From assembly GCA_009873635.1 (NCBI GenBank), contig WAHY01000001.1, positions 52,532 through 99,684 on the forward strand: a DNA stretch of 47,153 nucleotides, in the 5' to 3' direction. The translations under genes were made by a program, and so were the position numbers. The DNA is from Nitrospinota bacterium (GTDB lineage Bacteria > Nitrospinota > Nitrospinia > Nitrospinales > VA-1). Shown here piece after piece: positions 1-47,153 of this stretch. Each line of letters begins with the position of its first letter. Within the stretch, counting starts at the first letter, position 1. The notes under the pieces are model-generated. The model worked only from the letters and a program-made list of their open reading frames with translations. It had not been told where the DNA came from and did no database searches.

Positions 1-35
1 TTCGGGAAATGCAGCGTATCTCGAAAAAAGATGGC

Positions 36-134
36 TCACTTCCCTTCGCTGGCATGACCCAGATCAGGTTCAAAGGGTCGTCCTTTTTCAGGACTCTCAG
101 TTAAAAAACGCCCCCAGTGGTCGTGACCCCTCTA
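36..134 (-). ncRNA. TPP (thiamine pyrophosphate) riboswitch
   Basis: Read on the minus strand, this stretch carries the conserved THI-box blocks in the right order. A GGGGTC / CACTGGGGGC 5' arm comes first, then CTGAGAG (100 to 94), then ACCCTTTGAACCTGATCTGG, then TCATGCCAGCGAAGGGAA. These match the pyrimidine-sensor and pyrophosphate-sensor helices of the TPP aptamer. The element points left, so the regulated gene (probably thiamine synthesis or transport) lies beyond the left edge. A GTG at 39-37 just after the aptamer opens a frame that stays open to the edge, but whether it is the start cannot be decided from 39 bases. A TTGACT hexamer at 161-156 on the minus strand is a plausible -35 element. 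Confidence 0.93.
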
Positions 135-167
135 GATTATTTAATATTTTCCACAAGTCAAGAATTA

Positions 168-195
168 TTGACGTAATTATAAAAAAGAGTAATAT
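168..195 (+). promoter_or_regulatory. Sigma-70-like promoter, possibly leaderless
   Basis: TTGACG (168-173) and TAATAT (190-195) are separated by 16 bases. The expected transcription start, about 7 bases beyond the -10 box, falls at or next to the ATG at 203. No Shine-Dalgarno sequence precedes that ATG. Confidence 0.45.
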
Positions 196-202
196 TCACA
201 TT

Positions 203-1363
203 ATGTTCCACTCGCCTAAATTCCTTGTATTATCTATTGTTCTCCTGCTCGGAATAGGTGGATGCGCCAGCGGTCCGGACACCATAAACCCCTATTTTGA
301 AATGCCTCCCGAGCACCTGGTGAAATCTGAACTGGAACTCTATAACCGTGCCGTGACACGGCTTAAAAATAACCAACTGGAAAACTCGATCGAGCTCTGG
401 CAACGGTTCCTGAAAAACAACCCCAGGTCATTCAGGGGATATAATAATCTGGGCATGGCGCTCTATTCCAGCGACCAGTTGCTTCCTTCCATACAGGCTT
501 TTGAAACCGCCCTTGCCCTGGAGCCGTTTGACCTTAAAATCAAGGGTAATTTAAAAAGAGCATTGTTGTTCCAGGTCACGATTCAGGAAGAAAACAAGGA
601 CCTTGAAAAAGCGATCGAGCATCTCGAAAGGGTTAAAAAACTCACCGATGACGCTCCCGGGAAAGAGAAAGTGGCATTGAGAATCGAAACCCTTCAGGAT
701 CGTATTTATGAACAGGTCAAAAGCGCCAATACACTGGAAGCTTATGAAGAGTTTGTGCAAAAATATCCTGACAACCCAAAGAACTCCGATGAAGCACGAC
801 GTCTGATTGCTGAAATGAAGCCTAAAGAATCTCCTTTGGGAGAAATTCCAGAAATGCAGAATGAAATGCTGCCCGAACCTGCACAAACGACTATTGTGCC
901 TAAACAGGAGGTTGTTCTTCCCGAACCGATGGAGAAGGTTCCATCCTTACCGCCTGTCCTGAAAGAGTCGATAGAAATTGTGGCTGAGACGGAGCAACCT
1001 GAAGTTGCTGAAGAAGTCGAAGACCCTTTGGTGGAAGAGGCACCTGCAGAACCTCCTGCCGAGAAACTGCCTGCCAAACTAGAGCCTCCTGTCGAGAAGG
1101 TTGCTGTGGATCCTGAAATGGAAATGAAACGCGAGAAAGCAGCTCCTCCTGTTCAGGCAACGACAATGCGGGTGCGAATCACGACCAAAAAAACACCCCT
1201 GAGAGTTCGGGCAGAACCGGATGCCCGTTCCAAAGTACTGGTCCAGATACCAAAAAATTCAGTCGTACCTGTTTTCCAGGAAAGTAAAGACTGGTACCAG
1301 ATCGAGTATCAAACAGACAAGAAAGGCTGGATCTCCAAAAAGTATACCCAGGTTGTAAAGTAA
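203..1363 (+). CDS. Lipoprotein with TPR repeats and C-terminal SH3 domain
   Basis: The protein has 386 residues. It begins with a hydrophobic signal peptide ending in a lipobox (GIGGC, Cys about residue 21), so it should be lipid-anchored in the cell envelope. Residues about 45-120 form tetratricopeptide-like helices, including a YNNLGMALY segment followed by an ALALEP helix end. Residues about 205-320 are a Pro/Glu/Val-rich linker. The C-terminus (about 325-385) is a bacterial SH3 domain with the typical LRVRAEPDARSKVLVQIPKN opening and GWI near the end. Such domains usually bind peptidoglycan or peptides. A role as an envelope scaffold or cell-wall-associated protein is inference. The gene stands alone, divergent from the TPP-controlled gene to the left. 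The ATG is well supported by the signal peptide, although it lacks a ribosome binding site. Confidence 0.8.
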   Translation: MFHSPKFLVLSIVLLLGIGGCASGPDTINPYFEMPPEHLVKSELELYNRAVTRLKNNQLENSIELWQRFLKNNPRSFRGYNNLGMALYSSDQLLPSIQAFETALALEPFDLKIKGNLKRALLFQVTIQEENKDLEKAIEHLERVKKLTDDAPGKEKVALRIETLQDRIYEQVKSANTLEAYEEFVQKYPDNPKNSDEARRLIAEMKPKESPLGEIPEMQNEMLPEPAQTTIVPKQEVVLPEPMEKVPSLPPVLKESIEIVAETEQPEVAEEVEDPLVEEAPAEPPAEKLPAKLEPPVEKVAVDPEMEMKREKAAPPVQATTMRVRITTKKTPLRVRAEPDARSKVLVQIPKNSVVPVFQESKDWYQIEYQTDKKGWISKKYTQVVK

Positions 1364-1504
1364 CCCGCTAAATTTTAACCATCGACACCTCTTTTTAGCG
1401 AAAATTGTCGCGGTTTCCCGGGTTTCCAGTTGACCCGATTTGATGGCATGAATATAATCCCCATCCGGGGTGGGAAGTATAAAATTCATGACAATTAGGA
1501 AACT

Positions 1505-2473
1505 ATGACGACGATCAACAAGGAAGAACTGGATTCATTGATCCAAAGTGAGTGGGATTATCTGGTATCTAAAAAAGGTGAATGGAGTCTGCTTGAAGGG
1601 GAGCAGGATATGGAAGTGCTGGAACATGTTTTGCGCTGCATCCTGCATATGGAACTGACTGAGGAAAACCCAAAAGAGTTTCAGGAATGCATCAAAGTGC
1701 AAAATCCGGATGGCGGCTGGTCAAAAGAATCTCACACCGAAAAAACCTCAATGTGGATCACCACTTTTGTTGGGCTCAAACTCTGCCGGGGTAATATGGT
1801 GATCAAGGACCCGGAAATCCAGGCGACCGTTGATAAAACGCTGGAATATGTTTTATCCATGCAGGAAGAAGACGGGCATTGGTCCGACCCTGAATGGTCT
1901 CATCTTGATACGACATGTTCCGTTACATGCTTTCTAACTATTTACCAGGTCACTCAGGATAAAACCGGTGACGAACGCATCAATAAAGCCCGCGTTAGAG
2001 GTTTCGAGTTTATCAAAAACTGGCAAACTGATTCAGGACTCTGGAAAGATGACACGTTTCATCCTGCCGGGATCGAAACCACCGCGCATTTGATGCAGTA
2101 CACTCTTGTTCCCGCTTACTTCATGGATAAAATCGAATATGCCGGAAAAATGTGTTTGGAAGCTGCCGACTCTTTAGTGGCTGAACAGGCTGAGAATGGT
2201 AGTTGGGATAATGAAAATACCGACCATACAATGGATGCCTGCCGTAACCTGATGCTGGTTTCTGATACCTTTGAGAATAAAGAAAAATATACTCCGGTTA
2301 TCGCCAAAGGGGTGCGATGGTTGATGGATATCAAGAATGAGCAGGGGTGGGGGGATTTCCCCGATGAGCCGAGCAATGTAGAGCGCACCGCAGATGGTTT
2401 GGACACCCTGCTTAAATATCGCCGTTACTGCACAGATAAGCCGATGTCCCATTTCTGGGCCTTCAGTAAATAA
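1505..2473 (+). CDS. Prenyltransferase/squalene-oxidase repeat protein (alpha-toroid)
   Basis: This 322-residue protein contains about five QW-like repeats: QNPDGGW (66-72), QEEDGHW (120-126), WQTDSGLW (173-180), QAENGSW (228-234) and NEQGWG (278-283). They are typical of the alpha/alpha toroid shared by squalene-hopene cyclases and protein prenyltransferase beta subunits. It is about half the length of a full squalene cyclase and has no membrane-entry region or signal peptide. The class II cyclase acid motif DxDD is not seen; the closest segment is HLDTT (133-137). A DAC triplet (244-246) recalls the DxC zinc ligands of farnesyltransferase beta, but the partner His is not apparent. Function is therefore unknown. 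The next gene follows after 17 bases, suggesting an operon. The start ATG at 1505 follows an AGGAA sequence. Confidence 0.75.
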   Translation: MTTINKEELDSLIQSEWDYLVSKKGEWSLLEGEQDMEVLEHVLRCILHMELTEENPKEFQECIKVQNPDGGWSKESHTEKTSMWITTFVGLKLCRGNMVIKDPEIQATVDKTLEYVLSMQEEDGHWSDPEWSHLDTTCSVTCFLTIYQVTQDKTGDERINKARVRGFEFIKNWQTDSGLWKDDTFHPAGIETTAHLMQYTLVPAYFMDKIEYAGKMCLEAADSLVAEQAENGSWDNENTDHTMDACRNLMLVSDTFENKEKYTPVIAKGVRWLMDIKNEQGWGDFPDEPSNVERTADGLDTLLKYRRYCTDKPMSHFWAFSK

Positions 2474-2490
2474 GCAACCGGGTATTTGAT

Positions 2491-3252
2491 TTGGAAGCAA
2501 TCATCTTACTTGCCGGTTACGGCTCACGTTTGGATAGGCAGGACCTCGCCCATAAAGCGCTTCTTCCTTTTGGTGAAGAGACATTGCTCTCGCGTCACTT
2601 GAAATGCCTGAAGACTCTGGGCATTAAAAGAACCCATCTCGTTCTTGGCCATAATGCGCCCGCGCTGAAATCCTATGTGCAGGATCTCAACCTGGACCTG
2701 GAGATAAACTTTATAGATAACCCGGTATACCGCACCACCGGCAACACCTTGTCGATGGTAATGGGGCTCAGGCTTTGCAACGAAGAAACATTGATACTTG
2801 ACGGGGATGTTTTATATCCGCCCGAGGCCTTGTTGAGTTATGTACGAAAAGCTCCTCGTTCTTCATTTGCATTGGTTCCCGCAGATATTGACAATGCTGA
2901 ATGCGCAAAAGTATTGTTAAATCCTTCCGGATCCATTCATGCTTTCATAACGAAACGAGAGTTGACCAAAGAAGAGAAATCCGATTTTGGTTTTGGAGGA
3001 GAAGCTATTGGTTTTTTCATGCTGAGTCATGAAGATGTTCCCCGGTTTGTTTCTCTTTATGAAAACAATGAATCCACCTACGAACCTGTACTTTGGGAAA
3101 TTCCGTTTACAGAGTTTGCCCGAAACACCACCCTGCATCCATGGAATGTTGAGCAGGAAGGATGTTTTGAAATAGACACCCGGGAAGATTACCAGGAAGC
3201 CTTGAGCCGCTATCAATCCTATACCGATCAATATTGTCTCCCCAGAGAATAA
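2491..3252 (+). CDS. NTP transferase, phosphocholine/sugar cytidylyltransferase-like
   Basis: The 253-residue protein has the nucleotidyltransferase fold. An N-terminal LLAGYGSRL loop with a downstream HKALLPFG lysine segment binds the nucleotide, a DGD motif (in LDGDVLYP, about residue 95) binds metal, and a late EIDTREDY segment is typical of the family. Related enzymes (LicC-like, IspD-like, GlmU N-terminal) transfer a nucleotide to phosphocholine or a sugar phosphate. The exact substrate cannot be read from sequence. It starts with TTG 17 bases after the toroid-protein gene, so the two are probably cotranscribed, and no better start is present. Pairing with a terpenoid-toroid protein hints at lipid or polyprenyl head-group chemistry, but that is inference. 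Confidence 0.78.
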   Translation: MEAIILLAGYGSRLDRQDLAHKALLPFGEETLLSRHLKCLKTLGIKRTHLVLGHNAPALKSYVQDLNLDLEINFIDNPVYRTTGNTLSMVMGLRLCNEETLILDGDVLYPPEALLSYVRKAPRSSFALVPADIDNAECAKVLLNPSGSIHAFITKRELTKEEKSDFGFGGEAIGFFMLSHEDVPRFVSLYENNESTYEPVLWEIPFTEFARNTTLHPWNVEQEGCFEIDTREDYQEALSRYQSYTDQYCLPRE

Positions 3253-3543
3253 GAGCCTGCAATACCGGGCTCTCATGTATGAAATTTCGACAACTTTTAT
3301 ATTTTTTGTAACTATTAGATAAAATCAAGGTTTTCCGATAGTCTTTGTTTGAACATTTTGAGCTTAAAAACCCCTTTAAACTTAAGGATTTATAAAGCCC
3401 AGCCTGATTCCTCCTGAAATTTAGCTGCAATTGGTACCTTTTTTGCTTTTTAGCTATGGTTCCCAAGATTGAGGAATCCGGTTTTATCCCTCTTCAGGGA
3501 TTGTTAAAGCATTGGGGAGATAATTTTTAAAGGATTAAATCTG
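3253..3543. other. AT-rich intergenic stretch with two small hairpins
   Basis: This gap holds no coding frame I can support. AGAGCC (3252-3257) pairs with GGCTCT (3268-3273) right after the nucleotidyltransferase stop codon, but no T-run follows, so it is at best a weak terminator. ATCCCT/AGGGAT with a CTTC loop lies at 3486-3501, ahead of the small membrane protein. Confidence 0.35.
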
Positions 3544-3834
3544 GTGAATGTTATGCAAGAGATTATTGAGTTTCTATCTGGCAAGGTATTTTTCATTTCG
3601 TTTGGTCAAATCACGTTTATTTTTTTGTCGTGTCTTTTTTGTCTGCTTTATGGAAAACATAAAACGGGATTGATCTTGTCCTATTTTTTTATTTTTTACT
3701 GGGGTTTCGTTTCAAACCGAATTTATTGGCTGGAATTATTTGGTGACTCAGGAGTTGGGTTGATGATGTATTTTGGCACCGGTACTGCCATAGCATTAAT
3801 GGGTGTGCTCAGTTTTTTTCAAGCCGACCACTAG
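3544..3834 (+). CDS. Small hydrophobic membrane protein, unknown function
   Basis: This 96-residue protein is mostly hydrophobic, with three probable membrane spans (about 13-35, 42-58 and 70-90). The aromatic middle segment FFIFYWGF is followed by an NRIYWLELFGDSG loop. I recognise no catalytic motif or family. Translation probably starts at GTG 3544, which has an AAGGA about 9 bases upstream; an in-frame ATG at 3553 is the alternative. It stands alone between two non-coding stretches of nearly 300 bases. Confidence 0.6.
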   Translation: MNVMQEIIEFLSGKVFFISFGQITFIFLSCLFCLLYGKHKTGLILSYFFIFYWGFVSNRIYWLELFGDSGVGLMMYFGTGTAIALMGVLSFFQADH

Positions 3835-4109
3835 GCGCGAGTCACCAGCCTGATGCTGAACCCAACTGCAATAATCGGGTTGGGCTGGCAAGGATCAACC
3901 CGACTGAAAAAATATTCCAATTGCCGGTTACTACGCCGCCAGTATTTATATCCCCAATGGGTGCGGCTCACTCTTTAAAGAGAGCCTTTGTAGGCAGCGC
4001 TTACGTTCATGAGCCGCAAAACCCCTGGATAAATAAAAACCTTTCCTGTCTTTTCTTCCATCTAAAAGGTAGTTAATATTAAACTCGAGTTTTATGCGGG
4101 AGAATTTCT
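3835..4109. other. Intergenic stretch with strong inverted repeats
   Basis: No gene is seen here. CCCAAC (3860s) can pair with GTTGGG about 20 bases later. A second, longer structure (3962-4018) is listed separately. The GGGAG at 4098-4102 serves the HAD gene. Confidence 0.4.
3962..4018. repeat. Inverted repeat, possible structured RNA or operator
   Basis: TGCGGCTCA (3962-3970) and TGAGCCGCA (4010-4018) are perfect 9-base inverted arms around a 39-base loop that itself begins with the palindrome CTCTTTAAAGAG (3971-3982). Flanking GGGT and ACCC could extend the stem. No T-run follows, so it is not a classic terminator. Confidence 0.5.
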
Positions 4110-4802
4110 TTGCCTTTATTTTCTTTTAAAGCGGTTTTTTTTGATGTTGGGGGAACCCTGATTCGCGTTCACCCATCCGTCGGGGATGTCTATGCCCGGC
4201 ACGCACGTCCTTTCGGCTATTCGGGTTCAGCACAGGTTTTAAATGAAGGTTTCCGCAGGCAATGGAATAAGATGGGGGGAATTGAGTCTCTGGGTAATCA
4301 GACTGGAGCCGAAGCGGAAAAGAATTTTTGGCGCACACTGGTTTATGAAGTGTTTCAACCGCTTGGAGGTGTTGAACGGTTTGATGAATATTTTGATCTT
4401 ATTTTTGAAGCGTTTCGGGAAAAATCGAATTGGCGGGTTTATGAAGATGTTATTGAATCCAATATTCTGGAAACTCTGAAAAAAAAGGGAGTGATGCTGG
4501 GGATCATTTCTAACTGGGATTCAAGGTTGAACTCAACCCTGGAAAATATTGGCCTTGCCCAATACTTTGATTTTATCCTACCCTCCGCAGTGGTCGGTTC
4601 GGCAAAACCCGATAAAAAAATTTTTAAGGAAGCATTAAGGATATGCGGAGTTGAGCCACATGAAGCCTGCCATATAGGAGATGAAATTCGTACTGATGTA
4701 GCTGGAGCAGAAAGCGTTGGTATTCACCCAATCCTGCTGGACCGTGACAACCGTTTTGAAAAAGAAGATAAAGTTACTTCTTTTATGGAGTTGGTTAGAT
4801 AG
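4110..4802 (+). CDS. HAD-superfamily hydrolase
   Basis: The 230-residue protein carries all four HAD motifs. Motif I is DVGGTL (about 11-16) with the nucleophile Asp; the usual second Asp is replaced by Gly. Motif II is the Ser in IISNWD (about 129-134), motif III is the Lys in GSAKPD, and motif IV is GDEIRTD. An alpha-helical C1 cap lies between motifs I and II. The family hydrolyses phosphomonoesters or haloacids. The missing second Asp resembles the HDHD3/REG-2-like subgroup and may alter catalysis, so the substrate is unknown. Start is TTG 4110, with GGGAG 7 bases upstream. Confidence 0.85.
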   Translation: MPLFSFKAVFFDVGGTLIRVHPSVGDVYARHARPFGYSGSAQVLNEGFRRQWNKMGGIESLGNQTGAEAEKNFWRTLVYEVFQPLGGVERFDEYFDLIFEAFREKSNWRVYEDVIESNILETLKKKGVMLGIISNWDSRLNSTLENIGLAQYFDFILPSAVVGSAKPDKKIFKEALRICGVEPHEACHIGDEIRTDVAGAESVGIHPILLDRDNRFEKEDKVTSFMELVR

Positions 4803-4833
4803 GGGTTGATTGTGGTATGCAGAGCGGCCAGTT

Positions 4834-5343
4834 TTACCCTTTGTATCCTTTTACACCTTCCATTTTTGCATTTTTGAAGCTGGCGTCTTTGGTGTCAGCA
4901 GAAGTCAGGTCTGCTTTAGAGAGATCTGCGCCATGAAATGAAACGGCATTCAGATCGGCTTCTCTTAAATCACAGCCAACCAGCGATGCAAAGCTCATGC
5001 TGGCTTTTTTGCATTTTGCTCTGATGAGTTTAGCCCCGCCCATTTTTGCTCTGCTAAATGATGTGTTTTCAAGGTTGGTGAGGCATAAATCAGCATCTTT
5101 TAAATCTGCTTCACTAAAATCAGCTTCTGCCATATCTGCTTTTCTGAAGTTGCATTTAGCCAAAAAAGTTTTGGTAAATTTAGCTTTTCTCAGCGAGGTG
5201 TTGCTGAAATCGGTGGAGGCAATCGTCATACCACTAAAATCAAGGCCCGTGAGGTCCAAACCGGAAAAATTCAAATTGGTTAAATGTTTCGCGGTTTTAT
5301 CGTGAAGCAGTTCTTTAAGTTTTGCTTCTGTAATATTAGCCAT
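4834..5343 (-). CDS. Pentapeptide-repeat protein
   Basis: The 169-residue protein is almost entirely A(D/N)LxX-type pentapeptide repeats from about residue 22 to 160 (for example DFSEADLKDADL and HGADLSKADLTSAD). These fold as a right-handed quadrilateral beta helix. There is no signal peptide or membrane span, so it should be cytoplasmic. Relatives include the gyrase-protecting Qnr/MfpA proteins, but most family members have no known role and nothing here supports drug resistance. The ATG is preceded by AAGGTGAGAA, a good ribosome binding site. It converges with the HAD gene to its left. Confidence 0.85.
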   Translation of the reverse strand: MANITEAKLKELLHDKTAKHLTNLNFSGLDLTGLDFSGMTIASTDFSNTSLRKAKFTKTFLAKCNFRKADMAEADFSEADLKDADLCLTNLENTSFSRAKMGGAKLIRAKCKKASMSFASLVGCDLREADLNAVSFHGADLSKADLTSADTKDASFKNAKMEGVKGYKG

Positions 5344-5443
5344 TTCTCACCTTGATCAATTAAATTTCTAGAACTCTAAACATAACTGGTTGAACCGATC
5401 CTAACAAGAAAATATTGATTTTGCAAAATATCGGGTTCTTGAA

Positions 5444-6955
5444 CTAGCTGTTATCATTTAAATGCTCTTTTGATTCTTGTCGGTTGTTTCTAAATTCCTG
5501 GATCAGTAAATAATAAAATGGTAGGTACTCAACCCAGGGGGTAAACCGGCTAAATGACGGAATCTCTTGATAATCAAAATAAAAGTCAAGGTAATACAGG
5601 CCTACCAGGCCTGTCAAAATAATCCATGAACGCTCTGGAAACACACATAAAAACGGCACCACCCAGCAAAGATACCAGGGATTTTGAACAGGACTCAAAA
5701 GGAAGACCAGGGCCATGAGCCAGAACAGCCCGCGGACAAATTCTACAGGTTGTTCAACAAGAGACGATCCTTTAAAAAGCAACCGGATTAACACTCCCAT
5801 TAATACAAAGCTTACAGTAACCTTACTTAAAAAAACGGGTAGGGAATTGGATAATATTACTTCGTTTGCCATTTCCCCTGACAAGCTTTTAAAGATGAAA
5901 ACCAGAACGGCAAAAATGCTATCGTTGCTTTGCCAGTAAAGGGTGAAAGCCTTGAGCCCTTCAAACATTTTTAGTCCGATTCCCGTAAAGGGCAAATAGC
6001 CTAATACAATCACACCAGCAAAAAGCATTATGTTTCCGAATGGAGCCAGCCAGGGGTTCTTACCCAGCGTCGCCATTTTTTCATGGCAGGATTTAAGGTA
6101 TAGCGGTAACAAAATTATGGGATAAAGTTTTCCCAAAAATCCAAAGGCGAGGAAAAGCGTTGCTAAAGTATGACGATGGCAAAGCAGAAAATAAATCGAA
6201 CCGGTGAGCAGGGATATCCCAATAATGTCCAGATGAGTTGAGTTAAATGTTTCCTTGATAATCAGGGGGCTCCAGAAATAAATCAGGCAATGGGATTTAT
6301 CAAGCCCTAACAGGGAAAGGATGCCAACTATGAACACCAAAGTCAGGACATCGAAAAATAAAAACCCTGCCCGCAAAGCCACAATGCTGTCCGGTTTTAC
6401 ATGGTGTATCAGGCGGAAAACAAATTGGGCCATGGGTGGGTAGATTGTTGGAACATCCGGGTGGTTCACCCTTTCAAGATATTGTAAGGACTTGGGAGAC
6501 TCCCATTTCAAAACGTCCAACTGTTCCAGCTCGCGTTCGTTGCGTTCTACATAAATTTCATAATAGTATTCGGGGTTCTGTATTCTTAACGCCTTGAAGT
6601 TGTTTACCTCAGAAGGAGCGTATTCATATGGATTGATTCCACTCGCGAAAACTTTTCCATCCCATAAATAGCGGTAGACATCATCTTCCTGAATCTGTTG
6701 AGAGGGCAGGATGATGGCACGAAACAGCAGACCAAACAAAATGACCTGCCAAAAAATTTTCTGGCTATTGGATTTTTTGAGCACAAAAAACCAGGTCAGG
6801 CAGTAAAGCGCAAACAGTGAAAAATAAACCGCGAGATAGATAAGAATAGGTCGTTCTGAATATCCTTCACCCCAGTTGAATTGGTAAGAAAGCTTGGTCA
6901 GAAATGCGTATAACAGCAGGCTGGTTGCCCCGGTCAATAAGATGGGAGAACGCAC
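5444..6955 (-). CDS. GT87/PIG-M-like polytopic membrane glycosyltransferase
   Basis: The 503-residue protein has about ten or more hydrophobic spans. Its first periplasmic loop carries EDDVYRYLWDGK (about 88-100) followed by GINPYEYAP, the acidic-motif loop typical of polyprenyl-phosphate-dependent mannosyltransferases (GT87/DUF2029 and GT-C types). A second loop with NHPDVPTIYPPMAQF resembles the same family. It probably transfers a hexose from a lipid-linked donor to an envelope glycan or lipid; substrate unknown. It starts at GTG 6955, overlapping by one base the TAG stop of the TPR remnant upstream, so translation was probably coupled to that frame. Confidence 0.8.
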   Translation of the reverse strand: MRSPILLTGATSLLLYAFLTKLSYQFNWGEGYSERPILIYLAVYFSLFALYCLTWFFVLKKSNSQKIFWQVILFGLLFRAIILPSQQIQEDDVYRYLWDGKVFASGINPYEYAPSEVNNFKALRIQNPEYYYEIYVERNERELEQLDVLKWESPKSLQYLERVNHPDVPTIYPPMAQFVFRLIHHVKPDSIVALRAGFLFFDVLTLVFIVGILSLLGLDKSHCLIYFWSPLIIKETFNSTHLDIIGISLLTGSIYFLLCHRHTLATLFLAFGFLGKLYPIILLPLYLKSCHEKMATLGKNPWLAPFGNIMLFAGVIVLGYLPFTGIGLKMFEGLKAFTLYWQSNDSIFAVLVFIFKSLSGEMANEVILSNSLPVFLSKVTVSFVLMGVLIRLLFKGSSLVEQPVEFVRGLFWLMALVFLLSPVQNPWYLCWVVPFLCVFPERSWIILTGLVGLYYLDFYFDYQEIPSFSRFTPWVEYLPFYYLLIQEFRNNRQESKEHLNDNS

Positions 6956-7443
6956 TAGGGATCCCGGGCAAAAGAACTTTGCCCTTCCAGAGTTTTTAGT
7001 TTTTTAATTTCCTGATCTGACAAAACTTTATATATATCCAGGATGCTTCTGTGGAAATAAGGGTCATCATTTTTCATTGCCAGAGCAACCCAGTAAAGGG
7101 AAAGGGCTTCCTGATACATTTTTTCCTTTTTGTAAAGTTTCCCCAACTTGATATAAACTTCCAACCGGTTTGGTTCCAGAACTGAAACTATTTCAAAATA
7201 ATTTAACGCTTCAAGATTTTTTCCTAAGCGTTCATACTCAGCTCCCAATGTTTCCAAATAGGCCGGGTTCTCATCTTCCAGATCAATGGATTGTTTCAGG
7301 TGCTCTATACCTGTAGTAAATTTTTCTCTTTTAAAGTGTAGTTGCCCAAGTCGATAATGAGTCAGGGCATGCTTGTCATCAATGATTAATACTTTAAGAT
7401 AGTTTTGTTCTGCTTCGGCAAGCTTTCCTTTAGACAGAAGAGC
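6955..7443 (-). pseudogene. TPR protein remnant lacking its N-terminus
   Basis: A continuous frame runs from a TAA at 7446-7444 down to the TAG at 6955 and encodes about 162 residues. TPR-like helices include KLAEAEQNYLKVLIIDD, HYRLGQLHFKREK, EALNYFEIVSVLEPN and EALSLYWVALA. The frame opens immediately after the stop codon in mid-repeat. The first usable start (TTG at 7257) would discard about 60 residues that are clearly TPR-like. The 5' end therefore appears deleted and joined to the beginning of a STAS-domain gene (7430-7516). It could still be translated from the internal TTG as a 100-residue protein. Confidence 0.72.
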
Positions 7444-7516
7444 TTATATTAATATCCCCGTTTACCGATACAATAACCTTTTCACCGACTTTATCCAGTT
7501 TTAAGTCTATGTTCAT
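7430..7516 (-). pseudogene. Truncated STAS-domain anti-sigma factor antagonist
   Basis: The ATG at 7516 lies two bases after the stop of the RsbW-like gene, so translation is probably coupled. It encodes 28 residues beginning MNIDLKLDKVGEKVIVSV and continuing NGDINISSSV before TAA. This strongly resembles the first beta strands of SpoIIAA/RsbV-type antagonists, which are normally about 100-110 residues and carry a phosphorylated Ser near residue 55-60. The rest of the domain is missing, and TPR-coding sequence begins in another frame at about 7443. The remaining peptide would lack the phospho-acceptor. Confidence 0.68.
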
Positions 7517-7518
7517 GT

Positions 7519-7962
7519 TTAGCTCTTACCCTTGTCGTGAGTCGATGTCAGTTCGGTTTTTAATTTTTTTATCATGGTCAGCAAAGTGCCTTTGGCCCGG
7601 TTGGTGCAGTAGCTGACCTCATCCATAATTTCATTTATGAAATGAGTGCCTAGTCCACCCGGTTTCATATCATCCAGTTCACGCGGTTTGATTTGGTTGA
7701 TATTGCATTGTTTGCCGTAGTCGCGGATCTGGACCTTAAAATCATCTCTCTCAATAGTGAAGGTGGCCTCAATAGGTTCATCGCAGGAACCTTCGTAACT
7801 GTGTTTGATAACATTTGCACAAGCCTCATCCACGCAAAGGATTAAACGCCGGGCAGTTTCATCAGGAACCTCATGATTTTGAAAAAGTTCCTCCAAAACC
7901 TTACGAATTAATCCCAAGTATTTTGGATTGCTTGGAATAGAGAGTTTAATGGGTTGGGACAT
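7519..7962 (-). CDS. RsbW/SpoIIAB-like anti-sigma kinase (HATPase)
   Basis: The 147-residue protein is a single GHKL ATPase domain. The N-box is DEACANVIKHS (about 48-58), the G1 box is in IRDYGKQ and the G2 box is GGLGTHFI. Proteins of this size act in partner-switching: they bind a sigma factor or other target and phosphorylate a STAS antagonist. It sits between the PP2C phosphatase gene and the start of a STAS gene, which supports that role. No sigma factor gene is adjacent, so the target is unknown. GAGAGGGAC just before the ATG is a good ribosome binding site. Confidence 0.88.
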   Translation of the reverse strand: MSQPIKLSIPSNPKYLGLIRKVLEELFQNHEVPDETARRLILCVDEACANVIKHSYEGSCDEPIEATFTIERDDFKVQIRDYGKQCNINQIKPRELDDMKPGGLGTHFINEIMDEVSYCTNRAKGTLLTMIKKLKTELTSTHDKGKS

Positions 7963-8040
7963 TGTCCCTCTCTAAATAATAATACCCTATGTTAATAAAA
8001 CTCTTGTTAATTCAATCATATCACCCGTCGGTCAGGTAGG

Positions 8041-8055
8041 CAAGGCTGAGCCTTG
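8041..8055. repeat. Short perfect palindrome between phosphatase and kinase genes
   Basis: CAAGGCT and AGCCTTG flank a single G. It lies in the 168-base gap upstream of the RsbW-like gene. It could be an operator or a small hairpin in the transcript; no T-run is attached. Confidence 0.3.
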
Positions 8056-8130
8056 AGGAAATGAGGGAGATAGGTAAATCAAGAGTGACAATTTTAGCCG
8101 GTTAAAGTGATAACATCTAACCACTTTTTA

Positions 8131-9435
8131 TTACAAAGCTTTGAACGTCAAAGAGGTGAGGTCATCATGCTGAGGCGCATCACCAATGAACTGTTTTATG
8201 GATGTTTTCAGATTTTGTAGGAATTCTTCTGGCTTAGCTGTGTTGTTGGCAAACAGCTCTTTTAATCTGTCTATTCCAAACTCCTCCTGATGCTTGTTTT
8301 TAGGTTCGGTCACGCCATCAGAAAATATCAGGATTTCATCGCCACATTTGAGAGTGTATCCTACCTGATTGTATTGCATGTTGGGAAGGATCCCTAAGGG
8401 TGTTCCGCTGGCAGATCCAATTTCCTTAATAGAACCATTGTTTTTTAGTAGAAGCGACATGTGGCCACCATTAGCAATAATTATTTTTCTAGTTTTCATA
8501 TTGAGTAGACAGAACACTGCTGTGGTGAACATGCCACGATAAGATCTTTTGCAGAGAGTGTTATTGATTTCTGTGAGAACCTTTTCTGGTTGCGGGTCGA
8601 GCTGGGAGATGTAACGAAAATCACTCATCAATCGTGCCATTTGCAGTGCTGCGGGTACACCTTTTCCAGAAACGTCCCCCAAAACAATACCGAGAAGTTC
8701 ATTTTCAAATGGAATAAAATCGTAATAATCACCGCCAACAATCTGCGCAGCATGGGTTTGAGCGGCAAAGGTGAAGTTTATGTGTTGAGGTGTGGTGGTT
8801 GGTAGAAAACTTTCCTGAACCGATTGTGCAAACTCCATGTCTTTTTCCATTCGCTGGTTTTCCATGAGCACTTGATGTATACGGGCGTTATGAATTGCCA
8901 GCGCGGCACTGTCGCATAGAAGCAGAAAAAGCTCCAGATCGCTATGGTGAAATACCTGCCCCTTTTTTTTTCCGTGAATAACCTGGCAGACGCCAATAAT
9001 TTTGCCTTTAGCTTTAAGGGGTGAGCATAAAATGGAACCGGTTTTGAAACCGGTTTTTTTATCAAAACTCGGATTAAATTTTGGATCCTTGTAGGCATCT
9101 TTGATAATAACTGTCTCACCTGTCTTAGCTACTGTGCCGGCAATACCCTCACCCATTTTTAGGCTGATCATGGACTTGATCTCTTCACCAACTTCGCTTA
9201 ATGCAATTTGAAACACCAATTCATCGGTCTCTTCCTCAATCAGTAGCAGACTACAGGCATCAGCAGACATAACTTCTTTGGTAGCACTCATAATGGTATC
9301 AAGAAGATTGGCAAGGTTTAATTCGGAATTAATAAGAGAAGTAATTTTTGAACAAATTTCTAACTGATTAATCCGTTCCTCCAGTTGGGATAAACGTAAG
9401 GTGATGTCAGGTAGTTCTTCTTTATGGTTATTCAT
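8131..9435 (-). CDS. GAF-domain PP2C-type (RsbU/SpoIIE) phosphatase
   Basis: The 434-residue protein has a short N-terminal coiled coil (about 10-30), a GAF sensor domain (about 40-190, with MGEGIAGTVAKTGE) and a C-terminal SpoIIE/PP2C phosphatase domain (about 225-434). Metal-binding motifs are visible: GGDYYDF, LGDVSGKGVPAAL, IFSDGVTEP and a terminal HDDLT. It should dephosphorylate a STAS antagonist in response to a small-molecule or redox signal sensed by GAF. It is the first gene of a minus-strand group followed by the RsbW-like kinase and the broken STAS gene. AGGA precedes the ATG. Confidence 0.9.
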   Translation of the reverse strand: MNNHKEELPDITLRLSQLEERINQLEICSKITSLINSELNLANLLDTIMSATKEVMSADACSLLLIEEETDELVFQIALSEVGEEIKSMISLKMGEGIAGTVAKTGETVIIKDAYKDPKFNPSFDKKTGFKTGSILCSPLKAKGKIIGVCQVIHGKKKGQVFHHSDLELFLLLCDSAALAIHNARIHQVLMENQRMEKDMEFAQSVQESFLPTTTPQHINFTFAAQTHAAQIVGGDYYDFIPFENELLGIVLGDVSGKGVPAALQMARLMSDFRYISQLDPQPEKVLTEINNTLCKRSYRGMFTTAVFCLLNMKTRKIIIANGGHMSLLLKNNGSIKEIGSASGTPLGILPNMQYNQVGYTLKCGDEILIFSDGVTEPKNKHQEEFGIDRLKELFANNTAKPEEFLQNLKTSIKQFIGDAPQHDDLTSLTFKAL

Positions 9436-9505
9436 GGTTCCTAATGAATAAAAACAATTGGTTTTAATCAGCTTAGATAACCCTTCTGCATTTATAGAAG
9501 ACGTT

Positions 9506-9530
9506 TACCTCTACCGGCCGAGTAGAGGTA
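9506..9530. repeat. Inverted repeat, probable operator in divergent region
   Basis: TACCTCTAC (9506-9514) and GTAGAGGTA (9522-9530) are perfect 9-base arms around a 7-base spacer. It lies in the 260-base divergent gap between the GAF-PP2C gene (minus) and the DciA-like gene (plus). No T-run is present, so an operator is more likely than a terminator. The remainder of the gap holds no gene. Confidence 0.4.
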
Positions 9531-9695
9531 TTACCAACCAATAAGTTTAACCATTTTGGCACGAAGGCTTCAGGTAAAGTATCATACTTATACAAACCTA
9601 ACGTCTGAAGTGAAAAGTAGAAATAACTTTAACTTGGCAGTTAAGATAGCTAAAATAGGATATATGGTCAAACCATTTCCCCCGGGTCTTAATTT

Positions 9696-10016
9696 ATGGA
9701 TAGAAAACTAAAACAAAGATCGGGCGGGAACTGGTCTGAACTCAGGTCGGTACTTTTTCAGTCTCTGCCAGAAGAGATATTCTCCAAATCCAACCAAACG
9801 GAATGGATCACCTATCATTGGAACCTGGTAGTTGGAAAGGAAATCGCGGGGATATCTACAATTGATAATCTGACCCGGGGTGTGCTCCATGTAAAGGTGA
9901 ATGGTCAAGAATGGGTGCCGGTCTTGGAGCCACTGAAAAAGAAGATCATTCAGGAAATAAATAGCCGTGCGGGTGACTCTTTAGTAAACAGTATTGTGTT
10001 TAAGGCGGTCGCCTGA
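9696..10016 (+). CDS. DUF721 / DciA-like protein
   Basis: The 106-residue protein fits the DUF721 family: an N-terminal helical part, the WNLVVGKEIAG core (about 43-53), then LHVKVNGQEWVPVLEPLKK and a hydrophobic end. DciA, the best-studied member, helps load the replicative helicase in bacteria lacking DnaC. Whether this homologue does so is inferred from the family. It starts with ATG 9696 and is followed after 48 bases by the TPR lipoprotein gene, probably as part of the same transcript. Confidence 0.78.
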   Translation: MDRKLKQRSGGNWSELRSVLFQSLPEEIFSKSNQTEWITYHWNLVVGKEIAGISTIDNLTRGVLHVKVNGQEWVPVLEPLKKKIIQEINSRAGDSLVNSIVFKAVA

Positions 10017-10064
10017 TAGGCTCTGATGGATGGAACGTAATCCAATTAAAGGACAGTCATATAA

Positions 10065-11903
10065 ATGAAGACTCAGGTTTTTGAAGTGAACACCATTAGT
10101 AAAACCACCAAAGCGGTTTCGTATTCTCTGGGAATGTTGTTCATGCTCATGTTTTTGTCAAACTGCTCGACGATGCAGGAGATACCGGGTTCGACAAGCA
10201 GTGACTTGTCTTCTTCATACGCAGTCAAGTCTTTCGAAAAGAAAAAGCAGCTATCTCAGAATCTGGACACACGTGATCCCCGTTCTTATTATCACTATTT
10301 ACTGGCGTTGAAAGCAGAGAAAGCCTATCAGCTTGAAGAAGCAGCGTTACATTATAAAGAAGTTGTCCAGCATGACCCAGAGGCAGAACGATTTCATGAA
10401 AAATGGGTCCGCTTGTTGCTGCGCACAGGTCAATTTGACGAGGCTGTGCGAGCTGGTCAAAACGCGTTATCCCGTTTTCCTGAAAATGAAGAAATCAAGA
10501 TGATTTTGGGGGATATCTTTGCAAGCAAGGGGCAAGCTGAGGAAGCCATCAAACATTATGATCAGATAATCCGTATCTCTCCTGAAAATGCCCGGGCACT
10601 TTTGTTAAAAGGCGCGCTGTTGGAAGGGATGGAGAAATATGATCAGGCTTTAGAAGAATATAAAAAAGGAGCCTTGGTAGAATCGAAAAATCCCCTGATT
10701 CAATTTTATCTGGGCCGGGCTTATTTGCGGGCTAACAAGTTGAAGGAGGCCGAAGAGAGCCTGGATATAGCAGTTTCCCTGAAACCCAATCTGCTCCAGG
10801 CCAGGCATCATTTAGCCTGGGTGCTCGAACGCCAGGGAAGAACTGTTGAAGCTTTGAAAGAGTATGGACTCTTGTTAAAGCTGACTCCGGATAATGAGTA
10901 TGTAAAAAACAGGGTCTCAAAACTTCACTCTTCGGGAACCCTGGATCAGAACCCAAGTGAAAGTTTTGAGGCAATTCCTTCTGCTCTGGAAAAACAACCC
11001 AATATCCACATGCGCATCGCGACAATTTATTTTGAACAAACTCTGTATTTGAGGGCGTTGGATGAATTCCAGCTTGTTCTGGCAAAGCTCGATTACAAGG
11101 ACCCGCATGTTCTAATGGCCCGGATTTATGAAACCCATGGTCGATTGGATAAAGCTGTTGAAGAGTTTGAAAAACTCAGAAAACTGGAACCCAAGTCGCT
11201 GGATATCCTCCTTTACACGGCCAGGCTTTACAGTTTGATGAAAATACCAGAAAAATCAATTGACCTTCTGAATGAAGCTGTCAAATTGGAGCCGGAGAAC
11301 GACCAGCTTCTGCACTCCCTGGCATTGGCTTACATGGCCAAAAATGAAAATGACATGGCCATTGTAACCATGAGCAAGGCTGTAGCTTTGAACCCTAAAA
11401 AAGACTCTTACTATTTCGAGTTGGGGGCTTTGATGGAAAAATCTGGTGACTACAAGGGCGCTATTGAAAACATGAGGCAGGCGATTGAACTCAACCCATT
11501 GCATTCTAACGCGCATAATTTTTTGGGATACATATATGCTTTGGAAGGATATGACCTCGATCAAGCCCTTGAACATTTAAAAAAGGCCTTGACCATTCAG
11601 CCTCGTAATGGCTACTTCCTGGATAGCCTTGGTTGGATCTATTTTAAAAAAGGTGAGTCGAAAAAGGCCTTAACTCAAATTCAAAAAGCGTTGATCTATA
11701 CCGAACCAGACCCGGTACTGTATGACCACCTTGGGGATATTCTGTTCTCTCTGGAAAATTATGATGAGGCAAGCGGTGCCTGGAAAAACAGCTTGTTTCT
11801 TACCGTTAATGAGAAAGAAGATCCCGGCGGAGAAATGCCGGACCCGCAAACCCTGAGGAATAAAATTGATAAAGCGAAAAGGCTTTTGCAACAGAGTTAT
11901 TAA
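10065..11903 (+). CDS. TPR-repeat lipoprotein
   Basis: The 612-residue protein has a signal segment ending at a lipobox (LSNC, Cys about residue 34) after an unusually long, polar N-terminus. About a dozen or more tetratricopeptide repeats follow from about residue 70 to 590, including EEAIKHYDQIIRISPEN and KKALTIQPRNGYFLDSLGWI. It should be anchored at a membrane as a protein-interaction scaffold. Similar long TPR lipoproteins precede an LolB-like gene and ispE in deltaproteobacterial-type genomes, as here. AAAGGA lies 12 bases before the ATG at 10065. It ends 9 bases before the LolB-like gene, indicating an operon. Confidence 0.88.
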   Translation: MKTQVFEVNTISKTTKAVSYSLGMLFMLMFLSNCSTMQEIPGSTSSDLSSSYAVKSFEKKKQLSQNLDTRDPRSYYHYLLALKAEKAYQLEEAALHYKEVVQHDPEAERFHEKWVRLLLRTGQFDEAVRAGQNALSRFPENEEIKMILGDIFASKGQAEEAIKHYDQIIRISPENARALLLKGALLEGMEKYDQALEEYKKGALVESKNPLIQFYLGRAYLRANKLKEAEESLDIAVSLKPNLLQARHHLAWVLERQGRTVEALKEYGLLLKLTPDNEYVKNRVSKLHSSGTLDQNPSESFEAIPSALEKQPNIHMRIATIYFEQTLYLRALDEFQLVLAKLDYKDPHVLMARIYETHGRLDKAVEEFEKLRKLEPKSLDILLYTARLYSLMKIPEKSIDLLNEAVKLEPENDQLLHSLALAYMAKNENDMAIVTMSKAVALNPKKDSYYFELGALMEKSGDYKGAIENMRQAIELNPLHSNAHNFLGYIYALEGYDLDQALEHLKKALTIQPRNGYFLDSLGWIYFKKGESKKALTQIQKALIYTEPDPVLYDHLGDILFSLENYDEASGAWKNSLFLTVNEKEDPGGEMPDPQTLRNKIDKAKRLLQQSY

Positions 11904-11912
11904 GCAAGCCCT

Positions 11913-12716
11913 TTGAACTCCTACCTGTTAACGCGTGTGACAAACCACTCTAATTTTTTCAGACTCTTAATATTCCTGTTATTGAGTTCGGGGTGCCAGC
12001 CTCGTGTTGAACCGGTTGCTCCTCATTTTTTAAAAGATACCATTTCCACCGGTTACATCTTAAAAGCGCAAATGGACCGGGCTGCAAAAATTAAGAACCT
12101 CAAATCTTTCACACGTACCAGCTTTCTAAGTCCCAGAGCGTCGCAAAGTTTTCGACAAACATTGCTAATCCATAATAACCGGTCAATTAGAGTGGATACC
12201 TACGGTTTGTTTAACCAGGCTTTAGGAGTCTTTATACACCATCAGGGCAAAACTGTTTTTTTGGATCCGGCAAAAGGAAAGTTGTTTTTCGGGGAAGAAG
12301 TAGAATCACTGATGGAAAAAATGCTGGGGACACATGTGGATTTTTATGAGCACCTTAGAATATTTGTTGGCCATATTCCAAGGCTGGAACTTCTTGAGGT
12401 TCTGGATTCGCGGCTCAACTCAGATAGAACAAGGTACATAATGCAATTGACCGATCTAGTGCGGGGAGGAAAAATTACGCTTCATTTTTCTGCCATGACT
12501 TTGCTTCCGCTTGAAATGAAGCGTGAATTGGGAGGGAGAACAATCTATAAAGTAGAATGGCAGGATTACGCCAAAGTTGGAAAGCATGATTTCCCCCTTC
12601 TTGTGACCTTATCATTCCCGGAAAAACAAGAAACCATTCGGGTGAAATATAAAAACCCGGAGATCAATCAAGGGTTGCCTGTAGATACGTTTCAACTTCC
12701 ACTGCTTTCAAATTAA
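11913..12716 (+). CDS. LolB-like / DUF4292-type outer-membrane lipoprotein
   Basis: The 267-residue protein has a signal peptide with an SSGC lipobox (Cys about residue 28). The following domain has beta strands typical of LolB/LolA-like folds: LKSFTRTSFLS, RSIRVDTYGLFNQALGVFIH and KTVFLDPAKGKLFFG. Its position between a TPR lipoprotein and ispE matches the usual place of LolB or DUF4292 genes; classical lolB also neighbours ispE. A role in lipoprotein insertion into the outer membrane is inference. The start is weak: TTG 11913 is used here, and no ATG is available upstream of the signal peptide. Confidence 0.7.
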   Translation: MNSYLLTRVTNHSNFFRLLIFLLLSSGCQPRVEPVAPHFLKDTISTGYILKAQMDRAAKIKNLKSFTRTSFLSPRASQSFRQTLLIHNNRSIRVDTYGLFNQALGVFIHHQGKTVFLDPAKGKLFFGEEVESLMEKMLGTHVDFYEHLRIFVGHIPRLELLEVLDSRLNSDRTRYIMQLTDLVRGGKITLHFSAMTLLPLEMKRELGGRTIYKVEWQDYAKVGKHDFPLLVTLSFPEKQETIRVKYKNPEINQGLPVDTFQLPLLSN

Positions 12717-12721
12717 AGTTA

Positions 12722-13627
12722 ATGACAGCATCAACATCTGCTATTTCTTTTAAGACCCCCGCAAAAGTCAATTTGGGGCTTCACATTCTTGGTAAGCGTG
12801 AGGATGGTTTTCATGATCTGGAAACCATTTTTCAAATGGTGAACTGGTGTGATGAAGTGAAAATTGAATGTCTTTCACGTGGTTTGGAATTGGTTTGTGA
12901 CCTGCCGGATATTCCTAAAGATGAAGAAAACCTGGCTATAAAGGCCGCTCATATATTGCAGACTCATTATCCTGAACAATGCAAGGGCGCGCGGATCCAT
13001 TTACAAAAGAATATTCCACATGGAGCGGGATTGGGTGGAGGGAGTGGCAATGCTGCCGGAGTGCTGTTGGGACTTAATTATTTATGGGGCCTGGAACTTA
13101 AGAGGGAAGAACTGATTTCAATGGCCTCCGAACTTGGATCCGATGTGCCGTTTTTCCTGCATTCTCCTTGTGCCATAGGAAGAGGTCGCGGGGAAATTCT
13201 TGAATCGGTTAAAACCAGCATTAAGTTTTATATTTTAATGGTTTATCCCGGTTTTTCCGTATCAACCGCATCGGTTTATGGAAATCTAAAATTGAAGTTG
13301 ACAAAGAGGGAAAATAATATTAGCATTTTGAAAAATTTTCTTTTGCAGTCGGAGTTTGCCCAATTGGGGACAGCGTGGTCCAATGATTTGGAAACCGTTG
13401 TATTTCAAGAACATCCGGGCCTTTCTGAGTTAAAAAAGAAGATGCTTGCTTTGGGAGCAAAGGGGGCGCTTCTCTCAGGAAGCGGCTCTACTGTCTTTGG
13501 TATTTTCGACAATCCCGAAACAGCCAACAACGCATATGACCGTTTGGAGAGAGGAGACTTCAGGCTGTTTTTAGCTGATAGCGTTGTCAGTTTATCCGAA
13601 TTATATCCTGAGGAAATGTTGATTTAG
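12722..13627 (+). CDS. ispE: 4-diphosphocytidyl-2-C-methyl-D-erythritol kinase
   Basis: The 301-residue GHMP kinase catalyses the ATP-dependent phosphorylation of CDP-methylerythritol in the MEP isoprenoid pathway. The N-terminus has FKTPAKVNLGLHILGKREDGFHDL split over two conserved blocks (PAKVNLGL and REDGFHDLET). The ATP-binding motif is PHGAGLGGGSGNAAG (about 100-114), and the C-terminal GHMP motif is GALLSGSGSTVFG. Length is normal for the family. It begins 5 bases after the LolB-like gene. Confidence 0.95.
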   Translation: MTASTSAISFKTPAKVNLGLHILGKREDGFHDLETIFQMVNWCDEVKIECLSRGLELVCDLPDIPKDEENLAIKAAHILQTHYPEQCKGARIHLQKNIPHGAGLGGGSGNAAGVLLGLNYLWGLELKREELISMASELGSDVPFFLHSPCAIGRGRGEILESVKTSIKFYILMVYPGFSVSTASVYGNLKLKLTKRENNISILKNFLLQSEFAQLGTAWSNDLETVVFQEHPGLSELKKKMLALGAKGALLSGSGSTVFGIFDNPETANNAYDRLERGDFRLFLADSVVSLSELYPEEMLI

Positions 13628-13744
13628 CGTTCACCTCTACCTTTAGTCTGAGGGTATTCGGTGATTATTTATTTGCCTTTGTGCCCCAGGGGGGATCAGT
13701 TTTAGAGGTTCTCATTTTCATGTTTGAAGTGGGAGAGTTGGAAA

Positions 13745-13761
13745 AACAGAGAGTCTCTGTT
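13745..13761. repeat. 17-base palindrome upstream of tRNA-Gln
   Basis: AACAGAGA and TCTCTGTT flank a single G, 29 bases ahead of the tRNA-Gln gene. It may be an operator or attenuating hairpin. The rest of the 162-base ispE-tRNA gap holds nothing clear. Confidence 0.35.
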
Positions 13762-13789
13762 ACGTAATTACGGATTGGGTTTTTTTACT

Positions 13790-13865
13790 TGGGGCGTCGT
13801 CAAGTGGCTAAGACACAGGATTTTGATTCCTGCATTCGGAGGTTCGAGTCCTCCCGCCCCAGCCA
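13790..13865 (+). tRNA. tRNA-Gln (anticodon TTG)
   Basis: A full cloverleaf is readable. The acceptor TGGGGCG pairs with CGCCCCA, keeping the T1-A72 pair typical of tRNA-Gln. The anticodon stem CAGGA/TCCTG carries loop TTTTGAT with anticodon TTG. The T stem GGAGG/CCTCC carries TTCGAGT. G73 is followed by an encoded CCA. It lies 26 bases upstream of prs and is probably cotranscribed with it. Confidence 0.97.
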
Positions 13866-13891
13866 GATTTTTTTCGGGGATTTTTTAAAGA

Positions 13892-14854
13892 ATGGATAAC
13901 GGTAACGGGAAACTGCTTGTTTTTTCTGGCAGGGCTAATCCGTCTCTGGCGGAAGATATTTGCCAATATCTCAAAGTTGCTTTAGGCCAAACCGTGGTTC
14001 GGGATTTCTCCGATGAGGAGATTTATGTGCGGATCGAAGAAAATGTTCGTGGTGCGGATGTTTTTGTTGTTCAACCGACTTGTTATCCCGGCAATACCAA
14101 TTTGATGGAATTGCTGATCATGATTGATGCCTTGCGTCGGTCATCAGCCAGAAGGATTACAGCTGTAATCCCCTATTATGGTTATGCGCGGCAGGATCGT
14201 AAATGCGAACCCAGAGTGCCGATTACATCCAAGCTTGTTGCTGATTTGTTAGAAACAGCAGGTACGGATCGGGTATTGACGGTTGATCTTCATGCAGGGC
14301 AGATACAAGGTTTTTTCAATATTCCTGTGGATCATCTGTTCGCAATGAACGTTCTGATTGAATACATTAAGACTCTTGAATTGCCGAATTTGATTGTTAT
14401 TTCACCTGATGCGGGTGGTGTTGAGAGAGCCAGAGCCTATGCGAAAAGGTTGGATGCATCTCTGGCTATTATTGATAAGCGCAGAGATATACCGAACGAA
14501 GCCAAAGCCATGAACATCATTGGTGATGTTCGGGGCAAGGTGGCGTTTATTGTAGACGATATGATTGATACGGCAGGAACTCTTATGGAGGCAACGGATG
14601 CGTTGTTGGGCGCGGGCGCCAGTGAGGTTCATGCCTGTTGTTCCCATGCGGTTCTTTCAGGTCCTGCAGGAGGCAGGATCAGTAATTCACCGCTTAAGTC
14701 AGTGGTAACGACGAACAGCATTCCCTTGGGGAGCGAGTTGGAGAAAAACTCTAAAATAAAGGTGCTGTCGGTTGCCCCGTTACTGGGAGAAGCTATTTTA
14801 AGAATTCACGAGGAAACCTCGGTCAGTTCGTTATTCGATTCAACCCGAGAATAA
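13892..14854 (+). CDS. prs: Ribose-phosphate pyrophosphokinase
   Basis: The 320-residue enzyme makes PRPP from ribose 5-phosphate and ATP, feeding purine, pyrimidine, histidine and NAD synthesis. Class I features are present: [16 protein letters not shown] near the N-terminus, [10 protein letters not shown] (ATP loop), [23 protein letters not shown] and the PRPP-binding loop [10 protein letters not shown]. Length is close to the usual 310-320. It sits in the common order ispE, tRNA-Gln, prs, rplY, pth. Start is ATG 13892, 26 bases after the tRNA. Confidence 0.97.
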
Positions 14855-14926
14855 AAAAATCAGGCTTGTGCGTTATACGTAACACGTGAACGCTTACAGC
14901 TTTCATTACATTGATTGGAGCACAGA

Positions 14927-15562
14927 ATGTCAGTATTAGCGGGAAAACTAAGAAAAGAAACCGGTAAATCGGCAACACGGAAAATCAGAACTGATGAGTC
15001 CATGCCTGCGGTGATGTATGGGTTGAAAGATAATATCAGTATGGTTGTTAACCCTAAGGAATTGAAAAAGCTTATTGAGGCAAAAGGGCGCAACGTTTTG
15101 ATCGAGCTTAAAATTGAAGGTGATTCCAACCGCAATGTTGTATTGAAAGAATTTCAATCTCACCCGTTACGGTCAGGATGGTTGCATGCGGACTTCCTTG
15201 AAGTGGATGTTAGTAAAAGAATCCGTGTCAAGGTTCCTGTTGTGCTGATAGGTAATTCTCCCGGTGAAAAACAAGGTGGGCTGGTCAACCACATCCTGCG
15301 TAACCTTGAGATAGATAGCCTTCCCACCAACATACCTGAAAAAATTGAGGTGCAAATGAACGAGGTTGAGCTCAATCAGGTTGTTCATGTATCTGATCTT
15401 AATATTGAGGAAGGTATAGAAATCATTAACGACCCCAAAGATGCAGTGGTTTCGGTTCAAGTTGAAAAGGTTAGAGAGGAGAAACCTGCAGAAGCTGAAG
15501 AAGGTGAAGCTGCTGAAGCTGCTGAACCAACAGAAGCTGATGCGAAGAAAGAAGATGGTTAA
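14927..15562 (+). CDS. rplY: 50S ribosomal protein L25 (bL25, CTC form)
   Basis: The 211-residue protein is the long (CTC/TL5) form of L25, which binds 5S rRNA. An N-terminal L25 domain (about 5-92, with TGKSATRKIR and MPAVMYG) is followed by the TL5 beta domain (about 100-185, with KVPVVLIGNSPG and LEIDSLPTNIPEKIEV) and an acidic Glu/Ala-rich tail. I place the start at ATG 14927 because TTGGAG at 14915-14920 makes a good ribosome binding site; the frame is open upstream to a TTG at 14915. pth follows after 9 bases. Confidence 0.95.
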   Translation: MSVLAGKLRKETGKSATRKIRTDESMPAVMYGLKDNISMVVNPKELKKLIEAKGRNVLIELKIEGDSNRNVVLKEFQSHPLRSGWLHADFLEVDVSKRIRVKVPVVLIGNSPGEKQGGLVNHILRNLEIDSLPTNIPEKIEVQMNEVELNQVVHVSDLNIEEGIEIINDPKDAVVSVQVEKVREEKPAEAEEGEAAEAAEPTEADAKKEDG

Positions 15563-15571
15563 AAGTAAACG

Positions 15572-16129
15572 GTGTTCTTGATTTTAGGTCTGGGCAATCC
15601 CGGTCCGCGCTATGAGCTGACCAGGCATAACGCGGGTTTTTGGGTGGTGGATAATCTGGCCGATAAATATAAAATTCGGTTGGATCGCCATAAATATTTC
15701 TCTTGTTATGGAAAAGGGGAAATCGGCGGGCTGGAAGTTATTTTGGCAAAACCGATGACTTACATGAACGAAAGCGGAAAGGCGGCCAAGTCGTTGCTTT
15801 CCGCTTTTAACATTTTCCCAGACCACATGGTTGTGGTGCATGACGACATTGATCTCCCCCTTGGAAAGATCAAAAAAAAATTCAAGGGTGGGGATGGTGG
15901 ACAGAGGGGAATCAGGTCAACGATTCAGTCCGTACGAACCGGAGATTTTGCGCGGGTTCGTGTGGGTATTGGCAGGCCGGAAGATAAGGACGACATTGTT
16001 GACTATGTGTTGTCCCCTTTTGATGAAGAAGATTCAGGCCTTGTCAATGAAATTATGGAAGAAGCGGTGCAAACGATAGAAGCGGCACTTCAGGAAATAA
16101 ATAAACGAAGTAAATCAACGGAGGATTGA
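15572..16129 (+). CDS. pth: Peptidyl-tRNA hydrolase
   Basis: The 185-residue enzyme releases tRNA from peptidyl-tRNA that has dropped off ribosomes. The N-terminal [18 protein letters not shown] contains the substrate-binding Asn and catalytic His. [12 protein letters not shown] carries the conserved Asn. [12 protein letters not shown] carries the catalytic Asp, and GGQRGIRS follows shortly after. Start is GTG 15572. The stop codon lies just upstream of the hppA start, and the hppA ribosome binding site GGAGG overlaps the end of this gene, indicating coupled expression. Confidence 0.96.
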
Positions 16130-16134
16130 TAAGA

Positions 16135-18210
16135 ATGTTTACGGAACACAAAGGGGAAATGATCTTTATCGGATTTGCCATGGTCCTGTATCTGGTGATG
16201 GCCGCTTTTGATGCATCTCAGAAATTTGTTTATCTGGCAGTCTTGTTTGGTCTGTTCGGACTTGTCATTGCCTGGAAACTTTTTGAAAGTGTGGACGATG
16301 AGCCAGCAGGCGATGAAAAAATGACAGAAATTGCCGATGCCATCCATGAAGGAGCAATGGTTTTCCTTTCCAGGGAGTATAAGATACTGGGTTATTTTGT
16401 AGGGGGTGTTTTCCTACTGCTTTTGATTTTGATTTCTGTGCAAAGTGGATTTTGGATAGGGATCTGGACCGCAATATCTTATGCGGTAGGTGCCGCATGC
16501 TCAATGCTTGCAGGATATTTTGGCATGAACGCAGCAACTACCTCTGGAGTAAGGACTTCCCAGGCCGCCGTGGATGGTGGTCAACCTAAAGCTCTTAATA
16601 TAGCCTTCAATGGCGGTGCTGTAATGGGCCTTTGTGTGGCCAGTCTGGGCTTGGTCGGGGTTGGTGGTTTATTCACCCTGTTCGGTCGCGGAGAGTCAAT
16701 TGGAGTAATCAGTGGATTTGCCATGGGGGCCAGCTCCATTGCTTTGTTTGCCCGTGTTGGCGGTGGAATTTATACCAAAACCGCGGATGTCGGCTCTGAC
16801 CTTGTGGGTAAGGTGGAAGCGGGAATCCCGGAAGACGACCCAAGAAACCCCGGTGTTATTGCTGATAACGTCGGAGACTGTGTGGGCGATACGGCAGGTT
16901 TGGGAGCGGATATTTTTGAATCCTATTGTGGTTCCATGATCGCTACCATTGCTATTGGTGCTGGAATGGCAACGATGCAATTTGAATACATGGCATTGCC
17001 GGTTCTGGTTGCCATGGTTGGTTTGGTGGCCTCTATTATTGGAATCCGGGCAATGAGTGCTTTGGGAAGCATGGACCCATCCGCCGCACTTCGAAATTGT
17101 ACTTTCATCAGTGCCGGCGCAATGTTGTTTGCCACCTTTTTCCTGATTAAAGTGATGGGATTGCCATCAGGTGTTTTTGTTGCCTTGTTGTTCGGTTGTC
17201 TTGCAGGCATCGGTATTGGACTGATTACTGAATATTATACGGCGAGCAAACCGGTTGTACGCATTGCAGAATCGAGTAACACTGGTGTTGCTACAGTTAT
17301 GATTACCGGCCTTGCGGTCGCGATGGAGAGTTGTGTTGTTCCCATCCTGATCATTGCTTTGGCAATTTTTGTCGGTGCGGAGTTTGCAGGACTTTATGGA
17401 GTGGCTCTCGCTGCAGTGGGTATGCTGGCTACGGTAGGTATCACCATGTCGGTGGATGCTTACGGACCGATTGCGGATAATGCAGGGGGAATCTCTGAAA
17501 TGGCAGGACTGGGAGAAGATACCCGAAAAATTACAGACGGTCTGGACCAGGTGGGTAACACCACTGCGGCCATTGGTAAGGGTTTCGCGATTGGCTCTGC
17601 TGCTTTGACAGCATTGGCCCTGTTTGCGGCATTTACCCAGGCGGCTCATATTGATGCGATTGATATAACAAAAACCTCCGTTATCATCGGTGTATTCCTG
17701 GGCGGTGTGGTTCCTTTTTATGTAGCGGCTCTTACTATGACTTCTGTTGGAGACGCGGCCATGAAAATGGTTGAAGAAATCCGCCGACAGTTCCGGGAAA
17801 TCCCGGGGTTGATGGAAGGCACTGGAAAACCCGATAGCGCCCGATGTATTGATATCAGTACCCAGGCTGCTTTGAAGGAAATGATTGCTCCGGGCGTGGT
17901 GGCTTTTCTCACGCCAATTATTGTTGGTTCTTTACTTGGAGCAGAAGCTTTGGGAGGAATGTTAATGGGAGCTACCTTGTCAGGTGTTCTACTGGCTTTG
18001 CTGATGTCTAACGGTGGTGGCGCCTGGGATAACGCAAAAAAATATGTAGAAGCGGGTAACCTGGGTGGAAAAGGTTCCGAGGCTCATCATGCTACAGTAG
18101 TTGGAGATACGGTTGGCGACCCGTTAAAAGATACTTCTGGTCCGGCCATGAACATCCTGATCAAATTGATGTCCATTGTCTCCCTCGTATTGGCGCCGTT
18201 CTTCATGTAA
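16135..18210 (+). CDS. hppA: Membrane ion-pumping pyrophosphatase, K+-dependent type
   Basis: The 691-residue, roughly 16-span protein couples pyrophosphate hydrolysis to ion transport across the membrane. Catalytic motifs are present: [48 protein letters not shown] and [14 protein letters not shown]. The segment [10 protein letters not shown] has Ala where K+-independent enzymes have Lys, so it belongs to the K+-dependent class. Whether it pumps H+ or Na+ cannot be decided by eye. I start at ATG 16135, 10 bases after GGAGG; the upstream in-frame TTG overlaps the pth stop. It ends the operon and is followed by a strong terminator. Confidence 0.96.
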
Positions 18211-18228
18211 GAAATAAAGTTTAAAGTT

Positions 18229-18265
18229 AAAGGGATGGGGGAGGGTTTCCCCATCCCTTTTTTTT
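18229..18265 (+). terminator. Rho-independent terminator after hppA
   Basis: AAAGGGATGGGG pairs with CCCCATCCCTTT around the loop GAGGGTTT, and the stem runs into a tract of eight or more T. It ends the ispE-prs-rplY-pth-hppA transcript. Confidence 0.93.
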
Positions 18266-18286
18266 GTTGGAAGGAATATTTTTCGC

Positions 18287-19063
18287 ATGCTTTTTGGAAT
18301 CCATGACTTCATAAACTCACAGCCTATTTTAGAACCTTTGATAAAGCGGGCTGTAGGGTTTGAAATCCGTACGGATTCACCGGCTAGACTGGCCGATCAA
18401 TTATCCAGCGGTGAGTTGGACGTGGCTATGATTCCTGCTATTGAATTCTTGAAGAATGCTGATCGCTACCGAATTTTGCCCAACATCTCAATATCATCCA
18501 GAAATAAAGTAGGAACCGTTTTGCTGGTCTCAAGGGTACCGCTTGATGAGATAGGTACTCTGGCACTGGATGAGCGTTCAAGAACCTCTGTAGCTCTACT
18601 TCAGGTGCTTTATTCAAAGATGCTCCCGGCAGGTGTTAAAACTGAAAGCCAGGAACCCGATCCTGAAAAAATGTTGAGTACTCATGATGCCGCATTGATC
18701 ATTGGTGATCAGGCATTAGGGTTTTCAAAAGAAAATTTGACGGTCTATGACCTGAGTGAGGAATGGTTTAACAGCACCGGAAAGACATTTGTCCATGCGG
18801 TGATTGCGGTTCGTGAAAACATAAATGTTGAACTTGCCAGGGCTTTAATGGATGCCATGCAGGAAGGGATACAAAACATTGAAGGTATTGCCAGGACCCA
18901 GGCCAGAAAAACTGGATATCCTGTGACTTTGTTGCAGGATTATCTCATGAACAAGATCCGATACGATTTTGGTGATGAAGAGATGGAAGGTCTCGTTCAT
19001 TTCCAGTCCCTTTGCCATGATAATAACCTGATTCCAAAGATATACCCCTTAAAACTCGTTTAA
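18287..19063 (+). CDS. mqnA: MqnA-like chorismate dehydratase (futalosine pathway)
   Basis: The 258-residue protein has the periplasmic-binding-protein-like fold of MqnA/MqnD. It contains [32 protein letters not shown], an ALIIGDQAL segment with the family's conserved GD, and a C-terminal [16 protein letters not shown] block typical of MqnA. MqnA converts chorismate to 3-enolpyruvylbenzoate, the first step of futalosine-dependent menaquinone synthesis. Assignment over MqnD rests on these blocks and length. No other mqn genes are in the window. The gene follows the hppA terminator and starts at ATG 18287. Confidence 0.85.
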
Positions 19064-19064
19064 C

Positions 19065-19084
19065 AACCGACGCTCTCGTTGGTT
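19065..19084 (+). terminator. Weak hairpin terminator after mqnA
   Basis: AACCGACG pairs with CGTTGGTT (one G-T wobble) around a CTCT loop just after the mqnA stop codon. Only a short T-rich tail follows, so termination may be partial. Confidence 0.4.
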
Positions 19085-19166
19085 TCTGCAGAACACATGG
19101 TTTGCCTTTCCGTGTTACAATTTGCCGAGTATTTTTTTGTAGATTAATTTCTAACTCTCACCCGAA

Positions 19167-19653
19167 ATGCGATTCTGCTTCACTACTGATAAGAAAACCC
19201 AAATAGTTGACCGCAAGCGGTTATCGGCTTATGGAATGTTTTCTTGTGGGTTATTCCTCTTTATATTTATTGCAATGGGTTCCCAAACTGAAAAAGAACC
19301 TGTTTCAAAAGGTCAAGCAACTCTCCATAAGGTTCGCAGCGCCACGCTAAGGGCGAAAATGCGTTCTTTAAAGATGTTGTTGTTCGATAACATTTATGAT
19401 GAGTTGCAGTTCGATGAGGAACGGGCCAGGCAGGTAGGGAACATAGCTGAGATCGCAAATTCCATAGCTGTCACTTCGATGGATGTTTCATCCATTTCAC
19501 AGAACCTTAATCTGGATGCCAATAGCGCAAAACCTTAAAAACCAGGCCATTGCTTTGAGAGAAGCCACCCGCCAGGAAAAAAGCGATGTGTATCCGTCGA
19601 TGATCAAATCTATCATTAAGACATGCAATCGTTGTCATAGTAAATTTCGTTAG
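19167..19653 (+). pseudogene. Cytochrome c'-like heme protein, frameshifted
   Basis: The first frame (19167-19538) encodes a membrane or signal anchor (about residues 22-38) and a helical domain containing ATLRAKMRSLKMLLFDNIYDE, which resembles the start of a cytochrome c' bundle. It stops at 19538. The +1 frame continues as NLKNQAIALREATRQEK and ends with TCNRCHSKFR, a CxxCH heme site at the C-terminus as in class II cytochromes c. Removing one A from the A4 run at 19529-19532 joins the two into one roughly 161-residue protein. The heme site is lost in the sequence as given. It may be a real mutation or a sequencing error. The damaged porin gene follows after 17 bases. Confidence 0.75.
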
Positions 19654-19670
19654 GCCTGCTCAACGGTAGT

Positions 19671-21066
19671 TTGAATTATATGAGTCGAATTTTTAACCCA
19701 AGACCCGGGATATTTCAGTCAATGCCACTCCTGATGGCTGTTCTGTTTTTTGCGCTTATACCCTTTCCTTGTTCTGGAGCAGAATTGTCAGCAGGTGAAG
19801 AGGCTAGACAGATGAGAGAGCTGGTATATCAGTTAAAGCACCGTATCGAAGTTCTGGAAAGGCAGCAGACAAATCAAAAAAATGTGGATACGGATCCAGA
19901 TTCCAATAAAAAGGATGAAGGCCTGAAACTAAAAGAAAGTGTTCCGAAGAGTCGTGAAACAACGCTTAAACCAGATAAGGTTCTTCTGGTGCCTGAAAAA
20001 GATGATGTCGAGTTTTCTTTTGGAGGGCAAATTCTTATAGAAGCAGTTAGTAATTGGCCGGGCAATCCGGCGGTATCGGAGTTTGACCTGTCTACTGCTG
20101 GTGTGCCCACAGGTTCAGGGGGGAAACGGGCAGTTCTTATTCAGTGCAAGGGAAACACGCTTATGATTTAAAACCTCCGGGATGACAGAACTGGGCTTTT
20201 TAAAGACTCTGATTGAAATAGATTTTAAGGGAAGCGCCGGAAACGAGAGGGTCAATAACTCCCATAACCCACGTATGCGTCATGGCTATGCGCAACTTGG
20301 AAATTTTACAATTGGTCAAACGGAATCTACTTTCGCGAATTTACTGGCATGGCCCGATACGATTCCCGATGCGATTGCATATGTTTCCAATCGTCAGGCG
20401 CAGGTTCGTTGGACCCACAAGCTGGATAAAGATACCAGTTTACTTTTATCTTTGGAAAACCCTGAAACCACATTGACCAATTCATCAGGCACAAGGGTTA
20501 CTCCTGCTGATGACAGGGTTCCGGATCTTGTGGTCAAGACATTATGGTACAGTGATCGCGGTTCTCTTGCCCTTTCAGGTTTGTTACGCGAAATTCGAAG
20601 TGATGGGGCTGTAGCAGGTGGAGTTGAAGATAGTGAGATGGGTGGCGGTCTTTACTTTTCTGGGCGTTTGAAGACAGAAGGAGGCAACATGGTGCGATTT
20701 GGATTGGCCGGAGGTAATGCTATTGGGCGTTACGCCAGCAACAATTCTTTTAACGATGGAAGCATTGATGCGAACGGCAATATCAAATTGCACATGATGT
20801 ATCTGGGTTATCTTTCTTACCAGCACTGGCTCAATGATCAATGGCGGCTCGCCGCAACCGCCACACATATTCAGTCAGATAACGACCTGGACCGTGTGCC
20901 GGACAGTATCGTTGAGCATGCCCAGTCTTTTCACCTGCGCCTGTCATGGTTGCCACTGTTACGCACAAACTTCAGCGTGGAGTATGCGCATGTACGCAGC
21001 GAACTGGAAAACGGCCTTGATGGTGAACAAAACCGGCTTCATTTCAGTGTCTTGTACAGATTCTAA
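19671..21066 (+). pseudogene. Outer-membrane porin (DcaP-like), frameshift plus in-frame stop
   Basis: The first part (19671-20171) encodes a signal peptide ending near CSGAEL, a coiled coil with EVLERQQTNQ, and VEFSFGGQILIEAVSNWPG, the first barrel strand. The rest (from 20182) encodes barrel strands: LKTLIEIDFKGSAGNE, RHGYAQLGNFTIGQTESTF and a terminal FSVLYRF with the C-terminal Phe of outer-membrane proteins. In the second frame the sequence before 20182 reads GQFLFSARETRL-stop-FKTSG, matching the porin consensus with TGA (20164-20166) where Trp is expected. Removing one base at the G6/A3 run (20118-20126) joins the frames. Two lesions are needed to explain it, so it is probably a decayed gene. 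Confidence 0.78.
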
Positions 21067-21083
21067 AAAATAGGAAGGTGGGT

Positions 21084-21971
21084 TTATTTGCTGACAAAAT
21101 CCCATGCAAGGCGAAAAGCTTCTTTGATCAACTCACCTAACTTTTGCACAGAAGATTCGATAAAATCCAGGTAATTCTGGGCGGCTTTACTGCGTTTGGG
21201 TTCATTGGGTTCCGGAAGTTCTTGAACCTGGGAGACTTCCTCTTTCAATGAAGGCTCAGGGATAATAGTTTCTACTGTTGTCACGGGCTCCTCTGGCTCT
21301 TGATCCTCATTTTCTTCTATAGTTGGCGGAGATGGCTCGACAGGTTCTGATGCTTGATTCATCGCTGGTTCCCCGGTCACTTTTTCCGCTTCAATGACTT
21401 CTTGTTCGGCAACTGCATGATCAGTTTCCTCCGGGGTGTTTATTTCCTGGGGCTCGTTCTCTATGGGTTCATCAACTACTGTTTGATCTAATTCGTTCCC
21501 TGAAATCGATGCCTTAACCCCTGTGGTATCGCCACTGATATGGGTTTCCTCTGCATCTACAGGTGTTTGTGGCGTTGCAGCAGGCTCTGAAACTTTGTTG
21601 TCTAAGACGGGCTCGGTTGTTTCAGCAACCTCTGGTTCCTTTTCTAAAGGTAAGGGCGTTTGGGTTATCAATGCAGGGGGTTTGGATGGCGCAGATTTTG
21701 GGAAAACGAGGTTTAAAATTTCTGGGGGAATGAGTTTATTGTAATACAAATAACCCCCTGAACCTGCAAGGACTAAAATGAGGAGTAAGAATAATTTTCC
21801 CGCACCAGACTTTTTTTTCTCCTCTGGAGGAAGAACTTCTCCTTCCTGATCTTCAAATTCGGATTCGGACTCAGGTGTATCAGAGTTTTCCGGTGGAGTT
21901 GGTTGATCCTCGTGGTGTTCTTCGTTGTCTGAAAAATCTTCTGGTTTTTCCGATTCTGTATTATCTTGCAT
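21084..21971 (-). CDS. Acidic single-span membrane protein, unknown function
   Basis: The 295-residue protein has a very acidic, Pro/Glu/Ser-rich N-terminus (1-55), a KKKSGAGK stop-transfer-like basic patch, and one membrane span (about 59-77, LFLLLILVLAGSGGYLYYN). A long, low-complexity Glu/Pro/Val/Thr linker follows (about 90-250). It ends in a probably folded amphipathic helix (KAAQNYLDFIESSVQKLGEL onward to the C-terminus). The topology is like TonB or other envelope-spanning tethers, but no TonB or LysM motif is seen. It converges with the porin remnant and lies downstream of hisG on the same strand, 54 bases away. Confidence 0.62.
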   Translation of the reverse strand: MQDNTESEKPEDFSDNEEHHEDQPTPPENSDTPESESEFEDQEGEVLPPEEKKKSGAGKLFLLLILVLAGSGGYLYYNKLIPPEILNLVFPKSAPSKPPALITQTPLPLEKEPEVAETTEPVLDNKVSEPAATPQTPVDAEETHISGDTTGVKASISGNELDQTVVDEPIENEPQEINTPEETDHAVAEQEVIEAEKVTGEPAMNQASEPVEPSPPTIEENEDQEPEEPVTTVETIIPEPSLKEEVSQVQELPEPNEPKRSKAAQNYLDFIESSVQKLGELIKEAFRLAWDFVSK

Positions 21972-22025
21972 ATAAAATCCGGCAGTTTTATGAATCCATA
22001 CTATCTGCCACCGGCAGCAGGCCGG

Positions 22026-22904
22026 TTAGTGGATGATCTTGTTTAAGGGGTATTCTACGATATCTTCTGCGCCGGCTTTTTTAAGATCCGGAACGATATC
22101 TCGCACAAGCTTTTCTTCCAGAATTACATTCACGTCTACCCAACCCTTGTCACTGAGTTCGGAAATGGTGGGCTTTTTCCCGGGAGGAAAAGTTTTCATA
22201 ATTGCGTCAAGGCTGCTTTTTGGAGCATTCAGCATCAATCCCACTCGTCCATTTGCGGCCATGGCTCCCTGCAACATCATGACAAGGCGATCCACTTTAT
22301 TTTTTTTCCACTTGTCCTGAGCAGATTGCTTGTTCATGATAAATCGGGTTGTTGATTCCATAAGGGTATCTACAATCCGCAAGTTGTTAGCTTTAAGAGA
22401 TGATCCGGTTTCTGTAACCTCTACAATCGCGTCTACCAGTTTAGGAGCTTTAACCTCTGTAGCCCCCCAGGAAAACTCGACATTCGCTGTTACGCCTTTA
22501 TCTTTCAACCAATCGGTAGTCAGGTTCACCACTTCGGTGGCAATGCGTTTGCCTTGCAGGTCCTTGACGGATTGAACAGAGGAATCATTTGGAACACAAA
22601 GCACCCAGCGAACCGGCCTGGCAGAAACTTTTGAATAAACCAGAGGAGCGATTTCTTCAACATCGGCGCGATTTTCCAGAATCCAGTCTTTGCCAGTCAG
22701 GCCTGCATCCAGCACCCCATCTGTCACATAACGGGCAATTTCCTGGGCCCGAATCAACATGCATTCGATTTCATCATCATCAATGCTGGGAAAATAGGAC
22801 CTGCTCTTGATAGTGATGTTGTAACCGGCTCTTGCGAAAAGTTTTACAGTTGCTTCTTCCAAGCTTCCTTTTGGAATTCCTAGTTTTAATACGTTACCAC
22901 TCAT
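22026..22904 (-). CDS. hisG: ATP phosphoribosyltransferase, long form
   Basis: The 292-residue enzyme catalyses the first step of histidine synthesis, joining ATP and PRPP. The N-terminus [17 protein letters not shown], the middle [10 protein letters not shown] and [15 protein letters not shown] (PRPP loop) are typical. The length of about 290 and the C-terminal block [17 protein letters not shown] mark the long form with its own feedback (ACT-like) domain, so HisZ is not needed. hisI lies 38 bases upstream on the same strand, forming a small his cluster. Confidence 0.95.
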
Positions 22905-22942
22905 TGATTGGCTTCTTTCTGAAAAATTATTTTAGAGGTAAA

Positions 22943-23314
22943 TTATTTTTTATATACTTTATCTGGATCGAAAACTTTCTCTTCAATGATTTTTACGTCA
23001 CCATTGACTTTCCTGAAAAAACAACTGGTATATCCTTTATGGCAGGCGGCTTTACCTACCTGCTCAACTTTCAGGAGAACCGTGTCGTCATCGCAATCGA
23101 CAAATACTTCCTTAACGATTTGCACGTTCCCACTTTCCTCGCCTTTCATCCATTGTTTATCACGTGATCGGCTATAAAACCAGGCTTTGCCCGTTTCCAG
23201 AGTTTTTTCCCAGGCAATGGTGTTCATATAAGCAAGCATCAGGACTTTTCCGGTTTCTGCGTCCTGAATAATGGCTGGAACAAGACCGCCCATTTTGTCA
23301 AAATCCAATTTCAT
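22943..23314 (-). CDS. hisI: Phosphoribosyl-AMP cyclohydrolase
   Basis: The 123-residue enzyme opens the adenine ring of phosphoribosyl-AMP in histidine synthesis. Visible motifs are MLAYMN, the Zn/Mg-binding block with [11 protein letters not shown], the [11 protein letters not shown] acidic motif and [10 protein letters not shown] with the zinc cysteines. It is monofunctional: no HisE domain is fused. GGAGAAG precedes the ATG. It is the first gene of the hisI-hisG pair. Confidence 0.95.
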
Positions 23315-23756
23315 GAAAACTTCTCCAATATGTTAAGCGGATAATCTCCGCAGACCAGCATAACGCTAAAACAATAAGTAAATTATTTAGCCTTGAAGCA
23401 TTGTGTTTCAAAGGTCAGATTCCCGCACTTCAAGGACCAAGGGTTAATTTCAACCACCTGAGTTGGTTTATATAGGCGAAGAATAAGGGCTCATTATCAA
23501 GGCCTCCCAAACCAGATATAAGTATCCACAGGCAAATTGTAATGTTTTTTTGCTGGCAAGCGTTTAAGTGGCTCCACAGGCCATAGCTAAATTTGACTAG
23601 TGGGTGAAACTGGAAAATTTAAATTATAATTGATTTTATGTCAACCTTATAATAGCCTGTTTGAAATCGAATTAGTTGATTTTTTTAATTGTTTTGTGGC
23701 ATTTCACCATTAATTTTTTGGGATTTGCACGATTAATTCTTATTTAAAGAGATCTT
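23315..23756. other. 442-base divergent intergenic region
   Basis: This AT-rich gap separates hisI (minus) from the LRR gene (plus). I see no coding frame with a ribosome binding site. A TATAAT at 23648-23653 could be a -10 box for the LRR gene, but its -35 partner is weak. The remainder shows nothing recognisable. Confidence 0.4.
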
Positions 23757-24377
23757 ATGCCTTCTATCACTCATTTTGAAATTTATAAACCTGCAGAACC
23801 ATGTAGTTACACGGGCGAAAAACTCCGGGAAGTTATGGAAAAAATAATCTCAGAAACGCTTTCGCCAGACGGTAAAGACTTGAGCTTGAAGGGTTATTGC
23901 GTTGGCCAAAATGGAATGACGGTAATTTGCCGGGATGAACGTGTGGCAAAAGTGCGAAGGTTGAATCTGGGGGGTAACCGAATTGGCAATGCGGGAGCCA
24001 AGTTATTGGCTGAAGCTGAGTTATTTTCAAAAGTCAACTGGTTGGAACTTGGTGGAAACGATATAGGGCCCGAGGGAATACGTTCCCTGATTAATTCAAG
24101 TGTGTTGAAAAAAGTCAAATCTCTTAATCTTTACAGAAATTACCTCAAAGATGAGGGGGCTATTATTTTTGCCAATGAGAACCAGTTGGAAAAAATTGAA
24201 GACCTGGATCTGGCTCAGAACGAAATAGGGGATGAAGGCATTCTGGCCCTTTCTCAGTCGAAAAAATTCCCTGAGTTGGTCAGTATCGCATTGGATAATA
24301 ATTTTTCTTCTACTGAGGGAAAAGAAGAAGCGAAGATCGGTCCTAATTTTAAAAAACTCCAGTCCCTCAACCTGTAA
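23757..24377 (+). CDS. Leucine-rich repeat protein (RNI type)
   Basis: The 206-residue protein carries about five leucine-rich repeats of the ribonuclease-inhibitor type, about 24-28 residues each, from residue 62 on: VRRLNLGGNRIGNAGAKLL, VNWLELGGNDIGPEGIRSL, VKSLNLYRNYLKDEGA and IEDLDLAQNEIGDEGILAL. It has no signal peptide and is probably cytoplasmic, serving as a protein-binding surface. The roughly 60-residue N-terminus has no recognised domain. Partner and role are unknown. Confidence 0.82.
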   Translation: MPSITHFEIYKPAEPCSYTGEKLREVMEKIISETLSPDGKDLSLKGYCVGQNGMTVICRDERVAKVRRLNLGGNRIGNAGAKLLAEAELFSKVNWLELGGNDIGPEGIRSLINSSVLKKVKSLNLYRNYLKDEGAIIFANENQLEKIEDLDLAQNEIGDEGILALSQSKKFPELVSIALDNNFSSTEGKEEAKIGPNFKKLQSLNL

Positions 24378-24379
24378 TT

Positions 24380-24397
24380 GCTGGCTGTGCAGCTAGC
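24380..24397 (+). terminator. Hairpin after LRR gene, weak terminator
   Basis: GCTGGCTG pairs with CAGCTAGC, including one G-T wobble, just after the stop codon. The T-rich tract (ATTTTATTTTT) is about 25 bases away, so termination is uncertain. Confidence 0.3.
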
Positions 24398-24465
24398 GAG
24401 CATTAGTGAACATGAAATTTTATTTTTACCAGACCAATTCTATTCATTTTTGGATATGAATCACT

Positions 24466-25038
24466 ATGTCAGAAGCCAATAAAGAATATGGCAAGGGCCA
24501 TTTCCTGATTGCCAATCCTGTTTTGCCGGATCCTAATTTTTCCCGGACGGTGGTATTGCTGTGCAATCATGATGATCAGGGTTCTTTTGGTTTGGTGATT
24601 AACCGGGCAGCTCCTGTAAATGCGAACGAAATTTTTGCGGAGATGGGAGTTCCAGATTCCCCTTCAGGTAAAATATACATTGGCGGTCCTGTATCTCCCT
24701 CTCAAGTATTTTATCTGTGCCACTCAAAAACTCCTTTGCCGGAGTTAGATGTTATTTGTGATGATGTCTACCTGGGGATGAGTTGGGAACTTCTCGATAA
24801 TTTAATGACACGCCTGGAAGAGCCGGAAAAAAACATCAGGTTTTATTTGGGCTATTCGGGTTGGGGGGCCGGTCAGCTTGCAGGAGAGATGACTCGGCTA
24901 AGCTGGTTGACTTGTGAAGCCCAAAGCGAATATATTTTTCAGGAAAATGAAGATGAAATCTGGGCAAGTGCCGTAAAGTCCATGGGCAAAGATTATGAAT
25001 ACCTGATCAAAGCTCCTGTTAACCCTCAATGGAACTAA
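24466..25038 (+). CDS. yqgE: YqgE/AlgH family protein (UPF0301/DUF179)
   Basis: The 190-residue protein matches the YqgE/AlgH family. The early block GHFLIANPVLPDPNFSRTVV is followed by the segment HDDQGSFGLVINR, then YIGGPVSPSQVFYL and RFYLGYSGWGAGQL. Length is typical. The biochemical role of the family is unsettled; AlgH was linked to alginate regulation in Pseudomonas. The stop codon TAA is the first triplet of a 47-base repeat that also occurs after dusB. Confidence 0.92.
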   Translation: MSEANKEYGKGHFLIANPVLPDPNFSRTVVLLCNHDDQGSFGLVINRAAPVNANEIFAEMGVPDSPSGKIYIGGPVSPSQVFYLCHSKTPLPELDVICDDVYLGMSWELLDNLMTRLEEPEKNIRFYLGYSGWGAGQLAGEMTRLSWLTCEAQSEYIFQENEDEIWASAVKSMGKDYEYLIKAPVNPQWN

Positions 25039-25082
25039 CCACTCGCCGTGGGGGCAATGAGCAATGACTTTTTTTTGCGAGC
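25036..25082. repeat. 47-base dispersed repeat, copy A, starting at a stop codon
   Basis: The copy starts at the TAA of yqgE and matches the copy at 27077-27123 at about 42 of 47 positions by hand count. The first 24 bases, up to GGGGGCAATG, are identical. CTCGC near the start can pair with GCGAG near the end, giving a hairpin in the 3' untranslated region. A T-run inside the loop is unique to this copy. Confidence 0.75.
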
Positions 25083-25091
25083 GGGGTATGT

Positions 25092-26039
25092 ATGCGGCTT
25101 AAGAAGTTTTTGCCAATTTCTTCCGGGCGTGGCCCGGTGGAAATGCTTTATCAACCTCCTGCATCTCAACAAATTTATAAATCCACCATTCCACCTCGAT
25201 ACCACGGTGTTGCCGTGGAAGAATATTTTTCATCACGCTTTCCTTATCAAACACGGGAAGCCTGGATTGAGCAGATCTTGAACGGTGATATCCTGTTAAA
25301 TGGTGAAATAGCTTTGCCGGGAAATGTTCTCAGTGAGGGAGACCGCATCATCACTAATGCGGGTGTTCGTCAGGAACCTCCGGCAGACCGCAGGCTGAAG
25401 GTTGTTTATGAAGACAGGCATATCCGTGTGTTCAATAAGCCGGCACCCATTCCGGTTCATCCGAGTGGAAGATATTTTCAAAACAGCATGACCGAAGTCC
25501 TGCGGAAAATGTATCCTGAAGAGATCCCGCGTCCTGTGCAGAGGTTGGACGCAACGACCACAGGATTGATTGTGTTTGCCCGTTCTAAGCAGGCAGCGGG
25601 TTTTATAATGAAAGAATTCAAGAAGCAACGGATAAAAAAAGAATACCTTGCTCTGGTAAAAGGAAAACCCGAACAGAAAAGGTTCACTTTAAATGAGCCG
25701 ATAGGGGTGCGTGCCGGGGCCAAACGGGGCGTGGGTGAGGGCATCTTAAAGCCACAATCTGCAATCACACAAGTGGAATGGTTAGCCTCTAACGATACTC
25801 ATTCAATTTTGAAAGTGATTCCCTTGTCTGGCAGAACCAATCAGATTCGTGTGCATTTATCCAATTATGGTCTGCCAATTTTAAATGACGAGATCTATGG
25901 TGAAGGAGAAAGTGAAACTTATGAGTATGGGCTCCACGCCTGGACGTTGAGTTTTCAATGTTTCGACCGTTATTTTGAGTTTAAGGCACCCCCTCCTCCT
26001 CATTTTCATTCTTATTGTTCAGGGTTGGAAAACTTATGA
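25092..26039 (+). CDS. RluA-family pseudouridine synthase
   Basis: The 315-residue protein converts specific uridines to pseudouridine in rRNA or tRNA. An S4-like RNA-binding region (about 50-95, with AWIEQILNGDILLNG) precedes the catalytic domain. The catalytic Asp is in RPVQRLDATTTGL, and LSGRTNQIRVHL and the ILNDEIYG segment are conserved. This is a variant of the canonical RLDxxTSG, with Thr for Ser. The precise target (RluA, RluC or RluD type) cannot be told. The start ATG 25092 is plausible, but the first 17 residues are poorly conserved-looking and a later Met (residue 18) is possible. The stop overlaps the dus start by 4 bases. Confidence 0.88.
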   Translation: MRLKKFLPISSGRGPVEMLYQPPASQQIYKSTIPPRYHGVAVEEYFSSRFPYQTREAWIEQILNGDILLNGEIALPGNVLSEGDRIITNAGVRQEPPADRRLKVVYEDRHIRVFNKPAPIPVHPSGRYFQNSMTEVLRKMYPEEIPRPVQRLDATTTGLIVFARSKQAAGFIMKEFKKQRIKKEYLALVKGKPEQKRFTLNEPIGVRAGAKRGVGEGILKPQSAITQVEWLASNDTHSILKVIPLSGRTNQIRVHLSNYGLPILNDEIYGEGESETYEYGLHAWTLSFQCFDRYFEFKAPPPPHFHSYCSGLENL

Positions 26040-27079
26040 ACTTAATGCCGTCGCCTTTTCTTTCTGACGCTCCATTGGGGCAACAATCATTGATAACACG
26101 CGCCCGAAGTTCGTATTGGCTGGCACCGATGGCGGGAATCACCGATGTTTGTTTTCGCCAGTTGATGGATGAAATGCAAGCCGGTGTCTTGATTTCAGAA
26201 CTGGTGTCGGCAAAAGGACTCTTTTTCAATTCTCAAAAGACCCGGAAAATGATGCGCATCCATAAAAACCCCGGGACCATTGTGGGAATACAGCTTTTCG
26301 GCGAGTCGGCAGAAGACATTGTCAAGGCGGTGAGTGCTGTTGAAGAAACCGGTGCCGATTTTGTCGACATCAATATGGGTTGCCCGGTAAAAAAAGTGAT
26401 TAAAAAAGGATGCGGGGCGGCGTTGATGCGTGATCCGGTTCATCTGGAATCTTTCCTGACAACGATTAAAAAAGGCATCCGTCTGCCTCTCACCGTAAAG
26501 ATGAGAACAGGGTGGAATGAAAACGAGCTGACCATTCACGAATGTGTCGAGGCCGCTTATCAGTCTGGCTGCGAATGGGTGGCCATTCATGGTCGCACTC
26601 GAGCTCAGGGTTATGAAGGTAAAGCGGATTGGGATCTCATTGCGGAAGTCAAGCAAAGGGCTAAACTGCCAATCATTGGCAATGGCGACATCCGCAGTGC
26701 GGATCAGGCAAAACAAAGGTTGCGGGAATCAGGAGTGGACGCCGTGATGATCGGTCGTGGTGCATTAAGAAATCCATGGATTTTTAAGGAATGCGCCGGT
26801 GTTTCAGTTGAGCGTGCCAACTTTGAACTTCTCAAACGCTACTTGACCGGATTGCAGGAAAACTACGATATACGATCCACCCTCATTTTTTTGCGCAAGT
26901 TTGCGTCCTGGCTGGTGTTTGGTTATCCCGGTGCGGCTAAGTTTCGAAAAAAAATGTTCGAATGCCAAACTGCTTCAGAAGTCATGCATCAGGCAGAAGA
27001 ATTTTTCAGCCAGGTTCAACACCTTCCCCCTCCTCGATTCGAAGATAATGAGGCGTTCATGATGGGTGGACACGGCTAA
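26036..27079 (+). CDS. dusB: tRNA-dihydrouridine synthase, DusB-like
   Basis: The 347-residue flavoenzyme reduces uridine to dihydrouridine in tRNA. The TIM-barrel FMN site is seen in LAPMAGITDVCFRQL, QLFGESAEDIVKAV, FVDINMGCPVKKVIKKGCGA (catalytic Cys in the KKGCGA segment), VKMRTGW, AIHGRTRAQGYEGKADW, IGNGDI and IGRGALRNPWIF. ATG 26036 overlaps the upstream stop as ATGA, which is why I prefer it over the TTG at 26015. The stop TAA begins copy B of the 47-base repeat. Confidence 0.93.
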   Translation: MNLMPSPFLSDAPLGQQSLITRARSSYWLAPMAGITDVCFRQLMDEMQAGVLISELVSAKGLFFNSQKTRKMMRIHKNPGTIVGIQLFGESAEDIVKAVSAVEETGADFVDINMGCPVKKVIKKGCGAALMRDPVHLESFLTTIKKGIRLPLTVKMRTGWNENELTIHECVEAAYQSGCEWVAIHGRTRAQGYEGKADWDLIAEVKQRAKLPIIGNGDIRSADQAKQRLRESGVDAVMIGRGALRNPWIFKECAGVSVERANFELLKRYLTGLQENYDIRSTLIFLRKFASWLVFGYPGAAKFRKKMFECQTASEVMHQAEEFFSQVQHLPPPRFEDNEAFMMGGHG

Positions 27080-27123
27080 CCACTCGCCGTGGGGGCAATG
27101 TGCAATGACTCTGGTTGGCGAGC
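27077..27123. repeat. 47-base dispersed repeat, copy B, starting at a stop codon
   Basis: The copy starts at the TAA of dusB. CTCGCC (27083-27088) and GGCGAG (27117-27122) form a perfect 6-base stem, better than in copy A. A third, partial piece, CACTCGCCGTGGGG, occurs at 27179-27192 in the same gap. Confidence 0.75.
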
Positions 27124-27178
27124 AAAACAAGCTGGCCGCTCAATCAGCTATTTCCTGTGGCCTCCCCTGCAAAGGGGG

Positions 27179-27192
27179 CACTCGCCGTGGGG
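27179..27192. repeat. Partial third copy of the repeat core
   Basis: CACTCGCCGTGGGG is identical to the core of the 47-base repeat. It is followed by a GGCGAA near 27211-27216 that could close a similar stem. Only the core is shared; the downstream bases differ. Confidence 0.5.
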
Positions 27193-27239
27193 CCCCGGTC
27201 AGCGGCGGGTGGCGAATAGAACCCTCTGGGGTTGGCTTG

Positions 27240-27261
27240 TCATGCTGAGTTTGTCGAATGA
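27240..27261. repeat. Short dispersed repeat of the TGCTGAGxTTGTCGAA kind
   Basis: TCATGCTGAGTTTGTCGAAT resembles the very common bacterial dispersed motif containing TTCGACAAGCTCAG, as I remember it. One copy is seen in this window, in the dusB-rlmB gap. Function is unknown. Confidence 0.45.
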
Positions 27262-27288
27262 AACGAACCCTTTTTCAGAGAACTATCA

Positions 27289-28089
27289 TTGAATCAGAAA
27301 AAAACTACTTTCAAGAAAACGCGTCCAGATAGTGTGCGCAAGAAGTATAAGAAGCAGGAAGAGTATACCCTCTACGGATGGAATTCCTGCATGAGCGCGT
27401 TCAAGGCAAGACCGGAAAGTCTCTTGCGTGTATTTTTCAGCCGTGCACGATCCTCTGAATTGAAAGAGGTCAAAGCTTATTGTGGAAAAAATAAACTTCC
27501 CTACCGCGTGTTGGATCAGGAGTCTCTCAATAAAGTAGCGTCAGGGGTTCACCATGAAGGTGTGGTCATGGTCGTCAAACCGATCTTGCCTGAATCGGTT
27601 CATCGTTTGATCAGAGGCAAAATGTCTGAACAGGGGCTTGTCGTTGCGTTAGACAATATTGATAACCCACATAATCAGGGAGCGATTTTGCGGACCTGCG
27701 CCTATTTTGGTGTGGAGGGCTTAATCGTTCCCGGAGATAAAAAGGCGATCCCATCTTCTGCCGCGCGAATGGCGGAAGGCGGACTCGAAGAGGTCCCGGT
27801 ATTCAGCTGCACAGACCTGCCATCCGCCTTGAGAGACTGCAGGGAACAGGGATGGTTTGTAGTAGGGGCTGACACGGACGCAAAAGAAACTCTCTTCGAT
27901 GTAAAGATAAAATTTCCCGCTGTAGTGGTGATGGGTAATGAGCAGGAGGGGCTTTCAAACCGGGTCAAACAAAAATGTGACAAGGTGGTTCAGATTCCGG
28001 GAAAGGGAGCCTTGCAATCCCTCAACGTATCCGTAGCGGCGGGAATTATTCTTGCCGAAATCGACCGGCTTCGATCAAATAAAAGTTAG
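27289..28089 (+). CDS. rlmB: TrmH/RlmB-type 2'-O-ribose RNA methyltransferase
   Basis: The 266-residue SPOUT methyltransferase has an N-terminal L30e-like substrate-binding domain (about 25-100) and a knotted catalytic domain. The three SPOUT motifs are visible: DNIDNPHNQGAILRTC (motif 1 with Asn/Arg), VVMGNEQEGLS (motif 2) and IPGKGALQSLNVSVAAGI (motif 3). It should use S-adenosylmethionine to methylate the ribose of rRNA or tRNA. RlmB (23S G2251) is the nearest named relative, but target choice is inferred. The start TTG 27289 is uncertain, and the basic N-terminus offers no ATG. Confidence 0.88.
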   Translation: MNQKKTTFKKTRPDSVRKKYKKQEEYTLYGWNSCMSAFKARPESLLRVFFSRARSSELKEVKAYCGKNKLPYRVLDQESLNKVASGVHHEGVVMVVKPILPESVHRLIRGKMSEQGLVVALDNIDNPHNQGAILRTCAYFGVEGLIVPGDKKAIPSSAARMAEGGLEEVPVFSCTDLPSALRDCREQGWFVVGADTDAKETLFDVKIKFPAVVVMGNEQEGLSNRVKQKCDKVVQIPGKGALQSLNVSVAAGIILAEIDRLRSNKS

Positions 28090-28119
28090 CGGATTCTTTA
28101 TTTTTCTAAACATTACTTC

Positions 28120-28539
28120 ATGACATTCTTCGCCAAACTCCACCCCATGATCGTTCACTTCCCAGTAGGGTTATTGGCAAGTGGAGTGGCTTTTGAAATT
28201 TATGGATCCCTGCGCAACGATGAGGTGGCAAAAACCGCGGGCCGGTTTAACACCCGCTTTGGGTTCTGGTGCCTGTTCCCCGTTTTGCTGGTCGGCTTTC
28301 TTGGCATGCTCAGCCTGGAAAATACCGAAAAGTTCCGTGACTTTTTATCCCGTCATTTGTTGTTCGCCTTCACCACTACAGGTGTCTACATTACAGCCAT
28401 TATTGTTGCCAGATATTTTCATCAAACCTGGGGCAGGGTTTTATATTTATTGATCATTGCCGTTGGGGGGGCTTGTGTTCTCGGCACGGGCTACTTTGGA
28501 GGTGAGCTGGTTCACCGTTTCGGGGTTTCCACACATTAA
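28120..28539 (+). CDS. DUF2231-like membrane protein
   Basis: The 139-residue protein has four probable membrane spans and the opening LHPMIVHFPVGLLASGVAFE with its conserved His residues, typical of DUF2231. The family's function is unknown; the paired His residues suggest heme or metal binding, which is inference. It begins 30 bases after rlmB and converges, with one base between, on a second protein with a similar N-terminal motif. Confidence 0.8.
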   Translation: MTFFAKLHPMIVHFPVGLLASGVAFEIYGSLRNDEVAKTAGRFNTRFGFWCLFPVLLVGFLGMLSLENTEKFRDFLSRHLLFAFTTTGVYITAIIVARYFHQTWGRVLYLLIIAVGGACVLGTGYFGGELVHRFGVSTH

Positions 28540-28540
28540 G

Positions 28541-28921
28541 CTAGAAGACCAGGCTGTAACCGGAAAACAGGCAGGTGCCCATTGCCAGGAGTCCGGCTGA
28601 GTAAAAGCCGATAGCGGTTCTCGAAAAGGTATTGGTGTAGGCGTAGCCCGTGGAGAATCCATATAAAATGGTAAACAAAAACGAATAGCCCTGATGCCCT
28701 TCAACATCTACAACCGCGAGAAGGTTGATATCCACGGAGACCATTCCCGAAAAATCGGCAACAACCGAAGCGAACAGACCCAGGCTCAGGTTGAACGCAC
28801 CCGCGGCTTTTAGTTTGTCATCATTTTTTTTGCGGGCTAAAAAAAGCAGGGCCAACCCTGCAACGAATAAGGCAGGGGGAAAATGAGAAATAAAAGGGTG
28901 AAACGATACAGAACTGATCAT
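28541..28921 (-). CDS. DUF2231-like membrane protein, convergent paralogue
   Basis: The 127-residue protein has four probable spans and begins with HPFISHFPPALFVAGLALLF, which mirrors the HPMIVHFPVGLL block of its neighbour. The two are divergent paralogues by that motif and span pattern. I choose ATG 28921, because the frame upstream to TTG 28972 shows no conserved character. Its stop codon and that of the neighbouring gene face each other across one base. Confidence 0.68.
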   Translation of the reverse strand: MISSVSFHPFISHFPPALFVAGLALLFLARKKNDDKLKAAGAFNLSLGLFASVVADFSGMVSVDINLLAVVDVEGHQGYSFLFTILYGFSTGYAYTNTFSRTAIGFYSAGLLAMGTCLFSGYSLVF

Positions 28922-29009
28922 TGGAGTTCTTGATTTGGCTGATAGCGGGGAAGACTCTCCAAGCAGAGCCAAAAGGATTTGTTTGTGCTATCGTTCGTTG
29001 GCTCGACGC

Positions 29010-29306
29010 CTAGGTTTCTTTTTTTCTCAGGTCGCCTGCGATATCGAGGTCGGCTTCTGTCAGGTTGACATCCACATCAACTTTTGTAGCGGCACTGATA
29101 TCCTGTTCCAAAGAATCCATGTTGACGGTTTGCTTGAGACCTTCCGCCTCATCCATGACCTCTTGTTTCAGGCCGCTGAATGTCCTCTGAAACTCACCCC
29201 AGCCTTTACCAATGGCTTTTGCGAGTTTGGGAAGATTTTGCGGACCAATCACCACAACGGCGATGCCCAATATTATCATCAGTTCAAAAAATCCGATATC
29301 AAACAT
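29010..29306 (-). CDS. tatB: Twin-arginine translocase subunit TatB (TatA/B family)
   Basis: The 98-residue protein starts MFDIGFFELMIILGIAVVVI, followed by the hinge GPQNLPKLAKAIGK and an amphipathic helix, the TatA/TatB layout. The Glu at position 8 and the GP hinge are the TatB-like signature. TatB with TatC recognises signal peptides of folded proteins carrying twin arginines. tatA and tatC are not in the window. GGGAG precedes the ATG at 29306; the frame's upstream extension lacks this. Confidence 0.85.
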   Translation of the reverse strand: MFDIGFFELMIILGIAVVVIGPQNLPKLAKAIGKGWGEFQRTFSGLKQEVMDEAEGLKQTVNMDSLEQDISAATKVDVDVNLTEADLDIAGDLRKKET

Positions 29307-29431
29307 TCTTGTGCTCCCTAATCTTGTCCTGAGAAAAACCATTCTAACAGATTACAGGCATAAATGCATCGTGTTTTAGTTCACCACGAACCTTGAATAA
29401 TAGGTGGTTTGGGGTAGTATAGGGTGAGTTT

Positions 29432-30355
29432 ATGAGAATTATTCGAGGCACAAAAAATATAACCGGTCCGATTCCCTATCCTGTAATAGCGATAGGCAAT
29501 TTTGATGGAGTGCATGTGGGTCATCAGGCCCTGTTCCGCAAAACGGCGGAGCTCGCCACGGAGAATGAGGGCACCTCCATCGCGTTCACCTTCGAACCGC
29601 ACCCCTTGAAAATCATTGCGCCGGAAAAAGTCCCTCCCCTATTGACCCACTTCAAGAAAAAGATGGAGTTGATAGAATCGTTTGGAATCAACCTGGTCAT
29701 TTGCGCCGACTTCACCCGAAAATTTGCCGACCAGCAACCGCGGGATTTTTCAAAAAATATCCTTTTCGAAAAAATAGGGGTGAAGGAGGTGGTGGTCGGA
29801 TTCGACTACGCGTTCGGACGTGGCAGGGAGGGAACCATTCCCTACCTTAAAAAGATGGGCGAAGAGTTTGGGTTCAAGGTGCATGTGGTCGATCCTTTCC
29901 AGGTCAACGGTCAAACGGTGAGCAGTTCTCATGTGCGGGAACTGATCGAATCGGGAGAGGTGGAGGCGGCCAGTCAATTCCTGGGCCGCGACTATTCCAT
30001 AACAGGCCCGGTTGTTTCCGGTTATAAAACCGGCCAGGCCATTGGGTTCCCGACCGCCAATATAGACACTTCCAAGGTGCAGATACCGGGCACAGGGGTG
30101 TATGCGGTTCGCGTGGTTCATGAAGATAACGCTCATGATGCGGTCGCGAATATCGGGTTCAACCCCACCTTCAACCGCGACCGGTTGAGCGTGGAAGTGC
30201 ATATCTTTGACTTCAACCAGGTGATCTACAACCATGAAATTGAAGTCCAGTTCGTGGCACGTATTCGCAGCGAAAAAACTTTCAAGTCTGCCGACGATCT
30301 GGTCGTTCAGATTAAACAGGACATTGATAAAGCCAGGGAAATACTGAAACATTGA
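29432..30355 (+). CDS. ribF: Bifunctional riboflavin kinase / FAD synthetase
   Basis: The 307-residue enzyme makes FMN and then FAD. The N-terminal adenylyltransferase domain has AIGNFDGVHVGHQALF (HxGH-like nucleotide motif) and a GYDYAFGRGR-like block (here VGFDYAFGRGREG). The C-terminal riboflavin kinase domain has GQAIGFPTANI and AVANIGFNPTF. Length is normal. FAD would serve flavoenzymes such as dusB and mnmG in this window. The stop overlaps the next gene's TTG start by 4 bases (TTGA). Confidence 0.95.
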   Translation: MRIIRGTKNITGPIPYPVIAIGNFDGVHVGHQALFRKTAELATENEGTSIAFTFEPHPLKIIAPEKVPPLLTHFKKKMELIESFGINLVICADFTRKFADQQPRDFSKNILFEKIGVKEVVVGFDYAFGRGREGTIPYLKKMGEEFGFKVHVVDPFQVNGQTVSSSHVRELIESGEVEAASQFLGRDYSITGPVVSGYKTGQAIGFPTANIDTSKVQIPGTGVYAVRVVHEDNAHDAVANIGFNPTFNRDRLSVEVHIFDFNQVIYNHEIEVQFVARIRSEKTFKSADDLVVQIKQDIDKAREILKH

Positions 30356-31419
30356 AAAAAACCCGACAACTATTAATCGGACTCGCCATAGCCGCCGTCG
30401 CGCTCTATTACACCCTGCGCAATGTATCAGTGGACGCACTGCTTGACTCTTTCAAAGATATTGACTTCATCTATATCCTGCCCGCATTGGGGTTCACCAT
30501 GATCAGTTATGTGACCCGTGCCTACCGCTGGCAGGTTCTGCTTCAACCGTTCAAACAAATTTCAGTTAAAGAAATTTATGCACCGCTTATGATCGGGTTT
30601 ATGGGAAACATATTACCCGCGCGGGCGGGGGAGTTCCTCCGCGCCTATTTAGTCGGAAAAAAGCACGGAATCACTTTCGCGGGATCGTTTTCGACCATCA
30701 TTGTCGAGCGATTGTTCGACCTGGTCATCCTGCTGATATTGTTCGTGTGGGTCTTTGTGTTCCATACAGATTTGTTTGACCCGCAACTCACCTTTTCCGG
30801 GTTGTCCGTTCAAACCATGGTGTCAGGATTCGGAAAGTTCAGCGCGATCGTCGTTATGGGTTTGCTCTGTTTCATGTTTTTACTGGCTTATAAAGAAAAA
30901 CTGGTTAAAGGCTGGGTCGGCTGGCTGGTGAAACCCATCCCGGAAAAATGGCGGGAGAAAATTCTGTTCATGCTCGAAGAGTTTGCGTTAGGGTGCAAAA
31001 TCATCAAAGACTCCGGAGCGCTGGCGAAGATCGTTTTTTTCTCAGTGCTAACCTGGGTCGCATTAGTATCGGCCTATTATCCATTATATTTTGCTTATGA
31101 TCTGCAGGATAAAAGTTTGGAGTCCCTGTTGCTGTTAGCCGTCATGATTTGCGTACTCATAACGATTCTGCCCACACCGGGTTTTCTGGGCTCGTTCAAC
31201 GCCGGGGTTTTGATAGCCCTTCACGATATCCGGGGAGAAGCCGAAATAGCCGCCGTCAGTTTTGGCATGGTGGCCTGGGCGGTGGGATTCATCGTGCTGA
31301 TAGGTGGCGGGCTGTTCTTCATTTTTAAAGATCATATGTCGGTGCAGTCGCTGATCAAAGCTGAGGAGGAAGCCGAAGCCGAGCTGGAACACACCGAGAT
31401 CGAAGGCCACAAATTATAA
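30352..31419 (+). CDS. YbhN/AglD-type flippase-like membrane protein
   Basis: The 355-residue protein has about eight spans and belongs to the lysylphosphatidylglycerol synthase TM-region / UPF0104 family. Conserved blocks are TRAYRWQVLLQP, the segment IGFMGNILPARAGEFLRAY (about 80-98), the IVERLFDLVIL segment, and LPTPGFLGSFNAG near the end. Relatives act on lipid-linked substrates or flip lipids; the particular role is unknown. It starts at TTG 30352, overlapping ribF by 4 bases, so the two are coupled. Confidence 0.85.
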   Translation: MKKTRQLLIGLAIAAVALYYTLRNVSVDALLDSFKDIDFIYILPALGFTMISYVTRAYRWQVLLQPFKQISVKEIYAPLMIGFMGNILPARAGEFLRAYLVGKKHGITFAGSFSTIIVERLFDLVILLILFVWVFVFHTDLFDPQLTFSGLSVQTMVSGFGKFSAIVVMGLLCFMFLLAYKEKLVKGWVGWLVKPIPEKWREKILFMLEEFALGCKIIKDSGALAKIVFFSVLTWVALVSAYYPLYFAYDLQDKSLESLLLLAVMICVLITILPTPGFLGSFNAGVLIALHDIRGEAEIAAVSFGMVAWAVGFIVLIGGGLFFIFKDHMSVQSLIKAEEEAEAELEHTEIEGHKL

Positions 31420-31471
31420 GAGGCATGAATCGGGCGGGATTAATAGACGTTTTAATTCCGGTGGAATTTGC

Positions 31472-31477
31472 TATAAT
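31472..31477 (+). promoter_or_regulatory. -10 box for tRNA-Leu
   Basis: A perfect TATAAT lies 27 bases before the tRNA-Leu start. The -35 region (around 31449) is T-rich and weak, so only the -10 box is claimed. Confidence 0.5.
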
Positions 31478-31503
31478 GCGGTTTCAAATTTATCCAGATG
31501 TAT

Positions 31504-31590
31504 GCCGAAGTGGCGGAATTGGTAGACGCGCATGATTCAGGTTCATGTGTCCGCAAGGACGTGGAAGTTCGAGTCTTCTCTTCGGCACCA
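31504..31590 (+). tRNA. tRNA-Leu (anticodon CAG)
   Basis: The acceptor GCCGAAG pairs with CTTCGGC. The long variable arm of class II tRNAs is present (TGTCCGCAAGGACGT). The anticodon stem CATGA/TCATG has loop TTCAGGT with anticodon CAG, reading CUG. The T-loop TTCGAGT and an encoded CCA (31588-31590) complete it. Confidence 0.97.
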
Positions 31591-31615
31591 ACTCCCTATC
31601 AGGGAGTATAGTCCT
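31591..31615 (+). terminator. Hairpin terminator right after tRNA-Leu
   Basis: ACTCCC (31591-31596) pairs with GGGAGT (31602-31607) around TATCA, starting directly after the CCA end. A short T-rich stretch (CCTTTTATT) follows. Confidence 0.55.
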
Positions 31616-31721
31616 TTTATTCAGAGCACTTTACAAAATTAATGCTGCAATTACTGAAGATTGGCAGGGCGAGATCAAATTAGATGAGGCGAAGATAAAA
31701 GATACAACTATTGGAAAATTG

Positions 31722-32066
31722 ATGAGCTCACCTCCACATTATATCGATTCTGATAGCATGATTGAACAAGTTATCAATAAAATGAACTCTTCAAGAGTTG
31801 GTTCCCTGCTCGTAAAAAAAGATGAAGTTTATGTTGGAATTATTACAAAAAATGACTTGATTCGAAAAGCCATTGCCCAGAAGCTCCCACGGGACTCCAC
31901 CAAAGTTTCAGTTTTGATGACCACCTCTATATTATCTTTGGCAAGTGATACATCTTCTTTAGCAGCTTATGACTTTATGAAGAACAGACGCGTCAGGCAT
32001 CTTGCTATTACTGAAAATGGTTCAATTGTGAGGGTTTTGTCTGTCAAAGACTTAATTCAAAGATGA
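31722..32066 (+). CDS. CBS-domain protein, 5' end uncertain
   Basis: The frame encodes a pair of CBS domains: MSSPPHYIDSDSMIEQVI and VGSLLVKKDEVYVGIITKND, then a second motif ending in RHLAITENGSIVRVLSVKDL. CBS pairs bind adenine nucleotides and regulate partner proteins. In a typical protein the domain would start several residues before LMSSPP, and the open frame continues upstream through coding-looking sequence (KLDEAKIKDTTIGK) and the tRNA-Leu terminator into the tRNA itself. The first normal starts are TTG 31719 and ATG 31722, with GGA 9 bases upstream. The gene may have lost its start when joined to the tRNA, or it may use a rare start. Confidence 0.62.
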   Translation: MSSPPHYIDSDSMIEQVINKMNSSRVGSLLVKKDEVYVGIITKNDLIRKAIAQKLPRDSTKVSVLMTTSILSLASDTSSLAAYDFMKNRRVRHLAITENGSIVRVLSVKDLIQR

Positions 32067-32093
32067 TTCCATCATTTAATAATTTGTTCACTT

Positions 32094-32945
32094 TCAGCTG
32101 GCAGGTTGTTGGCTGAGGATTAAAAAATCGTCGATGTATTTTTGTAATTCATCGGCGGCGTGCTGCCGCTGACGAGGCAGGGTGATGGCATCGACCTTTA
32201 AAATAATTTCTTTCCATTCCTGTTTCTTACGTTCAAGCTGTTTTTTAAAGGCTTCAGTCCAATGGGTTTCGGGTTGATGCATCCAGACATGCAGTTTTTC
32301 TTTTAAGTTATTTTTGGATCTTAAGAGTTGGGCCAGCTCGGCTTGAAATTTATTTCGGTTTTCAAGTTTGATTGCGGTCCACTCAAGGTCTGCCTTGACC
32401 CAACCGGCGATCTGTTCTTTCTGGTCCGGTTCCAGGTCTCCCATCCATTTCTCTAAAAGTCCATAAAACCATTTCAGGGTGGAGGCTTTAGCCTCATCGG
32501 CAGTCATTTTGGCCTGCTTGACCAACCAATCTTCTTTTTCTATAAACTCCTGTTCCATTTGCCGCACTTGCCTCTCTTCAACAGTAGACAGGAAAGCGAC
32601 CAGATCCGGCTCAGCGTGATCCATTATTTTGTTCCAGAATAGTTTATGCTCGATGCGAATCCAATCGATATCCTCCCCTTTCAGTCCACGTTGATATCTG
32701 GATTTCAGTTGCGTAAGGTGTTCAGCCATTCCTGCCAACTCTGATTTTCGGTGCCAGTCCAGCAACCGGGCGATTCCCTTTTCCAGTTCTGAACGTTGCG
32801 GTTCGTTCAGATCGAAATAGGTGTCGAACCATTTGAGAAGAAACCAATCTGAATAGTTGTATAAAATTCGGGTCTTGCTGCAAGAGATTAAGATCGACAG
32901 CGAGAATATCAGAGCAATGATTTTTACGAGGATACCGGGTCTCAT
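32094..32945 (-). CDS. DUF6279-like lipoprotein
   Basis: The 283-residue protein has a lipoprotein signal ending SILISC (Cys about residue 22), then RILYNYSDWFLLKWFDTYFD, the opening block of DUF6279. The rest is helical and charged, with DLNEPQRSEL and many Lys/Glu. Function is unknown; a lipid-anchored envelope role is inferred. It converges with the CBS gene, 27 bases apart. Confidence 0.75.
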   Translation of the reverse strand: MRPGILVKIIALIFSLSILISCSKTRILYNYSDWFLLKWFDTYFDLNEPQRSELEKGIARLLDWHRKSELAGMAEHLTQLKSRYQRGLKGEDIDWIRIEHKLFWNKIMDHAEPDLVAFLSTVEERQVRQMEQEFIEKEDWLVKQAKMTADEAKASTLKWFYGLLEKWMGDLEPDQKEQIAGWVKADLEWTAIKLENRNKFQAELAQLLRSKNNLKEKLHVWMHQPETHWTEAFKKQLERKKQEWKEIILKVDAITLPRQRQHAADELQKYIDDFLILSQQPAS

Positions 32946-33054
32946 GCCTTAAACCATTGAGGAAAGTGGGTGTGTTTTCTATTTTACAAAGGGCAGGATG
33001 GTTTTGGAAGAGGATATCGCACATGACCTTGGAATATCAACAAAGCTTTTGATA

Positions 33055-33129
33055 CTACCCTCCAATAAAAATGGCGATGATAACCAGGACAAAATCCGAA
33101 ATGTCTCGAACAAATGATGCCAAGTCCAT
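33055..33129 (-). CDS. Candidate 24-residue membrane peptide
   Basis: A short frame reads MDLASFVRDISDFVLVIIAI followed by FIGG, then TAG. It has a polar N-terminus and a single hydrophobic helix of about 12 residues. GAGGGA lies 5 bases before the ATG, an unusually good ribosome binding site for a chance ORF. It lies in the 238-base gap between the cNMP-binding gene and the DUF6279 gene, on the same strand. It could be a small regulatory or stress membrane protein. No known family is claimed. Confidence 0.42.
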   Translation of the reverse strand: MDLASFVRDISDFVLVIIAIFIGG

Positions 33130-33183
33130 GCAGATCCCTCATGCCTGAAAGTCAATTATGTGATCGCAGGGTTGCAGGTGTTT

Positions 33184-33528
33184 CTATTTAGCCTGAGGCA
33201 AACTATCACTCAGGCGTTTAGCCATGACCCTTAAAATCGGCCTTAAGAATTTGGGTTTCTTGTTTAATAGATCATTGAATTCATCATGTGAAAATATTAG
33301 AAGTTCGCCGTGTGATAATGCTTTTACAGTTGCTGTTCGCGACTCACCAGTAATCAGACCCATTTCACCGAAAAATTCATTTGGCCTCAATGTGCCGATC
33401 AATCTTTTATTTCCTAAAGAGTCTAATTTTGATATTTCAAAATGCCCATCCAGTATTATGTAAAATGCATCGCTGATGCTTCCTTCTGCGAAAACCACAT
33501 CCCCCTTCTTCACTCTTATGGACCTCAT
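33184..33528 (-). CDS. Stand-alone cyclic-nucleotide-binding-like domain protein
   Basis: The 114-residue protein is a single CRP-like beta-roll: GDVVFAEGSISDAFYIILDG (about 9-28) and the phosphate-binding cassette region FFGEMGLITGESRTATV (about 53-69), followed by the C-helix LRPILRVMAKRL. The arginine and glutamate of the cassette are present, so it could bind a cyclic nucleotide. There is no DNA-binding domain, so it is not itself a transcription factor. GGAGG upstream supports the ATG at 33528. Next to it lies a LuxR-type fragment. Confidence 0.83.
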   Translation of the reverse strand: MRSIRVKKGDVVFAEGSISDAFYIILDGHFEISKLDSLGNKRLIGTLRPNEFFGEMGLITGESRTATVKALSHGELLIFSHDEFNDLLNKKPKFLRPILRVMAKRLSDSLPQAK

Positions 33529-33606
33529 AACCTCTAAACCTCCAGTAAATAGATTTTTGTGAATAGTTTATCGTCACAATTAATAAAATGAATAGAGTCG
33601 ATAGAA

Positions 33607-33978
33607 CTAAATAAGGGTAATAAAATGGATGAAATTTCTAATGGAAGGGGGGTGGTCATGAACAAGATTTTTCTTTATTGCATAAAACGTCATTCCAGCA
33701 TTGTTTCTCCAATTCATTTTCTTGAGAATATTGTTCCTGTGAGTATTTACAGTGCGGCGACTTAAATTCAGCAGTTCAGCTGCATCGTACGTAATACCCA
33801 ACTCAAGAAGCTTTACAGCTTCAATCCAATCGCTTGAAAAACCGAATTTTAAATATGAATGCCCTGCTTCAACTATGTAAGAGAGAAAAGGAAGCCCCTC
33901 AATTTGGCCAGGGTGTGTGCGGAAATGGCTTGAACTTCGATTTTCCTCCAAGAATGAGGAGCCATATTCCCTCCACAC
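33607..33978 (-). CDS. LuxR-type helix-turn-helix protein, possibly truncated
   Basis: The 123-residue frame ends with a LuxR/GerE-type DNA-binding domain (about 55-95): LLELGITYDAAELLNLSRRT with VNTHRNNILKKMN following. The N-terminal 50 residues show no receiver or sensor domain. The only ordinary start is GTG 33978, with no ribosome binding site, while the frame stays open about 50 bases further upstream. It may be the remainder of a longer sensor-LuxR regulator, or a small stand-alone regulator. Confidence 0.55.
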   Translation of the reverse strand: MWREYGSSFLEENRSSSHFRTHPGQIEGLPFLSYIVEAGHSYLKFGFSSDWIEAVKLLELGITYDAAELLNLSRRTVNTHRNNILKKMNWRNNAGMTFYAIKKNLVHDHPPSIRNFIHFITLI

Positions 33979-34158
33979 ACTCTGGTTATGATTTTTCCTA
34001 CTTTTCGTAGAAACACCCCTGCTTTAATTATAGAATAGTGTTGCATTCATCAATTGAGCTTGTAGCCGGGTTTGGACAATTGCGATTTGTAACAACCGGC
34101 ACGATAAAAAATATTTTTCAGGATGATAATTAATTAACCATCGCTAATAAATGGAGAA

Positions 34159-35094
34159 ATGATGCGTTCTATAAAAGTTGAAGGACTCGATATCCCGTGG
34201 ACGGCCCTCACTCTGGGCTGCATGCAGATTGCCGCCAGCAAAGAGTGGGGCGACGTGTGTTCGGAACAAGATGCCGACCGGGTGGTGAAGACCGCTCTGG
34301 AATGCGGAATCCTGGCGTTTGATACCGCCGAGGCTTATGGCGACGGGGAATCTGAACGTCGTCTCGGTAGAGCCTTGGATTCACGAAAAAATGATGTCCT
34401 CATAATTTCAAAAATTACCCCCGATGCTGAAATGACACTTGAGTCCTGGCAGTCGCGTCTTGAAGGTACATTGAAAAATCTTGGTCGGGATTATGTCGAT
34501 GCATATCTGGTTCACTGGCCGGGAATGTATTTAGACTCCTTTGCGAATACCCGGAAGATGTGTGACATCATGGCTGCGCTCAAAGAGAGCGGCAAGGCTC
34601 GTACTGTAGGCATTTCAAATTTCAAGGCGAAAGACATTGACCTGATGTCAGATAACGCCTCGTTGTTCACCGTCAATCAAGTTCCTTATAACCTGCTTGA
34701 ACGCAAGTATGAAGGAGAGCATTTAAGAAAATGTGAGAATGCCGGTATTGGTTTCATGGCGTGTTCGCCCAGTGCCCGTGGTCTCTTGGCTGGTAGATTG
34801 GATGAAGAGGCATTACAGACACCCATCCGCAAGGAATATCACCTGTACAGACAGTATTCTTTAGATAATTCGCAAAGTCTGCGCCAAACGGTTCAGGAAA
34901 TTGCTAAAGAGATAAAGACAGCCCCCATTAACGTGGCACTCGCCTGGGTGATACAGCAAATGAACATCACCACCACTGTGGTAGGCGCACGTAAAGTGGA
35001 TCAGGTGAAGGAGTTTTGTGCTGCAGGAGATATTGTGCTTACTTCGGATCAGCTGGACCGCCTTAATGAGGAGAGCGATCTATTTCATGGATGA
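34159..35094 (+). CDS. Aldo/keto reductase
   Basis: The 311-residue TIM-barrel oxidoreductase should reduce aldehydes or ketones with NADPH. The catalytic tetrad can be placed: Asp in FDTAEAYGDGESER (with Tyr), Lys in IISKI and His in DAYLVHWPG. The NADP-binding end is present as TTTVVGARKVDQV. Substrate unknown. Two ATGs lie in tandem (34159 and 34162), and GGAG is better spaced to the second; the difference is one residue. Confidence 0.88.
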   Translation: MMRSIKVEGLDIPWTALTLGCMQIAASKEWGDVCSEQDADRVVKTALECGILAFDTAEAYGDGESERRLGRALDSRKNDVLIISKITPDAEMTLESWQSRLEGTLKNLGRDYVDAYLVHWPGMYLDSFANTRKMCDIMAALKESGKARTVGISNFKAKDIDLMSDNASLFTVNQVPYNLLERKYEGEHLRKCENAGIGFMACSPSARGLLAGRLDEEALQTPIRKEYHLYRQYSLDNSQSLRQTVQEIAKEIKTAPINVALAWVIQQMNITTTVVGARKVDQVKEFCAAGDIVLTSDQLDRLNEESDLFHG

Positions 35095-35133
35095 AGAAAT
35101 GCAGGTATAGGATGATAACAGGAAATATCCGCT

Positions 35134-35340
35134 TTAATGGTTGGTTGCTGGAGAACTATGAAACCTGAAAGCATTATTTCTCTTGGCAGATCTAAAACCT
35201 TCTCGTAGTCGTTTTTTTCCGTACATCTCTACAGCAGTTTTTAAGTTTTCTACCATTAATTGCTTTTCAAAATCATTTGTATATTGTTTAGGTTTCCTAT
35301 CCCTTTGAGTAAGAGTTGTTTGATCCATAGAGGTGGTCAT
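35134..35340 (-). CDS. Small basic protein, unknown function
   Basis: The protein has 68 residues, starting MTTSMDQTTLTQRDRK and ending in a Lys/Arg-rich stretch with KKRLREGFRSAKRNN. A middle helix has NDFEKQLMVENLKTAVEMYG. I recognise no family. The start ATG 35340 has AAGGA 8 bases upstream; the frame runs on upstream to 35388 without a ribosome binding site. The basic tail suggests nucleic-acid or membrane-surface contact. Confidence 0.5.
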   Translation of the reverse strand: MTTSMDQTTLTQRDRKPKQYTNDFEKQLMVENLKTAVEMYGKKRLREGFRSAKRNNAFRFHSSPATNH

Positions 35341-35374
35341 ATTAGTATTCCTTAATAGATAAAAATATATAAAT

Positions 35375-35428
35375 TTATTTCTGTTCAATACCGAAGAAAG
35401 TAGCCATTAATTTGGCAGTCGGGCTCAT
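35375..35428 (-). CDS. Candidate 17-residue leader peptide
   Basis: A short frame reads MSPTAKLMATFFGIEQK, then TAA, with AGGGA about 7 bases before its ATG. It lies 34 bases upstream of the 68-residue basic protein on the same strand and might be a leader peptide. Evidence is limited to the ribosome binding site and position. Confidence 0.25.
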   Translation of the reverse strand: MSPTAKLMATFFGIEQK

Positions 35429-35594
35429 ACTTTTTTCCCTGGTTGAGCAATTTTTTGATGGGTATTTCTGAACCTTTAAAGGCTTTTGATTTCGAGTTTT
35501 GTTTTCTAATCCTTTAAATGGTAGTCACGCAAATTAAAAACAGGTAAAATAAAAATATATTCACAGATTAAAATTTTTAGTTCGGAGTACAGTA

Positions 35595-36500
35595 GTGAGC
35601 GCTATAAAAACAACAATATTATTAGGTGGATTAACGTTAATTCTTGTTTTTGGAGGAATGGCTCTTGGTGGGCAAGAAGGTATGATTCTGGCTTTTGTAA
35701 TTGCCGTTGCCATGAACTTTGGCGCATACTTTTATAGCGATAAGATGGTTCTCTCCATGTACAAGGCTGAGGAGATCGGTGAATACGATTCTCCAGAGAT
35801 CTTTAATATAGTAAGAGAACTTTCTCATCGGGCTGAAATTCCCGTTCCAAAAATATATAGGATACCTTCTGACCAGCCTAATGCTTTTGCGACAGGGAGG
35901 AATCCGGAAAATGCGGCGGTTGCTGTTACCGATGGAATCGTCAAAATTCTCGATCATGAAGAGTTGGCAGGTGTGCTGGCGCACGAGCTCGGGCATGTTA
36001 AAAACAGAGATATTTTGATCGGAACCATTGCGGCAACCTTAGCCGGTGCCATCAGCATGCTGGCTAATATGGCCCAATGGAGCATGTTGTTTGGTGGAGG
36101 AAGAAATGATGAAAGAGGAGGCCACCCGGCTCTAATGATCATCATGATGATTTTAGCGCCTATTGCAGCAATGCTGGTTCAGATGGCAGTTTCAAGGACC
36201 CGGGAGTATAAAGCCGACCAGACTGCGGCTGAGCTGATAGGAACTCCCGCTCCGTTAGCCACTGCTTTATCTAAACTGGATCAATTTTCCAAAAAGATTC
36301 CTATGGAAGCGGAACCTGCGACAGCGCATATGTTTATAGTCAGCCCTTTGACCGGTAAAGATTTAGCCAGTTTGTTCAGCACCCACCCACCTATTGAAAA
36401 ACGTATTTCAGCTTTAATGGAACTTTCAGTGGAGCCTGTGGCAAGTCTCTCATCCTCGGACAGAGGTGGGCCATCATCTCGTTCGAACTATGAATGGTGA
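35595..36500 (+). CDS. htpX: Membrane zinc metalloprotease HtpX (M48B)
   Basis: The 301-residue inner-membrane protease degrades misfolded membrane proteins. It has two N-terminal spans (about 7-45), the conserved PNAFATGRNPENAAVAVTDG block, the zinc-binding motif HELGH (about 130-134), and two further spans (about 143-160 and 175-195). A later REYKADQTAAEL motif carries the third zinc ligand. Length is typical. It starts at GTG 35595 after an AGTTCGGAG sequence. Confidence 0.94.
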   Translation: MSAIKTTILLGGLTLILVFGGMALGGQEGMILAFVIAVAMNFGAYFYSDKMVLSMYKAEEIGEYDSPEIFNIVRELSHRAEIPVPKIYRIPSDQPNAFATGRNPENAAVAVTDGIVKILDHEELAGVLAHELGHVKNRDILIGTIAATLAGAISMLANMAQWSMLFGGGRNDERGGHPALMIIMMILAPIAAMLVQMAVSRTREYKADQTAAELIGTPAPLATALSKLDQFSKKIPMEAEPATAHMFIVSPLTGKDLASLFSTHPPIEKRISALMELSVEPVASLSSSDRGGPSSRSNYEW

Positions 36501-36532
36501 TTGGTGAAGTGAAACTTCTCAATTCTTAAAAA

Positions 36533-37099
36533 CTAATACGCTGATTGACGTTTTTCGAATTTGTAAGAGTGCAGAACTTTTTTTGCTTCCCGGGCCAGGG
36601 CCTTGAGTCCAGCCAAGTCGATTTCTTGCAAACTTCCAGAAACACTTTCACTGCTTTCCTTTAAAGCCAGTACTTTTTTCTGCTTGGCCAGATAGAGCAA
36701 TCCCTGGTGACGGATTGAACTTTTCCCTTTATCTAAAGTTCGGCGGAAAATGAAGATCACATCTTCATTGTATTTGCTGGATATTTGGCTGAGGCTGTCT
36801 CTATTCACTGGACCGGTTAAAGGTTCTCCTGGTTTTGCGGGGGCGATTCTGGCCGGGTCGAGTTTTAAAAGTGTTCTTCTAATTATCTTTGGGTCAGAAA
36901 AAACGGGGTTCGCCTTCATGCTCCCAAGGCTTTCTATCACCCTGAGAGATTTTGGGAATACCAGCATTTTAACTGCGGTGTCCGATTTTTCCTTATCCAA
37001 CAGATCTTCCTCTGCAATCACAGGTGAGGCAAATAGACAGAACAGTAGCGTTGCAATAGGGAAAATAACGTGCCAGATTTTAGATTGGTTTTTTTTCAT
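36533..37099 (-). CDS. Secreted protein of unknown function
   Basis: The protein has 188 residues with a clear signal peptide (MKKNQSKIWHVIFPIATLLF followed by a cleavable ASPVIAEE end). The mature part includes VFPKSLRVIESLGSMKANPV, SKYNEDVIFIFRRTLDKGKS and LLYLAKQKKVLALKES, a pattern of strands that may form a small periplasmic domain. I recognise no family. I use ATG 37099, because the signal peptide fits; the frame upstream to 37141 adds 14 residues before it. It converges with htpX. Confidence 0.65.
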   Translation of the reverse strand: MKKNQSKIWHVIFPIATLLFCLFASPVIAEEDLLDKEKSDTAVKMLVFPKSLRVIESLGSMKANPVFSDPKIIRRTLLKLDPARIAPAKPGEPLTGPVNRDSLSQISSKYNEDVIFIFRRTLDKGKSSIRHQGLLYLAKQKKVLALKESSESVSGSLQEIDLAGLKALAREAKKVLHSYKFEKRQSAY

Positions 37100-37444
37100 A
37101 ATGGATAGCTTTAGCTTAACCCCATAATTTATACCTAACAAGAAAAAAATATTGTAGCTCTCACCACAATCTTTCCAGATATAATTTCTTCATATTTAGA
37201 TAAGCAGTTTTGAGATGTATTTTCCAGTTTAAAGTGCTAATCTAAAACAGTTTTTTAAACACTGATTTTGGAACCCATGTTCCTGAAATATATGAAGCTA
37301 ATGGTCAATTCTTGGACAGATTTTAATATTGCAATGATGTCTTTAGAATATGCACTTATCTGATTTCCCAGAATTAAGATGCTTTATAAAGCTTCTTTCC
37401 CATTATCACTTTCATAAACAGTTCTCGTCCTGTTTTATTGGCAT
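37100..37444. other. 345-base AT-rich divergent intergenic region
   Basis: No coding frame with a ribosome binding site was found between the secreted protein (minus) and the Sel1 gene (plus). No clear promoter pair or hairpin stands out. Confidence 0.4.
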
Positions 37445-39014
37445 ATGAGTGTCACCAAACGCATAATTATCCCCGCTTTTATTTTTCTACTTGTTTTCAG
37501 TATTGTATCCAGAGTGTTTTTTCGCGACTTTCAAAATGGTTGGGAGGCGTATCAAAATAAGGATTATAAAACAGCCTTTGAGTTATGGCAGCCGTTAGCT
37601 GAGAAGGGAGATACCAGAGCTCAATTTTTTTTGGGATTTATGAATGATATGGGGTTTGGGGTTCCAAAAGACGATAAAGAGGCGGTTAATTGGTATAGGT
37701 TAGCAGCTGAACAGGGTGATTCCAGAGCCCAACTCTTTTTGGGATTTATGTACGACCTGGGGAAAGGAGTTCCGCAGGATTACAAAGAAGCTATCAAGTG
37801 GTACCGACTCGCTACAGAACAAGGATATCACGAGGCAGCAGAACATTTGTCAAAACTGGAGAAAATAAAGATCCCTAAAGAACTGGAAGGTTTATTTGCA
37901 GATGCAAATAGAGGTGTTGCTAAAGCCCAATACAATTTGGCCATGAAATATGCAAATAAAGAAGGGGGATTCCACAATGAGAAAGAGGCTGCAAAGTGGT
38001 TTGAACTTGCTGCAAAACAAGGGTTTAAAGCAAAAAAGAATATATACGAGCTGGCAAACAAGAATGTTTCAAAAGCTTTAGAGATTTTAAAATCTGATGC
38101 GGAAAACGGTATTCCTGAGGCCCAATACACCTTGAGTGTGATGTATGGAAATGGAGACGGTGTTCCACAAGATATTAAGAAGTCTATAATGTGGTGCCAA
38201 CTTGCTGCTGAACAAGGTTATGCAATGGCACAATTTAACTTGGCTGTGTTGTATTCAACTGGACAAGGAGTTCCAGAAGATAAACAGAAAGCTTTGAAGT
38301 GGTACCAGCTTGCTTTAAAACAAGGATACAATGAAACTAGAGATATTTTGTATAATTGGGCAAGGAACAACAATCCTCAAGCCTTGAAGTTATTAATCGA
38401 TGACGCTGAAAATGATATTATTGAAGCGCAAATTAACTTGGCTGTTATGTATTTAACTGGACAAGGAGTTCCAGAAGATAAACAGAAGGCTTTGAAATGG
38501 TACAAGACCGCAGCAGAAACAAAAATTCATACTAAAAAAATTGTAAAGACTAATTTTAGGAAGAAAAATATTCCGCAAGTCTTGAAGCGTTTGGTCTACA
38601 ACGCTGAAAAAGGTGCGGTCGATGCGCAAATTAATCTGGCTCTCATGTATGCTTCCGGAGAGATAGTACCAGAAGATACGAATAAAGCCTTGAAATGGTT
38701 TCAGCGTTCTTTGAAATTGAAAATCGAATCAGAAAATAAGTATTTACAAAATGGTGAATAAAGATTTGCCCGCTACCTTAAAAGTTTTAAAGAATGATGC
38801 AGAAAGAGGGATTCCTGAAGCCCAAAACTACTTGGGTATGTTTTATGATAGAAAATCGAATAGTAATGTCTTGGCCCACATGTGGTACAATCTTTCTGGT
38901 TTGCAGGGCCATATGGATGCTACAAGACAGATTCAGTCGATTGAAAAGAAAATGTCTCAGGAACAAATAGAGCAAGCACAGATGATGGTTGCAAACTGGA
39001 AACCAAAACAATAA
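37445..39014 (+). pseudogene. Sel1/TPR-like repeat protein, apparently frameshifted
   Basis: The first frame (37445-38761) has an N-terminal hydrophobic segment (about 8-25) and about ten Sel1-like repeats, such as GDTRAQFFLGFMNDMGFGVP and AQINLAVMYLTGQGVPEDK, ending at TAA 38761. The overlapping frame from 38751 carries the next repeat (TLKVLKNDAERGIPEAQNYL) and a normal C-terminal end. Removing one A from the A4 run at 38748-38751 joins them into a roughly 522-residue protein whose repeat register is preserved (compare the earlier ALKLLIDDAENDIIEAQ). Sel1 repeats mediate protein interactions; the function here is unknown. Alternatively the two ORFs are coupled by the overlapping ATGGTGAATAA. 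Confidence 0.7.
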
Positions 39015-39113
39015 ATCCCGTGGTGATCTCTCCAATAAAGCCCCATTTTAATTTGAGTTTGACATAATTGTTACGGCGCTTTGTCCTTATGACTGGTAGC
39101 TTACTGGTCCCCT

Positions 39114-40256
39114 ATGAAAATTTGTCTTACTATTTATTCTTCTCCATGGTCTGAGTTTGCGGGTGGTGGTCAAATAGCTGTTCATCACCTCGCCTGCGCT
39201 TTGCAGAGAATGGGGCATGATGTCCATGTGCTTTATTCTAAGAGTCATGGTGAAAAGTTTTCAGCCAACCCTCCGTATACCGTTCATTGGGCTACCCATT
39301 TTCATTGCGCAACATTGAACTTTGATATCTTTTCCTTTGCGCGGGCTTTGAAGCGTCTCATGAAATGGGAGCAGTTTGACATTATACATGGCAATGCTGA
39401 AGAGGCATTTTTTGCCGGTGAAATTGCCAGGGACTTCAGGGCTGGATACCTGTTTACCAGTCACGCAAATATGATTCCGGAAACGGGTCTGCTTCGAGGG
39501 ATGTTACGGCCGCTGAATTTTTTAAAAAATATCAATAACTACCTGCTGCGTTCATCAGCGTTCAACGCTTCAAGAATTATTACTTTCAGTGAATTCTCAA
39601 GAAAACTGGTTCTCAAGGGTTTAAGACATAAAAAAGGAAAAAGAGTTTTGGTGGTTCCTCCTGGAATAGACCCCAGCTGGCTCAAAGTGGAAATGAGAAA
39701 TCAGGGTTCCAGGGATCTGGTGTTATGGGGACGGATGGAGGAGCAGAAGGGTATCTCTGAACTTCTCCGGGCATTAAGAGAAGTTGCTGCCAGAATACCC
39801 GAAGTAAGGCTCCATTTGATCGGGGAAGGCAATATGACTGGTTCCTATCGTAATCAGGCTAAGGAGTTGGGGATACAGGATCGAGTTATTTTTCATGGAT
39901 GGATGAATATTGATGAAATTCAAAAATTCATTGTTAATTGTGCTGTAGGTGTTTTCCCTTCTCGTATTGAGAGTTTTGGTTTATCAATGGCAGAGGCGAT
40001 GGGGGCGGGACTACCCATCGTAGCGACCCGGGTGGGGGCTCTTCCAGAATTTATTGAAGATGGTGCTACAGGAACCCTGGTTCCTCCGGGAAATATTCCG
40101 GCACTCTACAGGGCCATCCTTGAAAAACTTGAAAATCCGGATCGGACAAAGGTTATGGCTGATGCAGGGAGAGAAGTGGTGCGTCAACGTTTTTCCTGGG
40201 ATCAGTCAGCTCAAACAATGACAACAATTTATCAGGCTGTCCTGGATGAGATATAA
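39114..40256 (+). CDS. GT4-family glycosyltransferase
   Basis: The 380-residue GT-B enzyme has an N-terminal GGGQIAVHHLACALQRMGHD acceptor domain. A C-terminal donor domain has LWGRMEEQKGISELLRAL, VRLHLIGEGN, VIFHGWMN, GVFPSRIESFGLSMAEAMGA and PIVATRVGALPEFI, with the catalytic ExFGxxxAE-like block. It transfers a sugar from a nucleotide sugar. It directly abuts the GT2 gene (stop TAA then ATG), so the two probably build the same glycan; the product is unknown. Confidence 0.9.
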   Translation: MKICLTIYSSPWSEFAGGGQIAVHHLACALQRMGHDVHVLYSKSHGEKFSANPPYTVHWATHFHCATLNFDIFSFARALKRLMKWEQFDIIHGNAEEAFFAGEIARDFRAGYLFTSHANMIPETGLLRGMLRPLNFLKNINNYLLRSSAFNASRIITFSEFSRKLVLKGLRHKKGKRVLVVPPGIDPSWLKVEMRNQGSRDLVLWGRMEEQKGISELLRALREVAARIPEVRLHLIGEGNMTGSYRNQAKELGIQDRVIFHGWMNIDEIQKFIVNCAVGVFPSRIESFGLSMAEAMGAGLPIVATRVGALPEFIEDGATGTLVPPGNIPALYRAILEKLENPDRTKVMADAGREVVRQRFSWDQSAQTMTTIYQAVLDEI

Positions 40257-41180
40257 ATGACGGAACGCTTATTTAAAGAACCGCCCGGTCTTGATCTTTC
40301 AATCATCATTGTCAGCTTCAACACGAGAGATGTTCTTTTTGATTGTCTAAAATCTATCTACGAAAAAACCAACGACATCTCCTTTGAAGTTATTGTGGTC
40401 GATAATGCTTCTAAAGATGATACCGCTGTTTCTGTTTCAGAAAGTTTTCCTGATGTTCGTTTAATATGCAACGATGTTAATAAAGGTTTCTCGGCCGCAA
40501 ATAATCAGGGTATCCGTGAATCAACAGGAAAGTTTATTGCCTTTTTGAATCCTGATACTTGTCTGATTGAAAACAGTTTCAAAAAAATATGCGGGTTTTT
40601 AAAGGAGCATTCGGAGTTTTCAATTCTTGGTCCTGGAATTATTGACGAATCTGGTCAGCCAAGCCCGACCAGGCTCTGGGAGGACACCCCTTATGACGCG
40701 GCATGGAAAATTCTGGGTCTTTATAATCCAAGTGATGAATTGCAAAAAATGAAGGATGTGGAGGAAGCTCTGGTGATTTCGGGTTGTTGTTTTGTGGCCC
40801 GGCGTGAGTTATTCGAAGAAATTGGATTGCTGGATGAAAATTATTTTTTATATAACGAAGAAGATGACTTTTGCCGCAGGGCGAGAAAATATGGGAAACG
40901 AATCTGTTTTTTTCAAGAAACAAAGATTCAGCATCTGCTTGGTAGAAGCACACATCAGCCGGAACACCGGGAAAAAGTTATTGTAGAAACATATAAAAGC
41001 AACGTGTATTTCTATTCAAAACATTATTCCATGGGTTGGAATATCGTTTTGAAATCTTTATATAAAGTAACATTTTTAACTGGACTGATCCGGTCTGCGT
41101 TTCGTCACTTGACGGGATCCACCACCCAGGGGGCTGATGATTCCCTGAGACTCAAACTCAAACTTCTATTTTTACCCTGA
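40257..41180 (+). CDS. GT2-family glycosyltransferase
   Basis: The 307-residue GT-A enzyme has LSIIIVSFNTRDVLFDCLKS at the N-terminus, EVIVVDNASKDDT, NKGFSAANNQGI, the DxD metal-binding position FLNPDTCL, and a YNEEDDFCRRA block with the likely catalytic Asp/Glu. This resembles rhamnosyl-type GT2 enzymes. It ends with a hydrophobic segment near 265-285. It lies immediately after the GT4 gene as a two-gene glycosylation unit, followed by mnmG after 46 bases. Confidence 0.9.
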   Translation: MTERLFKEPPGLDLSIIIVSFNTRDVLFDCLKSIYEKTNDISFEVIVVDNASKDDTAVSVSESFPDVRLICNDVNKGFSAANNQGIRESTGKFIAFLNPDTCLIENSFKKICGFLKEHSEFSILGPGIIDESGQPSPTRLWEDTPYDAAWKILGLYNPSDELQKMKDVEEALVISGCCFVARRELFEEIGLLDENYFLYNEEDDFCRRARKYGKRICFFQETKIQHLLGRSTHQPEHREKVIVETYKSNVYFYSKHYSMGWNIVLKSLYKVTFLTGLIRSAFRHLTGSTTQGADDSLRLKLKLLFLP

Positions 41181-41226
41181 ATTGTTGTAATATAGAAGGC
41201 TCGATCAATAAACCGGTTTAAATCTG

Positions 41227-43083
41227 ATGAAAATTGCTGATGTTGTTGTAATTGGCGGCGGGCACGCGGGTTGTGAAGCGGCGTTGGCCGCAGCGCGTAT
41301 GGGGTGCTCCACGGTAATGATCACTCTGGAGGCCGATAAAATTGCCTTGATGCCGTGTAATCCGGCTATTGGAGGAGTGGGAAAGGGCCATATTGTTCGT
41401 GAAATAGATGCTCTTGGCGGTGAAATGGCCAGGGTGATTGATGAGACTGGAATCCAGTACAGGGTTTTGAATTCATCAAAAGGTCCAGCAGTTCATGGGT
41501 ATCGTGCACAGGCTGACAAGAACAAATATAAAATGGCTATGCGCCGTGTGCTGGAAAATACCGCAAACCTTGATTTGATATTTGATGAAGTTGATGAACT
41601 GGTTATTGAGAATTTAGTGGTAAAGGGTGTTCGAACAGCAAAGGGCATGGAAATCAAGTCCAGGTCTGTGGTCATCACCACCGGAACATTTTTAAACGGA
41701 CTCATACACCTTGGGCTGAAAAGCAGACCGGCTGGAAGAGTGGGAGAAAAGCCTTCTACTAAATTGTCGCAATCGTTTCTTGCGGCCGGGTTTGAACTGG
41801 GTCGCCTGAAAACAGGAACTCCGCCACGCTTAAAAAGGGATAGTATCGATTTCAGCCAATGTGTTCTCCAGCCTGGAGATGAGGTGCCACGGCCATTTTC
41901 GTTTTCAACCCCTGCTATTGACCGAGAACAAGTTCCTTGCCATCTTACTGCAACGAATGAACGAACGGCAAAGATCATACGTGATAATTTACATTTATCA
42001 CCTTTATACAGTGGAGTGATAGATGGGGTAGGTCCACGCTATTGCCCATCTATAGAAGATAAAGTTGTTAAGTTTCCCGATAAGAATTCGCATAATATCT
42101 TTCTTGAACCTGAGAGTTTGGATACGGACTGGATTTATCCTAATGGCATCTCCACCAGCCTTGATGAAGAGGTACAGTTAAAGCTGGTGCGAACTATCCC
42201 GGGCCTTGAGCAGGCGGAAATAGTTATGCCGGGTTATGCAGTAGAATACGATTATGTTCCACCAACGCAACTTACCCCGTCTTTGGAGACCAAGAGGGTC
42301 AGCGGTCTTTTTCACGCGGGACAGATCAATGGCACTTCTGGTTACGAAGAAGCGGCAGGCCAGGGCATCATGGCAGGAATCAATGCTGCCCTGAAGGCAC
42401 AGGACCGAAAGCCGTTTTTGTTAACCCGCATGGATAGTTATATTGGTGTTCTCATTGATGATCTGGTGACTAAAGGCACACAGGAACCCTATCGTATGTT
42501 CACCTCTCGTGCAGAGTACCGTTTAATTTTAAGGCAGGATAATGCTGATGAACGGCTGATGCAAAAGGGGCATGAGCTGGGACTGGTGGATAAAACCTTG
42601 CTTGCAAAGTGTATGGAAAAATATTGCGCGGTAGACAGGGAGATCAAAAGGCTTGAAGAGACGCCAGTTGCTCCCAATCCTGAAACGCTTGCAAGGTTGT
42701 CCAGGCTTGGTATTCAGGAGTTAAGAAATCCCACCACCCTGGGAGGGTTGTTGCGCCGCCCTGAAGTGTCGCATGATAGATTGCTGAGAGCTTTCGATGG
42801 TGAAGAGGTTCCACAATTGGTAGGAGAGCAGGTTGAGATCAGGATGAAGTATGAAGGATTCATTAACCGTCAGAATCAGATGGTTGCCCGGCAGAAGAAA
42901 CTGGAACATTACCGTATACCAGAAAGTTTTGAGTATAAGGGAATATCCGGACTGTCTCATGAAGTGATTCAAAAACTGGAAGAAATTCGTCCGGTTACTT
43001 TGGGGCAGGCAGGTCGTATTTCAGGCGTTACCCCTTCTGCCATCAGCCTGATCATGTTACTGCTGGAGAAAACTAATCATTAA
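41227..43083 (+). CDS. mnmG: tRNA uridine 5-carboxymethylaminomethyl modification enzyme MnmG
   Basis: The 618-residue flavoenzyme acts with MnmE to install the cmnm5 group on wobble uridines. The FAD motif VIGGGHAGCEAALAAARMG is at the N-terminus, followed by CNPAIGGVGKGHIVREIDAL, RVLNSSKGPAVHG, LKTGTPPRL, SGYEEAAGQGIMAGINAAL and the C-terminal helical domain with GISGLSHEVIQKLEEIRP and TLGQAGRISGVTPSAI. Length is close to the usual 620-630. No mnmE is in the window. It begins at ATG 41227. Confidence 0.97.
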   Translation: MKIADVVVIGGGHAGCEAALAAARMGCSTVMITLEADKIALMPCNPAIGGVGKGHIVREIDALGGEMARVIDETGIQYRVLNSSKGPAVHGYRAQADKNKYKMAMRRVLENTANLDLIFDEVDELVIENLVVKGVRTAKGMEIKSRSVVITTGTFLNGLIHLGLKSRPAGRVGEKPSTKLSQSFLAAGFELGRLKTGTPPRLKRDSIDFSQCVLQPGDEVPRPFSFSTPAIDREQVPCHLTATNERTAKIIRDNLHLSPLYSGVIDGVGPRYCPSIEDKVVKFPDKNSHNIFLEPESLDTDWIYPNGISTSLDEEVQLKLVRTIPGLEQAEIVMPGYAVEYDYVPPTQLTPSLETKRVSGLFHAGQINGTSGYEEAAGQGIMAGINAALKAQDRKPFLLTRMDSYIGVLIDDLVTKGTQEPYRMFTSRAEYRLILRQDNADERLMQKGHELGLVDKTLLAKCMEKYCAVDREIKRLEETPVAPNPETLARLSRLGIQELRNPTTLGGLLRRPEVSHDRLLRAFDGEEVPQLVGEQVEIRMKYEGFINRQNQMVARQKKLEHYRIPESFEYKGISGLSHEVIQKLEEIRPVTLGQAGRISGVTPSAISLIMLLLEKTNH

Positions 43084-43131
43084 GACTTGCCTGTAACGCA
43101 ATATATATTTTTTGGAAATCAAGATCTGAAT

Positions 43132-43362
43132 ATGCATACAGACTCTATTCAATGGCAGGTCAAAGTCGATAAAAAAGATATCGCGTACATTGTCAGCATT
43201 TTTGAAGGCTATGATAATTTAGCTGTGGTGAGAACGATTGATGCCTCCCGCGGACTCATTGAGCTTATGATTTCTCCTGACTATCTGGAAGACACCCGCA
43301 TACTAGCCGAAGCCCTGTCCAAAGAAATCCCCTTCCACAGGTGCGAAGCAATAACCAGTTAG
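43132..43362 (+). CDS. DUF4911-like small protein
   Basis: The 76-residue protein has the DUF4911 pattern: IAYIVSIFEGYDNLAVVRTI, then DASRGLIELMISPDY. The function of the family is unknown. I choose ATG 43132, preceded by GGAAAT, because the frame back to TTG 43087 has no ribosome binding site; the upstream extension adds 15 residues. It directly follows mnmG. Confidence 0.72.
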   Translation: MHTDSIQWQVKVDKKDIAYIVSIFEGYDNLAVVRTIDASRGLIELMISPDYLEDTRILAEALSKEIPFHRCEAITS

Positions 43363-43409
43363 TTAGCTTTTTATCAGGGAAAAAACTGACATTGCCAGCG
43401 TAGCATTGG

Positions 43410-43931
43410 TTAGTAATGGATCATAGAGTGGAGAGGAGTGTCTTTAAGCTTATCGCGACCTTTCAGGAAGTCCAGTTCTATTATGAAAGCTACTTCGGTA
43501 ACCTTCACACCGTTAAAATTTTTCTTTATTAGATCCAGCGTTGCAGCCAGTGTTCCTCCAGTAGCCAGGACATCATCTATGATAAGGATATTTTGTCCTG
43601 ATCGGAATGCGTCCTGATGTACTTCGACAGTATCCGTTCCATATTCCAGGGAGTAAGTTTCCGAAAAAGTTTTGTAAGGCAATTTCCCCGGTTTACGAAT
43701 CATGACCACTCCGGTCCCTAACGCGTAGGCCAGGGCTGAGGCAAAAACAAACCCTCGTGCTTCAACACCAACGACAGCATCCAAACTCTTGTCGGCGTAA
43801 CGATCTTTCAAGGTGTTTATGGTTTTCGAGAATGCCGCAGGGTCGCCCAGTAGAGGTGTAATATCTTTAAAGATGACTCCTTCTTTGGGAAAGTCCGGGA
43901 TATCACGGATAATTTGTTTAACAGTTTCCAT
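43410..43931 (-). CDS. apt: Adenine phosphoribosyltransferase
   Basis: The 173-residue enzyme salvages adenine to AMP with PRPP. Motifs are IRDIPDFPKEGVIFKDITPL, VGVEARGFVFASALAY and the PRPP-binding loop ILIIDDVLATGGTL. I start at ATG 43931, because AGGAAGG lies upstream with good spacing and the family starts here; the frame continues to 43973 without support. It follows the M23/LysM gene by 80 bases on the same strand. Confidence 0.95.
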   Translation of the reverse strand: METVKQIIRDIPDFPKEGVIFKDITPLLGDPAAFSKTINTLKDRYADKSLDAVVGVEARGFVFASALAYALGTGVVMIRKPGKLPYKTFSETYSLEYGTDTVEVHQDAFRSGQNILIIDDVLATGGTLAATLDLIKKNFNGVKVTEVAFIIELDFLKGRDKLKDTPLHSMIHY

Positions 43932-44011
43932 ATTTGTGCCTTCCTGAGAATTCATATTACGCCTGAGTGGCAATATTGGGTTTTTAGCAAAATTTGAAAA
44001 AAAAGAAAACC

Positions 44012-44719
44012 TTATCTTTTAAGAGGCAGGTATTTTATAGGATCTTTTGGGTGAGTGTCATTGCGTACTTCAAAATGAAGGTGGGATCCAGAGGACCGGC
44101 CGGTGCTTCCCATCAAAGCAACCTTTTGTCCCTGCTTAACATGACTTCCTTTTTTTGCAATGAGTTTGGAGTTATGTGCGTAAAGAGTGGTTAAATGATG
44201 TTTGTGCTTTATGATGACCATTTTCCCGTAACCCGTGGGTCCCCAACCACTGAACACCACTTTGCCCGCTGCTGCAGCATGTATAGGTGTCCCTTTGGGA
44301 GCGGCAATATCGATGCCCTCGTGTTTACGCCCATTTCTCATTCCAAACCGTGATGTGAGTGTTCCCTTTGCCGGCCAGATGAGAAAACCTTTTCTCGGTT
44401 TTACTGTGGGGGGCGCTTTACTTTTTTGGGGTCGAGGTTTTTCTTTTACTTTTACCGACAGAACCCTGCGGGCCCCCGGTATCCATAGTCGGACTCCAGT
44501 TTTTAGTTTTTTGGGGTCTCTTATGAAATTGGCTCGCTGAAGAACTTCTACATCCAGACCATAAGCCGTGGCAATGCTGTAGAGCGTTTGCCCCTTTTGT
44601 ACTGTGTGGTAGACACCTTCACCGTTATCAGGCCATGGGTCGTATTGAAAACTCTGACATCCTGTGAGAAATAGAAGGATGATTAAAAAAATGGAATTGA
44701 AATAATGGCGGAAGGGCAT
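44012..44719 (-). CDS. LysM and M23 peptidase lipoprotein (NlpD/EnvC-like)
   Basis: The 235-residue protein has a lipoprotein signal ending LFLTGC (Cys about 21), a LysM domain (about 36-80, YHTVQKGQTLYSIATAYGLD and LKTGVRLWIPG) and an M23 domain (about 110-232). The M23 metal motifs HEGIDIAAPKGTP, LYAHNSKL and SGSHLHFEVR are complete, with the zinc-binding HxxxD and HxH. It should cleave or activate cleavage of peptidoglycan cross-links during division, as NlpD-type proteins do. Unlike E. coli NlpD, the catalytic residues appear intact. Confidence 0.9.
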   Translation of the reverse strand: MPFRHYFNSIFLIILLFLTGCQSFQYDPWPDNGEGVYHTVQKGQTLYSIATAYGLDVEVLQRANFIRDPKKLKTGVRLWIPGARRVLSVKVKEKPRPQKSKAPPTVKPRKGFLIWPAKGTLTSRFGMRNGRKHEGIDIAAPKGTPIHAAAAGKVVFSGWGPTGYGKMVIIKHKHHLTTLYAHNSKLIAKKGSHVKQGQKVALMGSTGRSSGSHLHFEVRNDTHPKDPIKYLPLKR

Positions 44720-44840
44720 TTTTTTGAGGATTGTATATGCTATAACTTATTGAAAATTGTAGCATCTTTTCAATTTCGTTTACAAGCTTCGAGGCATCCT
44801 GTATAAACGGAAAATCTCTTATTCAAAGTCTGGAAAAAAC

Positions 44841-45992
44841 ATGATGATCAGGTTGGTACTTTTTAGATTAAAAATTCTGATGTCCCTGTCAGGGGCACTT
44901 TTACTGTTTGGTTGCGGGCAAAGCCAGCCCTCACCAGACTTATTTTCCCTGCCAGTTTCATATATGGTAGGAAAAAAACCAGAAGTGGTTTTGGCCCGCG
45001 ACATGAATAACGATGAGTTCCCAGATTTACTGGTGGTCAATTCTGGAGGAAATTCCCTGAATTTTCTGGAAGGACTTGGAGACGGAACTTTCAAAGACCC
45101 GCAAACCATTGAGACAGGTCGTGAGCCGTTTGCTCTGGATGTGGCGGACTTTAATGGAGATGGCATCCCTGATATTGCTTTATGCAATTATGGTGATGGA
45201 AATGTTTCTATCATTCTTGGGCAGAAAGACGGGTTGTTTAAACTAAAGACCGATGTGAAGGTTGGCAGGCTTCCCATTGCTGTTGCAGCAGGGGATTTCA
45301 ATAATGATGAAAAAATCGACCTGGCTGTTACCCGACGTTTTAACAAATTAATGATTCTTCTAGGTGTCGGGGACGGCACTTTTAAACTTGCCGAATCTTA
45401 TCAGGCTGGTCCAACACCCGCATATATCACCATTGATGATTATAATAAAGATGGCAATCAGGATATTGCCATGGCCCTCAACGCTGTCAAGGTGAGACAT
45501 ATCAAACTGTTTTTAGGCAATGGAGACGGTACATTCCTGCCGCCAAAAAAAATATCAGGTGGCAATCAATCCTCGTTCATCGCACATCATGATATGAACC
45601 TGGATGGAAAGATGGACCTGATCGCCTCCAGCCCTATGAAAGACAGTCTAAGCATTTATATTGGTGATGGAAAAGGAGAGTTCCTCAAGCTGGAAGACTT
45701 TGCCGGGGAAAAAGGACCGCATAATATTGTTGCGGGTGACTTCACTGGCGACAAAGTTCCCGATATAGTTGTGTGCAATCGCAGAGGCGCGAGCATATCA
45801 GTTATTCCAGGCAGGGGAGACGGAACGTTTGTATATCCACATTATAATTATGCAGTGGGCTCCCAACCCCGATCGATCACCGGTGCGGACTTCAATCGTG
45901 ATGGCATGATGGATATTGTTGTCGTGTTATACCAGAAACAAATTCTTGAAGTTTTTTTAAGAAAAGCCAACGCCCCGCTTAACGATGCGTGA
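44841..45992 (+). CDS. FG-GAP/VCBS beta-propeller lipoprotein
   Basis: The 383-residue protein has a signal peptide with an LFGC lipobox (about Cys 25) and seven calcium-type repeats with D-x-N-x-D patterns: DMNNDEFPD, DFNGDGIPD, DFNNDEKID, DYNKDGNQD, DMNLDGKMD, DFTGDKVPD and DFNRDGMMD. Each is followed by a G-DGTF-like block. Seven repeats suit a seven-bladed, integrin-like beta-propeller. It is probably an envelope-surface adhesion or scaffold protein; ligands are unknown. Confidence 0.86.
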   Translation: MMIRLVLFRLKILMSLSGALLLFGCGQSQPSPDLFSLPVSYMVGKKPEVVLARDMNNDEFPDLLVVNSGGNSLNFLEGLGDGTFKDPQTIETGREPFALDVADFNGDGIPDIALCNYGDGNVSIILGQKDGLFKLKTDVKVGRLPIAVAAGDFNNDEKIDLAVTRRFNKLMILLGVGDGTFKLAESYQAGPTPAYITIDDYNKDGNQDIAMALNAVKVRHIKLFLGNGDGTFLPPKKISGGNQSSFIAHHDMNLDGKMDLIASSPMKDSLSIYIGDGKGEFLKLEDFAGEKGPHNIVAGDFTGDKVPDIVVCNRRGASISVIPGRGDGTFVYPHYNYAVGSQPRSITGADFNRDGMMDIVVVLYQKQILEVFLRKANAPLNDA

Positions 45993-46088
45993 CCACCAGA
46001 CCTTTTCTATAAGGCGTAGTAGACTCCCCAGCTTATCCTTGGTTTCAGTAGGGCCAGAGAAACGCTAAATCTCCAGATCTGTCCGGGT

Positions 46089-46289
46089 TCATTGTTCTGA
46101 ACCTTGAATGGGTTCGTCTCTGGTGATGACATATTTGCCATCAAGCCATTTACCCAGGTCGATGGTCCGGCATCGTTCAGAACAAAAGGGAAGGAATGGA
46201 TTTTTGCTTTTATCCTTCTCTGCGGTGTTTTTACAGATAGGGCATTTGAGTTCTTTTGATAAAGATTCGGCCAAGGTTTTTATCCTCAA
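46089..46289 (-). CDS. yacG: DNA gyrase inhibitor YacG (zinc-binding)
   Basis: The 66-residue protein has four zinc-binding cysteines in the family pattern: CPICKN and FCSERCRTIDLGKWLDGKYV. YacG binds and inhibits gyrase in E. coli. The start is TTG 46289 (GGAG 4 bases before it), with an alternative TTG a few codons later. It converges on the FG-GAP gene, with 96 bases between. Confidence 0.87.
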   Translation of the reverse strand: MRIKTLAESLSKELKCPICKNTAEKDKSKNPFLPFCSERCRTIDLGKWLDGKYVITRDEPIQGSEQ

Positions 46290-46617
46290 ATTTCTCCATT
46301 TTTTCCACCAGTATAAGCGAGATTTATCCCCTCCTCTACCCGGATGATGATTTTTGTTTACATTTCTAACAAGTATTTGTATATTAAGGAGTTATAGGCC
46401 ATCATTCAGTTGGGGCCAAATTTGAAGAAATTAGAGATAATTTTTAATGCTTTGTTTTTATTGAAGTTAATATTATTTGTGTGAAGTTTCCAAAGTTTTT
46501 AATGCAAATTAAATTAAACAATAAAAATCAATAGTTTGCTGAGGTGGCCTTTGAAGGCCTCATTAAACTCATGCAGAAGTTAAAAATTGGTTATCAACCC
46601 AGTGAGATGAAACGCAT
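46290..46617. other. 328-base AT-rich intergenic region upstream of the J-like/ExeA gene
   Basis: No coding frame is supported. It carries the promoter listed separately and would give a 5' untranslated leader of about 225 bases, in which a GGCCTT/AAGGCC hairpin near 46546-46560 is visible. Confidence 0.4.
46357..46385 (+). promoter_or_regulatory. Sigma-70-like promoter with ideal spacing
   Basis: TTTACA (46357-46362) and TATATT (46380-46385) are separated by 17 bases. It points right, about 230 bases before the J-like/ExeA start codon. Confidence 0.5.
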
Positions 46618-47153
46618 ATGATTACTGAAGTTCAATTACCGGATTATTACCAGTTACTTGGTGTCAAACCTGAGGCTACCCAGAAAGAAATTGATCTGGC
46701 ATATCAAAAGCTGATCGGCCAGTTTGATTCTTCGGGAGAAAAGGCTTCTTCATCGGATGAACTTACCCTCAAAGACAGGATCGAAGCGGCACAAGAGGCT
46801 TACGATACACTTTCTCATAAACAAAAGCGCGAGGCCTATGATGCGGTTATTGAGGTTAAAAAAGGTAATGCAAATCCTGACGACGAAGTAAAGAGTTCTA
46901 AGTCAGGACCACTCAAATTTCTCGGGGTGAAGGATAATAACAGAAAGCCCAGACACCAGAACGTATATCAAGATTTTTTCGGGTTTTCAGAGAAACCTTT
47001 TGATCTGACTCCAGACCCTAAATACTTGTATCTGAGTCCCAAGCATAAAGAAGTACTAGCTCACCTTGTTTATGGATTACAAGAAAACAACGGATTTTTA
47101 AAAATCGTTGGAGAGGTTGGAACCGGTAAAACGATGATCTGCCGAAGTTTTCT
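46618..47153 (+). CDS. J-like domain fused to ExeA-type AAA ATPase, 3' truncated
   Basis: The 178 codons in the window start MITEVQLPDYYQLLGVKPEA. A J-domain-like helical region (about 9-78, ending DRIEAAQEAYDTLSHKQKRE) is followed by a charged linker and, from about residue 117, DFFGFSEKPFDLTPDPKYLY. That is the standard start of ExeA/GspA-type ATPases, followed by the Walker A motif VGEVGTGKT (about 166-174). The HPD motif that lets J domains stimulate DnaK is missing: the position reads QFDSS. The gene runs off the right edge. ExeA proteins use ATP to help assemble secretin or pilus structures in the envelope. Confidence 0.82.
   Translation, partial: MITEVQLPDYYQLLGVKPEATQKEIDLAYQKLIGQFDSSGEKASSSDELTLKDRIEAAQEAYDTLSHKQKREAYDAVIEVKKGNANPDDEVKSSKSGPLKFLGVKDNNRKPRHQNVYQDFFGFSEKPFDLTPDPKYLYLSPKHKEVLAHLVYGLQENNGFLKIVGEVGTGKTMICRSF

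Follow-up and report, generated by a model that had tools for sequence, protein, structure and literature searches.

Partner switches of the RsbU-RsbW-RsbV and SpoIIE-SpoIIAB-SpoIIAA type combine a PP2C phosphatase, a HATPase_c_2 kinase and a STAS protein with a conserved serine, and SypE-SypA and SiaABC-SiaD are partner switches with a non-sigma output. A STAS protein is also part of the MlaFEDB transporter of E. coli and P. aeruginosa, where MlaB sits on the ATPase MlaF. In E. coli, MlaB binds MlaF via a helical face with T52 near its centre, the phosphomimetic exchange T52E weakens this binding, and MlaF, whose C-terminal extension contacts MlaB, needs MlaB to remain on the complex (PMC7367683). 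The structure paper on MlaFB treats the regulation of MlaB as an open question and suspects phosphorylation without naming a kinase (PMC7367683). A search of an open-access library gave no description that links Mla, MlaB or lipid transport to RsbW, RsbU or partner switching; in its one hit for lipid asymmetry with partner switching, both terms occurred in the reference list only.

The window analysed here, a stretch of 47,153 nucleotides (G000:C1:52532-99684), belongs to a marine bacterium of the nitrite-oxidiser type that shares its genus with Nitrospina sp. LS_NOB and whose draft genome comprises 2.6 Mb in 54 contigs (95% complete). It contains on the minus strand an intact GAF-PP2C phosphatase of the SpoIIE/RsbU type (8131-9435, 434 aa; Pfam SpoIIE, PF07228, 8.8e-44; GAF 1.4e-18) and an intact RsbW-like HATPase_c_2 serine kinase (7519-7962, 147 aa; Pfam PF13581, 3.2e-28, above the cut-off), which stays under the NCBIfam equivalog cut-offs for RsbW. 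Two members of an RsbU/RsbW/RsbV module are thus present, and a STAS protein with a phosphorylatable serine, intact in the relatives, is missing from the window.

The kinase is found in 11 genomes of the genus at 79-88% identity, and in all 11 an intact 111-codon STAS gene with a DSSG site lies next to it, followed by mlaE where the contig goes on. Reading four of these loci gene by gene (G002, G007, G009 and G015) gave the order kinase, STAS, mlaE, mlaF, mlaD, TPR lipoprotein and a gene for a 503-aa protein. G012 shares this order, except that its mlaE and mlaD are each broken into two frames; this split in Nitrospina sp. LS_NOB (L032:6725-9470) reflects either early decay or sequencing errors. 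As in the RsbU and SpoIIE systems, phosphatase, kinase and conserved-serine STAS protein are encoded together, but here mlaE, mlaF and mlaD follow downstream and the operon has no sigma factor gene. As in MlaFEDB, a STAS gene accompanies an MlaE-family permease, a C-terminally extended MlaF-like ATPase and an MCE protein. In contrast to MlaFEDB, the STAS gene precedes mlaE and is RsbV-like, MlaD has about 370 aa, a TPR lipoprotein belongs to the operon, and kinase and phosphatase genes lie upstream.

In the window this arrangement is interrupted. The kinase stop codon ends at 7519 and the ATG of the STAS gene lies at 7516, leaving a gap of two bases; the STAS frame (7430-7516, minus strand) reads MNIDLKLDKVGEKVIVSVNGDINISSSV followed by a stop codon that ends at 7430. 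It consists of the first 27 of 111 codons, as seen in the alignment to the relatives' genes, plus one more codon and the stop, and does not reach the region of the DSSG phosphorylation site. The stub is no chance frame, since it matches at 53-68% the N-terminus of the full-length STAS genes that occupy this position in relatives. Next to it, the 3'-terminal 157 codons of a TPR lipoprotein gene remain (6955-7428, minus strand; 297 aa in G009), which are 65-78% identical to genes of the same genus. This remnant has no signal peptide and no usual start codon at the joint, the first in-frame ATG, GTG or TTG being a TTG at 7257. The sequence-only reading had described precisely this arrangement, a STAS gene beginning two bases past the kinase and ending at 7430 after 28 codons beside a headless TPR frame, and the reading frames bear it out. 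It had also placed the beginning of the TPR frame at 7443 after a stop codon. The frame is indeed open from 7443, directly preceded by TAA, and matched by Pfam TPR models; its opening "ALLS" is STAS DNA in another reading frame, and true TPR homology starts only at about 7429.

When the DNA was aligned to relatives, STAS-derived sequence extended to about 7436-7433 and TPR-derived sequence began at about 7429. The joint thus lies within 7429-7436 (minus strand) and couples STAS codon 27 to the 157-codon TPR remnant; its position agrees with both flanks, the intact gene order and the lengths in relatives. Microhomology at the joint could amount to about 3 nt (AAA) at most; a longer candidate, AGCTCTTCT, was rejected, being absent from the relatives' TPR genes. 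The joint region is present once, as a DNA search of the genome returned the self match alone. A promoter and terminator scan gave no usable result.

The segment missing from the window is 3559-3731 bases long in G002, G007, G009, G011, G012 and G015, six of the seven relatives with sequence across the gap, and contains the 3' end of the STAS gene, mlaE, mlaF, mlaD and the 5' half of the TPR lipoprotein gene. Beyond it, the 503-aa membrane protein gene is retained intact (5444-6955, minus strand; homologues in 56 of 60 relatives), its GTG start overlapping the TPR stop codon by one base. The protein is weakly mannosyltransferase-like, its best NCBIfam match being alpha-(1->6)-mannopyranosyltransferase A (E 6.8e-5, far under the cut-off). 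The earlier idea that a deletion cut off the STAS gene at its end and the TPR gene at its start agrees with every intact same-genus relative examined, but it was too small: the two were never direct neighbours, since three genes lie between them in relatives, and these were lost too.

No MlaE match (PF02405) was found in the genome and no MlaD with a single MCE domain; the only MlaD-type matches are the three domains of one longer protein. Therefore, the segment does not simply lie on another contig. The genome holds no second copy of the truncated genes, and relatives have them intact together with the intervening sequence. Judged from these comparisons, about 3.6 kb have very probably been deleted here from an operon of kinase, STAS, mlaEFD, TPR and glycosyltransferase-like genes, which in some genomes includes the GAF-PP2C gene. 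An orthologue of the latter is absent from G002 and G012, both of which carry the kinase, STAS and Mla genes.

Losses at this site are not confined to the window. In G026, RsbW codon 32 is fused to TPR codon 269; in G022, the end of the STAS gene, from its stop codon, is joined to the 3' end of the TPR gene and no PP2C gene is present at the site; in G033, the break lies just after the STAS gene, nothing is left of mlaEFD and little of the TPR gene, the PP2C gene contains stop codons and the STAS gene a frameshift. The whole module has disappeared from the site in G004, G010, G016 and G024. These different deletions and several whole-module losses show the loss to be recurrent. No relative was found with the identical compact arrangement and conserved junction sequence; the compact loci of G022, G026 and G033 differ in their endpoints. 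A tree was built from the 503-aa proteins of 50 genomes, of which 29 have both kinase and MlaE and 17 have neither; G000, G022 and G033 have the kinase only, and G047 has MlaE only, paired with another, shorter MlaD type. The state with both genes requires nine changes on this tree, at least six of them on well-supported branches. Among the order's genomes that are at least 90% complete, 17 have both genes, eight neither, two the kinase only and none MlaE only (Fisher p 2e-5, a test that ignores relatedness). Some of the presence and absence entries come from incomplete genomes, and the G005 contig ends before the mlaE position. The transporter has thus been lost repeatedly within the Nitrospinaceae, perhaps in part along with genome reduction.

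As gene loss, the deletion scar is nothing unusual; it exposes a conserved operon that links a serine kinase and a phosphatase to an MCE/Mla transporter via a STAS protein. The order PP2C-RsbW-STAS-MlaE-MlaF recurs in eight loci from Gamma- and Alphaproteobacteria bins, where the individual proteins are 28-52% identical; this recurrence points to a functional unit. In a Rhodospirillaceae bin (L130:6435-8363), phosphatase and kinase form one apparently fused frame of 642 codons upstream of STAS-mlaE-mlaF. In an alignment of eight STAS proteins, the DSSG motif is invariant. MlaF proteins linked to a STAS gene, including those of the relatives, have a C-terminal extension, which in the Nitrospinaceae protein can be aligned with that of P. 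aeruginosa MlaF; MlaF proteins without a STAS gene end earlier and lack it. The relatives' MlaE exceeds the TIGR00056 cut-off and their MlaF remains below that of the E. coli-type MlaF equivalog. Canonical Mla loci of outgroup genomes (G018, G019, G045, G047, G052, G055, G058 and G059) were rejected as the same system; their MCE proteins are shorter, and no STAS gene lies beside mlaE where this could be read.

We slightly favour the view that the STAS protein works like MlaB in an MCE/Mla transporter controlled by kinase and phosphatase. We give an even chance to the more specific proposal that the intact operon of Nitrospinota and of the Gamma- and Alphaproteobacteria bins encodes a partner switch with the transporter as its output, in which RsbW and MlaF compete for one face of the STAS protein. 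Unphosphorylated STAS protein would bind MlaF in the manner of MlaB and allow MlaE, MlaF and MlaD to assemble; RsbW would bind the same face and phosphorylate the DSSG serine, thereby releasing MlaF, and the GAF-PP2C phosphatase would reset the STAS protein upon a signal. The logic of kinase, phosphatase and STAS protein would be that of SypE-SypA and SiaABC-SiaD, with an ABC lipid transporter as the proposed output. If this is correct, the operon supplies the kinase and phosphatase for a STAS protein of the MlaB type, and phosphorylation would switch lipid transport on and off. In the bacterium studied here, whose window has no transporter gene at all, transporter and switch subunit are lost, and kinase and phosphatase would be either recently orphaned or retained to serve a second STAS protein as well.

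Alternatively, the trio could be a classical anti-sigma switch, in which the kinase inhibits a sigma factor, the STAS protein is the antagonist and the linkage to Mla genes is incidental; with the antagonist lost, the sigma factor would here stay inhibited or rely on the second STAS protein. The family scores speak for this: the relatives' STAS protein exceeds the cut-off of the anti-sigma antagonist family TIGR00377 (76 bits) and reaches 24.5 bits with the MlaB model NF033618, whose cut-off is 90, which counts against an MlaB-like role. Its nearest solved structures are also anti-sigma antagonists, and four gammaproteobacterial loci (L131, L133, L135 and L137) have the PP2C-RsbW-STAS trio without adjacent Mla genes, which likewise counts against a transporter switch, as does the missing PP2C orthologue in G002 and G012. 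However, proteins with sigma-70 region 3 number about three per genome with or without the kinase, the operon contains no sigma factor gene, and the arrangement including mlaE and mlaF is conserved across phyla. We regard the anti-sigma switch as unlikely, and the role of antagonist assigned to this STAS gene by the sequence-only reading is doubtful, as in relatives the gene leads into a lipid-transporter operon. It is still less probable, and to our mind very improbable, that the joint is a misassembly and that the organism keeps the full operon. In favour of an error, the assembly is a draft of 54 contigs that is 95% complete. However, the joint lies inside a contig of 290 kb, and the approximately 3 nt shared there were judged too short for joining by a k-mer assembler; in addition, none of the other contigs carries MlaE or a single-MCE MlaD, and comparable losses are found at the site in related genomes.

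A closer contest concerns the present role of the kinase and phosphatase. That the pair had lost its local antagonist, with a substitute possibly elsewhere, was also proposed earlier; no local partner is indeed left, and the genome has one other intact STAS gene (C11:52079-52465; L169:7077-7466), directly after PhnC-like ATPase and PhnD-like ABC genes. Instead of being left-overs, kinase and phosphatase may act on this C11 protein, the deletion having taken one of two outputs, a tentative explanation to which we give slightly below even chances. The C11 protein carries a DSS motif, is 79-92% conserved in most genomes of the genus and could be the partner of the pair. Homologues occur in 36 of 60 relatives, mostly those with the kinase, a few weaker matches being the operon STAS itself. 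Counted over genomes of the order with at least 90% completeness, 18 have both C11 STAS and kinase, seven neither, and one each is discordant in either direction. G012 has the kinase without the C11 STAS and G021 the reverse, which counts against action on the C11 protein. The gene thus co-occurs with the kinase about as well as MlaE does, which counts against the transporter switch; co-occurrence by itself fits a kinase that depends on the transporter, on the second STAS protein or on both. Against sister genomes, omega is 0.04-0.06 for the phosphatase and 0.07-0.11 for the kinase, about the range between relatives and without relaxed selection, so the choice is between a recent deletion and a pair that is still in use. 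dN/dS was rejected as a clock for the deletion, since dS is about 1 or above in most pairs and saturated. On the branch to the bacterium, the ratio to sisters is 6.7 for the STAS stub, which has 27 codons only, and a mild 3.2 for the TPR remnant, as compared to 0.7-2.5 for twelve other genes including phosphatase and kinase. This contrast fits continued work of the pair on the C11 protein, but a recent deletion would give the same picture.

Some further observations concern the surroundings of these genes. The protein with three MCE domains is encoded in a single 737-aa frame (C14:59360-60385), is PqiB/LetB-like and is also found in G002, G020 and G038; it may be the MCE-type protein that remains after loss of mlaEFD. 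About 10 kb separate the PP2C gene from the kinase in G006, G007 and G015, where the two genes are on opposite strands, as though a segment had been inverted or moved. Finally, a contig labelled Emcibacteraceae bacterium (L128, JAJFIR010000028.1) carries the Nitrospinaceae operon with Mla genes 73-96% identical and seems to have been misbinned.
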